A stretch of 64,000 nucleotides of DNA from Bacteroidota bacterium (lineage in GTDB: Bacteria; Bacteroidota; Bacteroidia; 2-12-FULL-35-15), in the NCBI GenBank assembly GCA_029237775.1, contig JAQZBR010000008.1, positions 1-64,000 on the forward strand. Direction: 5' to 3'. This document shows positions 1 to 64,000 of the stretch, one piece after another. Every line of letters begins with the position of its first letter. The stretch's first letter is position 1. Position numbers and translations under genes: made by a program. The notes under the pieces were generated by a model. That model did no database searches. It had not been told where the DNA came from and worked only from the letters and a program-made list of their open reading frames with translations.

Positions 1-1
1 C

Positions 2-1425
2 GGATCTTCTGCAACGTTAACCGCATCCGGTGGGGATTCATATTCATGGAACACCGGTGAAACCACTAACCCGATAACTGTTTCGCCTACTTCAACAACC
101 TCATATACCGTAACAGGGACATCGAACGGTTGTACCGGAACGGCTGTTGCCACAGTAACTGTCAGTTCCGATACATCATCATTTATTATAAACGCAAACT
201 CTGAAAATATTTGTCCTGGTGGTACCGCAACGTTAACTGCAACCGGTGGTTCAGCTTCCACAACATATTCATGGAATACAGGAGAAACAACATCATCAAT
301 TTCCGTTTCACCAGCTTCCACAACTTCATATACTGTAACAGCAACTGATAATGGAAAAACAAGCACAGCTGTTGTAACTGTAACTGTTGGTTCTAATTTA
401 TCAATCAGTGTAAACTCTCCGACAATCAATCCTGGATCTTCGGCTACCCTAACCGCATCCGGTGCTGATTCATATTCATGGAACACAGGTGAAACAGGCA
501 GCTCAATAACTGTATCACCAACATCCACAACCTCCTATACGGTCACAGGGACTTCCGGAAGCTGTTCAGGAACTGCAATTGCCACTGTCTCGGTCGGATC
601 AACATCCTTTAACATTACAGTAAATTCCGTTTCTGTTTGTCCCGGAGGAACAACGACATTAACAGCTTCAGGCGGAACAACATCGACCACTTATTCATGG
701 AACACCGGTGAAACTTCTTCCAGTATTTCCGTGTCACCTAATAACACAACTTCATATACGGTGACTGCAACAGATAACGGAACCGTTAGTTCTGCTATCG
801 CGACAGTCACTGTTGGATCTTCCGTCAATATCAATGTGAATTCCGAGAATATTTGCGCAGGCAATGAGGCAACATTAACTGCTTCCGGTGCCGGCTCATA
901 CAGTTGGAGCAATGGGGCATCAGGCAGCACTATAACAGTGTCCCCTTCTTTCACCACGTCTTATACAGTAACAGGCTCTTCGAATGGATGTTCAGGAACT
1001 GCCGTTGCCACCGTTACTATTAAATCGGGGTTGCAGCTGGAAGTAAACTCTCTGACAATGTGTGCAGGAAACAGGGCAACATTAACCGCGACAGGGGCAG
1101 AATCTTATGTTTGGTCAAACGGAGGCACAACTGCTATCATAAATGTATCGCCTGAATCAACAACCTCATACACTGTCACTGGAACAGCCAACGGTTGTAC
1201 CGGAACTGCCGTGGCTACGGTGACGATTGATTCCTCGTTTTCTATTTCGGTAAATTCTCAAACAATAACAAAAGGCTCAGAAGCAATATTAACAGCAGTT
1301 GGTGCTACCGAATATAACTGGAGCACAGGAGACACTATCAATCCGTTGATAGTAAAACCAAAAGCAACCACTTCCTACATTGTGGTTGGAACGTCCAATG
1401 GATGCGGAGACAGCGCAATAGCAAC
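2..1425 (+). repeat. Tandem in-frame coding repeats (about 210-230 bp units)
   Basis: About seven diverged copies of a unit of about 210-230 bp, all in the frame of the adhesin gene. The most conserved stretches encode SYSWNTGE and TTSYTVT. Units with an inserted TTY element before SWNTGE alternate with shorter ones, which suggests that pairs of units were duplicated together. Such repeats can change copy number by recombination. Confidence 0.85.
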
Positions 1426-1738
1426 AGTAATTGTTTTAGATGATTCGGTTCAGAATATTAAATGTGTTGACTTGTTTGTACCAAATGCTTTTTCTCCAAA
1501 TAATGACGGAATAAATGATCTTGAATTTGTGCTTGGAAATTGTATTGCAAAAATGCAGTTTATAATCTTTGACCGCTGGGGAGAAAAAGTTTTTGAGTCT
1601 ACAAACCCACGAGACGCATGGGATGGCAGTTACAATGGAGAAAAAATGAACACAGCAGTCTTCGTTTACTATCTGAAAGCGACATTAACAACAGGAGAAG
1701 AAATAGTGCAAAAAGGCAATATAAGTTTGATGAGATAA
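2..1738 (+). CDS. Large Ig-like repeat surface protein, T9SS type B sorted (5' end outside window)
   Basis: The reading frame is already open at the window edge and ends at TAA 1736-1738, so only the C-terminal part is seen. It holds one partial and six complete repeats of about 70 residues, each with a TLTASG strand, a YSWNTGE-like strand, a TTSYTVTGT strand and a closing ATVTV strand. These resemble bacterial Ig-like/PKD-type adhesin repeats. The last 90 or so residues (FVPNAFSPNNDGIND, then IFDRWGEKVFES and WDGSYNG) are the gliding-motility-associated C-terminal domain, the type B signal for the type IX secretion system. The protein is therefore expected to be exported through T9SS and held at the cell surface, as for SprB-like adhesins. 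The PorP/SprF gene starts 26 nt downstream, which is the usual partnership for type B cargo. The ligand is unknown. Confidence 0.9.
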   Translation, partial: GSSATLTASGGDSYSWNTGETTNPITVSPTSTTSYTVTGTSNGCTGTAVATVTVSSDTSSFIINANSENICPGGTATLTATGGSASTTYSWNTGETTSSISVSPASTTSYTVTATDNGKTSTAVVTVTVGSNLSISVNSPTINPGSSATLTASGADSYSWNTGETGSSITVSPTSTTSYTVTGTSGSCSGTAIATVSVGSTSFNITVNSVSVCPGGTTTLTASGGTTSTTYSWNTGETSSSISVSPNNTTSYTVTATDNGTVSSAIATVTVGSSVNINVNSENICAGNEATLTASGAGSYSWSNGASGSTITVSPSFTTSYTVTGSSNGCSGTAVATVTIKSGLQLEVNSLTMCAGNRATLTATGAESYVWSNGGTTAIINVSPESTTSYTVTGTANGCTGTAVATVTIDSSFSISVNSQTITKGSEAILTAVGATEYNWSTGDTINPLIVKPKATTSYIVVGTSNGCGDSAIATVIVLDDSVQNIKCVDLFVPNAFSPNNDGINDLEFVLGNCIAKMQFIIFDRWGEKVFESTNPRDAWDGSYNGEKMNTAVFVYYLKATLTTGEEIVQKGNISLMR

Positions 1739-1764
1739 TAAGAAAAAAAGAAAAAAAGAAAAAA

Positions 1765-2811
1765 ATGAAAACGCAGATAACAGTATTAACAATCCTTTTA
1801 AGCTCACTCGCTTACTCACAGGATATTCATTTTTCGCAATTTAAAATGTCACCTTTGACGTTGAATCCGGCCCTGGCTGGTGTTGATCATGATCTGCAGG
1901 CAATTATAAATTACAAGGATCAATGGCGAGGTGTGTCCACGCCTTACAAAACGTTAGGTGCTTCCATTGACTCGCGCTTCAAATTTAAAAGATTTGAAAA
2001 TGGCTTCTGGGCACTCGGACTTAATTTCTTTAATGACCGGGCAGGGGCAGCTAAAATGGGGACTTCACAAATAAACCTGACTGGAGCTTATCATCACAGG
2101 GTGGCAAAATATCAGACACTGGGACTTGCCTTGCAGGTTGGTTATGCCCAAAGAAGTATAAATTATTCTGAGCTTCAATGGGGTGATCAATATGATCCGA
2201 ACACCGGATACAATCCCGATATCCCTACCGCTGAGGCAAATCTGATCTCATCATTTACTTATGGAGATGCCGGGGGCGGAATCATCTGGACTTTAAATAA
2301 CACTTCCGGATTGCTTCGAGTTGAAGATAATCATGACTTTAAAGCCAATCTGGGGTTTGGTGTATTTCATGCAAAACAGAAATATTCTTTTTATCAGAAT
2401 TCATCCGAAAAGCTTTACCCGAAATATGTAATGCATGGCGATGCAATTATCAGCGTTCCAAATTTTCATAATCTTGCTTTGATGCCCGGAGCTGTGGTGT
2501 TAAGCCAAGGTCCTGCGCGGGAATTCTTTGTGGGCACCATGTTCCGATATAAGCTAAGCCAGGCAAGCAAATATACAGGCATCAAGAAAGATGCAGCAGT
2601 TTATCTTGGCGGTTACTGCCGTATTCGCGATGCGATGATCGTTTCATTCATGCTGGAATATTCATCTTATACTTTAGGCATCAGTTATGATTATAACGCA
2701 AGTAAACTAAGCAAGGCTAGTATCGGGCGCGGAGGAATAGAACTGTCATTAAGGTATTGTGCATCAAAATTATTTCAGAAACCTGCTTTACAAACTGAAC
2801 CAAACCAATAA
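1765..2811 (+). CDS. PorP/SprF family T9SS outer-membrane protein
   Basis: A 348-residue protein with a signal peptide (MKTQITVLTILLSSLAYSQ) followed by DIHFSQFKMSPLTLNPALAG, the hallmark N-terminus of the PorP/SprF family. The rest alternates short hydrophobic beta strands, consistent with an outer-membrane barrel. PorP/SprF proteins act with the type IX secretion system and are needed to export or anchor type B cargo such as SprB. The frame is open further upstream (to 1618), but that part overlaps the adhesin gene and is highly charged; the ATG at 1765 gives a proper signal peptide and follows a purine-rich A/G tract. It lies 26 nt after the adhesin stop and is probably co-transcribed with it. 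Confidence 0.92.
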   Translation: MKTQITVLTILLSSLAYSQDIHFSQFKMSPLTLNPALAGVDHDLQAIINYKDQWRGVSTPYKTLGASIDSRFKFKRFENGFWALGLNFFNDRAGAAKMGTSQINLTGAYHHRVAKYQTLGLALQVGYAQRSINYSELQWGDQYDPNTGYNPDIPTAEANLISSFTYGDAGGGIIWTLNNTSGLLRVEDNHDFKANLGFGVFHAKQKYSFYQNSSEKLYPKYVMHGDAIISVPNFHNLALMPGAVVLSQGPAREFFVGTMFRYKLSQASKYTGIKKDAAVYLGGYCRIRDAMIVSFMLEYSSYTLGISYDYNASKLSKASIGRGGIELSLRYCASKLFQKPALQTEPNQ

Positions 2812-2842
2812 TTTTCTGTTATATTGTTAGTTAATTAGCATT

Positions 2843-3211
2843 ATGAAAAGCGATATAAGTTCCGAAAACGATATAAAATTACTGGTTGATACTTTTTACA
2901 GCAAAGTAAATAATGACGACCTGCTGTCACCAATTTTTAATGATAAAGCTAAGGTGGATTGGCCGCATCATTTACCGACAATGTATAAGTTTTGGGGAAC
3001 CCAGCTGATAGGAACAATGGATTATAAAGGACAGCCATTCCCTCCGCACATGAAATTAGATCTGGCAGGAGAACATTTCAATCGATGGCTTGAACTTTTT
3101 ACCGCTACAGTGAAAGAATTGTTTGAAGGCCCAACTGCGGAATTGGCAATATATAAAGCACAGAATATTGCACAGATCTTCCAATACAAACTGGGTATTA
3201 CTAAAAAGTAA
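2843..3211 (+). CDS. Group III truncated haemoglobin
   Basis: A 122-residue single-domain protein of typical trHb length. DTFYSKVNNDDLLSPIF resembles the N-terminal helices of the group III (P) family, MYKFWGTQLIG the B/E region, and HMKLDLAGEHFNRWLELF the proximal region, with the likely haem-ligating His in EHFNRW. Family members bind O2 and NO; proposed roles are NO detoxification and protection under microaerobic stress, though physiology is proven for few of them. No signal peptide, so cytoplasmic. It starts 31 nt after the PorP gene and may be read from the same transcript. No FNR-like palindrome was seen immediately upstream, unlike the signalling island at 38-44 kb. Confidence 0.88.
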   Translation: MKSDISSENDIKLLVDTFYSKVNNDDLLSPIFNDKAKVDWPHHLPTMYKFWGTQLIGTMDYKGQPFPPHMKLDLAGEHFNRWLELFTATVKELFEGPTAELAIYKAQNIAQIFQYKLGITKK

Positions 3212-3228
3212 TTTTATACACCTACAAT

Positions 3229-3510
3229 TTACTTGATCTTTCTAAGCTGGCTTTCAAGAGCATTTACTACCTCTATAAGGGCTACCTCAAAAGAAGAGCT
3301 TTGTCTTTTTGCAAAAAGATCATTTCCGGGTACGGCAAGCCTGATCTCACAAACCTTATTATCCGCATCCTCTGAATTATCTAATTTAAGAGTCACATCA
3401 GCAGATTCAATCTTTTTATAGATAGTTGCAAGTTTGTTCGTTTTATCGGCAACAAAATCGTTCAGTTGCTGATTAGATGTAAAGTGAAGTGATTGGATTG
3501 AGATTTTCAT
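3229..3510 (-). CDS. Short-form ribosome hibernation factor, HPF/RaiA family
   Basis: A 93-residue cytoplasmic protein beginning MKISIQSLHFTSNQQLNDFV, with VTLKLDNSEDADNKVCEIRLAVPG in the middle; this is the beta-alpha-beta-beta-beta-alpha fold of the S30AE / sigma-54 modulation family. It lacks the C-terminal dimerisation domain of long HPF, so it is the short form. Family members bind the decoding centre of the 30S subunit and inactivate or store ribosomes in stationary phase. It is convergent with the truncated haemoglobin gene, with only 17 nt between the stops. The function of this copy is inferred from family membership; whether it behaves like HPF or YfiA cannot be told. Confidence 0.85.
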   Translation of the reverse strand: MKISIQSLHFTSNQQLNDFVADKTNKLATIYKKIESADVTLKLDNSEDADNKVCEIRLAVPGNDLFAKRQSSSFEVALIEVVNALESQLRKIK

Positions 3511-3648
3511 ATCGCTGTATTATATCTTTATTGTAATTTTGAACAATGTCATGATTTTTATCTGATCATTACCATTATACAGTTAATTAATAAATATTAA
3601 TGCCAGAAGAAGCCCTGAAATAACAATGAATTGTGAATGATGTGTCCA

Positions 3649-4869
3649 CTAAAACAGACTCAATTGCTCATTTCCGGGTGGTTTAGCCTTACCGAAAACA
3701 GTTCGTCCACCATATTTATAGGATTCCGCTCTTTCTTTCGCAATGACTTTGTCGAAGGAATTCTCATCCGGCTCAAAACTTTGCTCCATAAGTTGGGAGA
3801 TCAATGAAAGATTCTTGATCGCATGCTGCTTATCGGAATTGCCGAGCTTTGCTTTTTCTATGGCATTATTGAGCAGAGAAATTGTTTCATCGTATGTGTT
3901 AACGGGTACCGGAAAAGGATGACCATCCTTACCTCCGTGAGCAAACGAAAATCTGGCGGGATCAGAAAATCGTGAAGGGGCTCCATGGATCACTTCGCTT
4001 ACAAGCGCAAGGGATTGAACCGTTCTCGGCCCGACTCCTTCCAGTAAAAGCAAGGATTCAAAATCTTTTAGGTCGGTTTCATGAGCCAGCGCCAAAATAC
4101 TTCCCAAACGTTTAAGATTAACATCCTTTGCTCTAACATCGTGATGCTTCGGCATTATTATTTTCTGAATCTCCGGTAGCATCAACTGCGGATCTTCTCT
4201 TACAATTTCAAGCATGGAAGCTTTTGCCGAGGCGGCCTGAACATCTGCCAGGTTTAAAATGGTCCCCTGATTTTTACCATATATTGAAGTATGGGGATTT
4301 TCCACAAAAGACTTTATCTGTTCTGAATGCCAGTGATACCTGCGGGCCGTGCCGCTTTCATCATTCATTCCCTGCTGCACCACCGCCCACTCCCCTTTAT
4401 CAGTCACAATGAAAGTATGAAGATAGATCTGAAAACCATCCTGTATAGCTGTATTATCAACTTTAGCGGTAAGCTTGCTTGACCTCACCAGCTCCGTTCC
4501 ATCCAATCCTGTCCGGTCGGAAAATGCAATCAGTTCAGAAGGTGTTAATCTTGAATATTTTCCTTTTCCACCGCAAATGAAAATCCCAAGCTCATTAAAT
4601 TTGGGATTCACCGCTCTTTTTAATGCACCCATAACCGAGGTTGTGATTCCTGAAGAATGCCAATCCATCCCCATCACACATCCCAGCGACTGAAACCAAA
4701 AAGGGTCGCTCAGACGGCTTAACACTGCTGATTTTCCATACTCCATGACGATGGATTCAATAATGGCCCCACCTAAAAGACTCATCCTGTTCGCAAGCCA
4801 TGGCGGTACCGCTCCATAATGAAGAGGAAGATCGGCTGTTCGCCTGTTATTGAAATACAGTTTGGGCAT
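3649..4869 (-). CDS. DUF763 family protein with helix-hairpin-helix-like segment
   Basis: A 406-residue soluble protein. Its N-terminal third matches the conserved DUF763 core: RTADLPLHYGAVPPWLANRM (10-29), then SDPFWFQSLGCVMGMDWHSSG (54-74). Residues about 275-290 (LLEGVGPRTVQSLALV) look like a helix-hairpin-helix DNA-binding turn, followed by HGGKDGHPFPV (311-321), which is also conserved in the family. DUF763 proteins are widespread in archaea and scattered in bacteria and, to my knowledge, have no established function; the HhH-like segment hints at nucleic acid binding. No signal peptide or membrane segment. It stands alone between hpf and a divergent lipoprotein gene. Confidence 0.8.
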   Translation of the reverse strand: MPKLYFNNRRTADLPLHYGAVPPWLANRMSLLGGAIIESIVMEYGKSAVLSRLSDPFWFQSLGCVMGMDWHSSGITTSVMGALKRAVNPKFNELGIFICGGKGKYSRLTPSELIAFSDRTGLDGTELVRSSKLTAKVDNTAIQDGFQIYLHTFIVTDKGEWAVVQQGMNDESGTARRYHWHSEQIKSFVENPHTSIYGKNQGTILNLADVQAASAKASMLEIVREDPQLMLPEIQKIIMPKHHDVRAKDVNLKRLGSILALAHETDLKDFESLLLLEGVGPRTVQSLALVSEVIHGAPSRFSDPARFSFAHGGKDGHPFPVPVNTYDETISLLNNAIEKAKLGNSDKQHAIKNLSLISQLMEQSFEPDENSFDKVIAKERAESYKYGGRTVFGKAKPPGNEQLSLF

Positions 4870-5049
4870 CCCTTGAAATTACGAAAAAAGATGCTTTGAT
4901 TTTTTACAATTCGACCAAGTCAAAAAAATATTCTTTATATTCGTGCCTTAGCTATACAAGGGCTGAAGGATATCCTACAATGAATTAATACCCTTCTGTT
5001 TTCCCTGGCACAGCCTTTTAAAAATTGTCTTTAAAACAAATTACTGATC

Positions 5050-5358
5050 ATGAAAACATCAAAACTAAAAGGTTTATTTGCTGCATCGATTATTGTTGCA
5101 GGTTTAAGCGCTTGTCACTGCAGCGCTAATGATAATACTTCACGTGCCGCAATAAATGACCAGCATGGCCGCAATGTAGGTAACAGTGAAATCGAACAAA
5201 ATTTCACTCCGGGAAGTGACTGTAACCCAAATAACGACATGTGGGATGGCATCAGCGGAAACCTTCATGGTAATTCAGCAGGTGAAGGTGGCGGGCCACA
5301 CGAGCATAATAACAAAGGTGATAAAGACCATCAGGAAGAGCACGGTCACGGGCACTAA
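5050..5358 (+). CDS. Small His-rich lipoprotein, function unknown
   Basis: A 102-residue protein with a lipoprotein signal: a charged N-terminus, hydrophobic core GLFAASIIVAGL and lipobox LSAC with Cys22. The mature part has a further Cys close to the lipidated one and another in the middle, and ends in a His/Asp/Glu-rich tail with roughly eight His in the last 20 residues (PHEHNN, HQEEHGHGH). Such tails commonly bind Zn, Ni, Co or Cu, so periplasmic metal binding is a reasonable inference but not shown. I do not recognise the family. A near-consensus -7 box (TATATTCG, 4936-4943) lies upstream, leaving a leader of about 100 nt. Confidence 0.75.
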   Translation: MKTSKLKGLFAASIIVAGLSACHCSANDNTSRAAINDQHGRNVGNSEIEQNFTPGSDCNPNNDMWDGISGNLHGNSAGEGGGPHEHNNKGDKDHQEEHGHGH

Positions 5359-5390
5359 TCTTCTTATCATAGTTTTACATAAGGTATATG

Positions 5391-5413
5391 GGCCGGCCAA
5401 AACATCTCCGGCC
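5391..5413 (+). terminator. GC-rich hairpin after the His-rich lipoprotein gene
   Basis: GGCCGG (5391-5396) can pair with CCGGCC (5408-5413) around an 11-nt loop, 33 nt after the lipoprotein stop. There is no proper T run behind it, and the ribBA -7 box follows almost at once, so this may be a weak terminator or a regulatory stem. Confidence 0.4.
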
Positions 5414-5422
5414 TGAAATTGT

Positions 5423-5430
5423 TATCTTTG
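5423..5430 (+). promoter_or_regulatory. Bacteroidota -7 promoter box for ribBA
   Basis: TATCTTTG is a perfect TAnnTTTG match, 18 nt before the ATG at 5449. Transcription would start around 5435, inside the longer open frame that begins at 5419. This decides for 5449 as the ribBA start. No convincing TTG -33 element is seen. Confidence 0.65.
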
Positions 5431-5448
5431 TACTTTCAATTAAACAGG

Positions 5449-6663
5449 ATGACATCAGTACTGAATACCATAGAAGAAGCGCTTGCAGACATAAAAGCAG
5501 GTAAAGTAGTAATAGTTGTTGATGATGAAAATCGTGAGAATGAAGGCGACTTTTTAACTGCTGCACGAAACGTCACTCCTGAAGTGATAAACTTTATGGC
5601 CACCCACGGTAGAGGTCTTATCTGCGCTGCTATCACAGAAGAGCGTTGCTATGAACTCGGCCTTGAAATGATGGTCAGCAACAATACCGCAGAACACAGC
5701 ACTGCTTTCACCGTATCTGTGGATCTTTTAGGTTACGGATGCACTACCGGAATTTCTGCATCGGACCGCTCCAAAACCATTCAAGCCCTTATCAATCCGG
5801 CTATCAAACCTGAAGAGTTCGGTAAACCCGGACATATTTTTCCTTTAAAAGCAAAAAATGGTGGTGTGCTTCGAAGAGCAGGCCATACCGAAGCTACAAT
5901 AGATCTTGCGAGACTAGCGGGTTTTGAGCCTGCAGGCGCACTCGTTGAGATCATGAATGAAGACGGCTCAATGGCTCGTCTTCCTGAATTACTCGAAATT
6001 GCAAAAAAGCATAATCTCAAGATCATTTCGATAGAGGACCTTATCGCCTATCGCGTAAAGAACGAAAGTATCATCACCAAAGATGTCCAGGTCAAAATGC
6101 CCACGAAATGGGGAAATTTTGAGCTTGTTGCGTACCGTCAGACCACCAATGATCAGGAGCATCTCGCTCTTATAAAAGGAACATGGGAAAAAGACGAGCC
6201 GGTTATGGTTCGCGTTCATTCTTCCTGTTTAACCGGTGACATTTTCGGTTCGTGCCGCTGCGATTGCGGGCCTCAGCTGCAAAAAGCAATGGAGATGATT
6301 GAAAAAGAAGGTAAAGGTGTTATCGTTTATATGAATCAGGAAGGCCGCGGGATCGGACTACTTAATAAACTTAAGGCTTACAAGCTTCAGGAAGAAGGCA
6401 GAGACACCGTTGAAGCAAATGAGGAGCTGGGCTTCCAGTCTGATGAGCGCGATTATGGCGTAGGTGCGCAAATCATCAGAGATCTCGGGATCACTAAAAT
6501 CAAACTGATGAGTAACAATCCAAAGAAGCGTGCGGGACTAATCGGTTATGGTTTAGAGATCGTTGAAAATGTTGCGATCGAAATTGAGTCCAATGAGCAC
6601 AATAAATTTTATCTGCAAACCAAACGCGATAAACTGGGACACTCTCTGAAGGTCGATAAGTAA
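5449..6663 (+). CDS. ribBA: Bifunctional 3,4-dihydroxy-2-butanone-4-phosphate synthase / GTP cyclohydrolase II
   Basis: A 404-residue fusion of the two entry enzymes of riboflavin synthesis. The N-terminal half carries the RibB signature [11 protein letters not shown] with its acidic metal-binding loop, then HGRGLIC and [14 protein letters not shown], and makes dihydroxybutanone phosphate from ribulose-5-phosphate. The C-terminal half is Rib[16 protein letters not shown] followed by CRCDCG (zinc cysteines) and [10 protein letters not shown], and opens GTP to the pyrimidine precursor. Length fits RibBA of Bacteroidota. An ATG 30 nt upstream lies within or before the promoter, so 5449 is preferred. 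The neighbours are not riboflavin genes and no FMN riboswitch is evident in the short leader. Confidence 0.95.
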
Positions 6664-6699
6664 ACCCATTTCAGGTTTGGAATTTGAATTTGAAAAATT

Positions 6700-9600
6700 C
6701 TACTGAGGTAGTGGATCTGTATGTTCCAGTTTCTGCTTATTCTTTTTTCTATCCCTTATTGTCCCAAGATACCTCTGATATAACTGTCCGATTGTATCAA
6801 ACTCCTCGCGGTAAAGGATACCAACTCCCTGCGTATACGGGCCGGTAGTATAGATCTGATTATTATCATTCGCTTTGTTGAAGGCTTTTATCCTGAACTT
6901 TCCATCATCGGTAATTTTATAATCAACATTCACGTCACCCACAATATTATTTGTATTCTGATTAGCATTGTTGGTGTTATTATTTCCATTTACACCGAGA
7001 TTCCCATCTATACTGAGCTTATCGTCAAACAGCTGAGTTGATAATGCCACACCAAGCTCTTCCTTGCTGATCTCATCTCCGGGCCGGTAATTCACACCTA
7101 TATCAAAATCATTACTGATCTTACTGAGCATGTTGCTTAATTGATTGGAAAGTAATTCACTGGTATTTGAAATACCTGCTGATGCAACATCGGGCCCTGT
7201 TCCCGCACCGGTTAATTGTGGTGGAGTCACAAAACTGTTTAATATCAGTAATGAAAACACCTGTCTGTTCATCTCAGCATCAGTATTGATGTAACTCATC
7301 ACCTGTTGCCTCACACCGGCATCAACGGTTGGAATATTAATATCAAAATTTATTTCAGGTGCGAGAAGCTGATCTGTCATCATCAGCCTCAGATCCACCG
7401 GATATCTTCTTTTATATGTGCTTGACGAATCACTTGGAAAGAACGGTTTAAGTGAAGCGCGCGCCTTATACACAGCATTAATGTTCACATCCGCTTTATA
7501 CGGAATTCCACTCCACTTGATCAAACTTCCTTTTTCTATATCAAATCTTTTATTGATAATGTTTTGCAATGTGAAAAGGTAATCACCATTCTCAATCACA
7601 TAATCACCGTACATTTTAAAATCACCGGTGGAGCTGATCTTCAGTTTTATATTACCATCCCCGCGTGCCTTTATAATATCTCCTACCTTCTGGTCAAAGA
7701 TGAGCTGAACCTCTGCGTCCGGAGTCACTTCCAGGTCAAAATCCAGCATGATCCCGCCCAGCTTTACGTTATAATTATCTTTCTTTTCTGAAGTGCTGTC
7801 CTTCTTAATGAATGTTATAAAATTGTTTTCCCTCACTTCGGCCGGACCGGAAAGAGGGATATAAAACTTTGTGATCTCTGTTTTTGAAAGAAGGGAAACT
7901 TTATCCGACTTATCACTCGATGTGATTTTCTCTGTTTTAACATTTGCATCAATTCTAAGTTCATCTTTTATAAAACCAAAAATATTTACGATTCCCGAAA
8001 CATAGGCTTTCCCGTAATACAGGCTATTATCTGCTTCTGTGGTATTTAACACCATGAATTTATTCACACGAATATCATAATCGAGCTGAAAGTCCCTGAA
8101 ATTATTATGATACAGCTTTCCTGTCGCAAATGCCTTGTTGTTATTCATATCGTAAAGAACAAGATCTTCTACGCCAAAAGAATTATTTTCTATTGTTATA
8201 TCATGCGAGAAATGATACGTGGTGTTAAGATAAGATACCGTTACCTTTCTTGCATTCACATTGAGCTTTCCTGCAATCAATGGCTTTTTTACTGAACCTT
8301 TCAGCTCTACATTTCCCGAGAATTGTCCTTTAAAATCTGAAACAAAATCTTTGATGTACGGCTCAAATATTTTCATCTGGATAGCCTGGAAGTTCAACTC
8401 CATATCAAGGTTGTCATCTTTCTTCTTAGGATAATAATATCCGGAAAAGAGAATATTAGGAATTATTCCAAGTGTAAAAGCACCGTGCAGATACAATGCT
8501 TCTTTCGATTTATCCCATACACTTTCAACATCCCCGTCCCCTATCTGTTCATCATTTACATACAATGACTTAAAAGATGTATTGCTTGTAAAGATCATGT
8601 TATGATAAGCATCCTGAATGTTTGATTGTCCCGAGATCGTACCGAAAAGCTTGAGACCTATCGGCCGGGTCAACACATTAAGATTGGCAAGGTTAAAGTT
8701 GACAAGATCAAGTTTTACTTCGTCACGTTTGTTTTGTGATACTACTCCGTTTACCGAAATAGATTGTTTATCGTGCTCAAACGTCAGGTCCTTAATTGTA
8801 ATATAGGAACTATCAACCAACACCTGATTAGCTCTGTTAATATCCCATACAGAATCGGAGATAACAAACTGCGAAGGGAGGATTTTAAATTCCATAACGT
8901 TTCCCGGGTTAAAATGCAGGAATGCTTTGATATCTCCTTTATATGCGCGTGTTTTCGTTTTATTGTCCCAATCCATAGCAAACGTAACGCTATCAGAATG
9001 CGTGGAAGAATTTATCTTAAAATCAGTCAACCATAAGCTGTCAGTCAGATACAATTTGTCGGATGACATTTTCACCTGAAGCTCATCATTTTGTGTTTCC
9101 GCCTGTGCCTTCCAGTTTTGCAAAACATAATTTTCATAACCTATTCGGCCTGAAGCGCCATCAAGCACAAATTCATTACGCGAAGAATTGTAATTTCCTT
9201 TTAAAGTGGTTCCGCTTGCAATACTTAACTCCGGCATTAAAAGCCGGGTTACCGCTTCTGTCTTTTTGAATAGGATATCGTATTGGAAATTCTGATCAGA
9301 GATCGTTTTTGACCTGGAATGCTTAATATAAGAAGGGAGATAATGGCTTAGCATATTTTGCACGGATGCCGGCATTTCAAGTATCTTGAACTTACCGTTC
9401 ACTTTCGCATTACAAAAATCAGAGAACAAGCCTATGGTTTTAACTTTATTCTCTTCAGTGGAAACAAGATTGAAGCTGTTCATCTTGTAAACCTGATCAT
9501 CTTCAGTGTATATTGTATTATCAAAATTTATCCTGCCTATCAGATTATCAATATTATTTCCTGTAACATCAATGATGATCTGGGTTTTCAGGTTGGTCTT

Positions 9601-11175
9601 TTTTGTGGTGTTTATGAAATGCAGCGCGCCTAAATCTGCTTTGTTCACCGTTGAAACAAAATCAAGGGAGGGAAGCTTCTTTGTAAAATCAACTTTTCCG
9701 ATAAAATCGAAATCTAAATTTTCATCCTTAACAACGAGCTTTCCTTTAAAGATCTGCTTAGCTACATTTCCTTCTATAACAATATTGCTGTACTTGTAAT
9801 TATTAAACTCGATTGAAGTGATATTCCCCTCGAGCTTTGCAGCAACTTCTTCCAGAGTGAACCCCTCACCGTCTACTTCAACATTGGCTGTTACCTTCCC
9901 AAGCTTAGGCGCATTAAAAAATGCGCCTATATCAAAGCTGTTCGATTTAACTTTTCCCTTATAAAACTCTTTATCTTTTTCATAATCGTGTTTAACAGAA
10001 AGATCCGTGGAGAGTTGCCCTAATGCTGAACTAAAATCGCCATATGCATAAAAATCGTTGTATAAGCCGGTGAAAGTCCCTTTGAAGCTTATGTTACCCA
10101 GCCTTGCAACATTTCCCGGAACATCAAGCATTCTGAATTTATCAAAAGGCGGAAGCCGTAGTTGGCGGAGATCGTTATAATTAGTAGAAAGGCTTTGAAC
10201 ATTTAAGTGAATAAGAGTTTCATCAAATTTCGGCAAGCCGGTGAACGCAAAATCACCGATGTAATGCGTGTGGCCTCCAAGAAAAATATCCATGTTCTTA
10301 CCGCGAAGGTCACTCACCTTACCGCTCACCTTCCCGGTGATCGAGATGCTTTTATACAAGCCTTTTAAAGCGGGTGCAAAAAAGGCAAGGTCATTCATTT
10401 CAAGGATCGAATGATCGAATTCGGCATTCAGTCTCACCTTCTCTATAAAATCACGAAAGTCCCTGTACTTTTTATACTTGAAGGAAAGATCTGTTGCGAT
10501 GTCACTCTCAGGCGTTTTGATCTTAAGTTCGTCCAGATTAACTCCCACCGGACTGATCTTCACATAACTGCTAAGGCTCTTTAGGACAAACCCGCTTTTC
10601 TCGATCGCGGAAAGATATTCAACGGTGCCATGGATAGTATCCTCTTCGATTCTTATATCGGTGAAGCGCCCGTTAATGTATTGTGTGGAGAGATCGAAGA
10701 AATTGATCCCGGTAGTCTCCATGGTATCATGCTCATTTCTGTATGCGAAAGCTGAGTTCACACAGGTAACTTCATCAAAACTCACATTCCAGGGCTTTCG
10801 GGTGCTTTTCACCGTGTCTTTTGATTCAAAAGCATCAACAATGAACTGCAGGTTAAGATCATCTTCACCTGCGTATTTGATCAGCGATGCCTGAGTATTA
10901 AGAAGCACAATGTCGGAGATGACAATCTTCCTCTCCTCAATGTTAAACACTCCGATATCGATCTTAAGTTTTTTAGAATAGAGAAGTGTATCTTTATGCT
11001 GATCTTCAATGTAAACATCCGTTAGTACAAATGTTTTTATAAAGTCTATGTCAACGCTCCCGATCTCTACTTTCGTCTGTAGCTTTTCGGATAGATATTC
11101 AGCGATTTTATGACCGGCAAATGTTTGAAGTCTTTTTACCTGGATCAACAGGAAAAATGCAACCGACAAAAACAC
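6700..11175 (-). CDS. tamB: TamB-like translocation and assembly module protein
   Basis: A very long (about 1491-residue) envelope protein. An N-terminal membrane anchor is followed by a long series of amphipathic beta strands, then a C-terminal region (about 1130-1470) typical of the TamB domain: IKARGDGNIKLKISSTGDFK, DYVIENGDYLFTLQN, and PEINFDINIPTVDAGVRQQV. TamB/AsmA-like proteins bridge inner and outer membranes as a hydrophobic groove and are linked to phospholipid transport and outer-membrane protein assembly. The gene is divergent from tsaD, an arrangement I recall from other Bacteroidota. The first usable start is GTG at 11175, but the open frame extends upstream to a TAA at 11263-11265 and the extra codons read like a natural lysine-rich signal anchor (IKGIKKLGNILFRLLAIL). 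The true start is uncertain. Confidence 0.9.
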   Translation of the reverse strand: MFLSVAFFLLIQVKRLQTFAGHKIAEYLSEKLQTKVEIGSVDIDFIKTFVLTDVYIEDQHKDTLLYSKKLKIDIGVFNIEERKIVISDIVLLNTQASLIKYAGEDDLNLQFIVDAFESKDTVKSTRKPWNVSFDEVTCVNSAFAYRNEHDTMETTGINFFDLSTQYINGRFTDIRIEEDTIHGTVEYLSAIEKSGFVLKSLSSYVKISPVGVNLDELKIKTPESDIATDLSFKYKKYRDFRDFIEKVRLNAEFDHSILEMNDLAFFAPALKGLYKSISITGKVSGKVSDLRGKNMDIFLGGHTHYIGDFAFTGLPKFDETLIHLNVQSLSTNYNDLRQLRLPPFDKFRMLDVPGNVARLGNISFKGTFTGLYNDFYAYGDFSSALGQLSTDLSVKHDYEKDKEFYKGKVKSNSFDIGAFFNAPKLGKVTANVEVDGEGFTLEEVAAKLEGNITSIEFNNYKYSNIVIEGNVAKQIFKGKLVVKDENLDFDFIGKVDFTKKLPSLDFVSTVNKADLGALHFINTTKKTNLKTQIIIDVTGNNIDNLIGRINFDNTIYTEDDQVYKMNSFNLVSTEENKVKTIGLFSDFCNAKVNGKFKILEMPASVQNMLSHYLPSYIKHSRSKTISDQNFQYDILFKKTEAVTRLLMPELSIASGTTLKGNYNSSRNEFVLDGASGRIGYENYVLQNWKAQAETQNDELQVKMSSDKLYLTDSLWLTDFKINSSTHSDSVTFAMDWDNKTKTRAYKGDIKAFLHFNPGNVMEFKILPSQFVISDSVWDINRANQVLVDSSYITIKDLTFEHDKQSISVNGVVSQNKRDEVKLDLVNFNLANLNVLTRPIGLKLFGTISGQSNIQDAYHNMIFTSNTSFKSLYVNDEQIGDGDVESVWDKSKEALYLHGAFTLGIIPNILFSGYYYPKKKDDNLDMELNFQAIQMKIFEPYIKDFVSDFKGQFSGNVELKGSVKKPLIAGKLNVNARKVTVSYLNTTYHFSHDITIENNSFGVEDLVLYDMNNNKAFATGKLYHNNFRDFQLDYDIRVNKFMVLNTTEADNSLYYGKAYVSGIVNIFGFIKDELRIDANVKTEKITSSDKSDKVSLLSKTEITKFYIPLSGPAEVRENNFITFIKKDSTSEKKDNYNVKLGGIMLDFDLEVTPDAEVQLIFDQKVGDIIKARGDGNIKLKISSTGDFKMYGDYVIENGDYLFTLQNIINKRFDIEKGSLIKWSGIPYKADVNINAVYKARASLKPFFPSDSSSTYKRRYPVDLRLMMTDQLLAPEINFDINIPTVDAGVRQQVMSYINTDAEMNRQVFSLLILNSFVTPPQLTGAGTGPDVASAGISNTSELLSNQLSNMLSKISNDFDIGVNYRPGDEISKEELGVALSTQLFDDKLSIDGNLGVNGNNNTNNANQNTNNIVGDVNVDYKITDDGKFRIKAFNKANDNNQIYTTGPYTQGVGILYREEFDTIGQLYQRYLGTIRDRKKNKQKLEHTDPLPQ

Positions 11176-11238
11176 GAGGATTGCAAGAAGACGAAATAAT
11201 ATGTTACCGAGTTTTTTAATACCTTTGATTTTTAGAGC

Positions 11239-11259
11239 CGTCCCGCTGCAGGCGGGACG
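11239..11259. repeat. Perfect palindromic hairpin between tamB and tsaD
   Basis: CGTCCCGC (11239-11246) and GCGGGACG (11252-11259) form an 8-bp perfect GC-rich stem with a 5-nt loop TGCAG. The core GTCCCGC/GCGGGAC also forms the terminator at 17333-17351. With no T run it is unlikely to be a terminator; it resembles small REP-type palindromes. It sits 12 nt before the tsaD ATG and just upstream of where tamB should begin, so it could affect translation of either gene. Confidence 0.75.
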
Positions 11260-11271
11260 AAGTTAAGGATT

Positions 11272-12300
11272 ATGAGTAAACCAACCATCATTTTAGGCAT
11301 TGAATCATCGTGTGACGATACGGCTGCAGCTGTGATAAAAGATGGCAAATTACTTGCCAACATTGTCGCGAATCAGAACGTTCACAAAGCTTACGGAGGT
11401 GTTGTTCCGGAGCTTGCCTCCAGGGCACATCAGCAGAATATCATTCCTGTTGTGGATCAGGCAATAAAAGTATCCGGAATTAAAAAAGAAGAGATCAGTG
11501 CAATTGCTTTTACCCGCGGTCCCGGTCTCATGGGCTCCCTGCTTGTTGGAACATCATTTTCGAAAGCATTCGCGATGGGTTTAGGAATCCCGCTTATCGA
11601 AGTAAATCATATGCAGGGACATGTACTTGCGCATTTTATTGATACTCCTGAACACCAACCTAAACATCCCGATTTCCCTTTTCTATGTATGACTGTCTCC
11701 GGAGGGCATACCCAGATCATTGTAGTTAAAGATATGTTTGAGATGGAAGTGATAGGCGAAACAATTGATGATGCTGCAGGTGAAGCGTTCGACAAAGCAG
11801 CAAAGATCCTTGGCTTGCCATATCCGGGTGGGCCATTGATTGATAAATTCGCGAAAGAGGGAGATCCGAAAGCTTTCAAATTCACTAAGCCAAGAATACC
11901 TGAGTTGGATTTCAGCTTCAGCGGCTTAAAGACAGGCTTCATGAATTTCATCAACAATGAATCAGCCAGGGATCCTGAATTTATTGAGAAAAATAAAAAT
12001 GACATTTGCGCTTCCATCCAGTATACGATCATTAGTATTTTAATGGATAAGCTGAAAGAAGCTTCTGCACGAACAGGCATCAAGCAGATCGCTATTGCAG
12101 GAGGTGTTTCCGCCAACAGTGGTTTAAGAAACACATTGCTCTCGCTTGAAAAAGAACTCGGATGGGAAGTGTTCATCCCTAAGTTCGAATATTGCACAGA
12201 CAATGCTGCGATGATCGCCATTACAGGATATTATAAATTCAAGCGTAAAGAATTCGCATCACAGGAAATTACACCCATGGCCCGTTACGCATTAAAATAA
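11272..12300 (+). CDS. tsaD: tRNA N6-adenosine threonylcarbamoyltransferase TsaD
   Basis: A 342-residue ASKHA-fold enzyme that transfers threonylcarbamoyl to A37 of ANN-decoding tRNAs (t6A modification), working with TsaB, TsaC and TsaE. Family signatures are all present: GIESSCDDTAAAV at the N-terminus, HMQGH (metal-binding His pair), VSGGHTQI, the PGGPLIDKFA region and the C-terminal AGGVSANSGLR and EYCTDNAAMIA. The length is standard. Start ATG 11272 lies 12 nt after the hairpin at 11239-11259. The next gene follows by one base, so translational coupling is likely. Confidence 0.97.
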   Translation: MSKPTIILGIESSCDDTAAAVIKDGKLLANIVANQNVHKAYGGVVPELASRAHQQNIIPVVDQAIKVSGIKKEEISAIAFTRGPGLMGSLLVGTSFSKAFAMGLGIPLIEVNHMQGHVLAHFIDTPEHQPKHPDFPFLCMTVSGGHTQIIVVKDMFEMEVIGETIDDAAGEAFDKAAKILGLPYPGGPLIDKFAKEGDPKAFKFTKPRIPELDFSFSGLKTGFMNFINNESARDPEFIEKNKNDICASIQYTIISILMDKLKEASARTGIKQIAIAGGVSANSGLRNTLLSLEKELGWEVFIPKFEYCTDNAAMIAITGYYKFKRKEFASQEITPMARYALK

Positions 12301-12301
12301 T

Positions 12302-13015
12302 TTGAAGAAGCTCCTGACATATACATTTGTAATCCTCGCTGTTTTAAAGTACAGCACGGCTTATGGTATGGATACCGACACGATCATCAATAAACGAAAA
12401 GTAAAAAAAGAAAGCCTTAAACAGAAGATCCACAATCCGCCTCTTGTATTAAAGACGAGTCCAACGGCTTTTTTATACGGAGCTATCTTTCCGCCTTATA
12501 CATCTGAATACCGTCTGATGGCGGAGATAAGCTCAGGGAAAAGACAATCAGAGCAGCTGGGTGTTTCACTGCTTGCAACCAATATTTTTTTACCCCCTGT
12601 TGAACGTGCCGCTGGAATTGCTCCTGCAGATTTCATTAAAGTAAGAGGCTGGAGAGTTCAGTTTGCACATAAATTTTACTGGATCGGAAAAAGGCATTAT
12701 GCTCCTTTCGGGTTCTTCTTTGCCCCGATGGTATCTTATACTAACGCCCGAATTTCATTAGGATTAAATCGCTTTTATAAGCAAGGTTACTTTGATTTCC
12801 GGCATTTCAATATCAACGGTATCATAGGCGTTCAGGCCGGAAAGATTAACAGGGTTACGTTTGAGGTATATGGCGGACTTGGCTACAAAGTGAATAAAGT
12901 ATTCTATCACTCCAGCGCATACCGGGTGCAGCCTTATGACACAGAAGAATTCGGGCCTATGTACAATTCACATCTGAATGGCGTTTTCGGAATCAATATG
13001 GGCTATGCTCTCTAA
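12302..13015 (+). CDS. Predicted outer-membrane beta-barrel protein
   Basis: A 237-residue protein starting from TTG, one base after the tsaD stop. MKKLLTYTFVILAVLKYSTAYG is a good signal peptide, which supports this unusual start. The mature part alternates beta strands rich in Tyr, Phe and Gly (FYWIGKRHYAPFGFFFAP, FEVYGGLGYKV) and ends GVFGINMGYAL, a pattern typical of small outer-membrane barrels of unknown function in Bacteroidota. I do not recognise a specific family. It is coupled to tsaD and ends at a terminator shared with the convergent T9SS cargo gene. Confidence 0.7.
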   Translation: MKKLLTYTFVILAVLKYSTAYGMDTDTIINKRKVKKESLKQKIHNPPLVLKTSPTAFLYGAIFPPYTSEYRLMAEISSGKRQSEQLGVSLLATNIFLPPVERAAGIAPADFIKVRGWRVQFAHKFYWIGKRHYAPFGFFFAPMVSYTNARISLGLNRFYKQGYFDFRHFNINGIIGVQAGKINRVTFEVYGGLGYKVNKVFYHSSAYRVQPYDTEEFGPMYNSHLNGVFGINMGYAL

Positions 13016-13022
13016 ATAAAAA

Positions 13023-13049
13023 AGCCGCTCTTCATTGTGAAGAACGGCT
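13023..13049. terminator. Bidirectional hairpin terminator
   Basis: Arms AGCCGCTCTTC (13023-13033) and GAAGAACGGCT (13039-13049) pair with a single C/A mismatch around ATTGT. A-rich sequence before and T/A-rich sequence after suit termination from both sides. It separates two convergent genes whose stops lie at 13015 and 13070. Confidence 0.85.
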
Positions 13050-13069
13050 CTTAAAAATATCAAATATTC

Positions 13070-15478
13070 CTATTTCATCTTCACGATCTTCAGCGGTGAT
13101 GAGGACTCACTTCCATTCATAACCGTCACTATATAAATTCCTGCAGTTGCTGAGTTAAACATCATTGTACCGTTTTGTTTATCTATCCCGTGCATTTCAA
13201 TTACTCTTCCCGTAATATCGGTGATAATAATTTTTGCATCGGACACCGGTTGATTTTGTAACGTGTACGCGATAGTTGTTTCAGCATCAAAAGGATTCGG
13301 ATAAACGGCTAAGCTTGTTTTCGCTTCAGCTTGATCCGCAACACCCATTGGGCCTTCTGTGACCTGAAATTTGTCAAACCCTGCTTCAACTAAATGACCC
13401 GGAGTGTTATCGGCTGTTCTCACTATGATCTTCATTGTTGATGTAGGTGTGATCAAAGAAGAGATTAGAATATTCTTATCTAACCAGCTTGAATTTCCGA
13501 TCGTGGTATATCTTGCGAAATCCACAACAACGTTCGTAAGACCGTTGTTAAGTATCACCTTCATTGAATCATTTGGAGAACCCGTTCCCCCACCCGCGTA
13601 AAACCAGCGTGAAAAACTAACGTAGGGATTCACATATCCTGAAAGGTCAAAAACAGGAGAGATAAGTGAAGTAGCACCGCCATCAACATCATCTGCTGCC
13701 GCTGAACCTCCTCCATTTCCTGTTACAAATGCTTTATCATTACAATCAAGCGCGTTATCCCCATCAGGATTTGCCGTTGACGGACCACTAAAAGTCGCTA
13801 TTGGAGTTGTTCTGATCCATGCTCCGGTTGATGCGTTACCGCTTACATTCCATCCGAAATCGAAAGTGAAATCATCATAATAGCCGCTTGCAAGTTCAAT
13901 TGTCATAGAAGCGGATCCTGAATTAACTGATACATTGGGGTTACAACTTGTAACATATCCCCATTGTCCTGCAGTAATGTTATAGATGTCAGGATAAACT
14001 CCATTGATAGTAAAATTTCCGGAAGCGTTTGTAGTTGCCTGGTAAGTGAAATCATTATTTGAAACAAGCACCTTCGCATTGGCAACCGGTACAGTAGACC
14101 CCGCTTTTACAATTTGTCCGCTGAATGTAATTGATGGGATAGGAACCAATTCAACATTCAACAAATTTACGACAGCAGGTGTTAATGTTATCCCTGTAAT
14201 TGTTTTCGGGAAATAACCCGGCTTCGAAAAAGTAGCGCTGCATACACCACCTGTTGATGCCAGGCCAGTTGCATAGGCACCTGAGATATTTGTATAGTCA
14301 GAAACTGCGGTTGAAAGAATTTGAATCATAGCACCGTTGATCGCTGTTCCGGTAACAGAATCTGTCACGTTACCTTCAATATAACAAGCACGCTGATAAG
14401 TTGGAGTATAAACGAACAATCCATCTTCCATATTTGAGGCAATAATATTTCCGGAAGGCAAATAAGGATACACACCCCATGTTCCTTCGAATCCACCGCC
14501 AGTCGGTGCATAATTATCGTAGTTACCAACCTGCACAAGGTTTCCCGGACGGCCTGCATCAACAATTGTAAATCCATCCTTATACCATGATGTTACAGCG
14601 TAATCATTACCTGCCACACGAATGATATGAGTATTGTGAACGATAGATTGAGAACCCGGATTAGACTGAATCTTATCGAGAAGTGTAATGTTGCTCAAAT
14701 CTGAAACATCGTAAGAGGTGAGGTAAGAATTATCCACCTCATCAGTGGTAAACAGAACTCTGCTGTTGGTTGAAAGCCATGTGTTGTGTGTAAAGTTACT
14801 AGGCGTGAATTGGTTTGCAAGTTCCACCGGAGCAGCTTTGTTAGTGAAATCGACAACAGAAAAATATCCTGAATAAATATGCCCTGCATAAAGTGTATCA
14901 TTGCGAACATAACCATCATGAACGTATGGCTGCTGTCCGGTACCTATATTGTAAACACCCGAATAGACCGGGTTCCAGGGGTCAGTCAGGTCAAGCGCCA
15001 TTGCCCCTCCGTTGAATAAATTACTTCCATAGATGTATGCGAAGTGACCATCAATGTGCAAAGCGTGAATTGTTGTAAGTGAGCCGGCAATTGTTCCATC
15101 ACCTGTATAAGCGCGATATACAACTCCTGCAGCATTCGGCAAAGTGCTCATATTAACTATCTGCAGGCCTCCTCCGCCTTCAGTTGTAACATATGCATAC
15201 TTACCATATACTTTTACTTCTTTCCATAGGTTATCGATATTCGGGATTTTTTTTACTTCTACCGGGGCTGTCGGGTTAGTAACATCCACAATTGATAATC
15301 CGTCAGCAACACCAACCAGAGCGTATTCATTACCAGCAGTATCAACATAACCGGTAATGTTTGCACATGTTTTACCCGGATAAGTTAAGTTGGAACGCAA
15401 AGTGACATTTAAATTCTGAGCAAACATCACGGAAGTAAATGCAATGCAAGCACAGACTAATAATTTTCGTAAATTCAT
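13070..15478 (-). CDS. Choice-of-anchor B family protein with carboxypeptidase-regulatory-like domains, T9SS type A
   Basis: An 802-residue secreted protein. After a signal peptide (MNLRKLLVCACIAFTSVMFAQ), residues about 30-360 are repeated LVIP-like blades (GLSIVDVTNPTAPVEV, LQIVNMS, YSVVDFTNKAAP-like), the choice-of-anchor B beta-propeller. Two carboxypeptidase-regulatory-like Ig modules follow (CYIEGNVTDSVTGTAINGA, then FSGQIVKAGSTVPVANAKVLVSN), then a lectin/jelly-roll-like segment. The last 80 residues (LAVYPNPFDAETTIAYTL, ITDITGRVIEM, GIYIVTVMNG, KIVKMK) are the T9SS type A sorting domain. It should be secreted across the outer membrane and anchored or released; the substrate is unknown. 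It is monocistronic. Confidence 0.9.
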   Translation of the reverse strand: MNLRKLLVCACIAFTSVMFAQNLNVTLRSNLTYPGKTCANITGYVDTAGNEYALVGVADGLSIVDVTNPTAPVEVKKIPNIDNLWKEVKVYGKYAYVTTEGGGGLQIVNMSTLPNAAGVVYRAYTGDGTIAGSLTTIHALHIDGHFAYIYGSNLFNGGAMALDLTDPWNPVYSGVYNIGTGQQPYVHDGYVRNDTLYAGHIYSGYFSVVDFTNKAAPVELANQFTPSNFTHNTWLSTNSRVLFTTDEVDNSYLTSYDVSDLSNITLLDKIQSNPGSQSIVHNTHIIRVAGNDYAVTSWYKDGFTIVDAGRPGNLVQVGNYDNYAPTGGGFEGTWGVYPYLPSGNIIASNMEDGLFVYTPTYQRACYIEGNVTDSVTGTAINGAMIQILSTAVSDYTNISGAYATGLASTGGVCSATFSKPGYFPKTITGITLTPAVVNLLNVELVPIPSITFSGQIVKAGSTVPVANAKVLVSNNDFTYQATTNASGNFTINGVYPDIYNITAGQWGYVTSCNPNVSVNSGSASMTIELASGYYDDFTFDFGWNVSGNASTGAWIRTTPIATFSGPSTANPDGDNALDCNDKAFVTGNGGGSAAADDVDGGATSLISPVFDLSGYVNPYVSFSRWFYAGGGTGSPNDSMKVILNNGLTNVVVDFARYTTIGNSSWLDKNILISSLITPTSTMKIIVRTADNTPGHLVEAGFDKFQVTEGPMGVADQAEAKTSLAVYPNPFDAETTIAYTLQNQPVSDAKIIITDITGRVIEMHGIDKQNGTMMFNSATAGIYIVTVMNGSESSSPLKIVKMK

Positions 15479-15667
15479 TTCAAAAGAGAGATTTTAGTTT
15501 AGGGATGTTAACTAACCTAAAGAACGGAATTTTATTTCAAATTAGCAAAACAAGGTTCTTTCATGTCATAAGACAATTTTGCTATTTTATACAACTACCT
15601 AAAATGCCCAACTAAAAACCGGCCTTGGGTTTTTCTATGATGCATATCGAGGAGCCGGAATTATTAA

Positions 15668-15675
15668 TACCTTTG
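15668..15675 (+). promoter_or_regulatory. -7 promoter box upstream of the 527-residue secreted protein
   Basis: TACCTTTG perfectly matches TAnnTTTG and lies 43 nt before the ATG at 15719. No -33 TTG is found at the usual spacing. Confidence 0.55.
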
Positions 15676-15718
15676 CATAACCTTCAAACATTGAGTTCCA
15701 AGCGCTAAACTCCTATTA

Positions 15719-17302
15719 ATGAAAAACTCATCAGCCGCGTTTATTTATACTTTATTAACATTCTTCTATACAAATTTAAATGCTCAGATCCCTTCGATTC
15801 AGGAAGGAGCTGAAACACAATACACTGAAAAAGCAATCAATGATATTATTGGCGGTGATGAAAGTGGATTTTATGCCTTAAGGCAGAGCACAAAAGGAAA
15901 AGGAGTGCATACCTACATCGAAAAATATGATAACAAATCCCTTAACCGTATTTTTCGCATAGAAATTGAATCCGAAAAAACCATTACTGATTTACACGGA
16001 TCAGGCTCGGGTGAAACAGTAATTCCTTTCTTGATCAATGGTAAAATCTATGTCTTTTTTGAATGTGCTGTGCAAAGCAGTGCAGAGCAAAAGCTTTTTG
16101 TCCAGGTTTTAAATCAGGATCAGACTTTATCTAAAGTGACAGAACTACAATCTATCCCAATTACTTACAATGCGGTTTTAGCATACTTTGGGGAATTTCA
16201 AATTGAACTTTCGCCTGACAATAAAAACTTTCTTGTAACATGTGCGGTGCATGGAGTGATGGATATGACACCCCCTGCGAATATTCCTGGTGCTGCCCCG
16301 CCTGAAATAAAGTATCCTGATGTTACAAAAGCTGCTTTATATAATTTAGAAACCTTCAAAAGAATCTGGATAAAAGAAATTCCTTTAAAGCTTGACGGAC
16401 ATGTTATTTTTGCGGATAATTTCAGCATAGACAATAATTCCAATTTATATTACAGAGTCAGAATTAGGAATTCAGAAGATAGTAAAACCCTGTCAGGAAT
16501 CTCTGTAGGAATAATTCCAAATAATCTGCAAAGTGTAAAATATATCCCCGTTGCAATCCCGAATAAAAAAGTGCTTTATGGCTTTACATTTCAGTTTCTT
16601 GAAAATTCGGATCTGCTGATAAGCGGAATAATAGGTGACACGACTAAGCGGGGAAGAATGGTTGAGTATTCGAATGAGGCATTCTTTCTGAAACGAATTG
16701 ACACCAAAAATTTCAACTCCAGGTTTGAGATATTCTCCAATATTTTAAACTATCAACTGAGTGAGAAAAACCCCACGTTCGAACTTGACTTCACTTCTCC
16801 AGTAATCTATGAAGTAAATAACGCTCTGTATGTTATTACTCAGCGGCTGTTTTATGAAGGGGTAAATGTTCATAGTAAAGAAATTATTACAACAAAGTTC
16901 TCCGATGCCGGACTGTTAAAATGGATGCAGCCCATACAGCATTTCGCATTCTTTCCTTACTATAAGTCATACGGTAATCGTTCAATTGATAATTTCAATC
17001 TTATTAAAATGGAAAATCGACTTTGCTTTTTATTTCTGGAGAATCCTTCTAATAAAAATTATGATGAGAACAATTCAAAAGGAAAATTTGAACCGGTTCG
17101 TTCAATTAAAGATCCTGCAAATGTGGTAAGTGTTTTTTTGAATGAAAATGGTGAAACATCAAAATTCTATATCTATGAAAACACTTCGAAAGGAATGAAT
17201 TACATACCTACATCCGTAATTGAAATGGGTTCAAAAAGATTATTGATCTATCTGGAAAACAGAAAGGCAAATACTGAAAGGTTCGCCATTTTAACTTTTT
17301 AA
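15719..17302 (+). CDS. Secreted protein of unknown function
   Basis: A 527-residue protein with a signal peptide (MKNSSAAFIYTLLTFFYTNLNAQ). The remainder is rich in beta strands with recurring aromatic/Lys/Asp turns, possibly a beta-propeller, but I could not match it to a family. There is no lipobox, no T9SS sorting domain and no membrane segment after the signal, so a periplasmic location is most likely. It has its own -7 box (15668-15675) and ends at a strong terminator shared with convergent parC. Base composition resembles its neighbours, with no sign of transfer. Confidence 0.6.
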   Translation: MKNSSAAFIYTLLTFFYTNLNAQIPSIQEGAETQYTEKAINDIIGGDESGFYALRQSTKGKGVHTYIEKYDNKSLNRIFRIEIESEKTITDLHGSGSGETVIPFLINGKIYVFFECAVQSSAEQKLFVQVLNQDQTLSKVTELQSIPITYNAVLAYFGEFQIELSPDNKNFLVTCAVHGVMDMTPPANIPGAAPPEIKYPDVTKAALYNLETFKRIWIKEIPLKLDGHVIFADNFSIDNNSNLYYRVRIRNSEDSKTLSGISVGIIPNNLQSVKYIPVAIPNKKVLYGFTFQFLENSDLLISGIIGDTTKRGRMVEYSNEAFFLKRIDTKNFNSRFEIFSNILNYQLSEKNPTFELDFTSPVIYEVNNALYVITQRLFYEGVNVHSKEIITTKFSDAGLLKWMQPIQHFAFFPYYKSYGNRSIDNFNLIKMENRLCFLFLENPSNKNYDENNSKGKFEPVRSIKDPANVVSVFLNENGETSKFYIYENTSKGMNYIPTSVIEMGSKRLLIYLENRKANTERFAILTF

Positions 17303-17332
17303 AATCCGTTTACATAAGGTAACAAAGCAAAA

Positions 17333-17357
17333 GTCCCGCATTTCGCGGGACTTTTTT
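17333..17357 (+). terminator. Rho-independent terminator between convergent genes
   Basis: GTCCCGC (17333-17339) pairs with GCGGGAC (17345-17351) around ATTTC, followed by six T. The parC stop codon (complement of 17356-17358) lies within the T run. On the minus strand an A-rich stretch plays the matching part only weakly. Confidence 0.9.
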
Positions 17358-20070
17358 ATTCAAACTCTAAAGTCAGATCCTTCCCATCATCCTTACCTTT
17401 TTTCTTTTTCTTCTTTTCTTCTGATGGCAATTTTATTTCTGCATTGATCATCTGATCGATTGAAAGCATATTCTTTTCTTTCGCAGGCTCCTGAGATTTT
17501 TTAATTGCTTCCAATGGCGACAAACCGCTTTCTTCAAACTCTTCAAGGACATCCTCTTCAATCTCCACTTCAACCGGAGGCAACAGATTGATCTCTTTCA
17601 CTTTTGCATAAGATAACTTATTCCCTTTTGCTTTCAAGCCTTTCACTTCAATGAATTCAGTCAGCTTGATTGTTTCAGGCGCCACTTCTTTATCCTTCAC
17701 CTTGGAGAATTTCACCTCAACAACAGGAAGATCTTCAGTAGTTACAATTTCTACACGCGATCCTTCCGACTCAGAAATGAACAATACTTTCTTATCCACT
17801 ACAGGCTCAACCATAAATCGTTTCACGAAATAAGTCTTGCTCTCACCGTCCAGATAAATCACTGACATTGGCTTTTTCGGATTGAATTTTTCGATCAGCA
17901 CCATGTCGTTATCGAAATGCGTTGATATATCAAATCCGGTAAGCTTGTATTCACCTTTCTGTGTTACTGTAAGGATCTTATCTTCAGGACCGAAACTTCC
18001 TAAGAAAGTTCCGCGCTTATCTGTGTTCAATCTTTGAACTGTATCATCAAACCAGATGTCCCGTGCCCCTAAGGTTGAAACACCTTTTTCTTTCAGGATT
18101 ATCTTTTTGATCGGGTATTTCGTAACAACATTACCCATGGAGTTACGGCCTTTCACGGCAAGCTCGGAGAAATTAAGATCCCACTGAACTTTTCTTAATC
18201 CCGGCATTGGTTTCAACTGAACTTCCACGACCTCTGCTTCTCCGTTTGGATTTGCAGTGAAGTAGAGAACTTCAGAACCTTTCGTTCCTTTGGTAAGATC
18301 ATATTGCTTGTCACGAGTAACTCCTGTAACCGGGAATCGCTTCATGAAAACGCTGCCGGATTTCCCATCGCGGTAGATCATATTATAAACCGTGCGTTCA
18401 TCATTCTTTTTAAATACGGCAATATGGATCAGGTCTTTTCCTACGAAAGCTTTATCAGCAACCTTGGAGACCTGCATTGTTCCATCTTTACGGAAGACGA
18501 TGATGTCATCTATATCCGAACACTCCCCTACAAACTCATCTTTCTTTAATCCGTAACCGGCAAATCCTTCTTCCCGGTTAACGTATAGTTTTTCATTTGC
18601 GACAACTACGCTTGTAGCGACAATCGTTTCAAAGGATTTTATTTCAGTTTTACGTTCCTTGCCTACTCCATATTTCTTCTTCAGGTTTTTGAAATAGTCA
18701 ACTGCAAAATCAACAAGGTTAGCAAGTGAATGATCGATCTCTTTGATTCTCGCATCAAGTGCCTTCATTTTTTCATCAGCTTTCGCGGAATCAAAACGGG
18801 TGATACGGATCATCGGGATCTGAGTCAGTTTCTCATAATCATCATTTGTGATCTCACGGATGAACTGCTTTTTATATTTAGCGAACCGGCCATCTAAATA
18901 ACCGAAGAGGCTTGGTTTATCCGAATAATTCTTGAACTCGATGTACATCTCATCTTTGATGAAGATCTTCTCGAGGGAAGCAAACATATAAGATTCCTGC
19001 AACTCACCTTTCTCAATTTCAAGCTCACGCTTAAGCAACTCGAGTGTTTGTCTGGTAGAAATTCTCAGGATCTCATTAACTCCGATGAACTTAGGCTTAT
19101 CGTCCTCAATGATACATGCATTGGGTGATATAGAAACCTCACAATCAGTGAAAGCATAAAGTGCATCAATTGTTTTATCAGGAGAGATTCCCGGCACAAG
19201 GTGAATCACGATCTCAACATTTTCGGAAGTATTGTCTTCCACTTTTTTGATCTTGATCTTCCCTTTATCATTTGCCGCTACGATTGTATCGATCAGCGAA
19301 CCAGTTGTTGTTCCGTAAGGAATTTCGGTAATGACTAATGTCTTTTTATCGAGCTGTGCTATTCTCGCTCTTACTCTGATCTTTCCCCCCCTTAATCCAT
19401 CATTGTAATTGCTAAAATCTCCCATTCCGGCTGTCGCGAAATCAGGAAGGATATCAGTCCGCTTTCCCTTCAATACGGCAACGGATGCATCACACAATTC
19501 ATTAAAATTATGAGGCAGCATTTTACATGCTAAACCTACCGCGATACCTTCCACACCTTGTGCAAGCAACAAAGGAAATTTAACCGGCAAAGTTTCAGGT
19601 TCTTTATTACGCCCATCGTAGCTTAAAAGCCATGTCGTTGTTTTCGGATTGAACACAACTTCCTGTGCAAATTTCGAAAGTCGAGCCTCAATATAACGTG
19701 GTGCCGCTGCTCTGTCACCCGTTAATATATTACCCCAGTTACCCTGAGTATCAATCAAAAGATCTTTCTGACCTAATGCCACAAGAGCATCACCAATACT
19801 TGCATCACCGTGCGGATGATATTTCATTGTATGTCCGATGATGTTCGCTACCTTATTGTAACGGCCATCATCAAGGTCATTCATCGAATGAAGGATCCTG
19901 CGCTGAACCGGCTTTAAACCATCTTCAACATAGGGAACAGCACGTTCCAGAATAACATAGGAAGCATAATCCAGAAACCAATTCTGGTACATCCCTGAAA
20001 CGTGGATAATGTTGTGAAGCTCTTCACCTCCACCTTCGTTCAATTCTTCGTTTATATTTTCTTCGCTCAT
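17356..20070 (-). CDS. parC: DNA topoisomerase IV subunit A (ParC)
   Basis: A 904-residue type IIA topoisomerase subunit that cuts and rejoins DNA during chromosome decatenation. The N-terminal winged-helix/tower region has LDYASYVILERAVPYVEDGLK, a QRRIL helix, KYHPHGDASIGDALV, and the catalytic tyrosine Y126 in AAAPRYIEAR. The C-terminal half carries degenerate beta-pinwheel blades. The GyrA-specific QRRGGKG box is not apparent, and parE lies directly upstream, so ParC rather than GyrA is preferred. The last 60 residues form an acidic then lysine-rich tail (KKKKKKGKDDGKD) beyond the core fold. It lies 83 nt downstream of parE, in the same direction. Confidence 0.93.
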   Translation of the reverse strand: MSEENINEELNEGGGEELHNIIHVSGMYQNWFLDYASYVILERAVPYVEDGLKPVQRRILHSMNDLDDGRYNKVANIIGHTMKYHPHGDASIGDALVALGQKDLLIDTQGNWGNILTGDRAAAPRYIEARLSKFAQEVVFNPKTTTWLLSYDGRNKEPETLPVKFPLLLAQGVEGIAVGLACKMLPHNFNELCDASVAVLKGKRTDILPDFATAGMGDFSNYNDGLRGGKIRVRARIAQLDKKTLVITEIPYGTTTGSLIDTIVAANDKGKIKIKKVEDNTSENVEIVIHLVPGISPDKTIDALYAFTDCEVSISPNACIIEDDKPKFIGVNEILRISTRQTLELLKRELEIEKGELQESYMFASLEKIFIKDEMYIEFKNYSDKPSLFGYLDGRFAKYKKQFIREITNDDYEKLTQIPMIRITRFDSAKADEKMKALDARIKEIDHSLANLVDFAVDYFKNLKKKYGVGKERKTEIKSFETIVATSVVVANEKLYVNREEGFAGYGLKKDEFVGECSDIDDIIVFRKDGTMQVSKVADKAFVGKDLIHIAVFKKNDERTVYNMIYRDGKSGSVFMKRFPVTGVTRDKQYDLTKGTKGSEVLYFTANPNGEAEVVEVQLKPMPGLRKVQWDLNFSELAVKGRNSMGNVVTKYPIKKIILKEKGVSTLGARDIWFDDTVQRLNTDKRGTFLGSFGPEDKILTVTQKGEYKLTGFDISTHFDNDMVLIEKFNPKKPMSVIYLDGESKTYFVKRFMVEPVVDKKVLFISESEGSRVEIVTTEDLPVVEVKFSKVKDKEVAPETIKLTEFIEVKGLKAKGNKLSYAKVKEINLLPPVEVEIEEDVLEEFEESGLSPLEAIKKSQEPAKEKNMLSIDQMINAEIKLPSEEKKKKKKGKDDGKDLTLEFE

Positions 20071-20153
20071 AATTTTACTAAGCCAAATTCGATTAAATAT
20101 TATCCAAACCTCTTCGCATCACCAATCTGAAATTCAAAATTTGAAATTTCAAA

Positions 20154-22031
20154 TTACTTCACCCCAACCTCTTTTTCGATCTTTTCAATTTCCTCAACCA
20201 GATCCTTCTCAACAACCAGGTTCTCAATAATGAAATCCTGACGCTCCTGAGTGTTCTTGCCCATGAAATAACCAAGAAGCTCGGCTATCTGGTCCTTTCC
20301 AATGATCACAGGATCTTTACGCATATCCTTTCCGATGAACAATTTGAATTCGTCAGGTGAGATCTCTCCTAATCCCTTGAATCGTGTGATCTCTGGTTTT
20401 GATCCCAGTTTCGCGATCGCTGCTTTTCTTTCCTGGTCGCTGTAGCAATAGATCGTCTCTTTCTTATTTCTCACACGGAACAATGGGGTCTGCAGAATGT
20501 AAACATGTCCGTTCTTTACAAGATCCGGGAAGAACTGTAAGAAGAAGGTCATTAACAACAAACGGATATGCATTCCATCCACATCAGCATCGGTAGCAAC
20601 AACAATATTGTTATAACGCAAATTCTCGATCCCATCCTCAATGTTCAATGCTGCCTGTAAAAGATTGAACTCCTCATTCTCATAAACGATCTTCTTCGTC
20701 AGGCCGAATGCATTCAAAGGTTTTCCCTTTAAACTAAATACCGCTTGTGTGTTCACATCACGTGTCTTGGTGATCGAACCGCTTGCCGAATCTCCCTCAC
20801 AAATGAATAAAGTTGTATCCAGTTTACGTTCATCGTTTGAATTGAAGTGTACGCGACAATCACGTAGTTTCTTATTGTGAAGGTTTGATTTCTTTGCGCG
20901 TTCGCGGGCAAGCTTTTGAATTCCTTGCAAATCCTTACGCTCACGTTCACTTTGCTGGATCTTCTGCAATATCGCCTGAGCAACTTCCGGATTCTTATGA
21001 AGAAAATTATCCAGCTCCGTCTTCATGAAATCACCAATAAAGCTTTTTACAGAAGGACCTTTCGGGCCGATCTCCTGTGAACCCAGCTTTGTTTTGGTCT
21101 GTGATTCAAATACAGGCTCCTGAACTTTTATACTCACCGCGGCAATTATCGATGTACGAACATCAACTGCTTCGAAATCCTTCTTGAAGAAATCACGGAT
21201 CGTTTTCACCACTGCCTCACGGAAAGCTCCCTGGTGAGTTCCTCCTTGCGTAGTGTGCTGACCATTCACGAATGAGTAATACTCTTCACCGTACTGCTGG
21301 TTACTGTGAGTCATTGCAACTTCAATATCGTAACCTTTCAAATGAATGGTCGGATAAAGAATTGGGCCGTTAATGTTTTGAGTTAATAGATCGAGTAATC
21401 CATTTTCGGAATGAAACTTTTGTCCGTTATAATTAATTGTTAAGCCTGTGTTCAGATACGCGTAATTCCATAACATCTTCTCCACATACTCATTGATGAA
21501 ATGGTAATTACCAAAGATCGCCTCATCAGGTGTGAATGTCACAAGAGTCCCTTTACGGGCATCTGATGCAGTGAGCTTATCTTCTTTTAAAAGCTTTCCT
21601 TTTGAGAACTCTGCGGACTTTGTCTGGTTATCCCTGAACGCCTGAACAACAAAATGACTCGATAACGCATTAACCGCTTTTGTACCAACACCGTTCAAAC
21701 CCACCGATTTCTTAAATGCCTCCGAATCGTATTTCGCCCCGGTGTTTATCTTAGAAACCACATCCACAAGCTTTCCAAGAGGAATCCCACGTCCGTAATC
21801 GCGAACACGAACGGATTTCTCTTTAATAGTAATATCAATGGATTTTCCATTCCCCATCACAAACTCATCGATACAGTTATCAAGAGTTTCTTTTAAAAGA
21901 ATATAAATACCATCATCAGGGGAGGAACCATCACCTAATTTACCAATATACATCCCCGGACGAAGGCGGATATGTTCATTCCACTCCAGCGTCCTGATAC
22001 TGTCCTCGTTATATTTTACTTCTTTTTCCAT
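20154..22031 (-). CDS. parE: DNA topoisomerase IV subunit B (ParE)
   Basis: A 625-residue ATPase subunit of topoisomerase IV. The GHKL ATP site is clear: [13 protein letters not shown] with the catalytic Glu region, [11 protein letters not shown], and [11 protein letters not shown]. The TOPRIM domain follows with [13 protein letters not shown] and [12 protein letters not shown], then the C-terminal RFKGLGEI motif that contacts ParC. Length fits ParE and GyrB-type subunits without an insert. The gene precedes parC and is presumably its operon partner. The 83-nt gap holds an AT-rich GAAATTTGAAATTTC-type repeat. Confidence 0.95.
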
Positions 22032-22147
22032 GTACGAATACGAATTATTCCCAATTTACGAATTCTGTGTTTTTCAATCATTGCAACCTTTCGGCAGAAG
22101 CGATCTTACACAAAACTTATTGGTTATTTATAATCTGATTTTTAAGT

Positions 22148-22945
22148 CTACTTGCAATACTTTTCCAATAACTCCTGAGCCCCTTTATCCCCGAATTGCC
22201 ATCCTCTGATCCAGGTATCGCAGGCTTTATCTTTTTTCTTCTCTTTAAAGAAGCATACTCCTAAATTATAGAGCGCATCCACATCATCATTTTTTACTTT
22301 TAAGGCTTGCTCGAAATATCTTTGCGCAATCAGCAGCTTATTTTTGTTCATCGCCTGCACGCCAAAATCATAATACTTATAGATTTTTTTGACACTCTTT
22401 ATTTCGCCCTGGTGTGAATAGTCATAAACTACATCCCCTGGCCTGCGGTTGTTGTGACGAGCCTTTAACCCATAAGCATTTTTATCGTCATATGCCTCCG
22501 TTCGAAACGACAAAATAATATTCAGCCTGTTATTGAAATTATTACTATTTGCGATCCACATGCCTTCAGTTAAATAGATCAGCCGTGAACTTTCGAAGCG
22601 TAAATATTTTTTTACTGAATCGACAGCGTATTCGCTTTTTGCGACTGTAAGATCATTTACTTTGACATCAATTTTTAATATTCTCAAATCATACGGCTTT
22701 CCGAGAGTATCAACATTGAAAGTCATATATACATGTGTGTTAATTCCCCACCATTCCAGTTCAGGTGAAATTATTTGATTATTCAATAAAAAAGAATCAA
22801 GGTCAACCTTATCATACATAAAATATGGCAATGAATCTGTCTTTGAATCCACACCTCTTACATTCGAATATGAGAAAGAACTCGTTTGCGCCATCAGCAC
22901 GATCTGAAAGAACAAAAAGGACATCAGAACAATCTTTTTTTGCAT
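22148..22945 (-). CDS. Periplasmic TPR protein with a TonB-C-like N-terminal region
   Basis: A 265-residue exported protein with signal peptide MQKKIVLMSFLFFQIVLMAQ. The first half (WWGINTHVYMTFNVDTLGKPYDLRILK) resembles the TonB C-terminal fold often found in periplasmic Bacteroidota proteins. Residues about 195-265 form two tetratricopeptide units (AQRYFEQALKVKNDDVDALYNLGVCFFKEKK, then KACDTWIRGWQFGDKGAQEL). TPRs mediate protein binding; the partner is unknown. It lies 116 nt upstream of parE on the same strand but with its own function, so shared transcription is uncertain. Confidence 0.65.
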   Translation of the reverse strand: MQKKIVLMSFLFFQIVLMAQTSSFSYSNVRGVDSKTDSLPYFMYDKVDLDSFLLNNQIISPELEWWGINTHVYMTFNVDTLGKPYDLRILKIDVKVNDLTVAKSEYAVDSVKKYLRFESSRLIYLTEGMWIANSNNFNNRLNIILSFRTEAYDDKNAYGLKARHNNRRPGDVVYDYSHQGEIKSVKKIYKYYDFGVQAMNKNKLLIAQRYFEQALKVKNDDVDALYNLGVCFFKEKKKDKACDTWIRGWQFGDKGAQELLEKYCK

Positions 22946-23036
22946 ATCCGATTCAGTATCGTTTTTTTAACCCAATCAATTTCAACTACTTCCAGTAACT
23001 CTCGGATTCGCAATTCGCAAATTCGCAATTCGTAGT

Positions 23037-24137
23037 TTACACATTAAACCTGAAATGCATCAGGTCACCATCATTTACTACATACTCTTTTCCTTCAACT
23101 CCCATCTTACCTGCTTCCTTACAGGCAGCCTCTGAACCCAGCTTGATAAAATCATCATACTTGATCACCTCAGCACGGATAAACCCCTTTTCAAAGTCTG
23201 TATGGATCACTCCCGCAGCCTGCGGAGCAGTCATACCTTTTTCAATTGTCCAGGCACGAACCTCCTTAACACCGGCTGTAAAATACGTTTGAAGATTTAA
23301 GATCCTGTAAGCAGCTTTGATCAAATGATTAACTCCCGGCTCTTTTAAGCCCATCTCCTCAAGGAACATCTGGCGCTCTTCATAGGTTTCCAGACTTGCG
23401 ATCTCCGCTTCCATTTGAGCTGTAATGATCAACACCTCGGCATTTTCATCCTTCACAGCCTCTTTTACCTGATCAACATATTTGTTTCCTGTTTTCACAG
23501 AAGCCTCATCCACATTACAAACATAAAGTACCGGCTTAACTGTAAGCAAATGACAATCAGCAATATATTGCATTTCTCCCTCACTTAGGTTTGCGGCTCT
23601 TGCCGATTTACCCTGTTCAAGAAGATTCTTCACATTCATTAAAACATCATAAGCTTTCTTTGCTTCCTTGTCATTTCCTGTCTTAGCCATTTTCTCAACG
23701 CGCTTAATCTTAGTCTCCACGGACTCCAGATCCTTCAGCTGAAGCTCCGTATCAATGATCTCCTTATCACGGATCGGATTGACCGAACCATCAACGTGGA
23801 TCACATTCGGATCATCAAAACACCTCAACACGTGGATGATAGCATTTGTCTCGCGGATATTTGCAAGAAACTTATTTCCTAAACCTTCACCTTTACTTGC
23901 TCCTTTTACCAATCCGGCAATATCAACGATCTCGACAGTGGTAGGAACAACTCTTTCCGGCTTGACCAGCTTTTCCAGAGCGGATAAACGCTCATCAGGA
24001 ACGGTGATCACACCTACATTCGGCTCGATAGTACAAAAAGGAAAATTTGCCGCCTGCGCCTTTGCATTTGATAAACAATTAAACAAGGTCGATTTCCCTA
24101 CGTTAGGTAATCCCACTATTCCACACTGTAATGCCAT
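23037..24137 (-). CDS. ychF: Redox-regulated ATPase YchF (OLA1-type Obg GTPase)
   Basis: A 366-residue cytoplasmic P-loop protein of standard YchF length. G1 GLPNVGKST, the switch region GASKGEGLGNKFLA and DIAGLVKG (G3) are conserved, and the G4-equivalent region reads YVCNVDE, consistent with the ATP preference of this subfamily. The C-terminal TGS domain (LQTYFTAGVKEVRAWTIEKG ... VIHTDFEKGFIRAEVI) is intact. YchF binds ribosomes and influences oxidative-stress responses. A perfect -7 box at 24275-24282 gives a leader of about 130 nt containing word-like repeats. Confidence 0.96.
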   Translation of the reverse strand: MALQCGIVGLPNVGKSTLFNCLSNAKAQAANFPFCTIEPNVGVITVPDERLSALEKLVKPERVVPTTVEIVDIAGLVKGASKGEGLGNKFLANIRETNAIIHVLRCFDDPNVIHVDGSVNPIRDKEIIDTELQLKDLESVETKIKRVEKMAKTGNDKEAKKAYDVLMNVKNLLEQGKSARAANLSEGEMQYIADCHLLTVKPVLYVCNVDEASVKTGNKYVDQVKEAVKDENAEVLIITAQMEAEIASLETYEERQMFLEEMGLKEPGVNHLIKAAYRILNLQTYFTAGVKEVRAWTIEKGMTAPQAAGVIHTDFEKGFIRAEVIKYDDFIKLGSEAACKEAGKMGVEGKEYVVNDGDLMHFRFNV

Positions 24138-24143
24138 AAATTT

Positions 24144-24262
24144 TTAATTAGAGATTTGGTGAATTAGAGAATTGGTGAATTGCTAGATTTGTGAAAAGAT
24201 TTTGAATGTAAACGCGTAATTTAATTCTCCAACTCTCCATTTCTCCAACTCTTAATTCTTTT
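24144..24262. repeat. AT-rich word-like intergenic repeat in the ychF leader
   Basis: Degenerate repeats of ATTTGGTGAATTAGAGAATT type (24150-24200) and an opposing TTCTCCAACTCTCCATTTCTCC block (24228-24256). The two blocks are roughly inverted relative to each other. Similar wording recurs upstream of the pterin dehydratase gene (60245-60295). No coding capacity is seen. Confidence 0.6.
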
Positions 24263-24274
24263 TATTTCAGCCCG

Positions 24275-24282
24275 CAAATATA
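24275..24282 (-). promoter_or_regulatory. -7 promoter box for ychF
   Basis: The minus strand reads TATATTTG, a perfect TAnnTTTG, 137 nt upstream of the ychF start. It implies a leader of about 130 nt that carries the repeat region. Confidence 0.55.
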
Positions 24283-24386
24283 GCCAAACCACGAGTTTTA
24301 AAAAACCCTTATCTGCCTTTATTTCTTTGAGTTTTCAACATTATTCCTATATTTTCAACAATACTTCCCCCGCACCCAAAAAACAG

Positions 24387-24394
24387 TACTTTTG
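24387..24394 (+). promoter_or_regulatory. -7 promoter box for transketolase N-half
   Basis: TACTTTTG matches TAnnTTTG perfectly, 32 nt before the ATG at 24427. No -33 TTG at the usual distance. Confidence 0.6.
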
Positions 24395-24426
24395 AGCGTT
24401 TCTAATATTTAATCCGCAAAATTTAT

Positions 24427-25278
24427 ATGGCTTCTACAGCAGAATTGGAAAAGATCGTATCCCAGGTACGCAGGGATATTGTCAGAATGGTGCATGCAGT
24501 TAACTCCGGCCACCCGGGTGGTTCTCTTGGTTGTGCCGAATATTTCACCGCTCTCTACTTCGAAGTAATGAAACATAATCCGTCTAAATTCAGCATGGAT
24601 GGTATCAATGAAGACTTATTCTTCCTTTCCAACGGACATATTTCCCCTGTATTTTATAGCGTTTTGGCCCGCTCCGGTTATTTCCCGGTGAAGGAACTGG
24701 CCACTTTCAGGAAGCTGGATTCCCGTCTTCAGGGACATCCAACCACCCATGAAGGACTTCCGGGTGTTCGTGTGGCTTCGGGCTCACTGGGACAAGGATT
24801 ATCTGTTGCTATTGGCGCTGCTCTCGCAAAAAAATTAAATAAAGACAATTCTATAGTATACACACTTCATGGCGATGGCGAACTACAGGAAGGCCAGATC
24901 TGGGAAGCCGCCATGTATGCGTCCGCGAAAAAAGTGGATAATATCATCTCTACAGTGGATATGAACGGTCAGCAGATCGATGGCTCCACCGACCAGGTGC
25001 TGCCAATGGGAAGTCTGCGTGCAAAATTTGAAGCATTTGGATGGGATGTTATTGACCTGGAAAAAGGTAACACTGTTGGCGAAGTGGTCTCCACTTTGAA
25101 AAAGGCTAAAGACCATACCGGAAAAGGAAAACCGGTAATGATCCTTATGAAAACTGAAATGGGCCATGGTGTCGACTTCATGATGGGTAGTCACAAATGG
25201 CATGGTGTTGCGCCTAATGATGAACAGCTTGCGCAGGCCTTAACGCAGAATCACCTTGATGACGAGGCTGACTATTAA
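24427..25278 (+). CDS. Transketolase, N-terminal (TPP pyrophosphate-binding) subunit
   Basis: A 283-residue half-size transketolase containing only the thiamine pyrophosphate diphosphate-binding domain: NSGHPGGSLGCAEY, a RLQGHPTTHEG region, and LHGDGELQEGQIWEAAMYA followed by MNGQQIDG, which is the GDG...N Mg-TPP motif. Together with the C-terminal subunit at 26791 it would form an alpha2-beta2 transketolase of the pentose phosphate pathway. Split transketolases are normal in Bacteroidota and archaea. Here, however, the two halves are separated by a 1.4 kb gene for a secreted VWA protein. It has its own -7 box. Confidence 0.95.
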   Translation: MASTAELEKIVSQVRRDIVRMVHAVNSGHPGGSLGCAEYFTALYFEVMKHNPSKFSMDGINEDLFFLSNGHISPVFYSVLARSGYFPVKELATFRKLDSRLQGHPTTHEGLPGVRVASGSLGQGLSVAIGAALAKKLNKDNSIVYTLHGDGELQEGQIWEAAMYASAKKVDNIISTVDMNGQQIDGSTDQVLPMGSLRAKFEAFGWDVIDLEKGNTVGEVVSTLKKAKDHTGKGKPVMILMKTEMGHGVDFMMGSHKWHGVAPNDEQLAQALTQNHLDDEADY

Positions 25279-25343
25279 TTAAACTCAAAAGATTTAAGTC
25301 ATAATTCAAAAGATCAAGCTCAGCGCTCAATTATATTATTCAT

Positions 25344-26744
25344 ATGCATTTTTCCAGGAAAAAGTCGCTTAATTTCAGAACGAGATCACTCTTTCTTCTG
25401 ACTTTTGCCTTATGCTCTTTTGACTTATCTTCTCAACAATCCAAACCTCTTACCCGTATTGAATTTGTATTTGATGCATCGTTCAGCATGTTCGGCCAAT
25501 GGCAGAGCGGGATGAAAATGGACATCGCGAAAAAAATGCTTACAGAGTTTCTTGACAGTCTGAAAAATGTCAAGAACCTTGAAATAGCATTTCGTCCGTA
25601 TGGCCATCAGGTTCCCCTGCGCCCCGAAAGAAGCTGTACAGACACAAAGCTGGAAGTTCCTTTTGGCCCGGATATAAAAACAAACATCACTGCCATCAAG
25701 AATAAGTTAAGGATGATTGTCCCTAAAGGTACAACTCCAATCGCTTATACGCTGGAACAATGCGGAGGAGATTTTCCTGTCGCTTCGAATCCCGGAATCC
25801 GTAATATCATTATCCTCATCACTGATGGATTGGAAGAATGTGATGGCGATCCATGCGCAGTATCTCTTGCTCTTCAGAAAAAAGGAATTATTCTAAAGCC
25901 ATTTGTCATCGGGATCGGACTTGATCAGAGCTTTTTAAATGCTTTTGGATGTATCGGTAAGTTTTACGATGCTTCCAATGAAGCGAGCTTTAAAAACATT
26001 CTGAATATTGTCATCTCTCAAGCCCTGAATAACACCTCTGTACAGGTAAACCTGAACGATCAGGTGAATCGCCCGACCGAAACAGACGTGAACATGACCT
26101 TTTATGATGAAGGCACCGGGATCATCCGTTACAATTATATGCATACCATCAACCACAAAGGTGTTCCTGATACCTTAACCATCGATCCGATCGGAACCTA
26201 TAAAATGGTGGTACATACTATCCCACCGGTTGAAAAAACAGGTATCGAGCTTGTTCCCGGAAAACATAATATTATTGCTGTAGATGCTCCGCAAGGATAT
26301 CTTAACTTAAAAGTTACAGGAGCTAATCCGGCAACCATCATCAGAAAGAATGCTGATATGCAAACTTTACACATTCAACAGTTCAACACCACCGAAAAAT
26401 ACATTGTCGGGAAATATGACCTGGAGATCCTAACCCTCCCACGCATTAGATTAAGCAAAGTGGACATCGCCCAGAGCAAGACCACAACCATTGAAATCCC
26501 TCAATCGGGAAGTGTTACTATAGCGAAGCCGGGTGAAGGGCCGGGAAGTCTTTACGTGGAAGAAAACAATAAAATGGTATGGGTTTGCAATCTTAACCCG
26601 AATGCATTTCAGGAAACCATCACCTTACAGCCGGGCAGATACAGGGTTGAATACCGCCCGAAAAATGCAAAAGAATCAATTTATACAATAGAAAAAAAGT
26701 TTAAAATAGAATCGGGAACATCAACACCTGTTAAGCTATATTAG
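25344..26744 (+). CDS. Secreted von Willebrand factor A domain protein
   Basis: A 466-residue exported protein. The N-terminus is basic with a hydrophobic stretch (SLFLLTFALCSFDLSSQ), consistent with a signal peptide. Residues about 38-205 form a VWA domain with a complete MIDAS: DASFS (DxSxS), the GTTPIA threonine and ITDGLEECDGDP. The rest is made of beta-rich repeats (TGIELVPGKHNIIAVDAPQG, GPGSLYVEENNKMVWVCNL, LQPGRYRVEYRPKNA). A metal-dependent adhesion or scaffold role outside the cytoplasm is likely, partner unknown. It lies between the transketolase halves, 65 nt after one and 46 nt before the other, so all three could share a transcript. Confidence 0.85.
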   Translation: MHFSRKKSLNFRTRSLFLLTFALCSFDLSSQQSKPLTRIEFVFDASFSMFGQWQSGMKMDIAKKMLTEFLDSLKNVKNLEIAFRPYGHQVPLRPERSCTDTKLEVPFGPDIKTNITAIKNKLRMIVPKGTTPIAYTLEQCGGDFPVASNPGIRNIIILITDGLEECDGDPCAVSLALQKKGIILKPFVIGIGLDQSFLNAFGCIGKFYDASNEASFKNILNIVISQALNNTSVQVNLNDQVNRPTETDVNMTFYDEGTGIIRYNYMHTINHKGVPDTLTIDPIGTYKMVVHTIPPVEKTGIELVPGKHNIIAVDAPQGYLNLKVTGANPATIIRKNADMQTLHIQQFNTTEKYIVGKYDLEILTLPRIRLSKVDIAQSKTTTIEIPQSGSVTIAKPGEGPGSLYVEENNKMVWVCNLNPNAFQETITLQPGRYRVEYRPKNAKESIYTIEKKFKIESGTSTPVKLY

Positions 26745-26790
26745 ACTCACTACTAGACAAATACTTAACACACTCAAAACAATTAATGAA

Positions 26791-27747
26791 ATGAAAAAAT
26801 ATACTTACACTGAGAAAAAAGACACCCGTTCAGGTTTTGGAGCCGGACTATCTGAGTTAGGAAAATCAAATCCCAACGTGGTAGCGCTTTGTGCCGATCT
26901 GACCGGATCCTTAAAGATGGATGCTTTCGCAAAAGAACATCCTGAACGCTTTTTTCAGGTAGGTATCGCTGAGGCGAATATGATAGGTATTGCTGCCGGT
27001 TTAACTATCGGAGGCAAGATCCCTTTCACGGGAACTTTCGCGAACTTCTCTACCGGCCGTGTTTATGATCAGATCCGCCAATCTGTAGCCTACTCAGGCA
27101 AGAACGTAAAGATCTGTGCTTCCCATGCAGGCTTGACTCTTGGGGAAGACGGAGCAACTCACCAGATCCTTGAAGACCTTGGCTTGATGAAAATGCTTCC
27201 GGGCATGACTGTTATCAATCCTTGTGACTTTAACCAGACAAAAGCAGCAACCATCGCCATTGCCGAACATGAAGGGCCGGTGTATCTTCGCTTTGGTCGC
27301 CCCACAGTTCCTAACTTCACTCCGGCAGATCAGAAATTTGAGATCGGCAAAGCGGTGATGCTGAATGAGGGAACTGACGTAACGATCTTTGCAACCGGAC
27401 ATTTGGTATGGAAAGCAATTGAGGCGGGAGAGCAGCTTGCAGCAGCGGGAATCAGTGCTGAAATAATAAATATCCACACGATTAAACCTTTAGATAATGC
27501 CGCTGTCTTAGCTTCGGCTAAGAAAACCCGTTGTGTTGTTACGGCCGAGGAACACCAGATGAACGGAGGCCTTGGGGATAGTATCGCACAATTACTGTCA
27601 AGAGAATTACCTACGCCTTTAGAGATGGTTGCGGTAAACGACAGTTTTGGCGAAAGCGGAACTCCAGATCAGCTGATGACAAAATATGGCCTTGATGCTG
27701 TTAATATAGTTGAAGCCGTTAAAAAGGTACTTAAAAGAAAAGGTTAA
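26791..27747 (+). CDS. Transketolase, C-terminal (pyrimidine-binding and C-domain) subunit
   Basis: A 318-residue partner of the N-terminal half. It contains the pyrimidine-binding domain (FFQVGIAEANMIGIAAGLT with the catalytic Glu, FTGTFANFSTGRVYDQIRQ, HAGLTLGEDGATHQ) and the regulatory C-domain (EEHQMNGGLGDSIAQLL). It should complete the active site together with the 24427 product. Both halves are intact and in the same direction. It is followed by a 10-bp inverted repeat and then the ECF sigma gene. Confidence 0.95.
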   Translation: MKKYTYTEKKDTRSGFGAGLSELGKSNPNVVALCADLTGSLKMDAFAKEHPERFFQVGIAEANMIGIAAGLTIGGKIPFTGTFANFSTGRVYDQIRQSVAYSGKNVKICASHAGLTLGEDGATHQILEDLGLMKMLPGMTVINPCDFNQTKAATIAIAEHEGPVYLRFGRPTVPNFTPADQKFEIGKAVMLNEGTDVTIFATGHLVWKAIEAGEQLAAAGISAEIINIHTIKPLDNAAVLASAKKTRCVVTAEEHQMNGGLGDSIAQLLSRELPTPLEMVAVNDSFGESGTPDQLMTKYGLDAVNIVEAVKKVLKRKG

Positions 27748-27749
27748 AA

Positions 27750-27783
27750 GTTAAAGGTTAACCGTAAAGTACGAACCTTTAAC
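27750..27783. repeat. Perfect 10-bp inverted repeat after transketolase C-half
   Basis: GTTAAAGGTT (27750-27759) and AACCTTTAAC (27774-27783) are exact inverse complements with a 14-nt loop. There is no T run, so termination is uncertain. The surrounding text (AACGATTAACGTATAACATATAAC) is the same kind of word-like AT-rich repeat seen in other gaps. Confidence 0.6.
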
Positions 27784-27805
27784 GATTAACGTATAACATA
27801 TAACT

Positions 27806-28345
27806 TTGGAAGATAAAGAGCTTTTACAACAATTCCGTAATCAAGATACGCGCAACTATGCGTTTAATCTGCTGGTGCGTGAATATCAGAAAAAGCTTTA
27901 CTGGCACATCCGTAAGATCCTCATCGACCATGATGATACCGATGACGTTTTACAGAACGTGTTTATTAAGGTCTGGAAAAATTTAGATGGCTTCAAAGAA
28001 GAATCCCAGCTCTATACCTGGCTTTACCGCATTGCCACCAATGAATCCATCACCTTTCTGAATCAGAAGAAAAAACGAGCTGGCGTTCCTATAGATGAAG
28101 TCTCATTTTTCCTGGCTTCCAATCTTGAAAGTGATCATTATTTCAAAGGCGATGAGATCCAGGCGAAACTTCAAAAAGCTATCCTCACACTCCCGGATAA
28201 ACAACGGATAGTGTTTAACATGAAATATTTTGATGAGATCAAGTACGAGGAAATGAGCAGGATCCTTGAAACTTCTGTGGGTGCTCTTAAAGCGTCCTAT
28301 CATCATGCAGTAAAAAAAATCGAAGAATATTTAAAGAACAATTAA
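27806..28345 (+). CDS. ECF RNA polymerase sigma factor
   Basis: A 179-residue sigma-70 family protein of extracytoplasmic-function size, starting at TTG. Region 2 is seen in DTDDVLQNVFIKVWKNLDGF and LYTWLYRIATNESITFL, region 4 in LPDKQRIVFNMKYFDEIKYEEMSRILETSVGALKASYHHAVKKIEEYL. No region 3 or 1.1 is present. The next gene encodes a single-pass membrane protein and the one after a periplasmic protein, the usual sigma / anti-sigma / sensor layout in Bacteroidota. There is no ATG alternative upstream, and the sequence just after TTG (EDKELLQQF) fits family N-termini. Confidence 0.92.
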   Translation: MEDKELLQQFRNQDTRNYAFNLLVREYQKKLYWHIRKILIDHDDTDDVLQNVFIKVWKNLDGFKEESQLYTWLYRIATNESITFLNQKKKRAGVPIDEVSFFLASNLESDHYFKGDEIQAKLQKAILTLPDKQRIVFNMKYFDEIKYEEMSRILETSVGALKASYHHAVKKIEEYLKNN

Positions 28346-28377
28346 ACCTTTATCAGTAAAAACGTTCCAATTAAAAA

Positions 28378-28953
28378 ATGTCAGACTCCAATAACATAGC
28401 GAACTTTGATAGCGATTCTCTTAATCCTGACCTAAACAGATCCGGGAACAAAAATCCATTCAGGACGGAAGCGGACTATTTCGAAAACTTTGCGGATAAA
28501 ATGATGCAAAGTATCGAAGAGCAGGAGGAGCTGAGCATTAACGCGCCACTATTAAGCAACATCCCTAAATATAATCCATTTGCTGCGCCTGCTGAATATT
28601 TTGAAGATCTTCCTTCGCTTATTCAGGAGCGTACCTTAAAAACTGTAAATCACTCATTCAGTGAATGGTTAAGAATGATCTTCAGACCTAATTTTGCCCT
28701 TCCGGTTCTTTGTGTGATCCTGATCGCTTTTGGAGCCATTAGGTATCTTGAAGATTCACCGCAGCAAAAGATGGTTCTTGCTGAAGAGGTTACTGAGGAA
28801 GAACAATTACAGGCTATTGATGAGTCAACAATTATTGAAGCGCTTGCTTCTGCCTCTGAAAATGAATCGGAAGGTGACCCGGAAAACGAGATCATAAAAC
28901 AATACCTCATCGATAATGATGTGGATGACGCAAATCTTAATTACGAACTATAA
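28378..28953 (+). CDS. Single-pass membrane protein, probable anti-sigma factor
   Basis: A 191-residue protein with an N-terminal cytoplasmic part (about 1-100) containing two similar short segments, NPFRTEADYFENF and NPFAAPAEYFEDLP, one membrane span (FALPVLCVILIAFGAIRYL, about 103-121) and an acidic periplasmic tail ending EYEL-like in ANLNYEL. No zinc HxxxCxxC anti-sigma motif is present. It is placed 32 nt after the ECF sigma gene, and the topology suggests that it holds the sigma factor at the membrane, but this rests on context rather than on a recognised domain. Confidence 0.6.
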   Translation: MSDSNNIANFDSDSLNPDLNRSGNKNPFRTEADYFENFADKMMQSIEEQEELSINAPLLSNIPKYNPFAAPAEYFEDLPSLIQERTLKTVNHSFSEWLRMIFRPNFALPVLCVILIAFGAIRYLEDSPQQKMVLAEEVTEEEQLQAIDESTIIEALASASENESEGDPENEIIKQYLIDNDVDDANLNYEL

Positions 28954-28968
28954 ACAATTTCTCCAGCC

Positions 28969-29472
28969 ATGAATACCGGAATGATAAAACAAATACTTTT
29001 TTGTTCTCTAATGATTTTCTCTGTCGCTACATACGCGCAGGAGCCAAATCGTAATCCAAGACCGAGAGCGAAAGGCACCCGGGAACAACTGAATGAGAAT
29101 GTTGAATCTATGAAGATCGCATTCATTACTAAAAAGCTTGGTCTTACCCCCGAAGAAGCTCAGCTTTTCTGGCCGGTTTATAACGAGTATACCGACAAGC
29201 TTCAGGACGTGAAAAGAAAGCGCAGGGCGGATATCAAGGATGCAAAGCATAATATTGAAGAAATGTCAGACAAGGATGTTGAGCGCTCTGTAGATAATGA
29301 AATGGCTTATCGTCAAAAAGAACTGGACGTACAGAAGGAATATCATTCTAAATTTAAAGCTGTTCTGCCAATAAAAAAAGTTGCAAAGCTTTACCAGGCT
29401 GAAGAGCAATTCAAAAGGGTTCTCCTCGACAAGCTAAAGAAAGATCAGCCTCCGGTGAGGAGTGCAGAATAG
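28969..29472 (+). CDS. Periplasmic 'sensor of ECF-type sigma factor' family protein
   Basis: A 167-residue exported protein with signal peptide ending VATYAQ. The mature part is helical and highly charged: IAFITKKLGLTPEEAQLFWPVYNEYTDKL, then KKVAKLYQAEEQFKRVLLDKLKK. This pattern, with an LTPEEAQ helix and a Pro-Val-Tyr turn, is found in small Spy/CpxP-like proteins placed after ECF sigma/anti-sigma pairs in Bacteroidota and often named sensor of ECF-type sigma factor. A chaperone-like stress sensing role in the periplasm is inferred. The start could be ATG 28969 or ATG 28981, and both keep the signal peptide. It lies 15 nt after the anti-sigma gene. Confidence 0.75.
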   Translation: MNTGMIKQILFCSLMIFSVATYAQEPNRNPRPRAKGTREQLNENVESMKIAFITKKLGLTPEEAQLFWPVYNEYTDKLQDVKRKRRADIKDAKHNIEEMSDKDVERSVDNEMAYRQKELDVQKEYHSKFKAVLPIKKVAKLYQAEEQFKRVLLDKLKKDQPPVRSAE

Positions 29473-29627
29473 TTCATTGGTTCATTAGGGATTGGGAGAC
29501 TAGTTAATTGGGGATTGGTTAATTTGGGTCGGTATATTCAAACTCAACCTAATAACAAATAACTATTAACCATCCCCCTTTTTAACCCACACAGCCCCAA
29601 TAACCAATGACTAATAACCATTGACAC
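29473..29627. repeat. Word-like AT-rich repeat region between convergent genes
   Basis: Variants of TTGGTTCATTAGGGATTGGG and TTAATTGGGGATTGGTTAAT on the left face AGCCCCAATAACCAATGACTAATAACCATTG on the right, giving a loose long inverted repeat. The gap lies between the sigma-sensor gene and xerD, both of which end here. No open frame or clear terminator hairpin with a T run was found. Confidence 0.55.
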
Positions 29628-30527
29628 TCAGGAACGCGGATGAAACTGAATTATAGCCGACCTCAGATATTCCCTATCCAGATGCGTATAAATTTCTGTC
29701 GTTGTTATCGATTCATGCCCCAACATTTCCTGCACTGCTCTCAGATCGGCTCCTCCTTCTATTAAATGAGTTGCAAAGGAATGCCGGAAGGTATGCGGAC
29801 TGATATGTTTCTTCAGCTGGATCTTAAACGCCAGCTGTTTGATAATATTAAAGATCATGACCCTCGACAGCTTCCCGCCTCTTCTGTTCAAAAATAAGAT
29901 ATCCTCATGTTCTTTTTTTACCGGCACATGAATCCTCACCTCATCTTTATAAATGTTGATCTGTTTAATAGCAACACTTCCTATTGGCACCAGGCGTTCT
30001 TTATCACCTTTACCGGTCACTTTAATGAACTCATCATTAAAATACAATCCGGAAATTTTCAGATTCACCAGCTCAGAAACACGCAAACCGCAGCTGTAAA
30101 GCGTTTCAAGAATGGCTTTATTGCGTTGCCCCTCCGGTGTGCTTAGATCAATCGCTGAAATTAAATTATTAATATCCTGTACATTTAAAGTATCAGGGAG
30201 TTTTCGGCCTAGCTTTGGGGCTTCGAGTAAGGTTGTCGGGTCATTGCTCAACACATTCTCAAGAAGCAGATATTTATAAAAGCCTTTTATACCGCTGATC
30301 ATCCTTGCCTGTGAAGGTGCGCTCATCCCGAGCTCATTAACCCAGATCAGAAATTCCTGCAAATGTTTTAGTTCAACTTCCTTTGGAGCAAGATCAACCT
30401 TTTTGAATTCCAGGAACTGCATGAATTTATCTACATCATGCAGATAAGCTTCCACTGAATTTTCAGAAAGAGATCGCTCAAGCTGGAGAAACGATTTATA
30501 ACCCTGTATATATGGCTTCCAATTCAT
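29628..30527 (-). CDS. xerD: Site-specific tyrosine recombinase XerD
   Basis: A 299-residue tyrosine recombinase of XerC/XerD length. The N-terminal SAM-like core-binding domain (SFLQLERSLSENSVEAYLHDVDKF) is followed by the catalytic domain with Arg in YSCGLRVSEL, Lys in GKGDKERLVP, HTFRHSFATHL (HxxR), GHESITTTEIYTH (His/Trp site and catalytic Tyr). It resolves chromosome dimers at dif together with a second Xer or alone. Placed between housekeeping genes next to aroQ, with no attachment site or phage genes nearby, so a cellular Xer rather than a mobile-element integrase. Confidence 0.92.
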   Translation of the reverse strand: MNWKPYIQGYKSFLQLERSLSENSVEAYLHDVDKFMQFLEFKKVDLAPKEVELKHLQEFLIWVNELGMSAPSQARMISGIKGFYKYLLLENVLSNDPTTLLEAPKLGRKLPDTLNVQDINNLISAIDLSTPEGQRNKAILETLYSCGLRVSELVNLKISGLYFNDEFIKVTGKGDKERLVPIGSVAIKQINIYKDEVRIHVPVKKEHEDILFLNRRGGKLSRVMIFNIIKQLAFKIQLKKHISPHTFRHSFATHLIEGGADLRAVQEMLGHESITTTEIYTHLDREYLRSAIIQFHPRS

Positions 30528-30619
30528 ACTATTGAATGAACATTAAAATTACATCATAGAATTTTAATTTATCTTTACAAGGCAATAAATAACGAACAAC
30601 CGATAACTGATAACTTAGC

Positions 30620-31036
30620 ATGAAGATCATCATCATCAACGGCCCTAATCTGAATTTATTAGGAAGCAGGGAAACGAATGTTTACGGAAATCAATCGTTT
30701 GAAGATTATTTCACATCGCTTGAGCAAAAATTCCCTGAGATCAGTCTGCTATATTATCAGAGTAATATTGAAGGTGAGATCATCGAGAAGATCCATGAGG
30801 CACGCACCGGCTTTGATGGGATCATATTAAACGCGGGAGGATACACTCACACTTCTGTTGCCATAAGAGATGCAATCTCTTCTATTTGCACTCCGGTGAT
30901 TGAAGTGCATATCTCAAATGTTTTTGCCAGAGAAGAGTTCCGTCATATTTCCCTGATAGCCGCAAAGTGTAAAGGTTCTATCTCCGGATTCGGAATGGAT
31001 TCGTACCGTTTGGCAATTCAAAGTTTTCTATCCTGA
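30620..31036 (+). CDS. aroQ: Type II 3-dehydroquinate dehydratase
   Basis: A 138-residue shikimate-pathway enzyme that dehydrates 3-dehydroquinate to 3-dehydroshikimate. NGPNLNLLGSRETNVYG carries the N-terminal Asn/Arg/Tyr active-site residues, YQSNIEGEIIEKIHEA the substrate lid neighbourhood, ILNAGGYTHTSVAIRDA the substrate-binding loop and EVHISNVFAREEFRHIS the catalytic His region. Length is typical of the dodecameric type II enzyme. It is divergent from xerD with a 92-nt gap; TATCTTTA at about 30571 is a one-mismatch -7 box. Confidence 0.95.
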   Translation: MKIIIINGPNLNLLGSRETNVYGNQSFEDYFTSLEQKFPEISLLYYQSNIEGEIIEKIHEARTGFDGIILNAGGYTHTSVAIRDAISSICTPVIEVHISNVFAREEFRHISLIAAKCKGSISGFGMDSYRLAIQSFLS

Positions 31037-31123
31037 TAATTCTGATGGAAAATTAAGGAACGAATTTTGCCTTCCGGTTAAACCTTACGAAATAAGTCAG
31101 GTCATATCTAAAAAATTAAAACC

Positions 31124-32059
31124 ATGAAGATCTCAAAATTCATTTGCGCTGTATTTCTTTTAAGCGGTTTCAGCGCTTCGGCAAACTACTATGCTCAGCA
31201 GGATTCATTAGGACTTCCGGGAGACAACCTCGACCTATATGGAGTTCTTGACCTGTTTAAGAAGTCTGAAAATCCTGAAGAATTTGAAAAAGCTCTTAAC
31301 AAGGAAGAGAATAAACTCAACAACCTGGATCTGAATCACGATAATAAGATCGATTATATATACGTGATCGATAAAACGCAAAGTGATGCTCATGCTTTGA
31401 TTCTTCGCGTTGCGACTACAGAAACACAAACTCAGGATGTTGCAGTTATAGAAATCGAAAAAAAGGGAGATGAGAATGCGGTTGTTCAGATTGTCGGAGA
31501 TGAAGCTTTATATGGAAAAGATTACATTGTAGAGCCTTCAGATGATACACAAAAGGCTCCTGAAAAAAGTGTTTCATCAAATAATCCGGAAGAACATACC
31601 ACTACAACTACGATAGTGAATGTTTACCATTGGCCTGCGGTGAGATATATTTATCGCCCTGCCTATGTTGTTTATGTTTCTCCATGGGGCTGGAGCCATT
31701 ATCCCGTTTGGTGGACTCCATGGCGACCTATTTACTGGGCTCATTATCACCCTCACTGGCATCCTTATCACATGTATCACCGCAGGGTGTACACGCACAG
31801 GGCGCCAACCGCTCATAACATGTATCACACGCACCGAGCATCTTCAAATAACGGACAGCACAGAAACAACAATCAGGTTGTAAGGCCGAGAGCTGGAAGA
31901 AATGTTGGCGGTGCGCCAAGGGAATCCAAACCTGTTTTGAAGCCAAGAGAAAGCCGGCCGACTGTGCAGCCAAGGGAATCGAAGCCGAGACAAGGTAGTC
32001 AGCCAAGACATAACAGCCAACCACGCCAAAAAGGACAGGGTCAGGGAAGAAAGAGGTAA
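31124..32059 (+). CDS. Secreted protein with calcium-loop-like motif and Trp/His/Tyr- and Arg-rich tail
   Basis: A 311-residue exported protein (signal peptide ending FSASA). Residues 69-77 (DLNHDNKID) resemble an EF-hand or dockerin-type Ca2+ loop, followed by YIYVIDKTQSDAHALILRV. From about 165 to 205 the chain is strikingly rich in Trp, His and Tyr (YWAHYHPHWHPYHMYHRR), and the last 70 residues are basic with repeats of PRESKP and SQPR. I do not recognise a named family, although similar His/Tyr-rich small proteins occur in Bacteroidota. Metal binding and a structural surface role are guesses. It ends at a shared terminator. Confidence 0.6.
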   Translation: MKISKFICAVFLLSGFSASANYYAQQDSLGLPGDNLDLYGVLDLFKKSENPEEFEKALNKEENKLNNLDLNHDNKIDYIYVIDKTQSDAHALILRVATTETQTQDVAVIEIEKKGDENAVVQIVGDEALYGKDYIVEPSDDTQKAPEKSVSSNNPEEHTTTTTIVNVYHWPAVRYIYRPAYVVYVSPWGWSHYPVWWTPWRPIYWAHYHPHWHPYHMYHRRVYTHRAPTAHNMYHTHRASSNNGQHRNNNQVVRPRAGRNVGGAPRESKPVLKPRESRPTVQPRESKPRQGSQPRHNSQPRQKGQGQGRKR

Positions 32060-32060
32060 T

Positions 32061-32090
32061 AAAAAAGAGAAGCGATGCTTCTCTTTTTTT
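32061..32090. terminator. Bidirectional rho-independent terminator
   Basis: AAAAAAGAGAAGC (32061-32073) and GCTTCTCTTTTTTT (32077-32090) form a long stem with a 3-nt loop, with A and T runs on either side so that it works in both directions. The stop codon of the convergent glycosyltransferase lies in the T run. Confidence 0.92.
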
Positions 32091-33123
32091 ATTTATGGAA
32101 TCTCTCTTTGAGATCTATTTCAGAAAATTTTCTTTTTCCGCGTAAATAAAAATCAGAAATGATCGAATGCCTGTACACGCCAGTTGTTGCGTACACCTTA
32201 ATTGCTTTTTGCAAAAGCTTCCGCTTGTTCCAGGTTTTAGAAAAGGTTGAATAAAAACTCTTATGCGCTTTCAGAATTGCCAGGAAATGTTCAAACTGTC
32301 CGGAAAGTAAAAACTTGATTCCCGCAATGCCATCAAGGACCATTCTGATAAATAATTTTGAAAGAAAATATTTTTTCGGATGGTTCTTACAAATGAGTAT
32401 AAGATTATTCCTGAAGTTCAGATAGGTTTTCTTGGGACTTGTCTTATTCAAAGTACCTCCGCCTACATGATAAACATGTGAATCGGGACAATACATCACT
32501 TTATGCCCCCTATTCTTCATGCGCCAGCAAAGATCGATCTCTTCCATATGAGCGAAGAAATCTTCATCAAATCCATTTACTTCGCGAAAGTGTGCAGCCC
32601 TTACAAACATACATGCTCCTGTGGCCCAGAAGATTTCGCGTACATCATCATACTGTCCGTTATCGGCTTCAAGCGCTTCAAGTATACGTCCGCGACAAAA
32701 AGGATAACCATATTTATCTATAAAACCACCGGCCGCGCCTGCATATTCGAAAAGTTCTTTGTTATGAAATGCCTTTATTTTGGGCTGGCATGCGGCAATC
32801 GAAGAATCTGCATCCATCAGGCGGATTACAGGTTCAAGCCACATGGGTGTAACTTCAACATCTGAATTAAGAAGCACATAATATTGTGCATTAACCTCCT
32901 TTAACGCATCATTGTAACCTTTGGCAAAGCCGCTATTGTCTTTATTCAGGATTATTCTGACAGATGGAAAACTTTTTTTAAGATATTCAACAGAGTCGTC
33001 TGTTGATGCATTATCTGCAACAATGATCTCTGAATCTGCTGAATTAAACCCAATGACATCCGGAAGAAACTGTTGAAGGAATTTTTTTCCATTCCAGTTT
33101 AAAATTACAACAGCTATCTTCAT
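32089..33123 (-). CDS. Family 2 glycosyltransferase
   Basis: A 344-residue GT-A fold enzyme without membrane segments. The N-terminus KIAVVILNWNGKKFLQQFLP with IIVADNASTDDS forms the nucleotide-sugar site, LLNSDVEVTP holds the DxD-type metal motif and HMEEIDLCWRMKNRGHKVMY the catalytic acidic region (ED-type). It is closest in layout to rhamnosyl- or N-acetylglucosaminyl-transferases of the WcaA/RfbF kind, but donor and acceptor cannot be told. It follows the GWxTD-protein gene by 8 nt on the same strand, so the two are probably co-transcribed although no functional link is evident. Confidence 0.88.
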   Translation of the reverse strand: MKIAVVILNWNGKKFLQQFLPDVIGFNSADSEIIVADNASTDDSVEYLKKSFPSVRIILNKDNSGFAKGYNDALKEVNAQYYVLLNSDVEVTPMWLEPVIRLMDADSSIAACQPKIKAFHNKELFEYAGAAGGFIDKYGYPFCRGRILEALEADNGQYDDVREIFWATGACMFVRAAHFREVNGFDEDFFAHMEEIDLCWRMKNRGHKVMYCPDSHVYHVGGGTLNKTSPKKTYLNFRNNLILICKNHPKKYFLSKLFIRMVLDGIAGIKFLLSGQFEHFLAILKAHKSFYSTFSKTWNKRKLLQKAIKVYATTGVYRHSIISDFYLRGKRKFSEIDLKERFHK

Positions 33124-33131
33124 AAGCCGGC

Positions 33132-34634
33132 TTAGCGGGGATTACCGAATGTATCGTTAGTATTACCTCCGAAATGGTCATTTGACTTTTCTGCATCAGG
33201 ATTACCGGAAGGGGTATTGCGTTTATGCAGTAGCAGATCCCAGTTAGTATTATAGATCTCACCTTTCGCAGTTGAATGGATCAGCTTGAATTTATTGGTT
33301 ACGAGGTCAGGATTATAGAAAACAAACTTTTTGTTCGACTGCTTATTCTCCGGATGCGAAACCATCAATCTTTTGTCCACCAGAGAATAATATTCCCATA
33401 TCTCGTACGGGTATGCACTGGGTTCATGATCAGCCCGGGCTCTCTGATCAGGCGGGCCATATTGAAGGTAAACCCTTCCCCTGTCTGTATCATACCCCTT
33501 CAGGCCGTATGTTCCAAACTCTTTATTGACTTTCATTACTTCTTTGTAATACTCAAGCCAGTTGATCTCCGGATTTAACGGATAACGGGTTTTCCAGAAA
33601 ACAAATAAGAATTGCTGCATCAGCTTAATATCCTTTTGCTTAAGCTGGTTTTCCATGAAATCCACCTCTGCACTGCTGGCTATTGGCCTTAAGCAGCGCA
33701 GATACGCAGAAAGTGTATCAAGGTTCTTATAGTTTCCGGCAAATGTTGAGCTGATATCTATTGTTTTAAGGTCTTCCGCAGTCATTTCAACACCTTTATT
33801 CCTTCTTTGAATAAAGCATTTTTGCTCAGCCTGCAATAAGTTATCCTTATCGCGAATTTCAATAACAAGATTATAGCTTCCGGTAGGAAGCGTTTCTATA
33901 TTAAACTCAGCCAACATGATATTTACATCGTTGGCTGTCTGCTTGTTGAATGAGCTGAAGTCGCTTAGTTTGCTTTTAGTTGCGAAATCTTCAATAAAGT
34001 AGCTAACGATCAAACGCTGTCCTTCTCCAAGGATCTTCTTTGCATTATAGAACTCAAGGTAGAATTTCAGCTTAGTGATATTTTCAGGATAGTAATTCGA
34101 AACGTACGGCATCAGGTCGAAACCGCTTTTGGTAAGAGTCCCGGGAGCAGCAGCTTTGGAATAAGACTCCAGCAGCTGAATATCGGAAGTGGAGATCACC
34201 TCCTCCGAAAAACGAATATTTACAGCCATTTTTGTGGTAAGTGGCTTTCCCCCGGGTAGATTTTTATCTATAATGGAAATCTCAACATCGTACATCCCAT
34301 TTGGTAAAGAATAACGCTGCTGATCGATAAAATTCGGGAAACCTTTGGTTGTATCAGAAATTTCCGGACTGTTAAGAGAATACTTCTGAGCATTCTTTAC
34401 TTCTCCGTTCTGAAGAAAAAGGATATTAATATCAACTGCTCCCTGGTACTTTCCAGATGAATTCTTAACGAATTTCAGGGAATTCCCTATTACTGAAAGA
34501 TAAGTTTCATAATATGGCCCTTTATTGGGAACATTAAAAGATGCTGAAGTTAAATATGCAACGACATTGGCGCAAGCTCCATTACGAACTAACAGACAAA
34601 CAGTTAGCGCAAATACAAATGAAAATTTTTTCAT
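33132..34634 (-). CDS. GWxTD domain-containing secreted protein
   Basis: A 500-residue exported protein with a signal peptide (MKKFSFVFALTVCLLVRNGACA). The C-terminal third matches the GWxTD-domain family, seen here as GLKGYDTDRGRVYLQYGPPD then PYEIWEYYSL, where the namesake Trp is replaced by Tyr. This domain is widespread in Bacteroidota and related phyla; its molecular role is not established. The N-terminal two thirds are beta-rich modules. A perfect -7 box (34678-34685) lies 43 nt upstream. The downstream glycosyltransferase is likely on the same mRNA. Confidence 0.85.
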   Translation of the reverse strand: MKKFSFVFALTVCLLVRNGACANVVAYLTSASFNVPNKGPYYETYLSVIGNSLKFVKNSSGKYQGAVDINILFLQNGEVKNAQKYSLNSPEISDTTKGFPNFIDQQRYSLPNGMYDVEISIIDKNLPGGKPLTTKMAVNIRFSEEVISTSDIQLLESYSKAAAPGTLTKSGFDLMPYVSNYYPENITKLKFYLEFYNAKKILGEGQRLIVSYFIEDFATKSKLSDFSSFNKQTANDVNIMLAEFNIETLPTGSYNLVIEIRDKDNLLQAEQKCFIQRRNKGVEMTAEDLKTIDISSTFAGNYKNLDTLSAYLRCLRPIASSAEVDFMENQLKQKDIKLMQQFLFVFWKTRYPLNPEINWLEYYKEVMKVNKEFGTYGLKGYDTDRGRVYLQYGPPDQRARADHEPSAYPYEIWEYYSLVDKRLMVSHPENKQSNKKFVFYNPDLVTNKFKLIHSTAKGEIYNTNWDLLLHKRNTPSGNPDAEKSNDHFGGNTNDTFGNPR

Positions 34635-34677
34635 GAAATTCTTCTTTTTAACGATTATAGCGACATGGGGAGCATTA

Positions 34678-34685
34678 CAAAGTTA
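34678..34685 (-). promoter_or_regulatory. -7 promoter box for the GWxTD gene
   Basis: The minus strand reads TAACTTTG, a perfect TAnnTTTG, 43 nt before the ATG at 34634. No clear -33 TTG. Confidence 0.6.
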
Positions 34686-34749
34686 AGGAATAAATATATT
34701 TTTTTACAGTTTTTTGATTATGAAATAAAAAAAATAGTACTTTCGCAGC

Positions 34750-34834
34750 GGAGAGCTGGCAGAGTGGTCGATTGCGGCAGTCTTGAAAACTGTTGACTGT
34801 AACAGGTCCTGGGGTTCGAATCCCTAGCTCTCCG
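34750..34834 (+). tRNA. tRNA-Ser (anticodon UGA)
   Basis: An 85-nt class II tRNA. Acceptor arms GGAGAGC (34750-34756) and GCTCTCC (34827-34833) pair perfectly with discriminator G. The anticodon stem GCAGT/ACTGT encloses loop CTTGAAA with anticodon TGA at 34784-34786. A long variable arm and the T-loop GTTCGAATCC are present. The 3' CCA is not fully encoded (GCA follows). It decodes UCA and other UCN codons. Confidence 0.97.
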
Positions 34835-34850
34835 CAGATGAATGAAACAA

Positions 34851-34876
34851 AGCCCCGCATTTTTGCGGGGCTTTTT
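34851..34876 (+). terminator. Rho-independent terminator of tRNA-Ser
   Basis: AGCCCCGC (34851-34858) pairs with GCGGGGCT (34865-34872) around ATTTTT, followed by a T-rich run interrupted by single C. It lies 16 nt after the tRNA. Confidence 0.92.
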
Positions 34877-34940
34877 CTTTTTCGACAAACGCGTTGAAAG
34901 CCTTCTGCTTTCATAAGAGTTTGGAGAAAAAGAAAAACAG

Positions 34941-35005
34941 CATGCGCAGCATGATGCTTTGTTTCATTCTCAAGATGGGAGAAATGGGATCATGCGAAGC
35001 ATAAT
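34941..35005. repeat. Short direct repeat CATGCGmAGCATrAT downstream of tRNA-Ser
   Basis: CATGCGCAGCATGAT (34941-34955) and CATGCGAAGCATAAT (34991-35005) are 15-mers with two differences, 50 nt apart, each preceded by a GAGAAA-type stretch. No integrase or cargo lies between tRNA and the next gene. They may be remnants of a small REP-like palindrome. Confidence 0.45.
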
Positions 35006-35066
35006 CCTAATGAGCCCTTTTACCTTTCTATGGGGTAAATAATACCACACCAAATTCAAACACGAG

Positions 35067-35074
35067 TATATTTG
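35067..35074 (+). promoter_or_regulatory. -7 promoter box for the MEDS-domain gene
   Basis: TATATTTG, a perfect TAnnTTTG, ends 19 nt before the ATG at 35094. Confidence 0.6.
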
Positions 35075-35093
35075 CTTTCATTAAATTAGCCGC

Positions 35094-35738
35094 ATGAAAA
35101 TAAATCATCCTCTTACTTTGTGCGGAGAAAAACATTCTTCACCAATGCACATTTGCGGTTTCTTCGATTCTGAAGATGAACGCTATGATGTAATTCTTCC
35201 ATACATAAAAGAGGGGCTTGAAAACAATGAAGAGGTTCTGAATATTCTCGAAAGCACTTCATTCACCGACCATTGCGAACGCCTGTCAAATGCAGGAATC
35301 CCGGTAGAAGAGAAAATCGCGGACAAACAGTTGAAGATTCTCTCTGCTGATGAAACATATCTGGAAGGCGGTAGTTTTGCTGCGGATAAAATGTACGATA
35401 TGGTCGAACAAACTCTGATCGCTTCTAAAGAGGCTGGATATGACAGCATTCGTGCCTGCGGTGATATGACCTGGGCATTAAGAAATCTTTCCGGGACAGA
35501 CGAATTGATTGAATATGAAGCACGCCTGAATGAATTAACCCCAAAGCATTCCTGCTCTTTGGTCTGCATGTATGATCTGAATCGTTTTAGCGGAAGGGCA
35601 CTTGCCGATGTGCTGGCTACTCACCCGTATGTTATCCTGAACGGAAAGATCCACACAAATCCGCATTATATTGAACCAATGGAATTTCTGCCTACTCTTT
35701 TGAAAAGAGGGAAACGTTCATTATTGATCGAGAGTTAA
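35094..35738 (+). CDS. MEDS (DcmR-type sensory) domain protein
   Basis: A 214-residue soluble protein that consists of one MEDS domain and little else. HICGFFDSEDERYDVILPYIKEGL opens the domain, and ACGDMTWALRNLSG is its most characteristic block, followed by CSLVCMYDLNRFSG. MEDS domains occur in DcmR-like regulators and beside histidine kinases of methylotrophs and archaea, and are proposed to bind small molecules or act like anti-sigma modulators. No DNA-binding or kinase domain is attached, so it is presumably an adaptor. It is convergent with the H-NOX operon and sits at the edge of the signalling island. It has its own -7 box. Confidence 0.85.
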   Translation: MKINHPLTLCGEKHSSPMHICGFFDSEDERYDVILPYIKEGLENNEEVLNILESTSFTDHCERLSNAGIPVEEKIADKQLKILSADETYLEGGSFAADKMYDMVEQTLIASKEAGYDSIRACGDMTWALRNLSGTDELIEYEARLNELTPKHSCSLVCMYDLNRFSGRALADVLATHPYVILNGKIHTNPHYIEPMEFLPTLLKRGKRSLLIES

Positions 35739-35773
35739 GAAAAAACAATTAATTGTGTGAATCTTTTGATGGA

Positions 35774-36331
35774 TCATTTAAATTCCACCCGTATCTGAAC
35801 CCGTTCATCGTTTAACGGAGTGACAGATCTCACAATTACTTTCTCTTCTTCGTTGTAATATTTCGCAATACCTTTAATTATCCCTACTGCAAGGCTCGCC
35901 ATTCTTCTTTTTGAAAAATAATCGATCATCAGCAACTGGTCGCTGACTAACGTGACATTTAAAATTGGGGGATTTGCCGTGCTGTTGAGCTTTCTCACTG
36001 CGCCATGCATTACACGTTCTGTATGTATCAGCACATCATACGTTTTCCAGTCCGGCTGTAAATAGCTTTTATATAATGTAAAAAGATCCGCCACAAGATA
36101 TTCTCCAAACCGCTCCTTCAGTTCATCTTCTCCTAAGCCGGTCATTTCTGAAGCTGCCACTAAAATACCGCCTATATCTTCAATTGGATAACTTGCGGTC
36201 ATTTCATAATCAGGCCTTGAAATCCTTGCTTTTTCTTTTAACTTTTCCCACGTTCCCAGAGGTAAGTTATGGTCGACAAATTTCTTTAACAGAAAAAAGA
36301 TCGAACCATGCACATCCGTTTCATGTCTCAT
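35774..36331 (-). CDS. H-NOX family haem protein (nitric oxide / gas sensor)
   Basis: A 185-residue stand-alone H-NOX (HNOB) domain, the normal length for bacterial members. The proximal haem ligand is H109 (VMHGAVRKL), the conserved proline P122 and the propionate-binding Y138-S140-R142 (YFSKR) occur at exactly the spacing of the Thermoanaerobacter protein (H102, P115, Y131/S133/R135). The residue at the distal tyrosine position (Y140 there) is L147, which suggests NO/CO rather than stable O2 binding. Bacterial H-NOX proteins regulate an adjacent histidine kinase or cyclic-di-GMP enzyme. This gene is last in an operon of response regulator, kinase and H-NOX, 36 nt after the kinase gene, so the kinase is the likely partner. 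Confidence 0.93.
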   Translation of the reverse strand: MRHETDVHGSIFFLLKKFVDHNLPLGTWEKLKEKARISRPDYEMTASYPIEDIGGILVAASEMTGLGEDELKERFGEYLVADLFTLYKSYLQPDWKTYDVLIHTERVMHGAVRKLNSTANPPILNVTLVSDQLLMIDYFSKRRMASLAVGIIKGIAKYYNEEEKVIVRSVTPLNDERVQIRVEFK

Positions 36332-36367
36332 AAATGATTTTTACAGAATTTTTAACATCTAAAATAT

Positions 36368-37921
36368 TTACTCAATCGGAAGATATACATTGAATGTCGC
36401 CCCCTTACCGGGCGCGCTTACTGCCGAGATATGGCCATGATGATTGTCAACGATCTTTTTACATAATGCGAGGCCGATTCCGGTACCCGCAAAATGCTGC
36501 TTTCCATGAAGCCTCTGAAACAATGAGAAGATGATCTTATCATATTGCTGCTCAAATCCGATCCCGTTGTCTTCAAATATGATCTGATAATACCGGCTGG
36601 CCATAAGGTTTTCCGGAGCGTCCGGGATTTGCGATAAGTTCACGATAGAAGAGCTCACTCTGATGATAGGATTCTCCTTTGAGAATTTGAGAGAGTTGCT
36701 GATAAGATTGGAAATAAGCTGTCCTATCTGCATTTTGTTGCCTTTTACAACAGGAAGTGAATTACTGATGATGATTGCTTTTTTCTCCTCGATAAGCAGT
36801 TCGAAATCCTGCTTTACTTCTTCAACTATTGTGTTAAGATCGACATCAACCTGTTCCACCTTCCTGCTCCCCTTTTCCTTATCTTTAGCGAGGCGACTGT
36901 AATCAAGCAGCGATCTGACAAGTTCTGCCATGCGCTGCGCAGATGCTTCGAGCTTCGCAAAATATCTTTTTACATATTCCTCATCGGAATAATTCTCCTG
37001 GATCAGCTCTGCAAACGTTTGGATTTTTCTTAATGGTTCCTGCAAATCGTGCGATGCTACATAAGCGAACTGCTCCAGTTCACTGTTCTGCATTTCCAGC
37101 TCCGCATTGTATGCGATTACTTTATCCTCTGCGATCTTTTGCTGTGTAAGATCTCTCGTTACCTTCGAAAAACCGATCACATCCCCGTTCTTATCATGCA
37201 GTGCCGTTATAGTAATGCTTCCCCAAAAACGTGTACCGTCTTTACGTACACGCCAGCCTTCCTGCGCAGCCCGCCCTGTTGTCCTTGCCTCTTCCAGCAA
37301 TCGATAAGGCATATTCACTGCGCGGTCTTCAGGCGTATAAAAAACTTCAAACTTCTTCCCCACCACTTCGGAGGCTTTATATCCTTTGATCTTTTCTGCT
37401 CCAATATTCCAGTTCTCAATTAGACCTTCCGGACTTAACAATATTATCGCATAATCCTGAACTTCCGCGATCATCTGGTGATACCTTTCTTCACTCATTC
37501 TCAGCTGATCTTCTGCTATTTTCTTCTCGGTAAGATCCCTGGTCACCTTTGAATAACCGATCACATTATGCTCCTCATCATGAATGGCAGTGATGGTGAT
37601 ACTCCCCCAGAACTTAGTGCCGTCCTTTCTTTTTCTCCAGCCTTCCTGTACGGCTCTGCCGGTTCTTCTGGCTTGCTCCATAAGTTTCTGTGGTAAACCG
37701 GAAGCAAGGTCTTCAGGAAGATAAAATATACTGAAATGTTTGCCGATGATCTCTGCTTCTGTATATCCTTTGATCTTCTGAGCTCCTTTATTCCAGTTTC
37801 TTATAATACCTTTTTCATCCATAAGAATGATCGCATAATCTTCTATTTCCTCGATCATCTTTTGGTAGAGATCGCTTCTGGTTTGGAGGCTACTTTCGCT
37901 ATCTTGTTTGGGTAGTGTCAT
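36368..37921 (-). CDS. Cytoplasmic PAS-PAS sensor histidine kinase
   Basis: A 517-residue kinase with no membrane segment. Two very similar PAS domains (about 20-132 and 146-258; each with an NWNxGAxKIKGY helix and EGWRxRKDGTxFWGSITITA sheet) look like a recent tandem duplication. They are followed by a HisKA dimerisation domain with phospho-acceptor H291 in VASHDLQEPLRKI, and an HATPase domain with N box NLISNSLKFS, DNGIGF and GTGIGLAL. The ASHDLQEPLR box is that of phytochrome-like kinases. Placed between a receiver protein (9 nt upstream) and H-NOX (36 nt downstream), it is probably the output of H-NOX and phosphorylates the receiver. Confidence 0.93.
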   Translation of the reverse strand: MTLPKQDSESSLQTRSDLYQKMIEEIEDYAIILMDEKGIIRNWNKGAQKIKGYTEAEIIGKHFSIFYLPEDLASGLPQKLMEQARRTGRAVQEGWRKRKDGTKFWGSITITAIHDEEHNVIGYSKVTRDLTEKKIAEDQLRMSEERYHQMIAEVQDYAIILLSPEGLIENWNIGAEKIKGYKASEVVGKKFEVFYTPEDRAVNMPYRLLEEARTTGRAAQEGWRVRKDGTRFWGSITITALHDKNGDVIGFSKVTRDLTQQKIAEDKVIAYNAELEMQNSELEQFAYVASHDLQEPLRKIQTFAELIQENYSDEEYVKRYFAKLEASAQRMAELVRSLLDYSRLAKDKEKGSRKVEQVDVDLNTIVEEVKQDFELLIEEKKAIIISNSLPVVKGNKMQIGQLISNLISNSLKFSKENPIIRVSSSIVNLSQIPDAPENLMASRYYQIIFEDNGIGFEQQYDKIIFSLFQRLHGKQHFAGTGIGLALCKKIVDNHHGHISAVSAPGKGATFNVYLPIE

Positions 37922-37930
37922 AATTAGGTG

Positions 37931-38365
37931 CTAATCCGGCTGATTAATTTCTGAGACGATATTGAAGATTGTCGCCAGCTTTGTTTTTAATTCCTTGGTT
38001 TTGACCGGTTTCATAATGAAATCATCAGCACCCGAACTTTTACTTTCAGTAACAACATCCTTTTCAGAAGTGGTTGAATACATCAATATTTTTGTGCTGT
38101 TCAGTCGTTCGATCTTCCGAAGATGCTTCAGACATTCAACACCATTCATCTTGGGCATATTCACGTCCAGAAAAATATAATCCGGAGTATATTCCGCATC
38201 CTTTTTCAACATTTCTATTGCCTCAACTCCACTATTGGCTGTTTTGCCCTCAACATCCCGGTTAACATTTTTCAGACACATAAGAAAGATCTCCTGATCG
38301 TCCAGGTCATCGTCAATTATTAAACACTTTTTCGAATTTGTCATTGTATTATTCAACTGCTTCAA
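37931..38365 (-). CDS. Single-domain response regulator
   Basis: A 144-residue receiver-only protein. The acidic pair is in IIDDDLDDQEIF, the phospho-acceptor is D67 (YIFLDVNMPKMNG) and the conserved Lys is in FIMKPVK; there is no output domain. Single receivers of this Rcp1-like kind work with phytochrome-like kinases as phosphotransfer shuttles. It is the first gene of the receiver, kinase, H-NOX operon. The start may be ATG 38365 or ATG 38344 (MTNSKKCLII). An FNR/DNR-type palindrome lies 56 nt upstream of 38365. Confidence 0.9.
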   Translation of the reverse strand: MKQLNNTMTNSKKCLIIDDDLDDQEIFLMCLKNVNRDVEGKTANSGVEAIEMLKKDAEYTPDYIFLDVNMPKMNGVECLKHLRKIERLNSTKILMYSTTSEKDVVTESKSSGADDFIMKPVKTKELKTKLATIFNIVSEINQPD

Positions 38366-38421
38366 GCCCTGTCAGGCAAGAACAAGCTTAAAAGATTATA
38401 CCTTCCTATTTTTTACAAAAA

Positions 38422-38435
38422 TTGACATAAATCAA
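38422..38435. promoter_or_regulatory. FNR/DNR-type palindrome (TTGACATAAATCAA)
   Basis: TTGAC-N4-ATCAA fits the Crp/Fnr-family box TTGAT-N4-ATCAA except for one base. A 23-nt context including this box recurs at 43741-43763 with a single change. It lies 56 nt before the response regulator ATG (minus strand) and 119 nt before the phospholipase D gene (plus strand). The regulator itself is not in the window. Confidence 0.6.
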
Positions 38436-38554
38436 CTAATTGGTTGTAGAACCTCTTCCCCATTAAGTCGTTTTTTTCAATAATTATCAACCAAAAGATC
38501 AAATTAAAAATAAGGAAAATCTTATGGTACATTTTTATAATCCGCTTCAATATT

Positions 38555-40111
38555 ATGAAACCAGAAGACTCTCGTGCAGTAAGACGTTTAATGCGTTTGC
38601 CTTTTCTTATACTACTGTTATCAGGGCTTAGCTCCTGCAGACAAAAAGATCTCTCATCGGATCATCAAAAGCCGGCAGATACCCACCAAAATATTACAAC
38701 ACAAAATCCTGACATAGATCAATCCCTCTCACTTTCGACTGAAAACCTCAGATCTAAAACAGGGATCTATACTCTTGAGAATGGCGGAAAGAGCCTCGCC
38801 TCCCGACTCTGGTTATTTGACAATGCTGAAAAGACGATCGATATTCAATACTATAGCTTTGCGAAAGATAAAACGGGACTGATTGCCAGCGACCGTATAG
38901 TTCTTGCGGCAGACCGTGGTGTAAAAGTCAGGATCCTGATAGATGATGCTGCAAGCAGAATGTACAGCTATGAAATTCAGCTGCTCAACACTCATGAAAA
39001 TATCGATATCCGGATCTACAACGCGGGGTTGATGCTCGGCAGGCTCGACAGAAGGTTAAAAAAACTTTCAGAGAATTACAACCGCTTGCTGAGAAGGATG
39101 CATAATAAGACAGTTACAATTGATGATAAGATCTGCATTACAGGCGGCCGAAATATTGCCGATGAATATTTTGATTTTGACGACAGGTTTAATTTCAGGG
39201 ACAGGGACGTGATTCTTTTTGGAAAAGCAGTGAGTGATGTAAAAAAATCTTTTGAGCTGTTCTGGAATGATTCACTTACTGTTCCATATTCCAAGCTTTC
39301 AGGAAAGAGTAAAAAAGCCAAGCGCGATGAGCCGAAGAATTTTGAGGACATGCACAAAAAAGCTAATGAGAGCTACTCTAAAGAAATGAAAGAATATGCA
39401 AAGCTCTTTCCTAAAGAAATCACTGAAGCACAGAAAGCGAATCAGTTTATCTGGGTGGATCAGGTTTCATTTGTGTCTGATATTCCGGGAAAGAATGAAG
39501 ACAGAAAGGAGCGTAAAGGGGGAATTTGCAATGATTCAATTATGAGTTTGATCAAACAGGCAAAAACGTTTATTGATATACAAAGCCCTTATTTTATAAC
39601 GACTGAGGTAAGTGAAGCACTGATAAAAGAAACTGTTGATCGGGGTGTAAAGATCCGGCTGCTCACAAACAGTCTCGCATCCATTGATAACATTGAAGCT
39701 TTCAGCGGGTATCAGAAAGACAGGGAGACAATTCTCAAAGCAGGAGTTGACATCTTTGAGTTTAAGCCGGATTCGAAGGTACGGTTCAAACTTATGATTC
39801 CTGAAGTGCAGGCTCCTTTAAATTACAAGCCGGTGTATGGCCTTCATTCTAAAACAATCGTTATAGATGGATATATTACCGTTATTGGTTCGTACAATCT
39901 TGATCCACGCAGTGATAATTACAACACTGAATGTTTTACAATTATAAGATCGCGCGAAGTTGCAAAAATACTCTCAGGATACCTGGAAGAGGAGATCCTA
40001 CCGGAAAATTCATGGCATGTGGATCAAAAATTTAATCCGGATGCTAAGGCCGGAATCAAGAAGAGAATCAAGTCATTCACAAAAAAGATAATTCCTAAAA
40101 AGCTGCTTTAA
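38555..40111 (+). CDS. Phospholipase D superfamily lipoprotein (cardiolipin synthase-like)
   Basis: A 518-residue envelope protein with a lipoprotein signal: hydrophobic core then LSGLSSC (lipid Cys28). Two HKD motifs are complete, HNKTVTIDDKICITGGRN (N-half) and HSKTIVIDGYITVIGSYN (C-half), so the enzyme should be active as a phosphodiesterase or phosphatidyl transferase. The layout, with residues YYSFAKD before the first motif and SPYFITT before the second, resembles periplasmic PLD-family cardiolipin synthase-like proteins (ClsC group). ATG at 38591 (MRLPFLIL) is an alternative start. It is divergent from the H-NOX operon, with the FNR-like box in between. Confidence 0.88.
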   Translation: MKPEDSRAVRRLMRLPFLILLLSGLSSCRQKDLSSDHQKPADTHQNITTQNPDIDQSLSLSTENLRSKTGIYTLENGGKSLASRLWLFDNAEKTIDIQYYSFAKDKTGLIASDRIVLAADRGVKVRILIDDAASRMYSYEIQLLNTHENIDIRIYNAGLMLGRLDRRLKKLSENYNRLLRRMHNKTVTIDDKICITGGRNIADEYFDFDDRFNFRDRDVILFGKAVSDVKKSFELFWNDSLTVPYSKLSGKSKKAKRDEPKNFEDMHKKANESYSKEMKEYAKLFPKEITEAQKANQFIWVDQVSFVSDIPGKNEDRKERKGGICNDSIMSLIKQAKTFIDIQSPYFITTEVSEALIKETVDRGVKIRLLTNSLASIDNIEAFSGYQKDRETILKAGVDIFEFKPDSKVRFKLMIPEVQAPLNYKPVYGLHSKTIVIDGYITVIGSYNLDPRSDNYNTECFTIIRSREVAKILSGYLEEEILPENSWHVDQKFNPDAKAGIKKRIKSFTKKIIPKKLL

Positions 40112-40241
40112 ACCTCTTCATCATTTCAATGAAAATCCACCAAATTGTTAATATCATTGGGCTTTTGAGGCACTATTTCCCCAGCTTTTTTTTTACCCGT
40201 AAAAAAGTTAATCTTAATTTTAACCGCTAATTTAATTTTGC

Positions 40242-40622
40242 ATGGCTTATAAAAAAATACTTCTGGTTGACGATGATGAAGATGATCAGGAAATATTCCT
40301 TTCTGCTGTGAATGAGGTTTCAGAGAATGCTGAATGCCTTCCTCTTAGTGATGCAACGGAAGCTCTTGCGAAGCTTAGTGCCAAAGAGATCGAACCGGAT
40401 GTCATATTTCTCGATCTTAATATGCCCGTGATGAACGGACAGCAATTTCTTGTTGAAATAAAAAAGCGTGAGGAACTGAAGAAAATTCCTGTGATCATCT
40501 TTTCCACTTCCTCTCACCTGGCCACGATACAGTTAATGAAGGACCTGGGAGCTGCTGATTTCATAACCAAACCCGACAAGTACGATGAGCTTGTGAAAAT
40601 TCTTTCATCGCGTATTTTGTGA
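40242..40622 (+). CDS. Single-domain response regulator
   Basis: A 126-residue receiver with no output domain: acidic cluster LVDDDEDDQEIF, phospho-acceptor D58 in VIFLDLNMPVMNG, signalling Ser/Thr in IFSTSSH and Lys110 in FITKPDK. It is clearly paralogous to the receiver at 37931-38365 (same DDQEIF and LNMPxMNG blocks). The kinase gene 22 nt downstream is the natural partner. TAATTTTG lies just before the ATG (40233-40240), too close to be a normal promoter unless the message is nearly leaderless. Confidence 0.92.
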   Translation: MAYKKILLVDDDEDDQEIFLSAVNEVSENAECLPLSDATEALAKLSAKEIEPDVIFLDLNMPVMNGQQFLVEIKKREELKKIPVIIFSTSSHLATIQLMKDLGAADFITKPDKYDELVKILSSRIL

Positions 40623-40644
40623 TTTAAACTTTACATCCTTCTAC

Positions 40645-43092
40645 ATGGAAAGATCAACAGCTACTGAAACAGATTTATATTTCCTTTCCGGAGGAGGAGA
40701 AATGGGCGCCCTTACCAGAAAATATGACTGGTCAAAGTCAATACTTGGCAGTCCGGAATACTGGCCGCAAAATCTCAAACTTACGTTGTCGATGATGCTA
40801 TCATCAAAATTTCCGATGTTCTTATGGTGGGGAGATGATATGATTCAGTTTTACAATGATGCTTACAGGCCGAGTCTGGGAAACAATGCGAAACACCCAC
40901 AAGCCCTTGGACAAAAAGGAGAAGAATGCTGGCCGGAAATATGGGAGACTATATATCCACTTATTCAGGATGTAAGAAAAGGAAATGCAACATGGAGCGA
41001 AGATCAGCTGATCCCGATTTACAGAAATGGTCGATTAGAGGATGTTTACTGGACCTTTGGCTATAGCCCTATTTTTAATGAAGAAAGAAAAGTGGAAGGT
41101 ATCCTTGTTGTCTGCACTGAAACCACTGAAAAGATATTGGCGCAAAAGCGTATTCAGGAAAGTGAACAGCGCTTCAGAACAATGGCTGAAGGAACTGATA
41201 TTTTAATTGCTACCAGTGACGAGTCGAGCAATGCCACCTATTTTAACAAGGCCTGGTCAGTCCTGACAGGAAAACCGTTAAGCCGTCTGCTTGAGTATGG
41301 CTGGGTGGAGATCATTCATCAAGATGATCGCGATAAATTTCTCGATCTATACAAGACTTCATTCGCGAATAAGTCAGAATGGAGAGCGGAATTCCGGGTA
41401 ATAAATGCGGATGGCAATTACAGTGTTTTACTCGCAAAAGGAATTCCTCGGATCCAGACGAACGGAGAATTTGAGGGCTATATAAGCACCAGCATTGATA
41501 TCACTGACAGAAAACAAAATGAAGACAGGCTTGTAAAAAGTGAAGAAGAGACACGCAGCCTTGTAGAGAGTGCACCTTTCCCAATTGGTGTTTATCTTGG
41601 AAAAGAAATGCGCATTAAATTCGTGAATCAATCGATCATTGATGTTTGGGGAAAAGGAAATGATGTTGTCGGAAAACTATACTCAGAAGTTTTACCGGAG
41701 CTTGAAAATCAGTCGATCTATCAACAGCTTGATGACGTTTATGAAACCGGAATCCCCTTTCATGCCAAGAATCAGAGAGTGGATCTTGTTGTAAACGGCA
41801 AGCTTCAGGCCTACTATTTTAACTACAGCTTTACCCCTTTATTCGATTCAACAGGGAAAGTATATGGGGTTATGAATACAGCGGCCGAAACAACGGATCT
41901 TAACCGCGCTTTGCAACGCGTTGAACAGAGTGAGAGCAGTTTGCGTCAAACCATTTTACAAGCACCTGTGGCCATGTGCATCTTAAAGGAAGAGGATTTA
42001 AAGATCGAGTTAGCAAACGAGAGAATGTATGAATTGTGGGGCAAGACAGACCGGATCTCCGGAAAGCCTTTATTTGAAGGCTTGCCGGAAGCAAAGAATC
42101 AGGGCTTTGAAGAGCTTTTAAAAGGCGTTTACCATACTGGAAAAGCATACGTGGCGGAAGGAATTCCAGCTAACCTTCCGCGGAAACACGGAATTGAAAC
42201 TGTTTACGTGAATATGATCTACGCTCCTTACCGTGAAGAGAATGGTGTTATCTCGGGAATATTGGTTGTTGCCACAGATGTTACACAACAAATTATTGCT
42301 CACCGGGGAATTGAAGAAGTTGTTGCAAAAAGAACCAAACAGCTTGCTGAGGCCAATCAGGAACTTCAGCGCTCAAATGCAGAGTTAGCCCAGTTTGCTT
42401 ACATTGCTTCACATGACTTGCAGGAACCGCTAAGAAAGATAAGCACCTTCACGCAAATGCTTGAAACCCGGATTATGAATTCACTTGATGACCAGTCAAA
42501 GAAATATCTTAGTAAAATAAACAGCGCTTCATCACGCATGAATACACTTATCCGTGATGTATTGAGCTATTCTGAGCTGGTAAAGGATTCTCAGGTTTTT
42601 AAAGATGTTGATCTGAATCAGATTGTTGAAAATACCATTACTGATTATGAATTACTGATCGAGCAAAAGCATGCTGTGATCAATTATAAAAATCTTCCTG
42701 TTGTAGAGGCTATACCTTTACAAATGTCACAACTTGTCGGAAACATTTTAGGCAATTCATTAAAATTCGCTAAAAAAGATGTAGCGCCTTCTATTACAAT
42801 TCATGCCGCTTTAATGACAGAAGAGGAAAAGAAAAATACAAATCTTGAAGCCTCAAAGGAATATTATAAAATTCAGTTCTCGGACAACGGAATAGGATTT
42901 AAGGAAGAGCATGCTGAACAGATCTTTAATATCTTCCAGAGACTGCACCGCAAGTCAGAGTATGAAGGCACCGGAATCGGACTGGCCATGTGTAAAAAAA
43001 TTGCGCTAAATCATCATGGGGATATAAATGCGAAAGGAACTTCGGAAAACGGAGCGGTATTTAATGTTTATCTTCCTGTTAAGCAGAGTTAG
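40645..43092 (+). CDS. Soluble multi-PAS sensor histidine kinase
   Basis: An 815-residue cytoplasmic kinase. Four PAS-like domains are seen (about 25-165, 170-290, 300-420 and 430-550); the first is the variant starting YDWSKSILGSPEYWP with FLWWGDDMIQFYNDAY. A short coiled coil (AKRTKQLAEANQELQRSNAE) leads to HisKA with H590 in IASHDLQEPLRKI, then HATPase with GNILGNSLKFA, DNGIGF and GTGIGLAM. The C-terminal 230 residues are closely related to the kinase at 36368-37921. The ligands of the PAS domains are unknown. It forms a pair with the receiver just upstream. Confidence 0.92.
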   Translation: MERSTATETDLYFLSGGGEMGALTRKYDWSKSILGSPEYWPQNLKLTLSMMLSSKFPMFLWWGDDMIQFYNDAYRPSLGNNAKHPQALGQKGEECWPEIWETIYPLIQDVRKGNATWSEDQLIPIYRNGRLEDVYWTFGYSPIFNEERKVEGILVVCTETTEKILAQKRIQESEQRFRTMAEGTDILIATSDESSNATYFNKAWSVLTGKPLSRLLEYGWVEIIHQDDRDKFLDLYKTSFANKSEWRAEFRVINADGNYSVLLAKGIPRIQTNGEFEGYISTSIDITDRKQNEDRLVKSEEETRSLVESAPFPIGVYLGKEMRIKFVNQSIIDVWGKGNDVVGKLYSEVLPELENQSIYQQLDDVYETGIPFHAKNQRVDLVVNGKLQAYYFNYSFTPLFDSTGKVYGVMNTAAETTDLNRALQRVEQSESSLRQTILQAPVAMCILKEEDLKIELANERMYELWGKTDRISGKPLFEGLPEAKNQGFEELLKGVYHTGKAYVAEGIPANLPRKHGIETVYVNMIYAPYREENGVISGILVVATDVTQQIIAHRGIEEVVAKRTKQLAEANQELQRSNAELAQFAYIASHDLQEPLRKISTFTQMLETRIMNSLDDQSKKYLSKINSASSRMNTLIRDVLSYSELVKDSQVFKDVDLNQIVENTITDYELLIEQKHAVINYKNLPVVEAIPLQMSQLVGNILGNSLKFAKKDVAPSITIHAALMTEEEKKNTNLEASKEYYKIQFSDNGIGFKEEHAEQIFNIFQRLHRKSEYEGTGIGLAMCKKIALNHHGDINAKGTSENGAVFNVYLPVKQS

Positions 43093-43105
43093 ATAAGATA
43101 TCAAA

Positions 43106-43537
43106 TCAGGAAACGATAAAAGCCATCAGGTGATCTTCAATGCTTTTTACATTTGCGCGTAAATAATATGTCCTTAAGATATTTTTACTGCTCATAAGAA
43201 CATATTTGATCTTTTGATTTACGTATGTCCAATTGTTAGTACCGGACTCTGTGATTTCCTTTTCTGACCGAAACTCTTCGCCTTTGATTTTTCCAAAAAT
43301 ATGAATACGTAATTTGCCGGTCTTAAATCTACAGATATAAATATTAAGGCGCCCCTCATCTATAACGGCTGCTTGCTTATAATCAATCTTGATGTATTCT
43401 TCCTGGGTCGATACATAATGATCGACAATATCGATCACGCTCTCTTTAATTTCGGGAGGAGAGGCGACAAGGTTTACTTTAAAGTCAACTATGTTTATAG
43501 GTTTACCGTCAGAAACAGGTAATTCAAATTCAGTCAT
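43106..43537 (-). CDS. Orphan 143-residue protein
   Basis: A cytoplasmic protein of 143 residues with no signal peptide or membrane span. It begins MTEFELPVSDGKPINIVDFKV and contains RLNIYICRFKTGKLRIHIFG in the centre, an alternating beta pattern, and ends in a helix. I do not recognise the family. It is convergent with the multi-PAS kinase (14-nt gap) and divergent from the small beta-solenoid gene, with the second FNR-like box 210 nt upstream. Composition matches the neighbours, so it looks like a real gene. Confidence 0.65.
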   Translation of the reverse strand: MTEFELPVSDGKPINIVDFKVNLVASPPEIKESVIDIVDHYVSTQEEYIKIDYKQAAVIDEGRLNIYICRFKTGKLRIHIFGKIKGEEFRSEKEITESGTNNWTYVNQKIKYVLMSSKNILRTYYLRANVKSIEDHLMAFIVS

Positions 43538-43747
43538 TCTTATTCATTTAACCGGGAGCAATCAAGCAAAGCACATGCCTTTTTCAGCCATGCCTTAAAA
43601 TCTATTCTCATATCGAGTAATCGAGATTATTAGTTGATTATTTTTCCTTAATCAAAGTAGGGAAAAAAAACATGAGGAATTTACTCCCCAAAAAACCCTC
43701 TAACTATGCTACAAAGGATTGATTTTCTAACGATTACAAAACAAAAA

Positions 43748-43761
43748 TTGACGTAAATCAA
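43748..43761. promoter_or_regulatory. FNR/DNR-type palindrome (TTGACGTAAATCAA)
   Basis: Second copy of the box at 38422-38435, differing at one spacer base, with the flanks ACAAAAA and CT also shared. It lies 55 nt before the ATG of the 77-residue protein (43817, plus strand), the same distance as the first copy from the response regulator start. TAATTTC (43772-43778) could be a poor -7 box for this gene. Confidence 0.6.
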
Positions 43762-43816
43762 CTTTATTCTGTAATTTCACCGCATACAAAAATCCGTACG
43801 AATACGCAGGTGTTGC

Positions 43817-44050
43817 ATGAAAAACTTTAAGACCATTCAGAAAGAAACGATAGGGAAAGTAAAGATCGAATCGAACACTCAGTATAACAACATAAAAGCT
43901 GATGAAGTTGTAATTTCAGAAAACGTATCCGCAAGACTATATGGGAACATCAAAAATTCAGTCACATTAAAAAAAGGCTCAAAGCTATATATGCATGGAA
44001 CTATTGATGGCGTAGTTAAAAATGAAGGGGGCGATATTTATATTTATTAA
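43817..44050 (+). CDS. Small beta-solenoid-like protein
   Basis: A 77-residue protein with three short repeating rungs (VVISENVSARLYGNI, SVTLKKGSKLYMHGTI, VVKNEGGDIYIY) in which hydrophobic residues alternate and Gly/Asn sits at turns. This is the look of a bactofilin-like or left/right-handed beta-helix, though too short to be a full bactofilin. No signal peptide. I do not recognise a family. An FNR-like palindrome 55 nt upstream suggests regulation by a redox or NO-responsive factor. It is convergent with the CHASE8 kinase gene (14-nt gap). Confidence 0.65.
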   Translation: MKNFKTIQKETIGKVKIESNTQYNNIKADEVVISENVSARLYGNIKNSVTLKKGSKLYMHGTIDGVVKNEGGDIYIY

Positions 44051-44064
44051 TCATGCGCATCCCT

Positions 44065-46410
44065 TCAATTTTTTTTATTTAATTTTTCTATCTCTATCCG
44101 CAGCGGATCTTTTACCTCCTCGTACATAGCTTCAATTTCCTTATACTTCAGAATTATTTCATCTATTGACGCCTTCCTTTCTGCTGATTTTTCTATCGCT
44201 TTTATCACCAGTCCTGTTTCAGAGATTCCCAATGTCAGGAATAATCCTTTCATGCTGTGTGCATATGTTTTAATTGCCGTATAGTCCGCGGCCTCAATCG
44301 CATTCCATAATCTTGACAAAGCAACAGGAACATCTTTTAAGAATAAAGAAATCATTTCAATTATAAATTCATTATCGCCATCAGCATGCTCGGTCAGGTA
44401 ATCAAGACTGAACTGACCATTGTTTTCTGCGGATTCTTTCACCAATTTGTGGCTTTCAGGTTTTGTCTTGCTCATGAGTTGTAAGATTATTTTTTTTAAA
44501 TTACCCGCATTAAATGGTTTCGAGATATAGGCATTCATACCAATATTGATGCACTTCTCTGCTTCAGAATTGGAGGCGTGCGCTGTTATGGCAATGATCG
44601 GGATATCTTTTTTAACTGGGTCTTCCATCGCTCTGATGATCTTTGTGGCTGTGTATCCGTCAATCTCCGGCATTTGAATATCCATCAGAATAAGGTCATA
44701 ATTATTCTTTTTTAACTTTTCTATCGCCTCAGCACCATTATTGGCAATGTCAAGACTGAATTGCCACTTCATCATGATCTTTTGCACCAACCTTTGATTT
44801 AATGGAATATCTTCTGCAAGTAATACACGATACCTCACATTCGGATTGGCGGTAATCCTCTGATCACTCTGAGAAATTTTTTCTTGTCCACCCACCGTTT
44901 TTTTAAATCGTAGATGAAATGAGAATGAAGAGCCCTTCCCTACTTCACTTTCAACATCGATCGATCCACCCTGCAGCTCTACCAATTGTTGAACAATAGT
45001 TAACCCAAGGCCTGTACCTCCATATTTTCTTGTGGTGTCAGAAGAGGCCTGAGTGAAGCGCTCAAAGATCATTTTTATTTTATCTTTAGGAATTCCTATA
45101 CCAGTATCTCTAACAGTGAATTTACATTTCACATCTGTAGAAGTTTCTTCTAATAGGTCCGCGCTGATCATCACTTGTCCTTTTTCGGTAAATTTTATTG
45201 CATTACCGATCAGGTTCAGAAGGATCTGGCTTAACCTCGCTGAATCACCCATCAGGCTCTTAGGAATAGCAGCATCAATTTCCAGTGAAAGGCTCAGATT
45301 TTTTTCATAAGAGCGGTACTCCACAAGCTCAATCACTGATTTAATGATCTCATCGAGATTAAACTCCGTTTCTTCAAATACAAACTTTCCTGCTTCGATC
45401 TTCGACAGATCCAGTATGTCGTTGATAATGACCAGCAGGTTTTTACCGGCAAAATCAACTGATTCTACATATTCCTTTTGTTCGGCAGTAAGAGGAGTTT
45501 CTTTTAAAAGCTCCTGAAAGCCAAGAATTGCATTTAACGGAGTTCTTATCTCATGGCTCATACTTGCAAGAAATTGCTCCTTCACCGTCTTTGATTGTTC
45601 TGCAAGTGCTTTTGCCGCGACAAGCTTTTCATTCTTCTCACGTAATTCCAGAGTTCTTTCCTCAACCCTTCGTTCAAGCTGGTTGTTTGTTTCAGATAAT
45701 ACCTGATCGTGATGCTGGATCTCACCGATCATCTTATTAAAGGCCATCGATAATTTTGCAACTTCATCCTTTCCCTTAAACTTCGAACGCAGGCTGTAGT
45801 TACCGCTTTCCATAACCTGCTCCATTACAGTTACCAGATCTGTAATAGGCTTTGAAATATATTTCTGCAGAAAATAAGCAAGGAAATATGCAAGCAATGC
45901 TGCTATTACCACAATACCTAAGGCGAGCCGGATCTTTTTATAAAGCTGTCCCTGGATATCGGAGAGATCTACCTTAAGACAAATGGTTCCGACCCATTCT
46001 CCATGATTTTTTATTTTACTGTAGATCAGAAGATCATCATCGGAAAACTTATAAGAAGCAATTCTTTCCGGCTGATATTGAAATGCATAAGGTTCCGCTC
46101 CCTCCCTCGTATAGGACGCAAACACTTTACCTGTGGTATCTATCACACTTGCGTTTGTGATATTGGTCTCCACATTTAAATCCGTGAGATTTTCATAAGC
46201 CGCCTCAGCATCTCCGAACAAAATTGGCGCTATAGTATTTGTTCCGAGAACCTGTGCAATTGAAGAGATGGATCTTACCTTGCTTTCTTTCATCGCTTTG
46301 TAGTCAATCATCACGAATATCACCGAACACAACACGATCACCACTATTGCAGTGGTAAGCTGCATAAGAATTAGCTTCCGGTTGATCGATATGTTAGTAA
46401 GAAAGCCCAT
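44065..46410 (-). CDS. Hybrid sensor histidine kinase with CHASE8, HAMP, receiver and HPt
   Basis: A 781-residue membrane kinase. TM1 is at 13-35, a periplasmic CHASE8-type domain at about 40-155 (VRSISSIAQVLGTNTIAPILF, SVIDTTGKVFASY), TM2 at 160-182, then HAMP (about 186-240), a coiled coil, HisKA with H286 (MSHEIRTPLN), HATPase (DTGIGIP, GGTGLGL), a receiver with D577 (ILMDIQMPEIDGY) and a C-terminal HPt with H718 (AHSMKGLF). It is a complete phosphorelay in one chain without its final response regulator. CHASE8 is the sensor domain of YfiN/TpbB. The YfiR gene ends at 46411, directly before this start, so YfiR probably binds the CHASE8 domain. Confidence 0.93.
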   Translation of the reverse strand: MGFLTNISINRKLILMQLTTAIVVIVLCSVIFVMIDYKAMKESKVRSISSIAQVLGTNTIAPILFGDAEAAYENLTDLNVETNITNASVIDTTGKVFASYTREGAEPYAFQYQPERIASYKFSDDDLLIYSKIKNHGEWVGTICLKVDLSDIQGQLYKKIRLALGIVVIAALLAYFLAYFLQKYISKPITDLVTVMEQVMESGNYSLRSKFKGKDEVAKLSMAFNKMIGEIQHHDQVLSETNNQLERRVEERTLELREKNEKLVAAKALAEQSKTVKEQFLASMSHEIRTPLNAILGFQELLKETPLTAEQKEYVESVDFAGKNLLVIINDILDLSKIEAGKFVFEETEFNLDEIIKSVIELVEYRSYEKNLSLSLEIDAAIPKSLMGDSARLSQILLNLIGNAIKFTEKGQVMISADLLEETSTDVKCKFTVRDTGIGIPKDKIKMIFERFTQASSDTTRKYGGTGLGLTIVQQLVELQGGSIDVESEVGKGSSFSFHLRFKKTVGGQEKISQSDQRITANPNVRYRVLLAEDIPLNQRLVQKIMMKWQFSLDIANNGAEAIEKLKKNNYDLILMDIQMPEIDGYTATKIIRAMEDPVKKDIPIIAITAHASNSEAEKCINIGMNAYISKPFNAGNLKKIILQLMSKTKPESHKLVKESAENNGQFSLDYLTEHADGDNEFIIEMISLFLKDVPVALSRLWNAIEAADYTAIKTYAHSMKGLFLTLGISETGLVIKAIEKSAERKASIDEIILKYKEIEAMYEEVKDPLRIEIEKLNKKN

Positions 46411-46947
46411 CTAGTTCTTAATATTCATTGCAAGTTTTAAAAGCTGAGAGCTCGCTTTGATTTTATTTTTATTCAACGAGTTCATATTGATTTCAAACCG
46501 TATCTTATTATTGACGATAAGAAAATTAATGGCCGATCCACTTTCCAGCTCGCCATGTTTTTCGGTGATTAAAAGGGTGCTTTTAAGGCCGGCTGATTGC
46601 GCTAACTCTTTGATTATATCTTCCTGCGTGTTCTCGGGAATGAAAAGAATATGACAGCCTCTTATCTCAGAAACTGTTTTGTATCTTACGATCATGATCT
46701 TTTTATTATTGATCTTTTTATTGAAGGCAAGCTCCTGTAGCGGTCTGATTATAGGTGATTCACCAAGCACACCTATGTTGAACGAAGGGGTTCCGTTCAT
46801 TGTATTATCTTCCCACTCAACAAACTTTGTAAAATTATAAATGAAAGCAGCCTTCGCTTCATACTCTTCTACTTCTGTTTGAATCTTAAAAGCAGAAACA
46901 ACAAATGCGGTGAAAAATAATAATATGCAGGCCCTTCTTTTTATCAT
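46411..46947 (-). CDS. YfiR family periplasmic protein
   Basis: A 178-residue exported protein with a signal peptide (MIKRRACILLFFTAFVVSAF). The family opening KAAFIYNFTKFVEW is clear, followed by FNIGVLGESPIIRPL, GCHILFIPE and the C-terminal GSAINFLIVNNKIRFEINMNS, typical of YfiR (DUF4154). In Pseudomonas, YfiR represses the diguanylate cyclase YfiN through its periplasmic domain. Here the next gene (no gap) codes for a hybrid kinase with a CHASE8 domain, not a GGDEF protein. YfiR proteins next to histidine kinases and TonB receptors are found in other Bacteroidota. Confidence 0.92.
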   Translation of the reverse strand: MIKRRACILLFFTAFVVSAFKIQTEVEEYEAKAAFIYNFTKFVEWEDNTMNGTPSFNIGVLGESPIIRPLQELAFNKKINNKKIMIVRYKTVSEIRGCHILFIPENTQEDIIKELAQSAGLKSTLLITEKHGELESGSAINFLIVNNKIRFEINMNSLNKNKIKASSQLLKLAMNIKN

Positions 46948-46974
46948 ACAGACGTAATCACAAGCGTAATGATT

Positions 46975-47733
46975 TTATTGGAAAACAATTCGATTCTCCA
47001 GCACAGGAGTCAGTGGCGATTTCAAAATAATGTATTCCTTCACCGCGTTAGATTGATTTTCAACGAGGTTTTCCTTTTGAGCTGAAGGTAAATTTTTCAA
47101 TGTTACAAAGCCGTCATTCCCTTCAGCAATGAAGTGTGGAAAAGCAATGATATATGTGGAAGAAGAATCTATATCCACTTCATTGATCTTTATTGAACGA
47201 ATCCTATTACCGGGACTGATGATCTGGGTTTCATTTATATCAATGACCTGTGCAGATGCATTGGTATCTACTGAGATCTGAACACTCTCTGAAATTTGGG
47301 GAAAGGGGCCTTTTTCCAGTGGATATTGAGCCACAGAGCGTTCAAATACCGTTTTCAACTCTTTCCCTGTTAATTTAACAAGAACAGGCGAATCTTCAAA
47401 TGGAAGCATTTCATCAACCATCTCAGCTGTAAAAGTTCCGGCCGGATAAATTCCATTCGGACGTGAAGATGTGCTAAAACGTATACTTCCGGAGTTTACA
47501 AAAACGGCATCTACAGTTTTCCCTTTACTTGATACATATGTGTGAATCGCATCAGTGATCAGATTCCCTATCAGAGCCTCCTTTTTTCTTACTACATTGT
47601 CGCTCGCGTTCATATCCACCGAAATTATTCCCAATGCAGTTGGCTCGGGCGGCTTCTCATCTTTACGGCATGAAGAAAGCGCTGTTATTGCTGCCATAAT
47701 GATGTAAACCATGTATGTGTGTATCGCTTTCAT
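46975..47733 (-). CDS. Lipoprotein with an isolated 5'-nucleotidase C-terminal domain
   Basis: A 252-residue protein with lipobox ALSSC. The mature part matches the 5_nucleotid_C domain of UshA/NT5E-type enzymes: KKEALIGNLITDAIHTY, AVFVNSGSIRFSTSS, VDEMLPFEDSPVLVKLTGKELK, and FIAEGNDGFVTL. In standard enzymes this domain binds the nucleotide base while a separate N-terminal metallophosphoesterase domain does the chemistry; that domain is missing here. The protein may therefore be a nucleotide-binding lipoprotein. It sits 1 nt after the TonB receptor and 27 nt before yfiR, in one operon. Confidence 0.85.
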   Translation of the reverse strand: MKAIHTYMVYIIMAAITALSSCRKDEKPPEPTALGIISVDMNASDNVVRKKEALIGNLITDAIHTYVSSKGKTVDAVFVNSGSIRFSTSSRPNGIYPAGTFTAEMVDEMLPFEDSPVLVKLTGKELKTVFERSVAQYPLEKGPFPQISESVQISVDTNASAQVIDINETQIISPGNRIRSIKINEVDIDSSSTYIIAFPHFIAEGNDGFVTLKNLPSAQKENLVENQSNAVKEYIILKSPLTPVLENRIVFQ

Positions 47734-47734
47734 A

Positions 47735-49861
47735 CTATTTGAATTTGTAAATGATATTTAAAAGTACTTCCGGCCCCGGTTGGATGAGCCCCCTTAATCC
47801 GAAAGCATTAATATTAGTCGATTCTTCAGGATCGCTGAACTTTTTGGTTCCGATGTTATTACCGATCAAACTGATGGTAAGTTTTGGCGTTACAGCATAC
47901 CGCACTGTAAAATTCCCCTGAACATAATAGGGAATCCTCACATAGTGGTCTGTTTCCAGGTAGAATCGTTTATTGTTCTCTGAAGCGTTCCCGTAATTGA
48001 GTCCAGCGGCAAATAAAAATTTCCGGTATGTATAGCTAAGACCTCCGTTGACTCTGAGGGTTGGAATGTTTCTCAATTCACGATAATAAGCAGGCTGCTT
48101 TTTATAAAATGCAATATCAGAAGCGCGAACATTTTTTTCATTCCATTTGAAAGTACTTAAGAATTGCGAATAGTTGGCGAACACAGAGAACCCTTCTTTT
48201 ATTTCAACGACTACAGAAGCTCCGTTTCCATAAGTTTTTACATCTCCAATATTTTCATAGATCCCAATGCTACCACCTCCATGTGGATCATAAACACGGA
48301 TCAGATTATTATTCTCCGTATAATAAACATTGTATTTAAAGATCACTTTTTTAATGTTGATCTCTGCCGCCAGCTCAAAGGTGTTTATGTCTTCAGGTGT
48401 TAAAGCAGTGTTTCCCTTTGTTCCGTATTCATTTCCGGTTGTTGAATTATCATAAAGCTCCTGGAAGGTGGGCGCCCTGAATGCCTTTCCGTATAAACCT
48501 TTAAAACGAATATGCTGGCTTGCATTGTAAGTGATCCCGATCCTCGGGTTAGCTGATTGGCCAAAATCGCTGTAATCATCATAACGCAATCCAGCGGTGA
48601 CCGTAAACTTTTTAATGCGGTACCCGGCTTGAATAAAGTATGCGAATACGAGTCGTCTTTTATCATTTTGGGTAAATTTAATGTCATCATAGTTTCCGAA
48701 ATTCCCTTTATACTGATCACCAACTATTTTATAATTTCGCTTTAGCTCGTAATCGGAAATGGAGTGATCTTCAAACACACTGCCTGTAAGGATATCCAGA
48801 TGTTCGTTCGCTTTGATATAAATATCAAGTGAGCTACCGTAGGAAGTGCCCGTATACTTCTCATGTGTCAATTTTCCCTCTTCAAAAAGATCTCCTGAAA
48901 GCGATGAGATATATTTGTCCGGAGCTTCCTGTTTAAGAAAATTGTGGGAATTCCGGTTGTAATATATTTTGGGTGTTATAACTATATTATCACCGACTTT
49001 ATAATCATAATATAAATTTGTTGCTAATTGGTTGGTTAGTAGTTTCGAATCCGGAGCTGCAATGTATACCGGCCCAACCCAGGTTCCCTGTTGCCTGTAA
49101 ATATCAAAAAGCTGAAAATGCAAATCACCGGAAACTAACTGACAGTTAAGATAAGCATCCTTGTTCCATCTGTTTGTTTCATAGCTTTTTTCAAGATTAG
49201 TTAGGCTCCAGCTTTGATTCGACACCTTATCTGTATCGAGCAATTGCCTGCTTCCATTGCTCTGAAAGTAGCCAAGGGAAAGGTTCATTTTGTTTTTATC
49301 TTTCTGTGTGCTGTAATTTACGTTAGCGCTTAAAGTAGTATTGGTTCCACCCGTAACACTTGCTGATGTCTGACTGATGGTAAAAATATGGATCACCCCT
49401 GCCATGGCATTGCTTCCGTAGATTGCCGATCCTGGCCCCCTGATCACTTCCACCTTTTCAATAAAATCGACAGGCATATCAAAAATGGCGCTTCCGCTGT
49501 AAAAATCATTTATCTGCTGTCCGTTTATCAATACCAGAATATTTCCTGCTTTTCTGGAACCGCGTATCGCGATTCTGTAATTCCCATCACTTCCCATACT
49601 TACCTCCACTCCGGGAATAAACTTCAATACATCTATGAGAGTGACTGCACCAAGCTCTTTGAAAGAGGATTGAGGGATCATCGTGATCATTGCCGGGGCC
49701 TCGCTTTCAAGCTGCGTTTTTTTTGCAGCGCTGAATACTTTGAGCTCCAAAAGTTCTTCGAGTGAAAGGTCATTGATAGTCGTGGTACGTGATGAATCCA
49801 CTTGTGCACAGGCCAGCAAGGGGAGTAAAGCAAACAGAACGGAGACTATCTTCTTTTTCAT
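47735..49861 (-). CDS. TonB-dependent outer-membrane receptor
   Basis: A 708-residue receptor with signal peptide MKKKIVSVLFALLPLLACAQ. The segment INDLSLEELLELKVFSAAKK is found in the subgroup of receptors that travel with YfiR and kinase genes. The plug domain (MITMIPQSSFKELGAVTLIDVL, IAIRGSRKAGNILVLINGQQ, VEVIRGPGSAIYGSNAMAG) is intact and the C-terminal barrel ends in LLNIIYKFK. It has no N-terminal carboxypeptidase-like SusC domain. The substrate is unknown; the neighbouring 5'-nucleotidase-like domain hints at nucleotide or phosphorylated ligand. It is the first gene of a four-gene operon reading leftward. Confidence 0.9.
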   Translation of the reverse strand: MKKKIVSVLFALLPLLACAQVDSSRTTTINDLSLEELLELKVFSAAKKTQLESEAPAMITMIPQSSFKELGAVTLIDVLKFIPGVEVSMGSDGNYRIAIRGSRKAGNILVLINGQQINDFYSGSAIFDMPVDFIEKVEVIRGPGSAIYGSNAMAGVIHIFTISQTSASVTGGTNTTLSANVNYSTQKDKNKMNLSLGYFQSNGSRQLLDTDKVSNQSWSLTNLEKSYETNRWNKDAYLNCQLVSGDLHFQLFDIYRQQGTWVGPVYIAAPDSKLLTNQLATNLYYDYKVGDNIVITPKIYYNRNSHNFLKQEAPDKYISSLSGDLFEEGKLTHEKYTGTSYGSSLDIYIKANEHLDILTGSVFEDHSISDYELKRNYKIVGDQYKGNFGNYDDIKFTQNDKRRLVFAYFIQAGYRIKKFTVTAGLRYDDYSDFGQSANPRIGITYNASQHIRFKGLYGKAFRAPTFQELYDNSTTGNEYGTKGNTALTPEDINTFELAAEINIKKVIFKYNVYYTENNNLIRVYDPHGGGSIGIYENIGDVKTYGNGASVVVEIKEGFSVFANYSQFLSTFKWNEKNVRASDIAFYKKQPAYYRELRNIPTLRVNGGLSYTYRKFLFAAGLNYGNASENNKRFYLETDHYVRIPYYVQGNFTVRYAVTPKLTISLIGNNIGTKKFSDPEESTNINAFGLRGLIQPGPEVLLNIIYKFK

Positions 49862-49892
49862 ACAAAAAGGCGGTATTTATCGACCATCGTAT

Positions 49893-49919
49893 CAAATTTA
49901 TAGATAAATATAATACCAA
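49893..49919 (-). promoter_or_regulatory. Promoter of the TonB receptor / YfiR / kinase operon
   Basis: The minus strand has TAAATTTG at 49900-49893, a perfect TAnnTTTG, with TTG (49919-49917) 16 nt further upstream. The start codon is 32 nt after the box. Confidence 0.65.
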
Positions 49920-50185
49920 CCTATTTAAATCCCTTAAAGTGAGATATGAAAGGTTTTATGTTTCGATTCATTATCGCTAAAGGGAAATTATTGCCCAACC
50001 GACTGAGCCCGAATAACTTAATTTGGCGACACCTTTATGATTGTTCTCGTTCTGGCAGCTGCTTTTAAAAGATGCTCCACTTGTCTTTCGCGCTGGCAAA
50101 AAAATTTACACGTGGAATTTACGCGGCTGTTCGCCTTGTTTTTTTTAGCGGAATAGCTCTTCAAATGTTCATTTAAATTAATAAC
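49920..50185. other. Intergenic stretch between divergent genes, nothing recognised
   Basis: About 265 nt between the TonB-operon promoter and the beta-propeller gene. No second -7 box, palindrome, or believable small frame was found. Sequence near 50100-50160 is locally GC-richer (GGCGGCTGTTCGCC) and then T-rich, but no clean hairpin results. Confidence 0.4.
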
Positions 50186-51832
50186 ATGAAAAAATTCTAC
50201 ATCCTTACAGCACTTAGCGCTTGTTTTACATACTGTCAGAGCCAAAGTTTTTCCTGGGCTAAAGTCGAAGGGAAATATGCTTATGATTATGGCTACGGCA
50301 TTGGGACAGATAATGCAGGCAATGTATACGTTGCAGGCAAATATGAAGAGGAGGCCCTGTTCAGCGGGACCGTCCTTCCCAATCAGGGCAATCATGATAT
50401 TTATCTCGCTTCTTATGCCCCAAATGGAAACCTGAACTGGATTCGCACAGGCGGCAGCTATAGCGGAGATTATGCGCGCATTCTGGCATGCAATAAAACA
50501 AACCGTGTGTATATAGCCGGTGAGATCGAAGGATCAAACAATACCATTGTTTTTCCCGGATCTCCAATAACAATTACGGGACATGGCTCAAATGATATTT
50601 TCGTAGCATCTTATGATCTCAGCGGAAATTTGCTTTGGGCGAAAAGTGAAGGTTCAACAGGAAATGAAAAAGCGCTCGGGGTGACTTATGATCCGTTTGG
50701 CAACGTTGTTGTTTGCGGGTACTATACCGATACAACAGTTTTTGGGGGAGTGATGACAGCATCTACAAACTATAAAGATCTGTTCGTAGCGAAATATGAC
50801 TTGAACGGAAATCTGCTCTGGATGCAACATGCCGGTGGCCCCGGTGAGGAAGAAGCAAAATCAGTGGTGTGCGACAACAGCGGGAACATTTACATCTGCG
50901 GAAAATATTCGGATGGAGCAACTTTCGGCACGACTACATTTTCCACTCCTGTTACACCTTACGGACAATTTTACAATGCTTACATCGCCAAATATTCACC
51001 GACAGGTTCATTGATGTGGGTCAAGAGTGTGGATGGTGACTATGACGATATTGCCTGGTCGATAACAAAAGACAACAACAATAAGCTTTACATAACAGGT
51101 GAATTCAGCGGGGCAATGTTTGATGCCATCAATCTTTATACGAATGGTAGGGCGGATGTATTTGTAGCATGCTATGACTCGAATGGAAATGCGCAGTGGG
51201 CTGTTAATGCAGGAAATCCGCTTGTAGATCGTGCACGCGGAATCAGTTGCGATGGAAGTAATTTATATATCACCGGGCAATTCGGAGGAACTGCAACATT
51301 TGGTCCTCACACGTTAGTTGCGGCTGACAGCTCAGATATATTTATTGCAGAGCTCGACAATACAGGTAATTTTCTTTGGGCAAGCGCTGTTGGCGGTCCG
51401 GCCGATAATTATGAGCCCGACAGCTATGAATCCGGGATTGCTGTATGTGCGGATGGTTCCGGGCCTGTATATGCAACAGGCGCGTTGCTTGATGGCGGAG
51501 TGTTCGGTGGAACAACCCTCGCAGGTTACACACGTTCAGATATGTTCATCACGAAATTGATGGGAACAGTGGATTCGCAGGAGATTGTCCAGCCTCAGTT
51601 CGCTCATATCTACCCCAACCCGGGTAACGGTGTTATCAACATCCCGTTGGACGGAAGTGCAAACAGTAATTCTGAAATAATAGTGTACAATTATCTTGGG
51701 GAAGTTGTGTCAGGGCTGTACACCACTTCTACTTCTGCTAAAGTAGACCTTTCAACTCATGGAAAAGGATTTTACTTCATTGAAATCCGGACAGATAAAG
51801 GAAGGCATAGGGAAAAGATACTTGTTCAATAA
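50186..51832 (+). CDS. SBBP-type beta-propeller protein with T9SS type A sorting domain
   Basis: A 548-residue secreted protein. After a signal peptide (MKKFYILTALSACFTYCQS), about eight repeats of roughly 55 residues follow, each with a GNVYVAGKY-like strand, a DIYLASYAPNGNLNW-like strand and a GG turn. This is the SBBP / WD40-like propeller pattern. The final 75 residues (FAHIYPNPGNGVINIPL, IIVYNYLGEVVSGLY, GKGFYFIEIRTDKGRHREKILVQ) are a type A T9SS sorting domain. It would be secreted to the surface; its partner is unknown. The gene stands alone and ends at a strong terminator shared with the btuB-like gene. Confidence 0.9.
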   Translation: MKKFYILTALSACFTYCQSQSFSWAKVEGKYAYDYGYGIGTDNAGNVYVAGKYEEEALFSGTVLPNQGNHDIYLASYAPNGNLNWIRTGGSYSGDYARILACNKTNRVYIAGEIEGSNNTIVFPGSPITITGHGSNDIFVASYDLSGNLLWAKSEGSTGNEKALGVTYDPFGNVVVCGYYTDTTVFGGVMTASTNYKDLFVAKYDLNGNLLWMQHAGGPGEEEAKSVVCDNSGNIYICGKYSDGATFGTTTFSTPVTPYGQFYNAYIAKYSPTGSLMWVKSVDGDYDDIAWSITKDNNNKLYITGEFSGAMFDAINLYTNGRADVFVACYDSNGNAQWAVNAGNPLVDRARGISCDGSNLYITGQFGGTATFGPHTLVAADSSDIFIAELDNTGNFLWASAVGGPADNYEPDSYESGIAVCADGSGPVYATGALLDGGVFGGTTLAGYTRSDMFITKLMGTVDSQEIVQPQFAHIYPNPGNGVINIPLDGSANSNSEIIVYNYLGEVVSGLYTTSTSAKVDLSTHGKGFYFIEIRTDKGRHREKILVQ

Positions 51833-51837
51833 AAAGA

Positions 51838-51867
51838 AAAGTCCGGTACGAACCGGACTTTCTTTTT
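51838..51867. terminator. Bidirectional rho-independent terminator
   Basis: AAAGTCCGGT (51838-51847) pairs with ACCGGACTTT (51852-51861) around a 4-nt loop ACGA, followed by C and a seven-T run; upstream A tracts suit the reverse direction. It lies between the convergent propeller and TonB receptor genes. Confidence 0.92.
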
Positions 51868-54048
51868 TTAAAACGTGTATTTTAAATTACCATAAATTCC
51901 GCGACCTCGTGTTGTGAAGCCATTGATCTCATAATATTTCTCATCAAACACATTGGAAACTCTGGCTCCGGCACTCAGGCCTTTCCATATTTTAACATTC
52001 GCTGAAACATCCAGTAAAGTATATTGACGAACAGAAACCGTTCCCTGGGCACCATATGGTCCTAATGTTGGTTCATACGTTGCGTCTGCCCTCGATCCTA
52101 CATAGCGTACATCTGCCCTCAGGCTGAGAATTTTGATCGGCAAATATGTCAATGAAAGGTTTGCTGTTGATGGCCTTCTGGTGAGCCCGATCACTTCCAC
52201 ATTCTTATTCGTCATGAATGCGCCATTGCTGAAAACCTGAACATGATTGCCTCCTGTGTGAGAGGTGTCAATATCATCGGGGTTGTAAGACAACTTTCCG
52301 CTCGTGAGGCTTAAGTTAGCAGAAACAAAAAACTTTTCATTGATCTTTGAGCTGAATCCAAGTTCAACACCTTCAGTTGTCATAGTCGCAGCATTAATGT
52401 AAGTGTCTCCGCGATAATCATCCCGGAACCAATTCTGACCTAAGGTGTCAATTCCAATATTTTTATCCCAGAGATAAACATACTCGATCACATTTTCTAC
52501 AACCGTTTTAAAATAAGCAACCGACAAATTTATATTTCCCAGTTTCTGCTTGAATCCTATCTCATAAGTTTTCGAGCTTTCAGGATTTAATTTTTTATTT
52601 CCCCGCGAAAGACCGGTTGAATAGCTCATATCCCATGTGGTGTATTTGGTAGGATCGTAAAGCTGATATAATGACGGTGCATTGTAACCTGTTGAATAGG
52701 AAAAGTAAAGCAGTCCGCCTTCAGAGGTTTTCACCGAAGGGTTTATCTCGTAAGTAACATTTGTTCCGAATACATTATGATTGCTCATTCTTAAACCTCC
52801 TGATAAGGTTAACCAGTTTAACTTTGAGCTGAAAAGCTCCCCACCAAGATCGGTGTGTAAGAAAACATTGGAAGTCGATGACTGTGGTTTTATAGAATCG
52901 AGAGAAGTTGTATCGTTATAATAAACCGAATTGTAACGGGTGTTGACGTTCATCGACTCATTATACATTCCGGCACCAAGAACTACATTCAAACCTTTCA
53001 TTGTATAATTCGCCTGAACTTCATTGCTCAGAACTGCTCCTTCATATTCACCGCGGTTATAAGTTGAATTCGAGGTTCCCAATGCGTCCACCACCGAAGA
53101 ATCATCTACTGCAAGCCGTTTCATTTTCGTAAAACCGCCAATGTAAGAGGCATTCAGCTTGTCATTAAACTTATACGAAGCGCCATAAGTTATAAGTGAG
53201 CGGTTAAAATCAAGTGTATAATTATCATCATCTCTATAAGCGCTCTGATCAATATCAGTCAGCTGATGAGTTTGCTTGTAAGAAGCATACACATCAAATT
53301 TGTCGTTTTTAAATCCCAGTTTCCCGACATAATCAATTTTATTAAAATCATCACTCATGTCTGAATGCTTAAAGGTGGCCGGAGATTTAACCGTATCAAC
53401 TGTTGCATCAAGACCGTTCACATTTGTATTGTAAAGTTCCACTCCTGCATAAAAACCATTCTTCAATGCATAATCAACGTAAATATTTTCTGAGATCTCA
53501 GAGGTGCCCGAACCGAATGTACCTGCTACAACTGTTGCATCAACCGAAAGGCCCGGCTTCTGAGCTTTACGTGTGATAATATTCACAACGCCTCCGATCG
53601 CAGCCGAACCATACAATGTGCTGTGTGATCCGCGTACGATCTCAATTCTCGAAATGTTTGCAAGTGAAAGTTCTGATGCATCAATAGCATTGTTGATCGC
53701 AGAAGGATCTGTTATGCGCACCCCATCGATCAGTAAAATTGTTTGATTGCTGTTAGCTCCGCGCATAAATATACTGGAGGTCATACCGGGATTTTGTCCG
53801 GCACCTACAACGTAGATCCCTTCTTGCCGCGCTAACAATTCAGAAACTGTAGACACACCAGAATTTTTAATTTCCTCCGCGCTGATAACACTGATGCTTC
53901 GTCCAACATCCTCCGCTTTTTTTTCGCTTCGCGTTGCAGTGATCACGACTTCATTCAATTCTTTTTTCTTCAGTGAATCCTGTGCGGAGACACTCAAATT
54001 CAGGCACGTTAAAGCGCCCACCATAATTAAAGTTTTTTCCTTTTTCAT
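51868..54048 (-). CDS. btuB: BtuB-like TonB-dependent receptor (cobalamin-riboswitch controlled)
   Basis: A 726-residue outer-membrane receptor with signal peptide ending LSVSAQ. TonB box-like LNEVVITATR, the plug (RSISVISAEEI, TSSIFMRGANSNQTILLIDGVRI, IEIVRGSHSTLYGSAAIGGVVNI) and a barrel ending RGIYGNLKYTF (terminal Phe) are all complete. A cobalamin riboswitch at 54162-54322 lies upstream, so the substrate is most likely vitamin B12 or another corrinoid. No BtuC, BtuD or BtuF lies next to it. It is the only gene seen under the riboswitch in this window. Confidence 0.93.
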   Translation of the reverse strand: MKKEKTLIMVGALTCLNLSVSAQDSLKKKELNEVVITATRSEKKAEDVGRSISVISAEEIKNSGVSTVSELLARQEGIYVVGAGQNPGMTSSIFMRGANSNQTILLIDGVRITDPSAINNAIDASELSLANISRIEIVRGSHSTLYGSAAIGGVVNIITRKAQKPGLSVDATVVAGTFGSGTSEISENIYVDYALKNGFYAGVELYNTNVNGLDATVDTVKSPATFKHSDMSDDFNKIDYVGKLGFKNDKFDVYASYKQTHQLTDIDQSAYRDDDNYTLDFNRSLITYGASYKFNDKLNASYIGGFTKMKRLAVDDSSVVDALGTSNSTYNRGEYEGAVLSNEVQANYTMKGLNVVLGAGMYNESMNVNTRYNSVYYNDTTSLDSIKPQSSTSNVFLHTDLGGELFSSKLNWLTLSGGLRMSNHNVFGTNVTYEINPSVKTSEGGLLYFSYSTGYNAPSLYQLYDPTKYTTWDMSYSTGLSRGNKKLNPESSKTYEIGFKQKLGNINLSVAYFKTVVENVIEYVYLWDKNIGIDTLGQNWFRDDYRGDTYINAATMTTEGVELGFSSKINEKFFVSANLSLTSGKLSYNPDDIDTSHTGGNHVQVFSNGAFMTNKNVEVIGLTRRPSTANLSLTYLPIKILSLRADVRYVGSRADATYEPTLGPYGAQGTVSVRQYTLLDVSANVKIWKGLSAGARVSNVFDEKYYEINGFTTRGRGIYGNLKYTF

Positions 54049-54161
54049 TTGTAAATGATTTAAGATTAAATAAAAAGGAATAAAAAGGGAACGGATGAGA
54101 TTGTTCTGTGATCTTGTCCATTCTTAGCTCTTTACCCGAAAGCATTGAATTATTGCTTTGA

Positions 54162-54322
54162 TGGCAGGTCTCCTGACTTACTCTTTGTGCGCCTTCCCGT
54201 CCGCTTAACAGGACAGTGGCTTGAAGATCACATTTTCGCTTTCGCGAAGAGCTTACAGTTGCGGGAACAGTCCTTGATTTTAACAAGGTTCCCTTTTAAC
54301 CCTTCCTGCTATGGAAGGGACC
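54162..54322 (-). promoter_or_regulatory. Cobalamin (adenosylcobalamin) riboswitch
   Basis: On the minus strand the B12 box AGTCAGGAGACCTGCCA (54178-54162) and the core CCCGCAACTGTAAGC (54265-54251) are present in the correct order, with AAGGGAA and the AATCAAGGAC region 5' of them and a CCCTTCC/GGAAGGG stem at the 5' end. The TSS, about 54328 from the -7 box, is right in front. The 113-nt stretch from the B12 box to the btuB ATG is the expression platform; no T-tailed terminator is clear there, so translational control is more likely. Confidence 0.94.
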
Positions 54323-54334
54323 AAAATAGCGCGG

Positions 54335-54342
54335 CAAAGATA
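54335..54342 (-). promoter_or_regulatory. -7 promoter box ahead of the cobalamin riboswitch
   Basis: The minus strand reads TATCTTTG (54342-54335), a perfect TAnnTTTG. Transcription from about 54328 would begin a few bases before the riboswitch fold. Confidence 0.7.
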
Positions 54343-54407
54343 GAAAAAATCTGATGCTGAGATCATTTGTTTATAATTGCTATTTTTAAAGCACATTTAA
54401 AACGCAT

Positions 54408-55646
54408 ATGAAGCAAACCAAATCGACATCAGTATTTAATATAATTGTAATTGTTGCTGCCCTCGGTTACTTTGTTGACATATACGACCTTCTGCTATTC
54501 AGCGTTGAAAGGATAGACAGTCTCAAAGAAATCCTCGGAGCTTCCGCAACAACAGATGAGCTGCAAAGTGTTGGAAAACAACTTCTAAACTGGCAGATGG
54601 GCGGAATGCTGGTCGGTGGCATTTTCTGGGGAATTCTGGGTGATAAGAAAGGAAGACTCTCCGTACTTTTTGGTTCCATACTTTTATATTCAATTGCAAA
54701 CATTCTGAATGGTTTTGTACAATCAGTTCCTCAATATGCCATTTTGCGTTTTATCTCCGGATTCGGATTAGCCGGTGAATTGGGCGCAGGAATAACTCTC
54801 GTGAACGAAACACTTACAAAGGAGAAACGCGGGATCGGAACCATGATCGTTGCGACAATAGGTGTATTCGGGGCAGTGGTTGCTGGTTTTATGGGTAATG
54901 TAATTGAGAACTGGCGCTATTCATTCTTTATCGGAGGGGCAATGGGTTTACTCCTGCTGATCATGAGAATTGGTGTGTTTGAATCAGGGATGTTCGAGGA
55001 AACTAAAAAGACAAACGCATCGAGAGGGAATCTGCTTAGCCTTTTCTCCAATCGTAAAAAAGCATTCAAATATCTTAGCATTATAATGGTCGCCATTCCT
55101 GTATGGTACGTAATGGGAGTGTTGATCACGTTTGCTCCTGAACTTATGGAACGACTTGGAGTCACCTCATTTAAGCCAAATCCCGGTAAATGTGTGATGT
55201 TCGCTTACCTCGGGATCACTATTGGAGATTTTGCCAGTGGCATGCTGAGCCACATTCTTCAGAGCCGAAAAAAAGCGCTGGCTACATTTATGGGATTAAC
55301 CGTTGTCGCAATCGTGTTGTATTTCACGATCGCTAAACAATCCGAAGTGATGTTTTACGCTGTAGTGTGCTTTACCGGATTTGCCACCGGTTACTGGGCC
55401 GTTTTTATGAGTACAGCTTCGGAACTTTTTGGGACAAACATCAGATCTACCGTAACTACCACTTCGCCTAATTTTGTCAGAGGTTCGCTCATTTTTGTTA
55501 CCATGCTGATCGATCTGGCAACAATTTTTACTGATAAAGTGAGCGCCATTATTGTGGTGGGCTGCTTCATTTTTCTTCTGGCATTTTTGGCCTTAAGAAA
55601 CCTGGAAGAAACATTTGGTAAAGAACTTAATTACATAGAAGAATGA
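54408..55646 (+). CDS. MFS transporter
   Basis: A 412-residue inner-membrane protein with about 12 hydrophobic spans (for example FNIIVIVAALGYFVDIYDLLLF, GGMLVGGIFWGILGD). The MFS loop 2-3 motif appears as GILGDKKGRLSVLFG, and the RFISGFGLAGELGAG segment resembles the sugar porter / metabolite:H+ symporter subgroups. The substrate is not clear. The N-terminal half fits the sialate- or aromatic-acid-type MFS layout. It diverges from the cobalamin-controlled receptor but is not itself under the riboswitch, and its stop overlaps the start of a CoA-binding protein. Confidence 0.88.
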   Translation: MKQTKSTSVFNIIVIVAALGYFVDIYDLLLFSVERIDSLKEILGASATTDELQSVGKQLLNWQMGGMLVGGIFWGILGDKKGRLSVLFGSILLYSIANILNGFVQSVPQYAILRFISGFGLAGELGAGITLVNETLTKEKRGIGTMIVATIGVFGAVVAGFMGNVIENWRYSFFIGGAMGLLLLIMRIGVFESGMFEETKKTNASRGNLLSLFSNRKKAFKYLSIIMVAIPVWYVMGVLITFAPELMERLGVTSFKPNPGKCVMFAYLGITIGDFASGMLSHILQSRKKALATFMGLTVVAIVLYFTIAKQSEVMFYAVVCFTGFATGYWAVFMSTASELFGTNIRSTVTTTSPNFVRGSLIFVTMLIDLATIFTDKVSAIIVVGCFIFLLAFLALRNLEETFGKELNYIEE

Positions 55647-56005
55647 GCAAGAAAACAGTAGTGATCGGAGCTTCAGAAAATCCGGAGCGATATGCATACA
55701 GGGCAACAGTCGCCCTTAAAAGATACAACCATGAAGTGGTTCCTGTGGGTTTGAAAGAAGGTGAAATTCAAGGGATAAAAATCTTGAAGGATCAGCCGAA
55801 AATTGAAGGTGTACATACTGTAACGCTTTATGTAGGCCCCAGAAACCAAGCATCTTGGATAGATTATGTCATTTCTTTGAAACCGAAACGGGTGATTTTC
55901 AATCCGGGAACTGAAAGCGGAGAATTTGAAGAAAAGCTAAAAGCAAATAATATCGAACCTGTGATCGCCTGCACGTTGGTGATGCTTTCGGTAGGCAACT
56001 ATTAA
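55643..56005 (+). CDS. CoA-binding domain protein
   Basis: A 120-residue Rossmann-fold protein of the CoA_binding_2 family (YccU-like). KKTVVIGASENPERYAYRA is the nucleotide loop and KRVIFNPGTESGEFEEKLKA a conserved later segment. The family is known to bind CoA, but the biological role is poorly understood. It overlaps the MFS gene by 4 nt (ATGA), so the two are translationally coupled and possibly linked: a transporter for a carboxylate whose CoA ester is made inside would fit, but this is inference. Confidence 0.85.
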   Translation: MSKKTVVIGASENPERYAYRATVALKRYNHEVVPVGLKEGEIQGIKILKDQPKIEGVHTVTLYVGPRNQASWIDYVISLKPKRVIFNPGTESGEFEEKLKANNIEPVIACTLVMLSVGNY

Positions 56006-56010
56006 AAAAA

Positions 56011-56034
56011 AGCTTCCCGGTTTCCCGGGAAGCT
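56011..56034 (-). terminator. Strong hairpin between convergent CoA-binding and small secreted genes
   Basis: AGCTTCCCGG (56011-56020) and CCGGGAAGCT (56025-56034) make a 10-bp stem with loop TTTC. On the minus strand it is followed by a run of seven to eight T, so it fits a terminator of the leftward gene at 56110; on the plus strand there is no T run. Confidence 0.75.
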
Positions 56035-56046
56035 AACCACAAAAAC

Positions 56047-56085
56047 GGAGATTTTACTCTCCATCACGATACTACTAAAATCGTG
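56047..56085. repeat. Two further small hairpins after the CoA-binding gene
   Basis: GGAG (56047-56050) with CTCC (56059-56062), and CACGAT (56065-56070) with ATCGTG (56080-56085), lie directly beyond the stronger stem. Together they make a run of three stems in 75 nt without coding capacity. Confidence 0.4.
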
Positions 56086-56109
56086 ACAAACAAACTACTA
56101 CTCAAAAAA

Positions 56110-56346
56110 CTACCATTCTCGTTCGGTTGTCGCGTTCGTATAACTCTTGCTGATTGAACTTACGTTGTGACCAACACCAGTTGTACTACCCACTTTGTTA
56201 CCCACCGAACCTAATGTCGATTTTGTTGCCGGAGTCTTCACCGGATTCATTATTTTATCTTTTATTGTCGAAAAATTATATCCTCTTGCGTACATAGCAC
56301 CTGAGACCAGTCCCAGAAAAGCTACCAATAATCCTATCTTTTTCAT
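56110..56346 (-). CDS. Small exported protein, unknown
   Basis: A 78-residue protein starting at ATG 56346 (MKKIGLLVAFLGLVSGAMYARG gives a normal signal peptide). The frame is open 12 codons further up, but MKK is the natural start. The mature part (YNFSTIKDKIMNPV, then Ser/Thr/Gly/Val-rich with SVGNKVGSTTGVGHNVSS) is short and polar, perhaps disordered. I do not recognise it. It is probably transcribed alone and ends at the hairpins at 56011-56085. Confidence 0.6.
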   Translation of the reverse strand: MKKIGLLVAFLGLVSGAMYARGYNFSTIKDKIMNPVKTPATKSTLGSVGNKVGSTTGVGHNVSSISKSYTNATTEREW

Positions 56347-56454
56347 ATCGTTCTTAATTTGGTTCTTTGTATTATAACGCAAATAGCCATGTATAATTGG
56401 AGAGAATTTGTTAAAGGATGTTAAGGATATGGATTATTTCCTCAACTTTAGAAT

Positions 56455-57072
56455 ATGAATAGATACATTATAATCTCAATTATAATTTTCTTTGTCTCCT
56501 GTAAAAAGGAAGAGAACAAAAGTAGAGCTTTTGAACACACACAGGTTGCTCCCGCTCTCTATCCTTATTTATTTAAAGTAGGTTCCTACTGGATCTACAG
56601 AAATAGTTTTACCGGCAATCAGGATAGTATTGGAGTAAGAACAGTGAACAGATTTACATATAACCTAGGCCCTAGCGGCCCCGGGGAAGGTTCTCCGGGG
56701 GATGAAGAATATGTAAAAGTTACTTATTATGGTAGCATATATTATGAAGAAACTTTCAGAACTACAACCATTTACAGAGGCCCTTTTGAAGAAGGTTCAA
56801 CACCGAAAAGTGTATCTTTCTTTTCTGGTTCTCCGGGAAGTATTTGGGTCAATGCTACGTACGAAGCAGTTCTTGATTCTTTGACCGTTGAAGGAACAAC
56901 CTATCATGACGTTGTTAAAATGAGAATCCAACAAGATGCCTATATCTCCAATTGCAACTTTTATTATGTAAAAAACATTGGGATTATAAGAAAGGAATTG
57001 CTGACAAACAACATCGTAACATCAACACATGACCTTATCCGGTATAACACAACGTTATATCCTTATCCTTAG
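56455..57072 (+). CDS. Lipoprotein of unknown function
   Basis: A 205-residue lipoprotein: MNRYIIISIIIFFVSC carries a lipobox (Cys16) followed by KKEENKS. The mature part begins ALYPYLFKVGSYWIYRNSFTG, an opening seen in many Bacteroidota lipoproteins, and the rest is beta-rich with Tyr, Gly and Pro loops (NLGPSGPGEGSPGDEEY). No known domain was recognised. Its stop codon overlaps that of the convergent aminotransferase (57069-57072). Confidence 0.65.
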   Translation: MNRYIIISIIIFFVSCKKEENKSRAFEHTQVAPALYPYLFKVGSYWIYRNSFTGNQDSIGVRTVNRFTYNLGPSGPGEGSPGDEEYVKVTYYGSIYYEETFRTTTIYRGPFEEGSTPKSVSFFSGSPGSIWVNATYEAVLDSLTVEGTTYHDVVKMRIQQDAYISNCNFYYVKNIGIIRKELLTNNIVTSTHDLIRYNTTLYPYP

Positions 57073-58250
57073 CTTCCTAAGGTTTTAAGAATAACCTGAC
57101 AGGCACTTCTGATCTCATTTTCGGTAATATTTAAGGGGGGCGCTATCCGCATCGAATGAGAATTAAATAAAAACCAATCGGTGATAACACCATTTTCAAT
57201 ACATTTATCAATGATCTTTTTATTCTGATCGTAACTCTCGAATTCAACAGCCAGTAAAAGTCCTTTGCCACTTATCGATTTGATTGCAGGATGTTTTAAT
57301 AAAGAGCGAAACAGCTCTTCTTTTTCTTTAACCTTATCGATAAGTCTTTCTTCCAATAAAACATTGATAGTCGCAAGCGCTGCTGCGCAGCTCACCGGAT
57401 GTCCGCCAAAAGTTGTGATATGCCCAAGAATTGGACTGTTCGTTAAAGAATTCATTATTTCCTTTGAAGAAATAAAAGCACCGATAGGCATTCCGCCTCC
57501 CATACCTTTGGCCAGGCAAAGAATATCCGGAATAAAGCCAAATTGTTCAAAGGCGAAAAAAGTTCCGGTACGCCCGAAACCTGTTTGGATCTCATCTGCG
57601 ACAAATAAAGCTCCTACCGCTTTACATTTCTTTGAAAGCTTTTTCAGAAAATCATTTTCAGGAACCTTTGCTCCCGCTTCTCCCTGAACAGGCTCTATAA
57701 ACACAGCGGCAGTGCGCGAAGTGATCTGTTCAAGATCTGATTCATGATTGAAATGAATTTGCTTTGTATCGGGTAGTAAGGGACGAAATGCGGATTTGAA
57801 CTCTTCACTTCCCATTAAGCTTAAGCTCCCCTGAGTACTTCCGTGATATGCATTTTTAAAGGAGATGATCTCTGTTCTTCCTGTATATCGTTTTGCAAGT
57901 TTCATTGCACCTTCAACAGCCTCTGAACCTGAATTAACAAAATAGACAGAACTTAATGATTCAGGCAGCAATCCTGTCAATGCTTTTGCCAACTGAGTTT
58001 GGGGGCTTTGAATGTATTCACCATACACCATTAGATGCATATACTTATCCACCTGATCTTTTATCGCTTTTACAACTGCCGGATGTCTGTGTCCGACATT
58101 GCTGACAGAGATTCCGGAGATGAGGTCCATATACTTTTTTCCGTCTGCCCCAAACAAATAAATCCCTTCCGCTTTTTCTATTTCAAGAGCAAGAGGAGTT
58201 TCGCTGGTTTGCGCTACATGGTTAAGGAAAAGCTGGCGGTTGGTTAACAT
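57069..58250 (-). CDS. Class III aminotransferase (acetylornithine/ornithine aminotransferase-like)
   Basis: A 393-residue PLP enzyme. The glycine-rich PLP phosphate loop is in VNSGSEAVEGAMKLA, the aromatic/His pocket in ISFKNAYHGSTQGSL, the Asp in FVADEIQTGFGRTG and the Schiff-base Lys in CLAKGMGGGMPIGAF. The class is unmistakable; the substrate (acetylornithine, ornithine, 4-aminobutyrate or another omega-amine) is not. No arginine biosynthesis genes lie beside it. A TAACTTTG box (58256-58263) is only 5 nt before the ATG, suggesting a nearly leaderless message. Confidence 0.9.
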   Translation of the reverse strand: MLTNRQLFLNHVAQTSETPLALEIEKAEGIYLFGADGKKYMDLISGISVSNVGHRHPAVVKAIKDQVDKYMHLMVYGEYIQSPQTQLAKALTGLLPESLSSVYFVNSGSEAVEGAMKLAKRYTGRTEIISFKNAYHGSTQGSLSLMGSEEFKSAFRPLLPDTKQIHFNHESDLEQITSRTAAVFIEPVQGEAGAKVPENDFLKKLSKKCKAVGALFVADEIQTGFGRTGTFFAFEQFGFIPDILCLAKGMGGGMPIGAFISSKEIMNSLTNSPILGHITTFGGHPVSCAAALATINVLLEERLIDKVKEKEELFRSLLKHPAIKSISGKGLLLAVEFESYDQNKKIIDKCIENGVITDWFLFNSHSMRIAPPLNITENEIRSACQVILKTLGS

Positions 58251-58255
58251 AAAAA

Positions 58256-58263
58256 CAAAGTTA
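58256..58263 (-). promoter_or_regulatory. -7 promoter box abutting the aminotransferase start codon
   Basis: The minus strand reads TAACTTTG (58263-58256), a perfect TAnnTTTG, then TTTTT and ATG at 58250. The expected start of transcription falls at or just before the ATG. Confidence 0.5.
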
Positions 58264-58321
58264 TATTTTTTATCGAATGGCTTCTTAAACGATTGTACCG
58301 TAAAAATCTTTAATTTGCAGA

Positions 58322-59692
58322 ATGCTTTACGGGATCCTGAAGTTATTGATGCGCGGAACTACTCAAGTTTTTTTCCGGAGCATCACTGTCAAAAATAAAG
58401 AAGCTGTTCCCGGGAGCGGACCGGTCATAATTCTGGCCAACCATCCGAGTACTTTTATGGATCCTATCGTGATTGCAAGCACGATCAACAGAAAAGTATA
58501 TTTCCTTGGGAAAGGTGAACTATTCAGAGGTCCTCTCGCAAAATGGCTCTTACCAAAGCTGAATATAATCCCTGTCTATCGCAAGCAGGACGACCCTAGT
58601 CTGATGAACAAGAATGCGGATACTTTTAATAAGTGTTTCGAGCATCTTGAAAACGGGGGAGCAATTCTTATTTTTCCTGAAGGAGTGAGCATTACAGAGC
58701 GCAAGTTAAAACCGATCAAAACGGGGGCGGCACGGATCGCCTTAGGCGCGGAAGCAAGAAATAATTTCAAGTTGGGAGTTAAGATCGTCAATATAGGGCT
58801 GAACTATGCCGATCCTCACAAATTTAACCGCGACCTTTTTATCAATATCGAGAACCCTCTTGAGGTATCTGATTATGCCGGGAAATATATTCAGAACGAT
58901 TTTAGCGCAGCAGAAGAATTAACGGAAGACATCCGCAAACAACTTGAAAACGTGGTGATTTCCATTCAGGATGTGCGGACGGATGAATTTGTAAAGGACA
59001 TTGAAACGTTATACCGTTATGATCTGAAAAAAGCGAGAGGAATTTCGGGGACAGATACGGCAGTTGAATTTGCGATCACTCAGAATATAATAAAGGCAGT
59101 AGACCATTACTCCGAAACGGAACCGCAATTTGTGGAAAGCATGAGGTCCAGGATCAGAAGTTACCTGAATAACCTGAGGGAGCTAAATCTCCATGACGAA
59201 GATATCAGTCGGAATAAAAACAACAAATCCTTTCTTTTGCCTAATCTGAATGCATTATTATTCTTGATCGTTGGCTTCCCCATTTATGTTTACGGATTGA
59301 TCAATAATTTCATTCCTTTTGAGATTCCCGGCTTGCTGGCAGGTAAGATCGCGAAGAGTAAAGATTTCAGAGGAGCGATCGGAATGGTGCTTGGAATGTT
59401 CACTTTTTTGATCTTCCACAGCATCCAGATCTTTCTTGTTCATCACTTTTTTCACAACACACTTATTACCGTCATTTATGCTATAAGCTTACCTCTTAGC
59501 GGATTCTTCACTTACTATTACTGGCACACTTTCGATCAGATCAAAGCGAAATGGTTGTTGCTTTCACTATTTTTCAGAAGGACAACTGTTATTGCTAATC
59601 TAATATCCGAAAGAGAAAGTATCATTTCTGAATTCGATAAAAAACGAAGTGATTTTCTTGTGAGGTTTCCTGAGGCGATTACGCGGAGCTAA
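58322..59692 (+). CDS. PlsC-type acyltransferase with membrane C-terminal extension
   Basis: A 456-residue protein. The first half (about 15-230) is an acyltransferase domain of the lysophosphatidic acid acyltransferase family: NHPSTFMD (HxxxxD catalytic motif), GKGELFRGPLAKWL, and FPEGVSITERKLKPIKTGAARIA (substrate-binding). The second half has a charged region and several membrane spans (LLFLIVGFPIYVYGLI, MVLGMFTFLIFHSIQIFLV, VIYAISLPLSGFF) not found in minimal PlsC. It probably acylates a glycerophospholipid or a related lipid. Divergent from the aminotransferase and upstream of a thioesterase. Confidence 0.88.
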   Translation: MLYGILKLLMRGTTQVFFRSITVKNKEAVPGSGPVIILANHPSTFMDPIVIASTINRKVYFLGKGELFRGPLAKWLLPKLNIIPVYRKQDDPSLMNKNADTFNKCFEHLENGGAILIFPEGVSITERKLKPIKTGAARIALGAEARNNFKLGVKIVNIGLNYADPHKFNRDLFINIENPLEVSDYAGKYIQNDFSAAEELTEDIRKQLENVVISIQDVRTDEFVKDIETLYRYDLKKARGISGTDTAVEFAITQNIIKAVDHYSETEPQFVESMRSRIRSYLNNLRELNLHDEDISRNKNNKSFLLPNLNALLFLIVGFPIYVYGLINNFIPFEIPGLLAGKIAKSKDFRGAIGMVLGMFTFLIFHSIQIFLVHHFFHNTLITVIYAISLPLSGFFTYYYWHTFDQIKAKWLLLSLFFRRTTVIANLISERESIISEFDKKRSDFLVRFPEAITRS

Positions 59693-59766
59693 TGCAATCC
59701 CGGATAACTTAATTTTTCCTTTGTATCGACTTCTTTCTTTAATTTAGAGGAAAATAAAAATGAAAA

Positions 59767-60198
59767 ATGAACATTTGGTTTAGACCTTATAAATTAGAAG
59801 AGCTTCAGTGGATGCTGAAAGATAATATGTGTGAAACGATCGGGATCGAGCTTACCGAACTTACCGATGATTCACTTAAGGGCAAAATGCCGATAGATCA
59901 CCGGACTGTTCAACCGATGAAAATAATGCATGGCGGGGCCTCTGTTGCACTTGCTGAAACACTTGGCAGTATTGCCTCAAACCTCATCGTTGATAATAGT
60001 AAGTATGCCTGTGTCGGCCTCGATATTAATGCAAACCATTTGCGTCCGGCCAGCAGCGGCTTTGTATATGGCGAAGCTAAGATCATCCATATTGGAAAGA
60101 AAACTCATGTCTGGAGTATTGAGATCAAAGATGAAAAAGGAAAGATGGTTTGTATCAGCAGGCTGACAATGGCTGTTATTGAAGTAGTGAAAAGTTAA
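59767..60198 (+). CDS. Hotdog-fold acyl-CoA thioesterase (PaaI/MenI-like)
   Basis: A 143-residue hotdog protein. IGIELTELTDDSLKGKMPID, the helix MHGGASVALAETLGSIAS with the catalytic acidic residue (Glu in ALAET), and GLDINANHLRPASSGFVYG fit the DHNA-CoA hydrolase / PaaI group. Such enzymes hydrolyse acyl- or aroyl-CoA esters, including 1,4-dihydroxy-2-naphthoyl-CoA in menaquinone synthesis; no men genes lie in the window, so the substrate is open. It is followed by pterin dehydratase and dacB in the same direction. Confidence 0.88.
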   Translation: MNIWFRPYKLEELQWMLKDNMCETIGIELTELTDDSLKGKMPIDHRTVQPMKIMHGGASVALAETLGSIASNLIVDNSKYACVGLDINANHLRPASSGFVYGEAKIIHIGKKTHVWSIEIKDEKGKMVCISRLTMAVIEVVKS

Positions 60199-60296
60199 GG
60201 CCTCAAGTTTGTACTTCATAGCTCGAATTAGCAACATTAATGTTTCAAGTTTTACAATTCCAAAATTCTCCAACTCACCAAATCAACAATTTAATT

Positions 60297-60533
60297 ATGT
60301 GGAAAGAAGAAAACAACACACTCAACCGTAGTTTTGAGTTTAAAAACTTTATAGAAGCCTTTGCCTTCATGACGACAGTGGCTCTTATTGCTGAAAAGAT
60401 GAATCATCATCCAAACTGGAGCAATGTTTACAACAAGGTAAACATTTCACTCAATACCCATGACGCGGGGGATGTTGTCACTGACAAAGACAGAAAGCTA
60501 GCAGAGGCTATTGATAAGAGTTATGGCAATTAA
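60297..60533 (+). CDS. 4a-hydroxytetrahydrobiopterin dehydratase
   Basis: A 78-residue pterin carbinolamine dehydratase. The signature [16 protein letters not shown] with [15 protein letters not shown] shows the catalytic HH...P and the TH residues. It recycles the hydroxylated pterin cofactor made by aromatic amino acid hydroxylases. ATG 60297 gives the usual family length; the frame runs 19 codons further upstream through repeat-like text (60240-60296), which is not expected to be translated. It overlaps dacB by 11 nt. Confidence 0.92.
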
Positions 60534-62016
60534 AAGATTTCAAATATCAAATTTCAAGAATTGCCGTGTTTTCATTTTCTTGGTTATCTGTTCATTTCAG
60601 TCCATAGCTCAAAACACTAAGCTTAAAAATGAAATAGAAAAGCTAAAAAATGATCCTGCCATGGCACACGCGGTATGGAGCGTTTGCGTGATGAACTCAA
60701 AAACAGATTCCACTGTTGCCGAATTTAACAGCAATGTCAGCGTAATCCCTGCCAGCACATTAAAAATTCTAACTACGGGAGCGGCTCTATCTATTCTCGG
60801 AAGCGACTTTATGTTTCAGACAAAGATCCAGTATGACGGAACTTTTGATTCTGTCAGTGGAGTGCTGAAAGGAAATCTGTACATACTTGGCGGAGGAGAT
60901 GCTTCTTTGGAATCGGAATATTTTAAGGATAAAAAAGATAGTCTGACGACAGTTGAAAAATGGGCGCTTATATTAAAAGCGAAAGGCTTGAAAAAGATTG
61001 AAGGCAGTGTTATTGGAGATGCGTCAATTTTCGAGGATAACATGACGCCAAGCCAGTGGATCTGGGGTGACATCGGCAATTATTTCGGGGCGGGTGCATC
61101 AGGATTGAACTACCATGATAATAAATACACTGTGTACTTTAAATCCGGAGCAACCGGCAGCAGAACAACAGTCGTTAAAACAATTCCAGCCATCGAAGGG
61201 CTTCAGTTTGTTAATAATGTCACGGCAGGGGGAAATGATGACAATGCATTTATTTACGGTTCGCAATACAATTATTATAGAACTGCACAGGGAACAATTC
61301 CCGCCAACAAGAACAACTATGAGGTGGATGGTTCTATTCCGGATCCAGCGTTATTTTGTGCACAAAGCCTTAGCTCCGCATTACAGAATATCGATGTTAA
61401 AGTTGTTAAAAAAGCAACGACATTAAAAGCACTGCGGGAGGCGAATGAAGATGTCGTAAGCAACAGAAAAACATTCCATACACACTACTCTCCTACTCTC
61501 GACAAGATAGTTTATTACACAAACCTCAAGAGCATAAACATGTATGCAGAGAGTTTACTTAAATACATCTCCTATTCAAAATCATCGTTCGGGACAGGCT
61601 CTGCAGGAACTGACATAGTAACACAGTTCTGGAAAAGTAAAGGCGCAGATGTCAGCGGACTTTTCATGAATGACGGCTGCGGCCTTGCCCGCGCCAACGT
61701 GATCACAACAAAAACAGAAACCGAGATTCTTCAATTAATGGTGAAGGATAAAAACTTCAAAGCGTTTTACAATTCACTGCCGGTCGCAGGAAGATCGGGT
61801 TCACTGGGCGGACTTTGTGAAGGAACATTTGCAGAAAATAACCTGCGGGCGAAAAGCGGATACATAACAAGAGCGAGAGGTTATGCCGGTTACGTGAAGA
61901 ACCGAAAAGGTGAAATGCTTTCATTCTCTTTATTGGCAAATAATTATGATTGCAGTCCGACCGAAATGAAGAGGAAACTGGAGAAGATCTTAGTTGCGAT
62001 CGCAGAAGCGGAGTGA
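60523..62016 (+). CDS. dacB: D-alanyl-D-alanine carboxypeptidase/endopeptidase (PBP4, peptidase S13)
   Basis: A 497-residue exported penicillin-binding protein of low molecular mass. Start ATG 60523 is preferred to TTG 60511; a hydrophobic segment ([16 protein letters not shown]) forms the signal. Catalytic motif SxxK is S78-K81 in [11 protein letters not shown], SxN is in [13 protein letters not shown] and the KTG-equivalent is AKSG in [17 protein letters not shown]. It trims or cleaves peptide cross-links in murein. The gene overlaps the pterin dehydratase stop by 11 nt, suggesting translational coupling without a functional link. Confidence 0.94.
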
Positions 62017-62133
62017 GTTTTTTTACCACTGAGGCACGAAGATCACTAAGGATTTTATTTCACCCCAAAATGATTAGTCATACCGTGTACGACACATGAT
62101 CTCACAAAGATCTTAAGGTTAATATATCATTTT
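62017..62133. repeat. Word-like intergenic repeat between convergent dacB and CPBP genes
   Basis: Contains the CACTGAGGCACGAAGATCACTAAGG-like text common in Bacteroidota gaps, and further on a TCTCACAAAGATCTTAAGG variant. No T-tailed hairpin is evident, so how the two convergent genes terminate is unclear. Confidence 0.45.
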
Positions 62134-62934
62134 TCAAAACAATCCTTTCTGATACATTGCACACAGATCCATCGTGATCGCAACAGAATAATGGATCGCG
62201 ACTCCGAGCCAGATACTTCTGCTTTTCAAGCTTAATGTCCCCAATACAATACCTGCAATGATCGCTGCGATTGTTTCGGGTAATGGCTTACCGAAATGAA
62301 TCATGCAGTACGGGATTGTCATGACGAATACTGAATAGTATCCGAAGCGTTGTTTAGTTCCATGCAGCATAAAGCCACGGAAAAAAAATTCCAGGGCGAA
62401 GAACTGAAGAAAATAAAAGATCTCCCATATTATAAAGGTGGGCCACCATGTTTCGCCTCTTTGTACATCATAAAACGGATAACGAAGCTGAAAGCTTTCG
62501 GTGCGCGAAAAAAACAGAACGAGAGGGATCATTACGCAAAGCATGATCGCGTAAAGATGATAATCTTTAAACGCACCTTTGATACGCAGACCATAATCAG
62601 AAAGGGACTCCCTGAACCAAAATAAAATAATAAGAACAGGTAATACAAAATAAAAGATGATCATTACACCTACCCAATAAAGCAGCCGATACAACTGAGC
62701 ATTTTTATTGATCGTCATGAGATCTTCATAAGACCCGGCAATTCCGGCAAAGGAACTCTTATTCAGAAAGTCGATCATGAATCTTACATCGCCAAGATAT
62801 TTGATGAGTGTAAGGGACAGTGCCACCGTAATGCAGACAAGCATTACTTTGAAATCAGGTTTGGAATTTAGTGTTGCCTCCTCTTCTGCAGAAGAGAAAG
62901 CTGAAGAAAAGATCTTCTTAATCATACTCCACAT
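62134..62934 (-). CDS. CPBP (CAAX protease and bacteriocin-processing) family protein with degenerate motif
   Basis: A 266-residue membrane protein with about seven spans. The family motif 1, normally EExxxRG, reads LEFFFRG, so the first Glu (the catalytic one in Rce1-type enzymes) is replaced by Leu. Motif 2 appears as YCMIHFGKP (FxxxH with Tyr for Phe) and the last His is in IHYSVAITMD. It belongs to the family, but activity is doubtful. The gene overlaps the stop of the preceding membrane-protein gene by 17 nt; MIKK at 62925 is an alternative start. Confidence 0.8.
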   Translation of the reverse strand: MWSMIKKIFSSAFSSAEEEATLNSKPDFKVMLVCITVALSLTLIKYLGDVRFMIDFLNKSSFAGIAGSYEDLMTINKNAQLYRLLYWVGVMIIFYFVLPVLIILFWFRESLSDYGLRIKGAFKDYHLYAIMLCVMIPLVLFFSRTESFQLRYPFYDVQRGETWWPTFIIWEIFYFLQFFALEFFFRGFMLHGTKQRFGYYSVFVMTIPYCMIHFGKPLPETIAAIIAGIVLGTLSLKSRSIWLGVAIHYSVAITMDLCAMYQKGLF

Positions 62935-63655
62935 ACTCTATCCATCCGCGGTAAGCATCAGACAGGTAATGCATCTGAGTGTTTCCGGTATAGCCTATCC
63001 TTCTTCCAAGGTCAAGCAGCTTCTCATTATTCGCAGCAGGCTCAAAATTACGGGTACGCAGATCGAATAATAAATATTCTGTTTCTGTATGACCTGCCTT
63101 TAGAGCGCTTTCCGATTGAGTATTATCGATCTTCATGATCGCAAAATTCTGGTCAAAAGCAACTTGCGTAATGTTCTGTACAAACACGCTATCAGAGTCT
63201 TCCATGATAAGATCGCCTGTATAGGTAACCTGGTTGTACCTGATTGAAAACGGATAAATAAAAGGCACAGTGATTAAGCCATTTGTATCCTTAACGGCCG
63301 GCTTGTTGATATAAAAATCAGCAGGAACATTATCCTCGTACTTAACCATATTATTTGCCTGAAGAGTGTCGAGCCATTCCTGACGATTATCCTTACGCGT
63401 CTGCTCATCAGTGGTGCTATTAATTGTTTGTTGCTGTTTCGCCCAATCAATTCCATCTTTCACTTTTTCCGATAAGCGGTGCACTAATTGAAAAATAGAA
63501 AAGAGAAGAATAGCGAGTGATATCGCGAAGCCAATCCCCCAGCCTGCTGCATTTTTTGTTTTGCTGTTTGCAAGTGAAATGATCGCAAATACGATGGATA
63601 TTAATGTCATGATTCCACCGAAGATCAAGCCGAGAATTATTAGTACGAATGTCAT
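62918..63655 (-). CDS. Membrane-anchored protein of unknown function
   Basis: A 245-residue protein with two N-terminal membrane spans (FVLIILGLIFGGIMTLISIVFAII, WGIGFAISLAILLFSIFQLV), then a coiled or helical linker and a C-terminal globular part (DFYINKPAVKDTNGLITVPF, RIGYTGNTQMHYLSDAYRGW). I do not recognise the family. A perfect -7 box lies 18 nt upstream (63673-63680), and the downstream CPBP gene overlaps by 17 nt, so these two are one operon. Confidence 0.7.
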   Translation of the reverse strand: MTFVLIILGLIFGGIMTLISIVFAIISLANSKTKNAAGWGIGFAISLAILLFSIFQLVHRLSEKVKDGIDWAKQQQTINSTTDEQTRKDNRQEWLDTLQANNMVKYEDNVPADFYINKPAVKDTNGLITVPFIYPFSIRYNQVTYTGDLIMEDSDSVFVQNITQVAFDQNFAIMKIDNTQSESALKAGHTETEYLLFDLRTRNFEPAANNEKLLDLGRRIGYTGNTQMHYLSDAYRGWIEYVEYD

Positions 63656-63672
63656 GTGATTTAGTGTTTAAG

Positions 63673-63680
63673 CAAAAATA
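63673..63680 (-). promoter_or_regulatory. -7 promoter box for the membrane protein / CPBP operon
   Basis: The minus strand reads TATTTTTG (63680-63673), a perfect TAnnTTTG, 17 nt before the start codon at 63655. Confidence 0.6.
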
Positions 63681-63740
63681 CATTAATTATGGTTTCTGAT
63701 AGGAATCAATTTCCGAGACAGTTTCTTCAGGAAACTATAT

Positions 63741-63776
63741 AAAACAAAAATCCCTGAAACCTTGCGGAATCAGGGA
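63741..63776 (-). terminator. Rho-independent terminator of tRNA-Asp
   Basis: On the minus strand TCCCTGA (63776-63770) pairs with TCAGGGA (63757-63751) around a GC-containing loop, followed by TTTTTGTTTT. It lies 17 nt downstream of the tRNA. Confidence 0.88.
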
Positions 63777-63792
63777 CTTTGCATTACTTGAG

Positions 63793-63866
63793 CGGTCTGG
63801 ACGGGACTCGAACCCGCGACCTCCTGCGTGACAGGCAGGCATTCTAACCAGCTGAACTACCAAACC
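63793..63866 (-). tRNA. tRNA-Asp (anticodon GUC)
   Basis: A 74-nt tRNA. On the minus strand the acceptor arms GGTTTGG and CCAGACC pair with one G-T, discriminator G follows. The anticodon loop CTGTCAC holds GTC, and the T arm has GGTTCGAGTCC. The D arm contains AGCTGGTTAGAAT. CCA is not encoded. Confidence 0.97.
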
Positions 63867-63914
63867 TCAAGATCTTTGTACAATTACTGAACGATATTCC
63901 TCAGAATTGGACTG

Positions 63915-63944
63915 CAAAAATAAGTGAATTTTTTGTTCTGACAA
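63915..63944 (-). promoter_or_regulatory. Complete sigma-A type promoter of tRNA-Asp
   Basis: The minus strand has TTG (63944-63942), then 19 nt, then TATTTTTG (63922-63915). Both elements and the spacing match the Bacteroidota consensus. The tRNA starts 49 nt downstream of the box, giving a 5' leader of about 40 nt. Confidence 0.75.
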
Positions 63945-64000
63945 GGATAATTTAAAAAATATTCAATTTTAAGCGCGTGGTGCTGGTTTTCAGCGCCTTA

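Follow-up and report, generated by a model that had tools for sequence, protein, structure and literature searches.

The 64,000-nucleotide stretch of a Bacteroidota bacterium contig analysed here (the window) encodes a stand-alone H-NOX protein, probably a nitric oxide sensor, which lies directly behind a single-domain receiver and a histidine kinase; sensor and signalling pair are each of an ordinary kind. Our preferred reading, which we hold at a probability of about 0.48, is that this adjacent kinase (36368; genes are named by their first coordinate) is the main partner of the H-NOX. The receiver and the kinase are best read as an older two-gene module behind which the H-NOX was recruited in this lineage, and the H-NOX clade as a group of partner-switching NO sensors whose neighbours have repeatedly changed. 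The window contains two candidate kinase partners, and from the comparison of related sequences the other one, kinase 40645, is better supported by conservation than kinase 36368. The genes concerned are listed in Table 1.

Table 1. Genes of the H-NOX locus and of the second receiver–kinase pair, in window coordinates
Feature	Position	Strand	Basis
Stand-alone H-NOX, 185 aa	35774..36331	-	Pfam HNOB, conserved residues, AlphaFold2, PDB fold match
Soluble PAS-PAS-HisKA-HATPase_c histidine kinase, 517 aa, phospho-acceptor His291	36368..37921	-	Pfam, PAS identity, boxes, hydropathy, orthologues
Single-domain receiver, Asp60	37931..38344	-	Pfam Response_reg, orthologue alignment; listed ORF to TTG 38365
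Second single-domain receiver	40242..40622	+	65% identity to G014 receiver; alignment
Second ASHDLQEPLR multi-PAS histidine kinase, candidate H-NOX partner	40645..43092	+	Kinase tree, reciprocal hits

The H-NOX gene 35774 is genuine and encodes a predicted haem protein. Its product scored 88.7 bits for the Pfam HNOB family (PF07700), for which the cut-off is 25.5, and matched solved H-NOX proteins in the sequence search; no second HNOB match was found in the source genome. The AlphaFold2 model, obtained with a 32-sequence alignment as input, had a pLDDT of 92.6, and its best Foldseek match was the S. oneidensis H-NOX in the Fe(II)NO state (E 4.4e-12, TM 0.87), followed by the K. algicida, Thermoanaerobacter (Tt) and Nostoc H-NOX proteins and the sGC beta subunit. 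Residues H109, P122, Y138, S140 and R142 were invariant in 42 sequences, canonical Bacteroidota H-NOX among them, and aligned with Tt H102, P115, Y131, S133 and R135; H109 occupies the position of the haem ligand and is the predicted ligand here, and Y138-S140-R142 forms the YxSxR motif. The first-pass annotation had placed these residues at the Tt spacing and had reported the distal Tyr as replaced by L147 with a resulting preference for NO and CO. The alignment bore out both statements: L147 stands at the position of Tt Tyr140 and L79 at that of Tt Asn74, and the distal Tyr hydrogen-bond network of the O2-binding (Tt type) subclass is absent. From the established chemistry of H-NOX proteins, those without a distal tyrosine are expected to bind NO and CO and not to bind O2 stably. 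With both Tyr140 and Asn74 replaced by leucine, H-NOX 35774 is predicted to bind NO/CO rather than O2.

The three open reading frames, which extend from 35774 to 36331, 36368 to 37921 and 37931 to 38365, are intact and lie on the minus strand, with 9 bp between receiver and kinase and 36 bp between kinase and H-NOX. Since the orthologues favour the ATG at 38344, the receiver probably starts there and not at the TTG at 38365. The PAS, HisKA, HATPase_c and Response_reg matches were all well above the Pfam cut-offs. In kinase 36368 the two PAS domains are identical at 78 of 124 positions (63%), His291 lies in the H-box, the N, G1 and G2 boxes are intact, and in the hydropathy analysis no segment reached the level expected of a membrane helix; in the receiver the acidic cluster and the conserved Lys are retained, as is the phospho-acceptor Asp60. 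The genes are thus as they had been described, namely a receiver without an output domain, standing first, a soluble kinase with two near-duplicate PAS domains and an adjoining H-NOX. The kinase had also been called phytochrome-like, which holds for its ASHDLQEPLR motif only: Pfam detected PAS, HisKA and HATPase_c and no GAF, PHY or bilin-binding domain, and a phytochrome kinase with a PAS-GAF-PHY module was rejected. No terminator-like site was found in the 36-bp gap and, given this, the common strand and the short gaps, co-transcription of the three genes is likely and a single operon is plausible. A promoter scan detected no more sites than in shuffled sequences, and a search for a complete promoter motif of the Bacteroidota type was likewise negative.

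The three genes had been proposed to form a kept-together relay, and the synteny comparison contradicted this. Orthologues of kinase 36368 were detected beside receiver orthologues in genomes G014 (kinase 81% identical, receiver approximately 70%), G435 (kinase 79%) and G431 (kinase 72%), and in none of them did an H-NOX gene adjoin the pair, although each carries one elsewhere in the genome. A conserved three-gene operon was therefore rejected. Genome G007 shares the flanks of the window locus (32089–34634, and 40242 onward to 47735) without the block of H-NOX, kinase and receiver between them. At the edge of the block absent from G007 the window carries a tRNA gene (34750–34834, plus strand), just upstream of a gene for a MEDS-domain protein (PF14417, 160.9 bits; 35094–35738, plus strand) that is convergent to the H-NOX gene, with 35 bp between the 3' ends. 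Approximately 3.6 kb from the H-NOX gene of G435 lies a gene (L120:3993-4382, minus strand) for a single-PAS protein that shares 60% identity with the PAS of kinase 36368. At E ≤ 1e-150, kinase 36368 was found only in G000 and G014 among 395 genomes drawn from the class, and both have an H-NOX; indeed, an H-NOX was present in every genome found with kinase 36368 at an identity of at least 72%. This co-occurrence is suggestive but confounded by relatedness: it concerns few, related genomes, some of which were found through their H-NOX.

When conserved adjacency was considered, it was a different kinase that recurred beside the H-NOX. Outside the coordinates covered by the first-pass annotation (35774–38365), the window contains the second receiver–kinase pair. 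G014 has a receiver, a kinase and the H-NOX in this order, and the closest window relatives of the first two are receiver 40242, whose G014 orthologue precedes the H-NOX-linked kinase, and kinase 40645. In G431 a gap of 7 bp separates the H-NOX gene from the 40645-type kinase behind it. This kinase is truncated at the end of its contig, and reciprocal hits were the sole means of placing it; its best matches were window kinase 40645 (G000) and, in G014, the kinase linked to the H-NOX. The H-NOX of G436 lies 32 bp behind a further kinase of the 40645 type. In the kinase tree, window kinase 40645, the H-NOX-linked kinases of G014 and G436 and the orthologues from G007 and G015 formed one clade with support of 100/99, and kinase 36368 and its orthologues were separate from it (88/98). 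Adjacency of the kind known for HnoK, in which H-NOX and kinase are neighbours and are kept together, was therefore observed for the 40645-type kinase in G014, G431 and G436; kinase 36368 adjoins the H-NOX in the window and not in G014, G431 or G435. The combination of the three gene types with an output-less receiver, as in the Legionella hnox2 system, occurred in the window only and was not conserved.

In the mechanism that we favour, the cytosolic ferrous-haem H-NOX would bind NO (and CO) and not O2, and NO binding would weaken the bond to the proximal His109 and change the shape of the protein. NO-bound H-NOX would then act on kinase 36368, encoded 36 bp upstream, and alter its autophosphorylation at His291, most likely downwards; inhibition is the effect in most published cases (PMC12329717). 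The kinase would pass its phosphoryl group to Asp60 of the receiver, and the phosphorylated receiver would act on an unlinked target. The H-NOX, a member of a neighbour-changing Bacteroidota clade, would have come to its position behind the older module in this lineage. This mechanism, in which haem and NO binding, co-transcription, physical coupling, the sign of control and the target are inferred, is supported by the HNOB match, the invariant haem residues, the predicted fold, the common strand and the 36-bp gap free of a terminator-like site. Further support comes from the intact kinase and receiver residues, the conservation of the pair in G014, G431 and G435, the precedent of Legionella and the co-occurrence with H-NOX. 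Against kinase 36368 stands the observation that in relatives possessing both genes the H-NOX lies beside a 40645-type kinase (G014, G431) or alone (G435).

That observation leads to the possibility, tentative as we consider it, that the H-NOX chiefly controls kinase 40645 with receiver 40242 and that its place behind kinase 36368 reflects a rearrangement with the partner unchanged. The recurrent adjacency, the clade support and the reciprocal hits all argue for it, and a 40645-type kinase was present in 3/3 H-NOX genomes of the window's own group versus 1/33 others, a co-occurrence that is inflated by the relatedness of the genomes. However, kinase 40645 lies 4.3 kb from the H-NOX in the window and on the opposite strand, G007 has a 40645-type kinase yet carries its H-NOX elsewhere, with a SpoIIE-type gene, and G435 has an H-NOX and no 40645-type kinase at the threshold used. 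It is rather unlikely that the H-NOX lacks a dedicated kinase altogether and senses NO as a stand-alone protein whose target is unlinked and whose gene neighbours are incidental. No signalling gene adjoins the H-NOX in G430, G433, G435 and G666, and the neighbours differ in G007 and Hymenobacter, as this explanation would have it; nevertheless, a same-strand kinase within 50 bp of the H-NOX was found in 4/11 close-clade loci, which is above the expectation for random genes, although the genomes are rich in such kinases. Two further loci were not counted as linked, since in G432 the kinase ends approximately 0.4 kb upstream of the H-NOX and in G434 it points away from it. A sensor of redox state or haem availability instead of NO would be in line with the oxidation responses of the V. 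cholerae and Caulobacter H-NOX proteins (PMC7108781, PMC12329717), but the known redox switch needs Cys zinc ligands (PMC12329717). H-NOX 35774 has no Cys and hence none of the three zinc ligands, the Cys/zinc switch was rejected on this composition, and the haem-pocket residues are invariant across the clade; we regard such a sensor as highly improbable.

The H-NOX clade is narrow and its neighbours change. A single-sequence scan of genome contigs returned no relatives, but an alignment query run against 84,980 species yielded 87, and the 80 retained comprised nine close loci, approximately 69 of Hymenobacter type and two from Kapaibacterium. One further clade genome, G666, lies outside the kept loci, and in the window's own group 3/36 genomes carry the gene. 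Canonical Bacteroidota H-NOX lineages were 17–23% identical to the window protein and stood on separate branches of a tree for which the tree program issued a long-branch warning and from which we claim no deep placement. In G007 the H-NOX follows by approximately 30 bp a gene (L010:6130-8106) whose product combines a PP2C phosphatase domain of the SpoIIE type with a hydrophobic N-terminal half. At 63 loci of Hymenobacter type, a stand-alone H-NOX comes third in a same-strand row, after genes for an ECF sigma factor and an RskA-type anti-sigma factor; in the Hymenobacter loci (L054-L056 and L073-L143) the H-NOX lies near position 8001 on the plus strand, and the anti-sigma and H-NOX matches are 58–333 bp apart. 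In three species the ECF sigma/anti-sigma block lies several kb from the H-NOX and is inverted. The linkage, though strong, thus has exceptions, and it could simply reflect a gene order that changes slowly within a single genus. In one metagenome-assembled genome the H-NOX frame (L128:1801-2356) breaks after 131 codons and the match continues to residue 185, which is either a sequencing error or a broken gene. That this H-NOX clade is a plug-in gas sensor moving among kinase/receiver pairs (here and in close relatives), the SpoIIE-type phosphatase of G007 and the ECF sigma/RskA-type anti-sigma genes of Hymenobacter is an idea that we consider unlikely; control of a sigma factor, if it occurred, would add a new type of output to those of H-NOX proteins. 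Literature searches found no papers joining H-NOX and Hymenobacter, and in those combining H-NOX, ECF and sigma factor, as judged by counts and abstracts, the terms occurred only in passing.

These comparisons demonstrate that adjacency in a single genome can mislead, for the kinase recurring beside the H-NOX in relatives belongs to a different receiver–kinase pair, and this second pair changes which proteins deserve purification first. With its natural changes of neighbours, the clade could serve to study how small haem sensors come by a partner, and the Hymenobacter loci suggest, as a hypothesis open to experiment, that an H-NOX may be coupled to a sigma factor.

The view that an H-NOX beside a kinase is unusual in Bacteroidota was not supported: we met about ten canonical loci with kinase neighbours (G022, G026, G027, G031, G035, G165, G213, G225, G284, G289, G339), two of them with short ASHDLQEPLR kinases (G165, G213), and the structure of the K. 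algicida H-NOX has been solved (PDB 6bdd). Pairings of H-NOX and kinase genes occur widely, in Bacteroidota as in Proteobacteria. The window H-NOX resembles the canonical Bacteroidota proteins (K. algicida; the G035, G225 and G165 loci) in having an adjoining histidine kinase and differs from them in the low identity and separate branches given above. With the Tt H-NOX it shares the identically spaced His, Pro and YxSxR; however, the Tt protein binds O2 with Tyr140 and Asn74, and the window protein is stand-alone with Leu at both positions. As in the H-NOX/HnoK systems of Shewanella, Vibrio and Caulobacter, a stand-alone H-NOX lies beside a histidine kinase, but the window protein has no Cys/zinc site and belongs to another H-NOX lineage, and the output is a single-domain receiver and not an HnoB/HnoC-type or hybrid protein. 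The closest gene set is that of Legionella pneumophila, where hnox2 (lpg2459), the histidine kinase lpg2458 and the CheY-like receiver lpg2457 form one operon whose final target is unknown (PMC11237717, PMC8738867). The combination of a stand-alone H-NOX, a histidine kinase and an output-less single-domain receiver has thus already been published, and the window arrangement is a variant of it from another phylum, in which the H-NOX gene comes last instead of first and the receiver and kinase are conserved independently as a pair.
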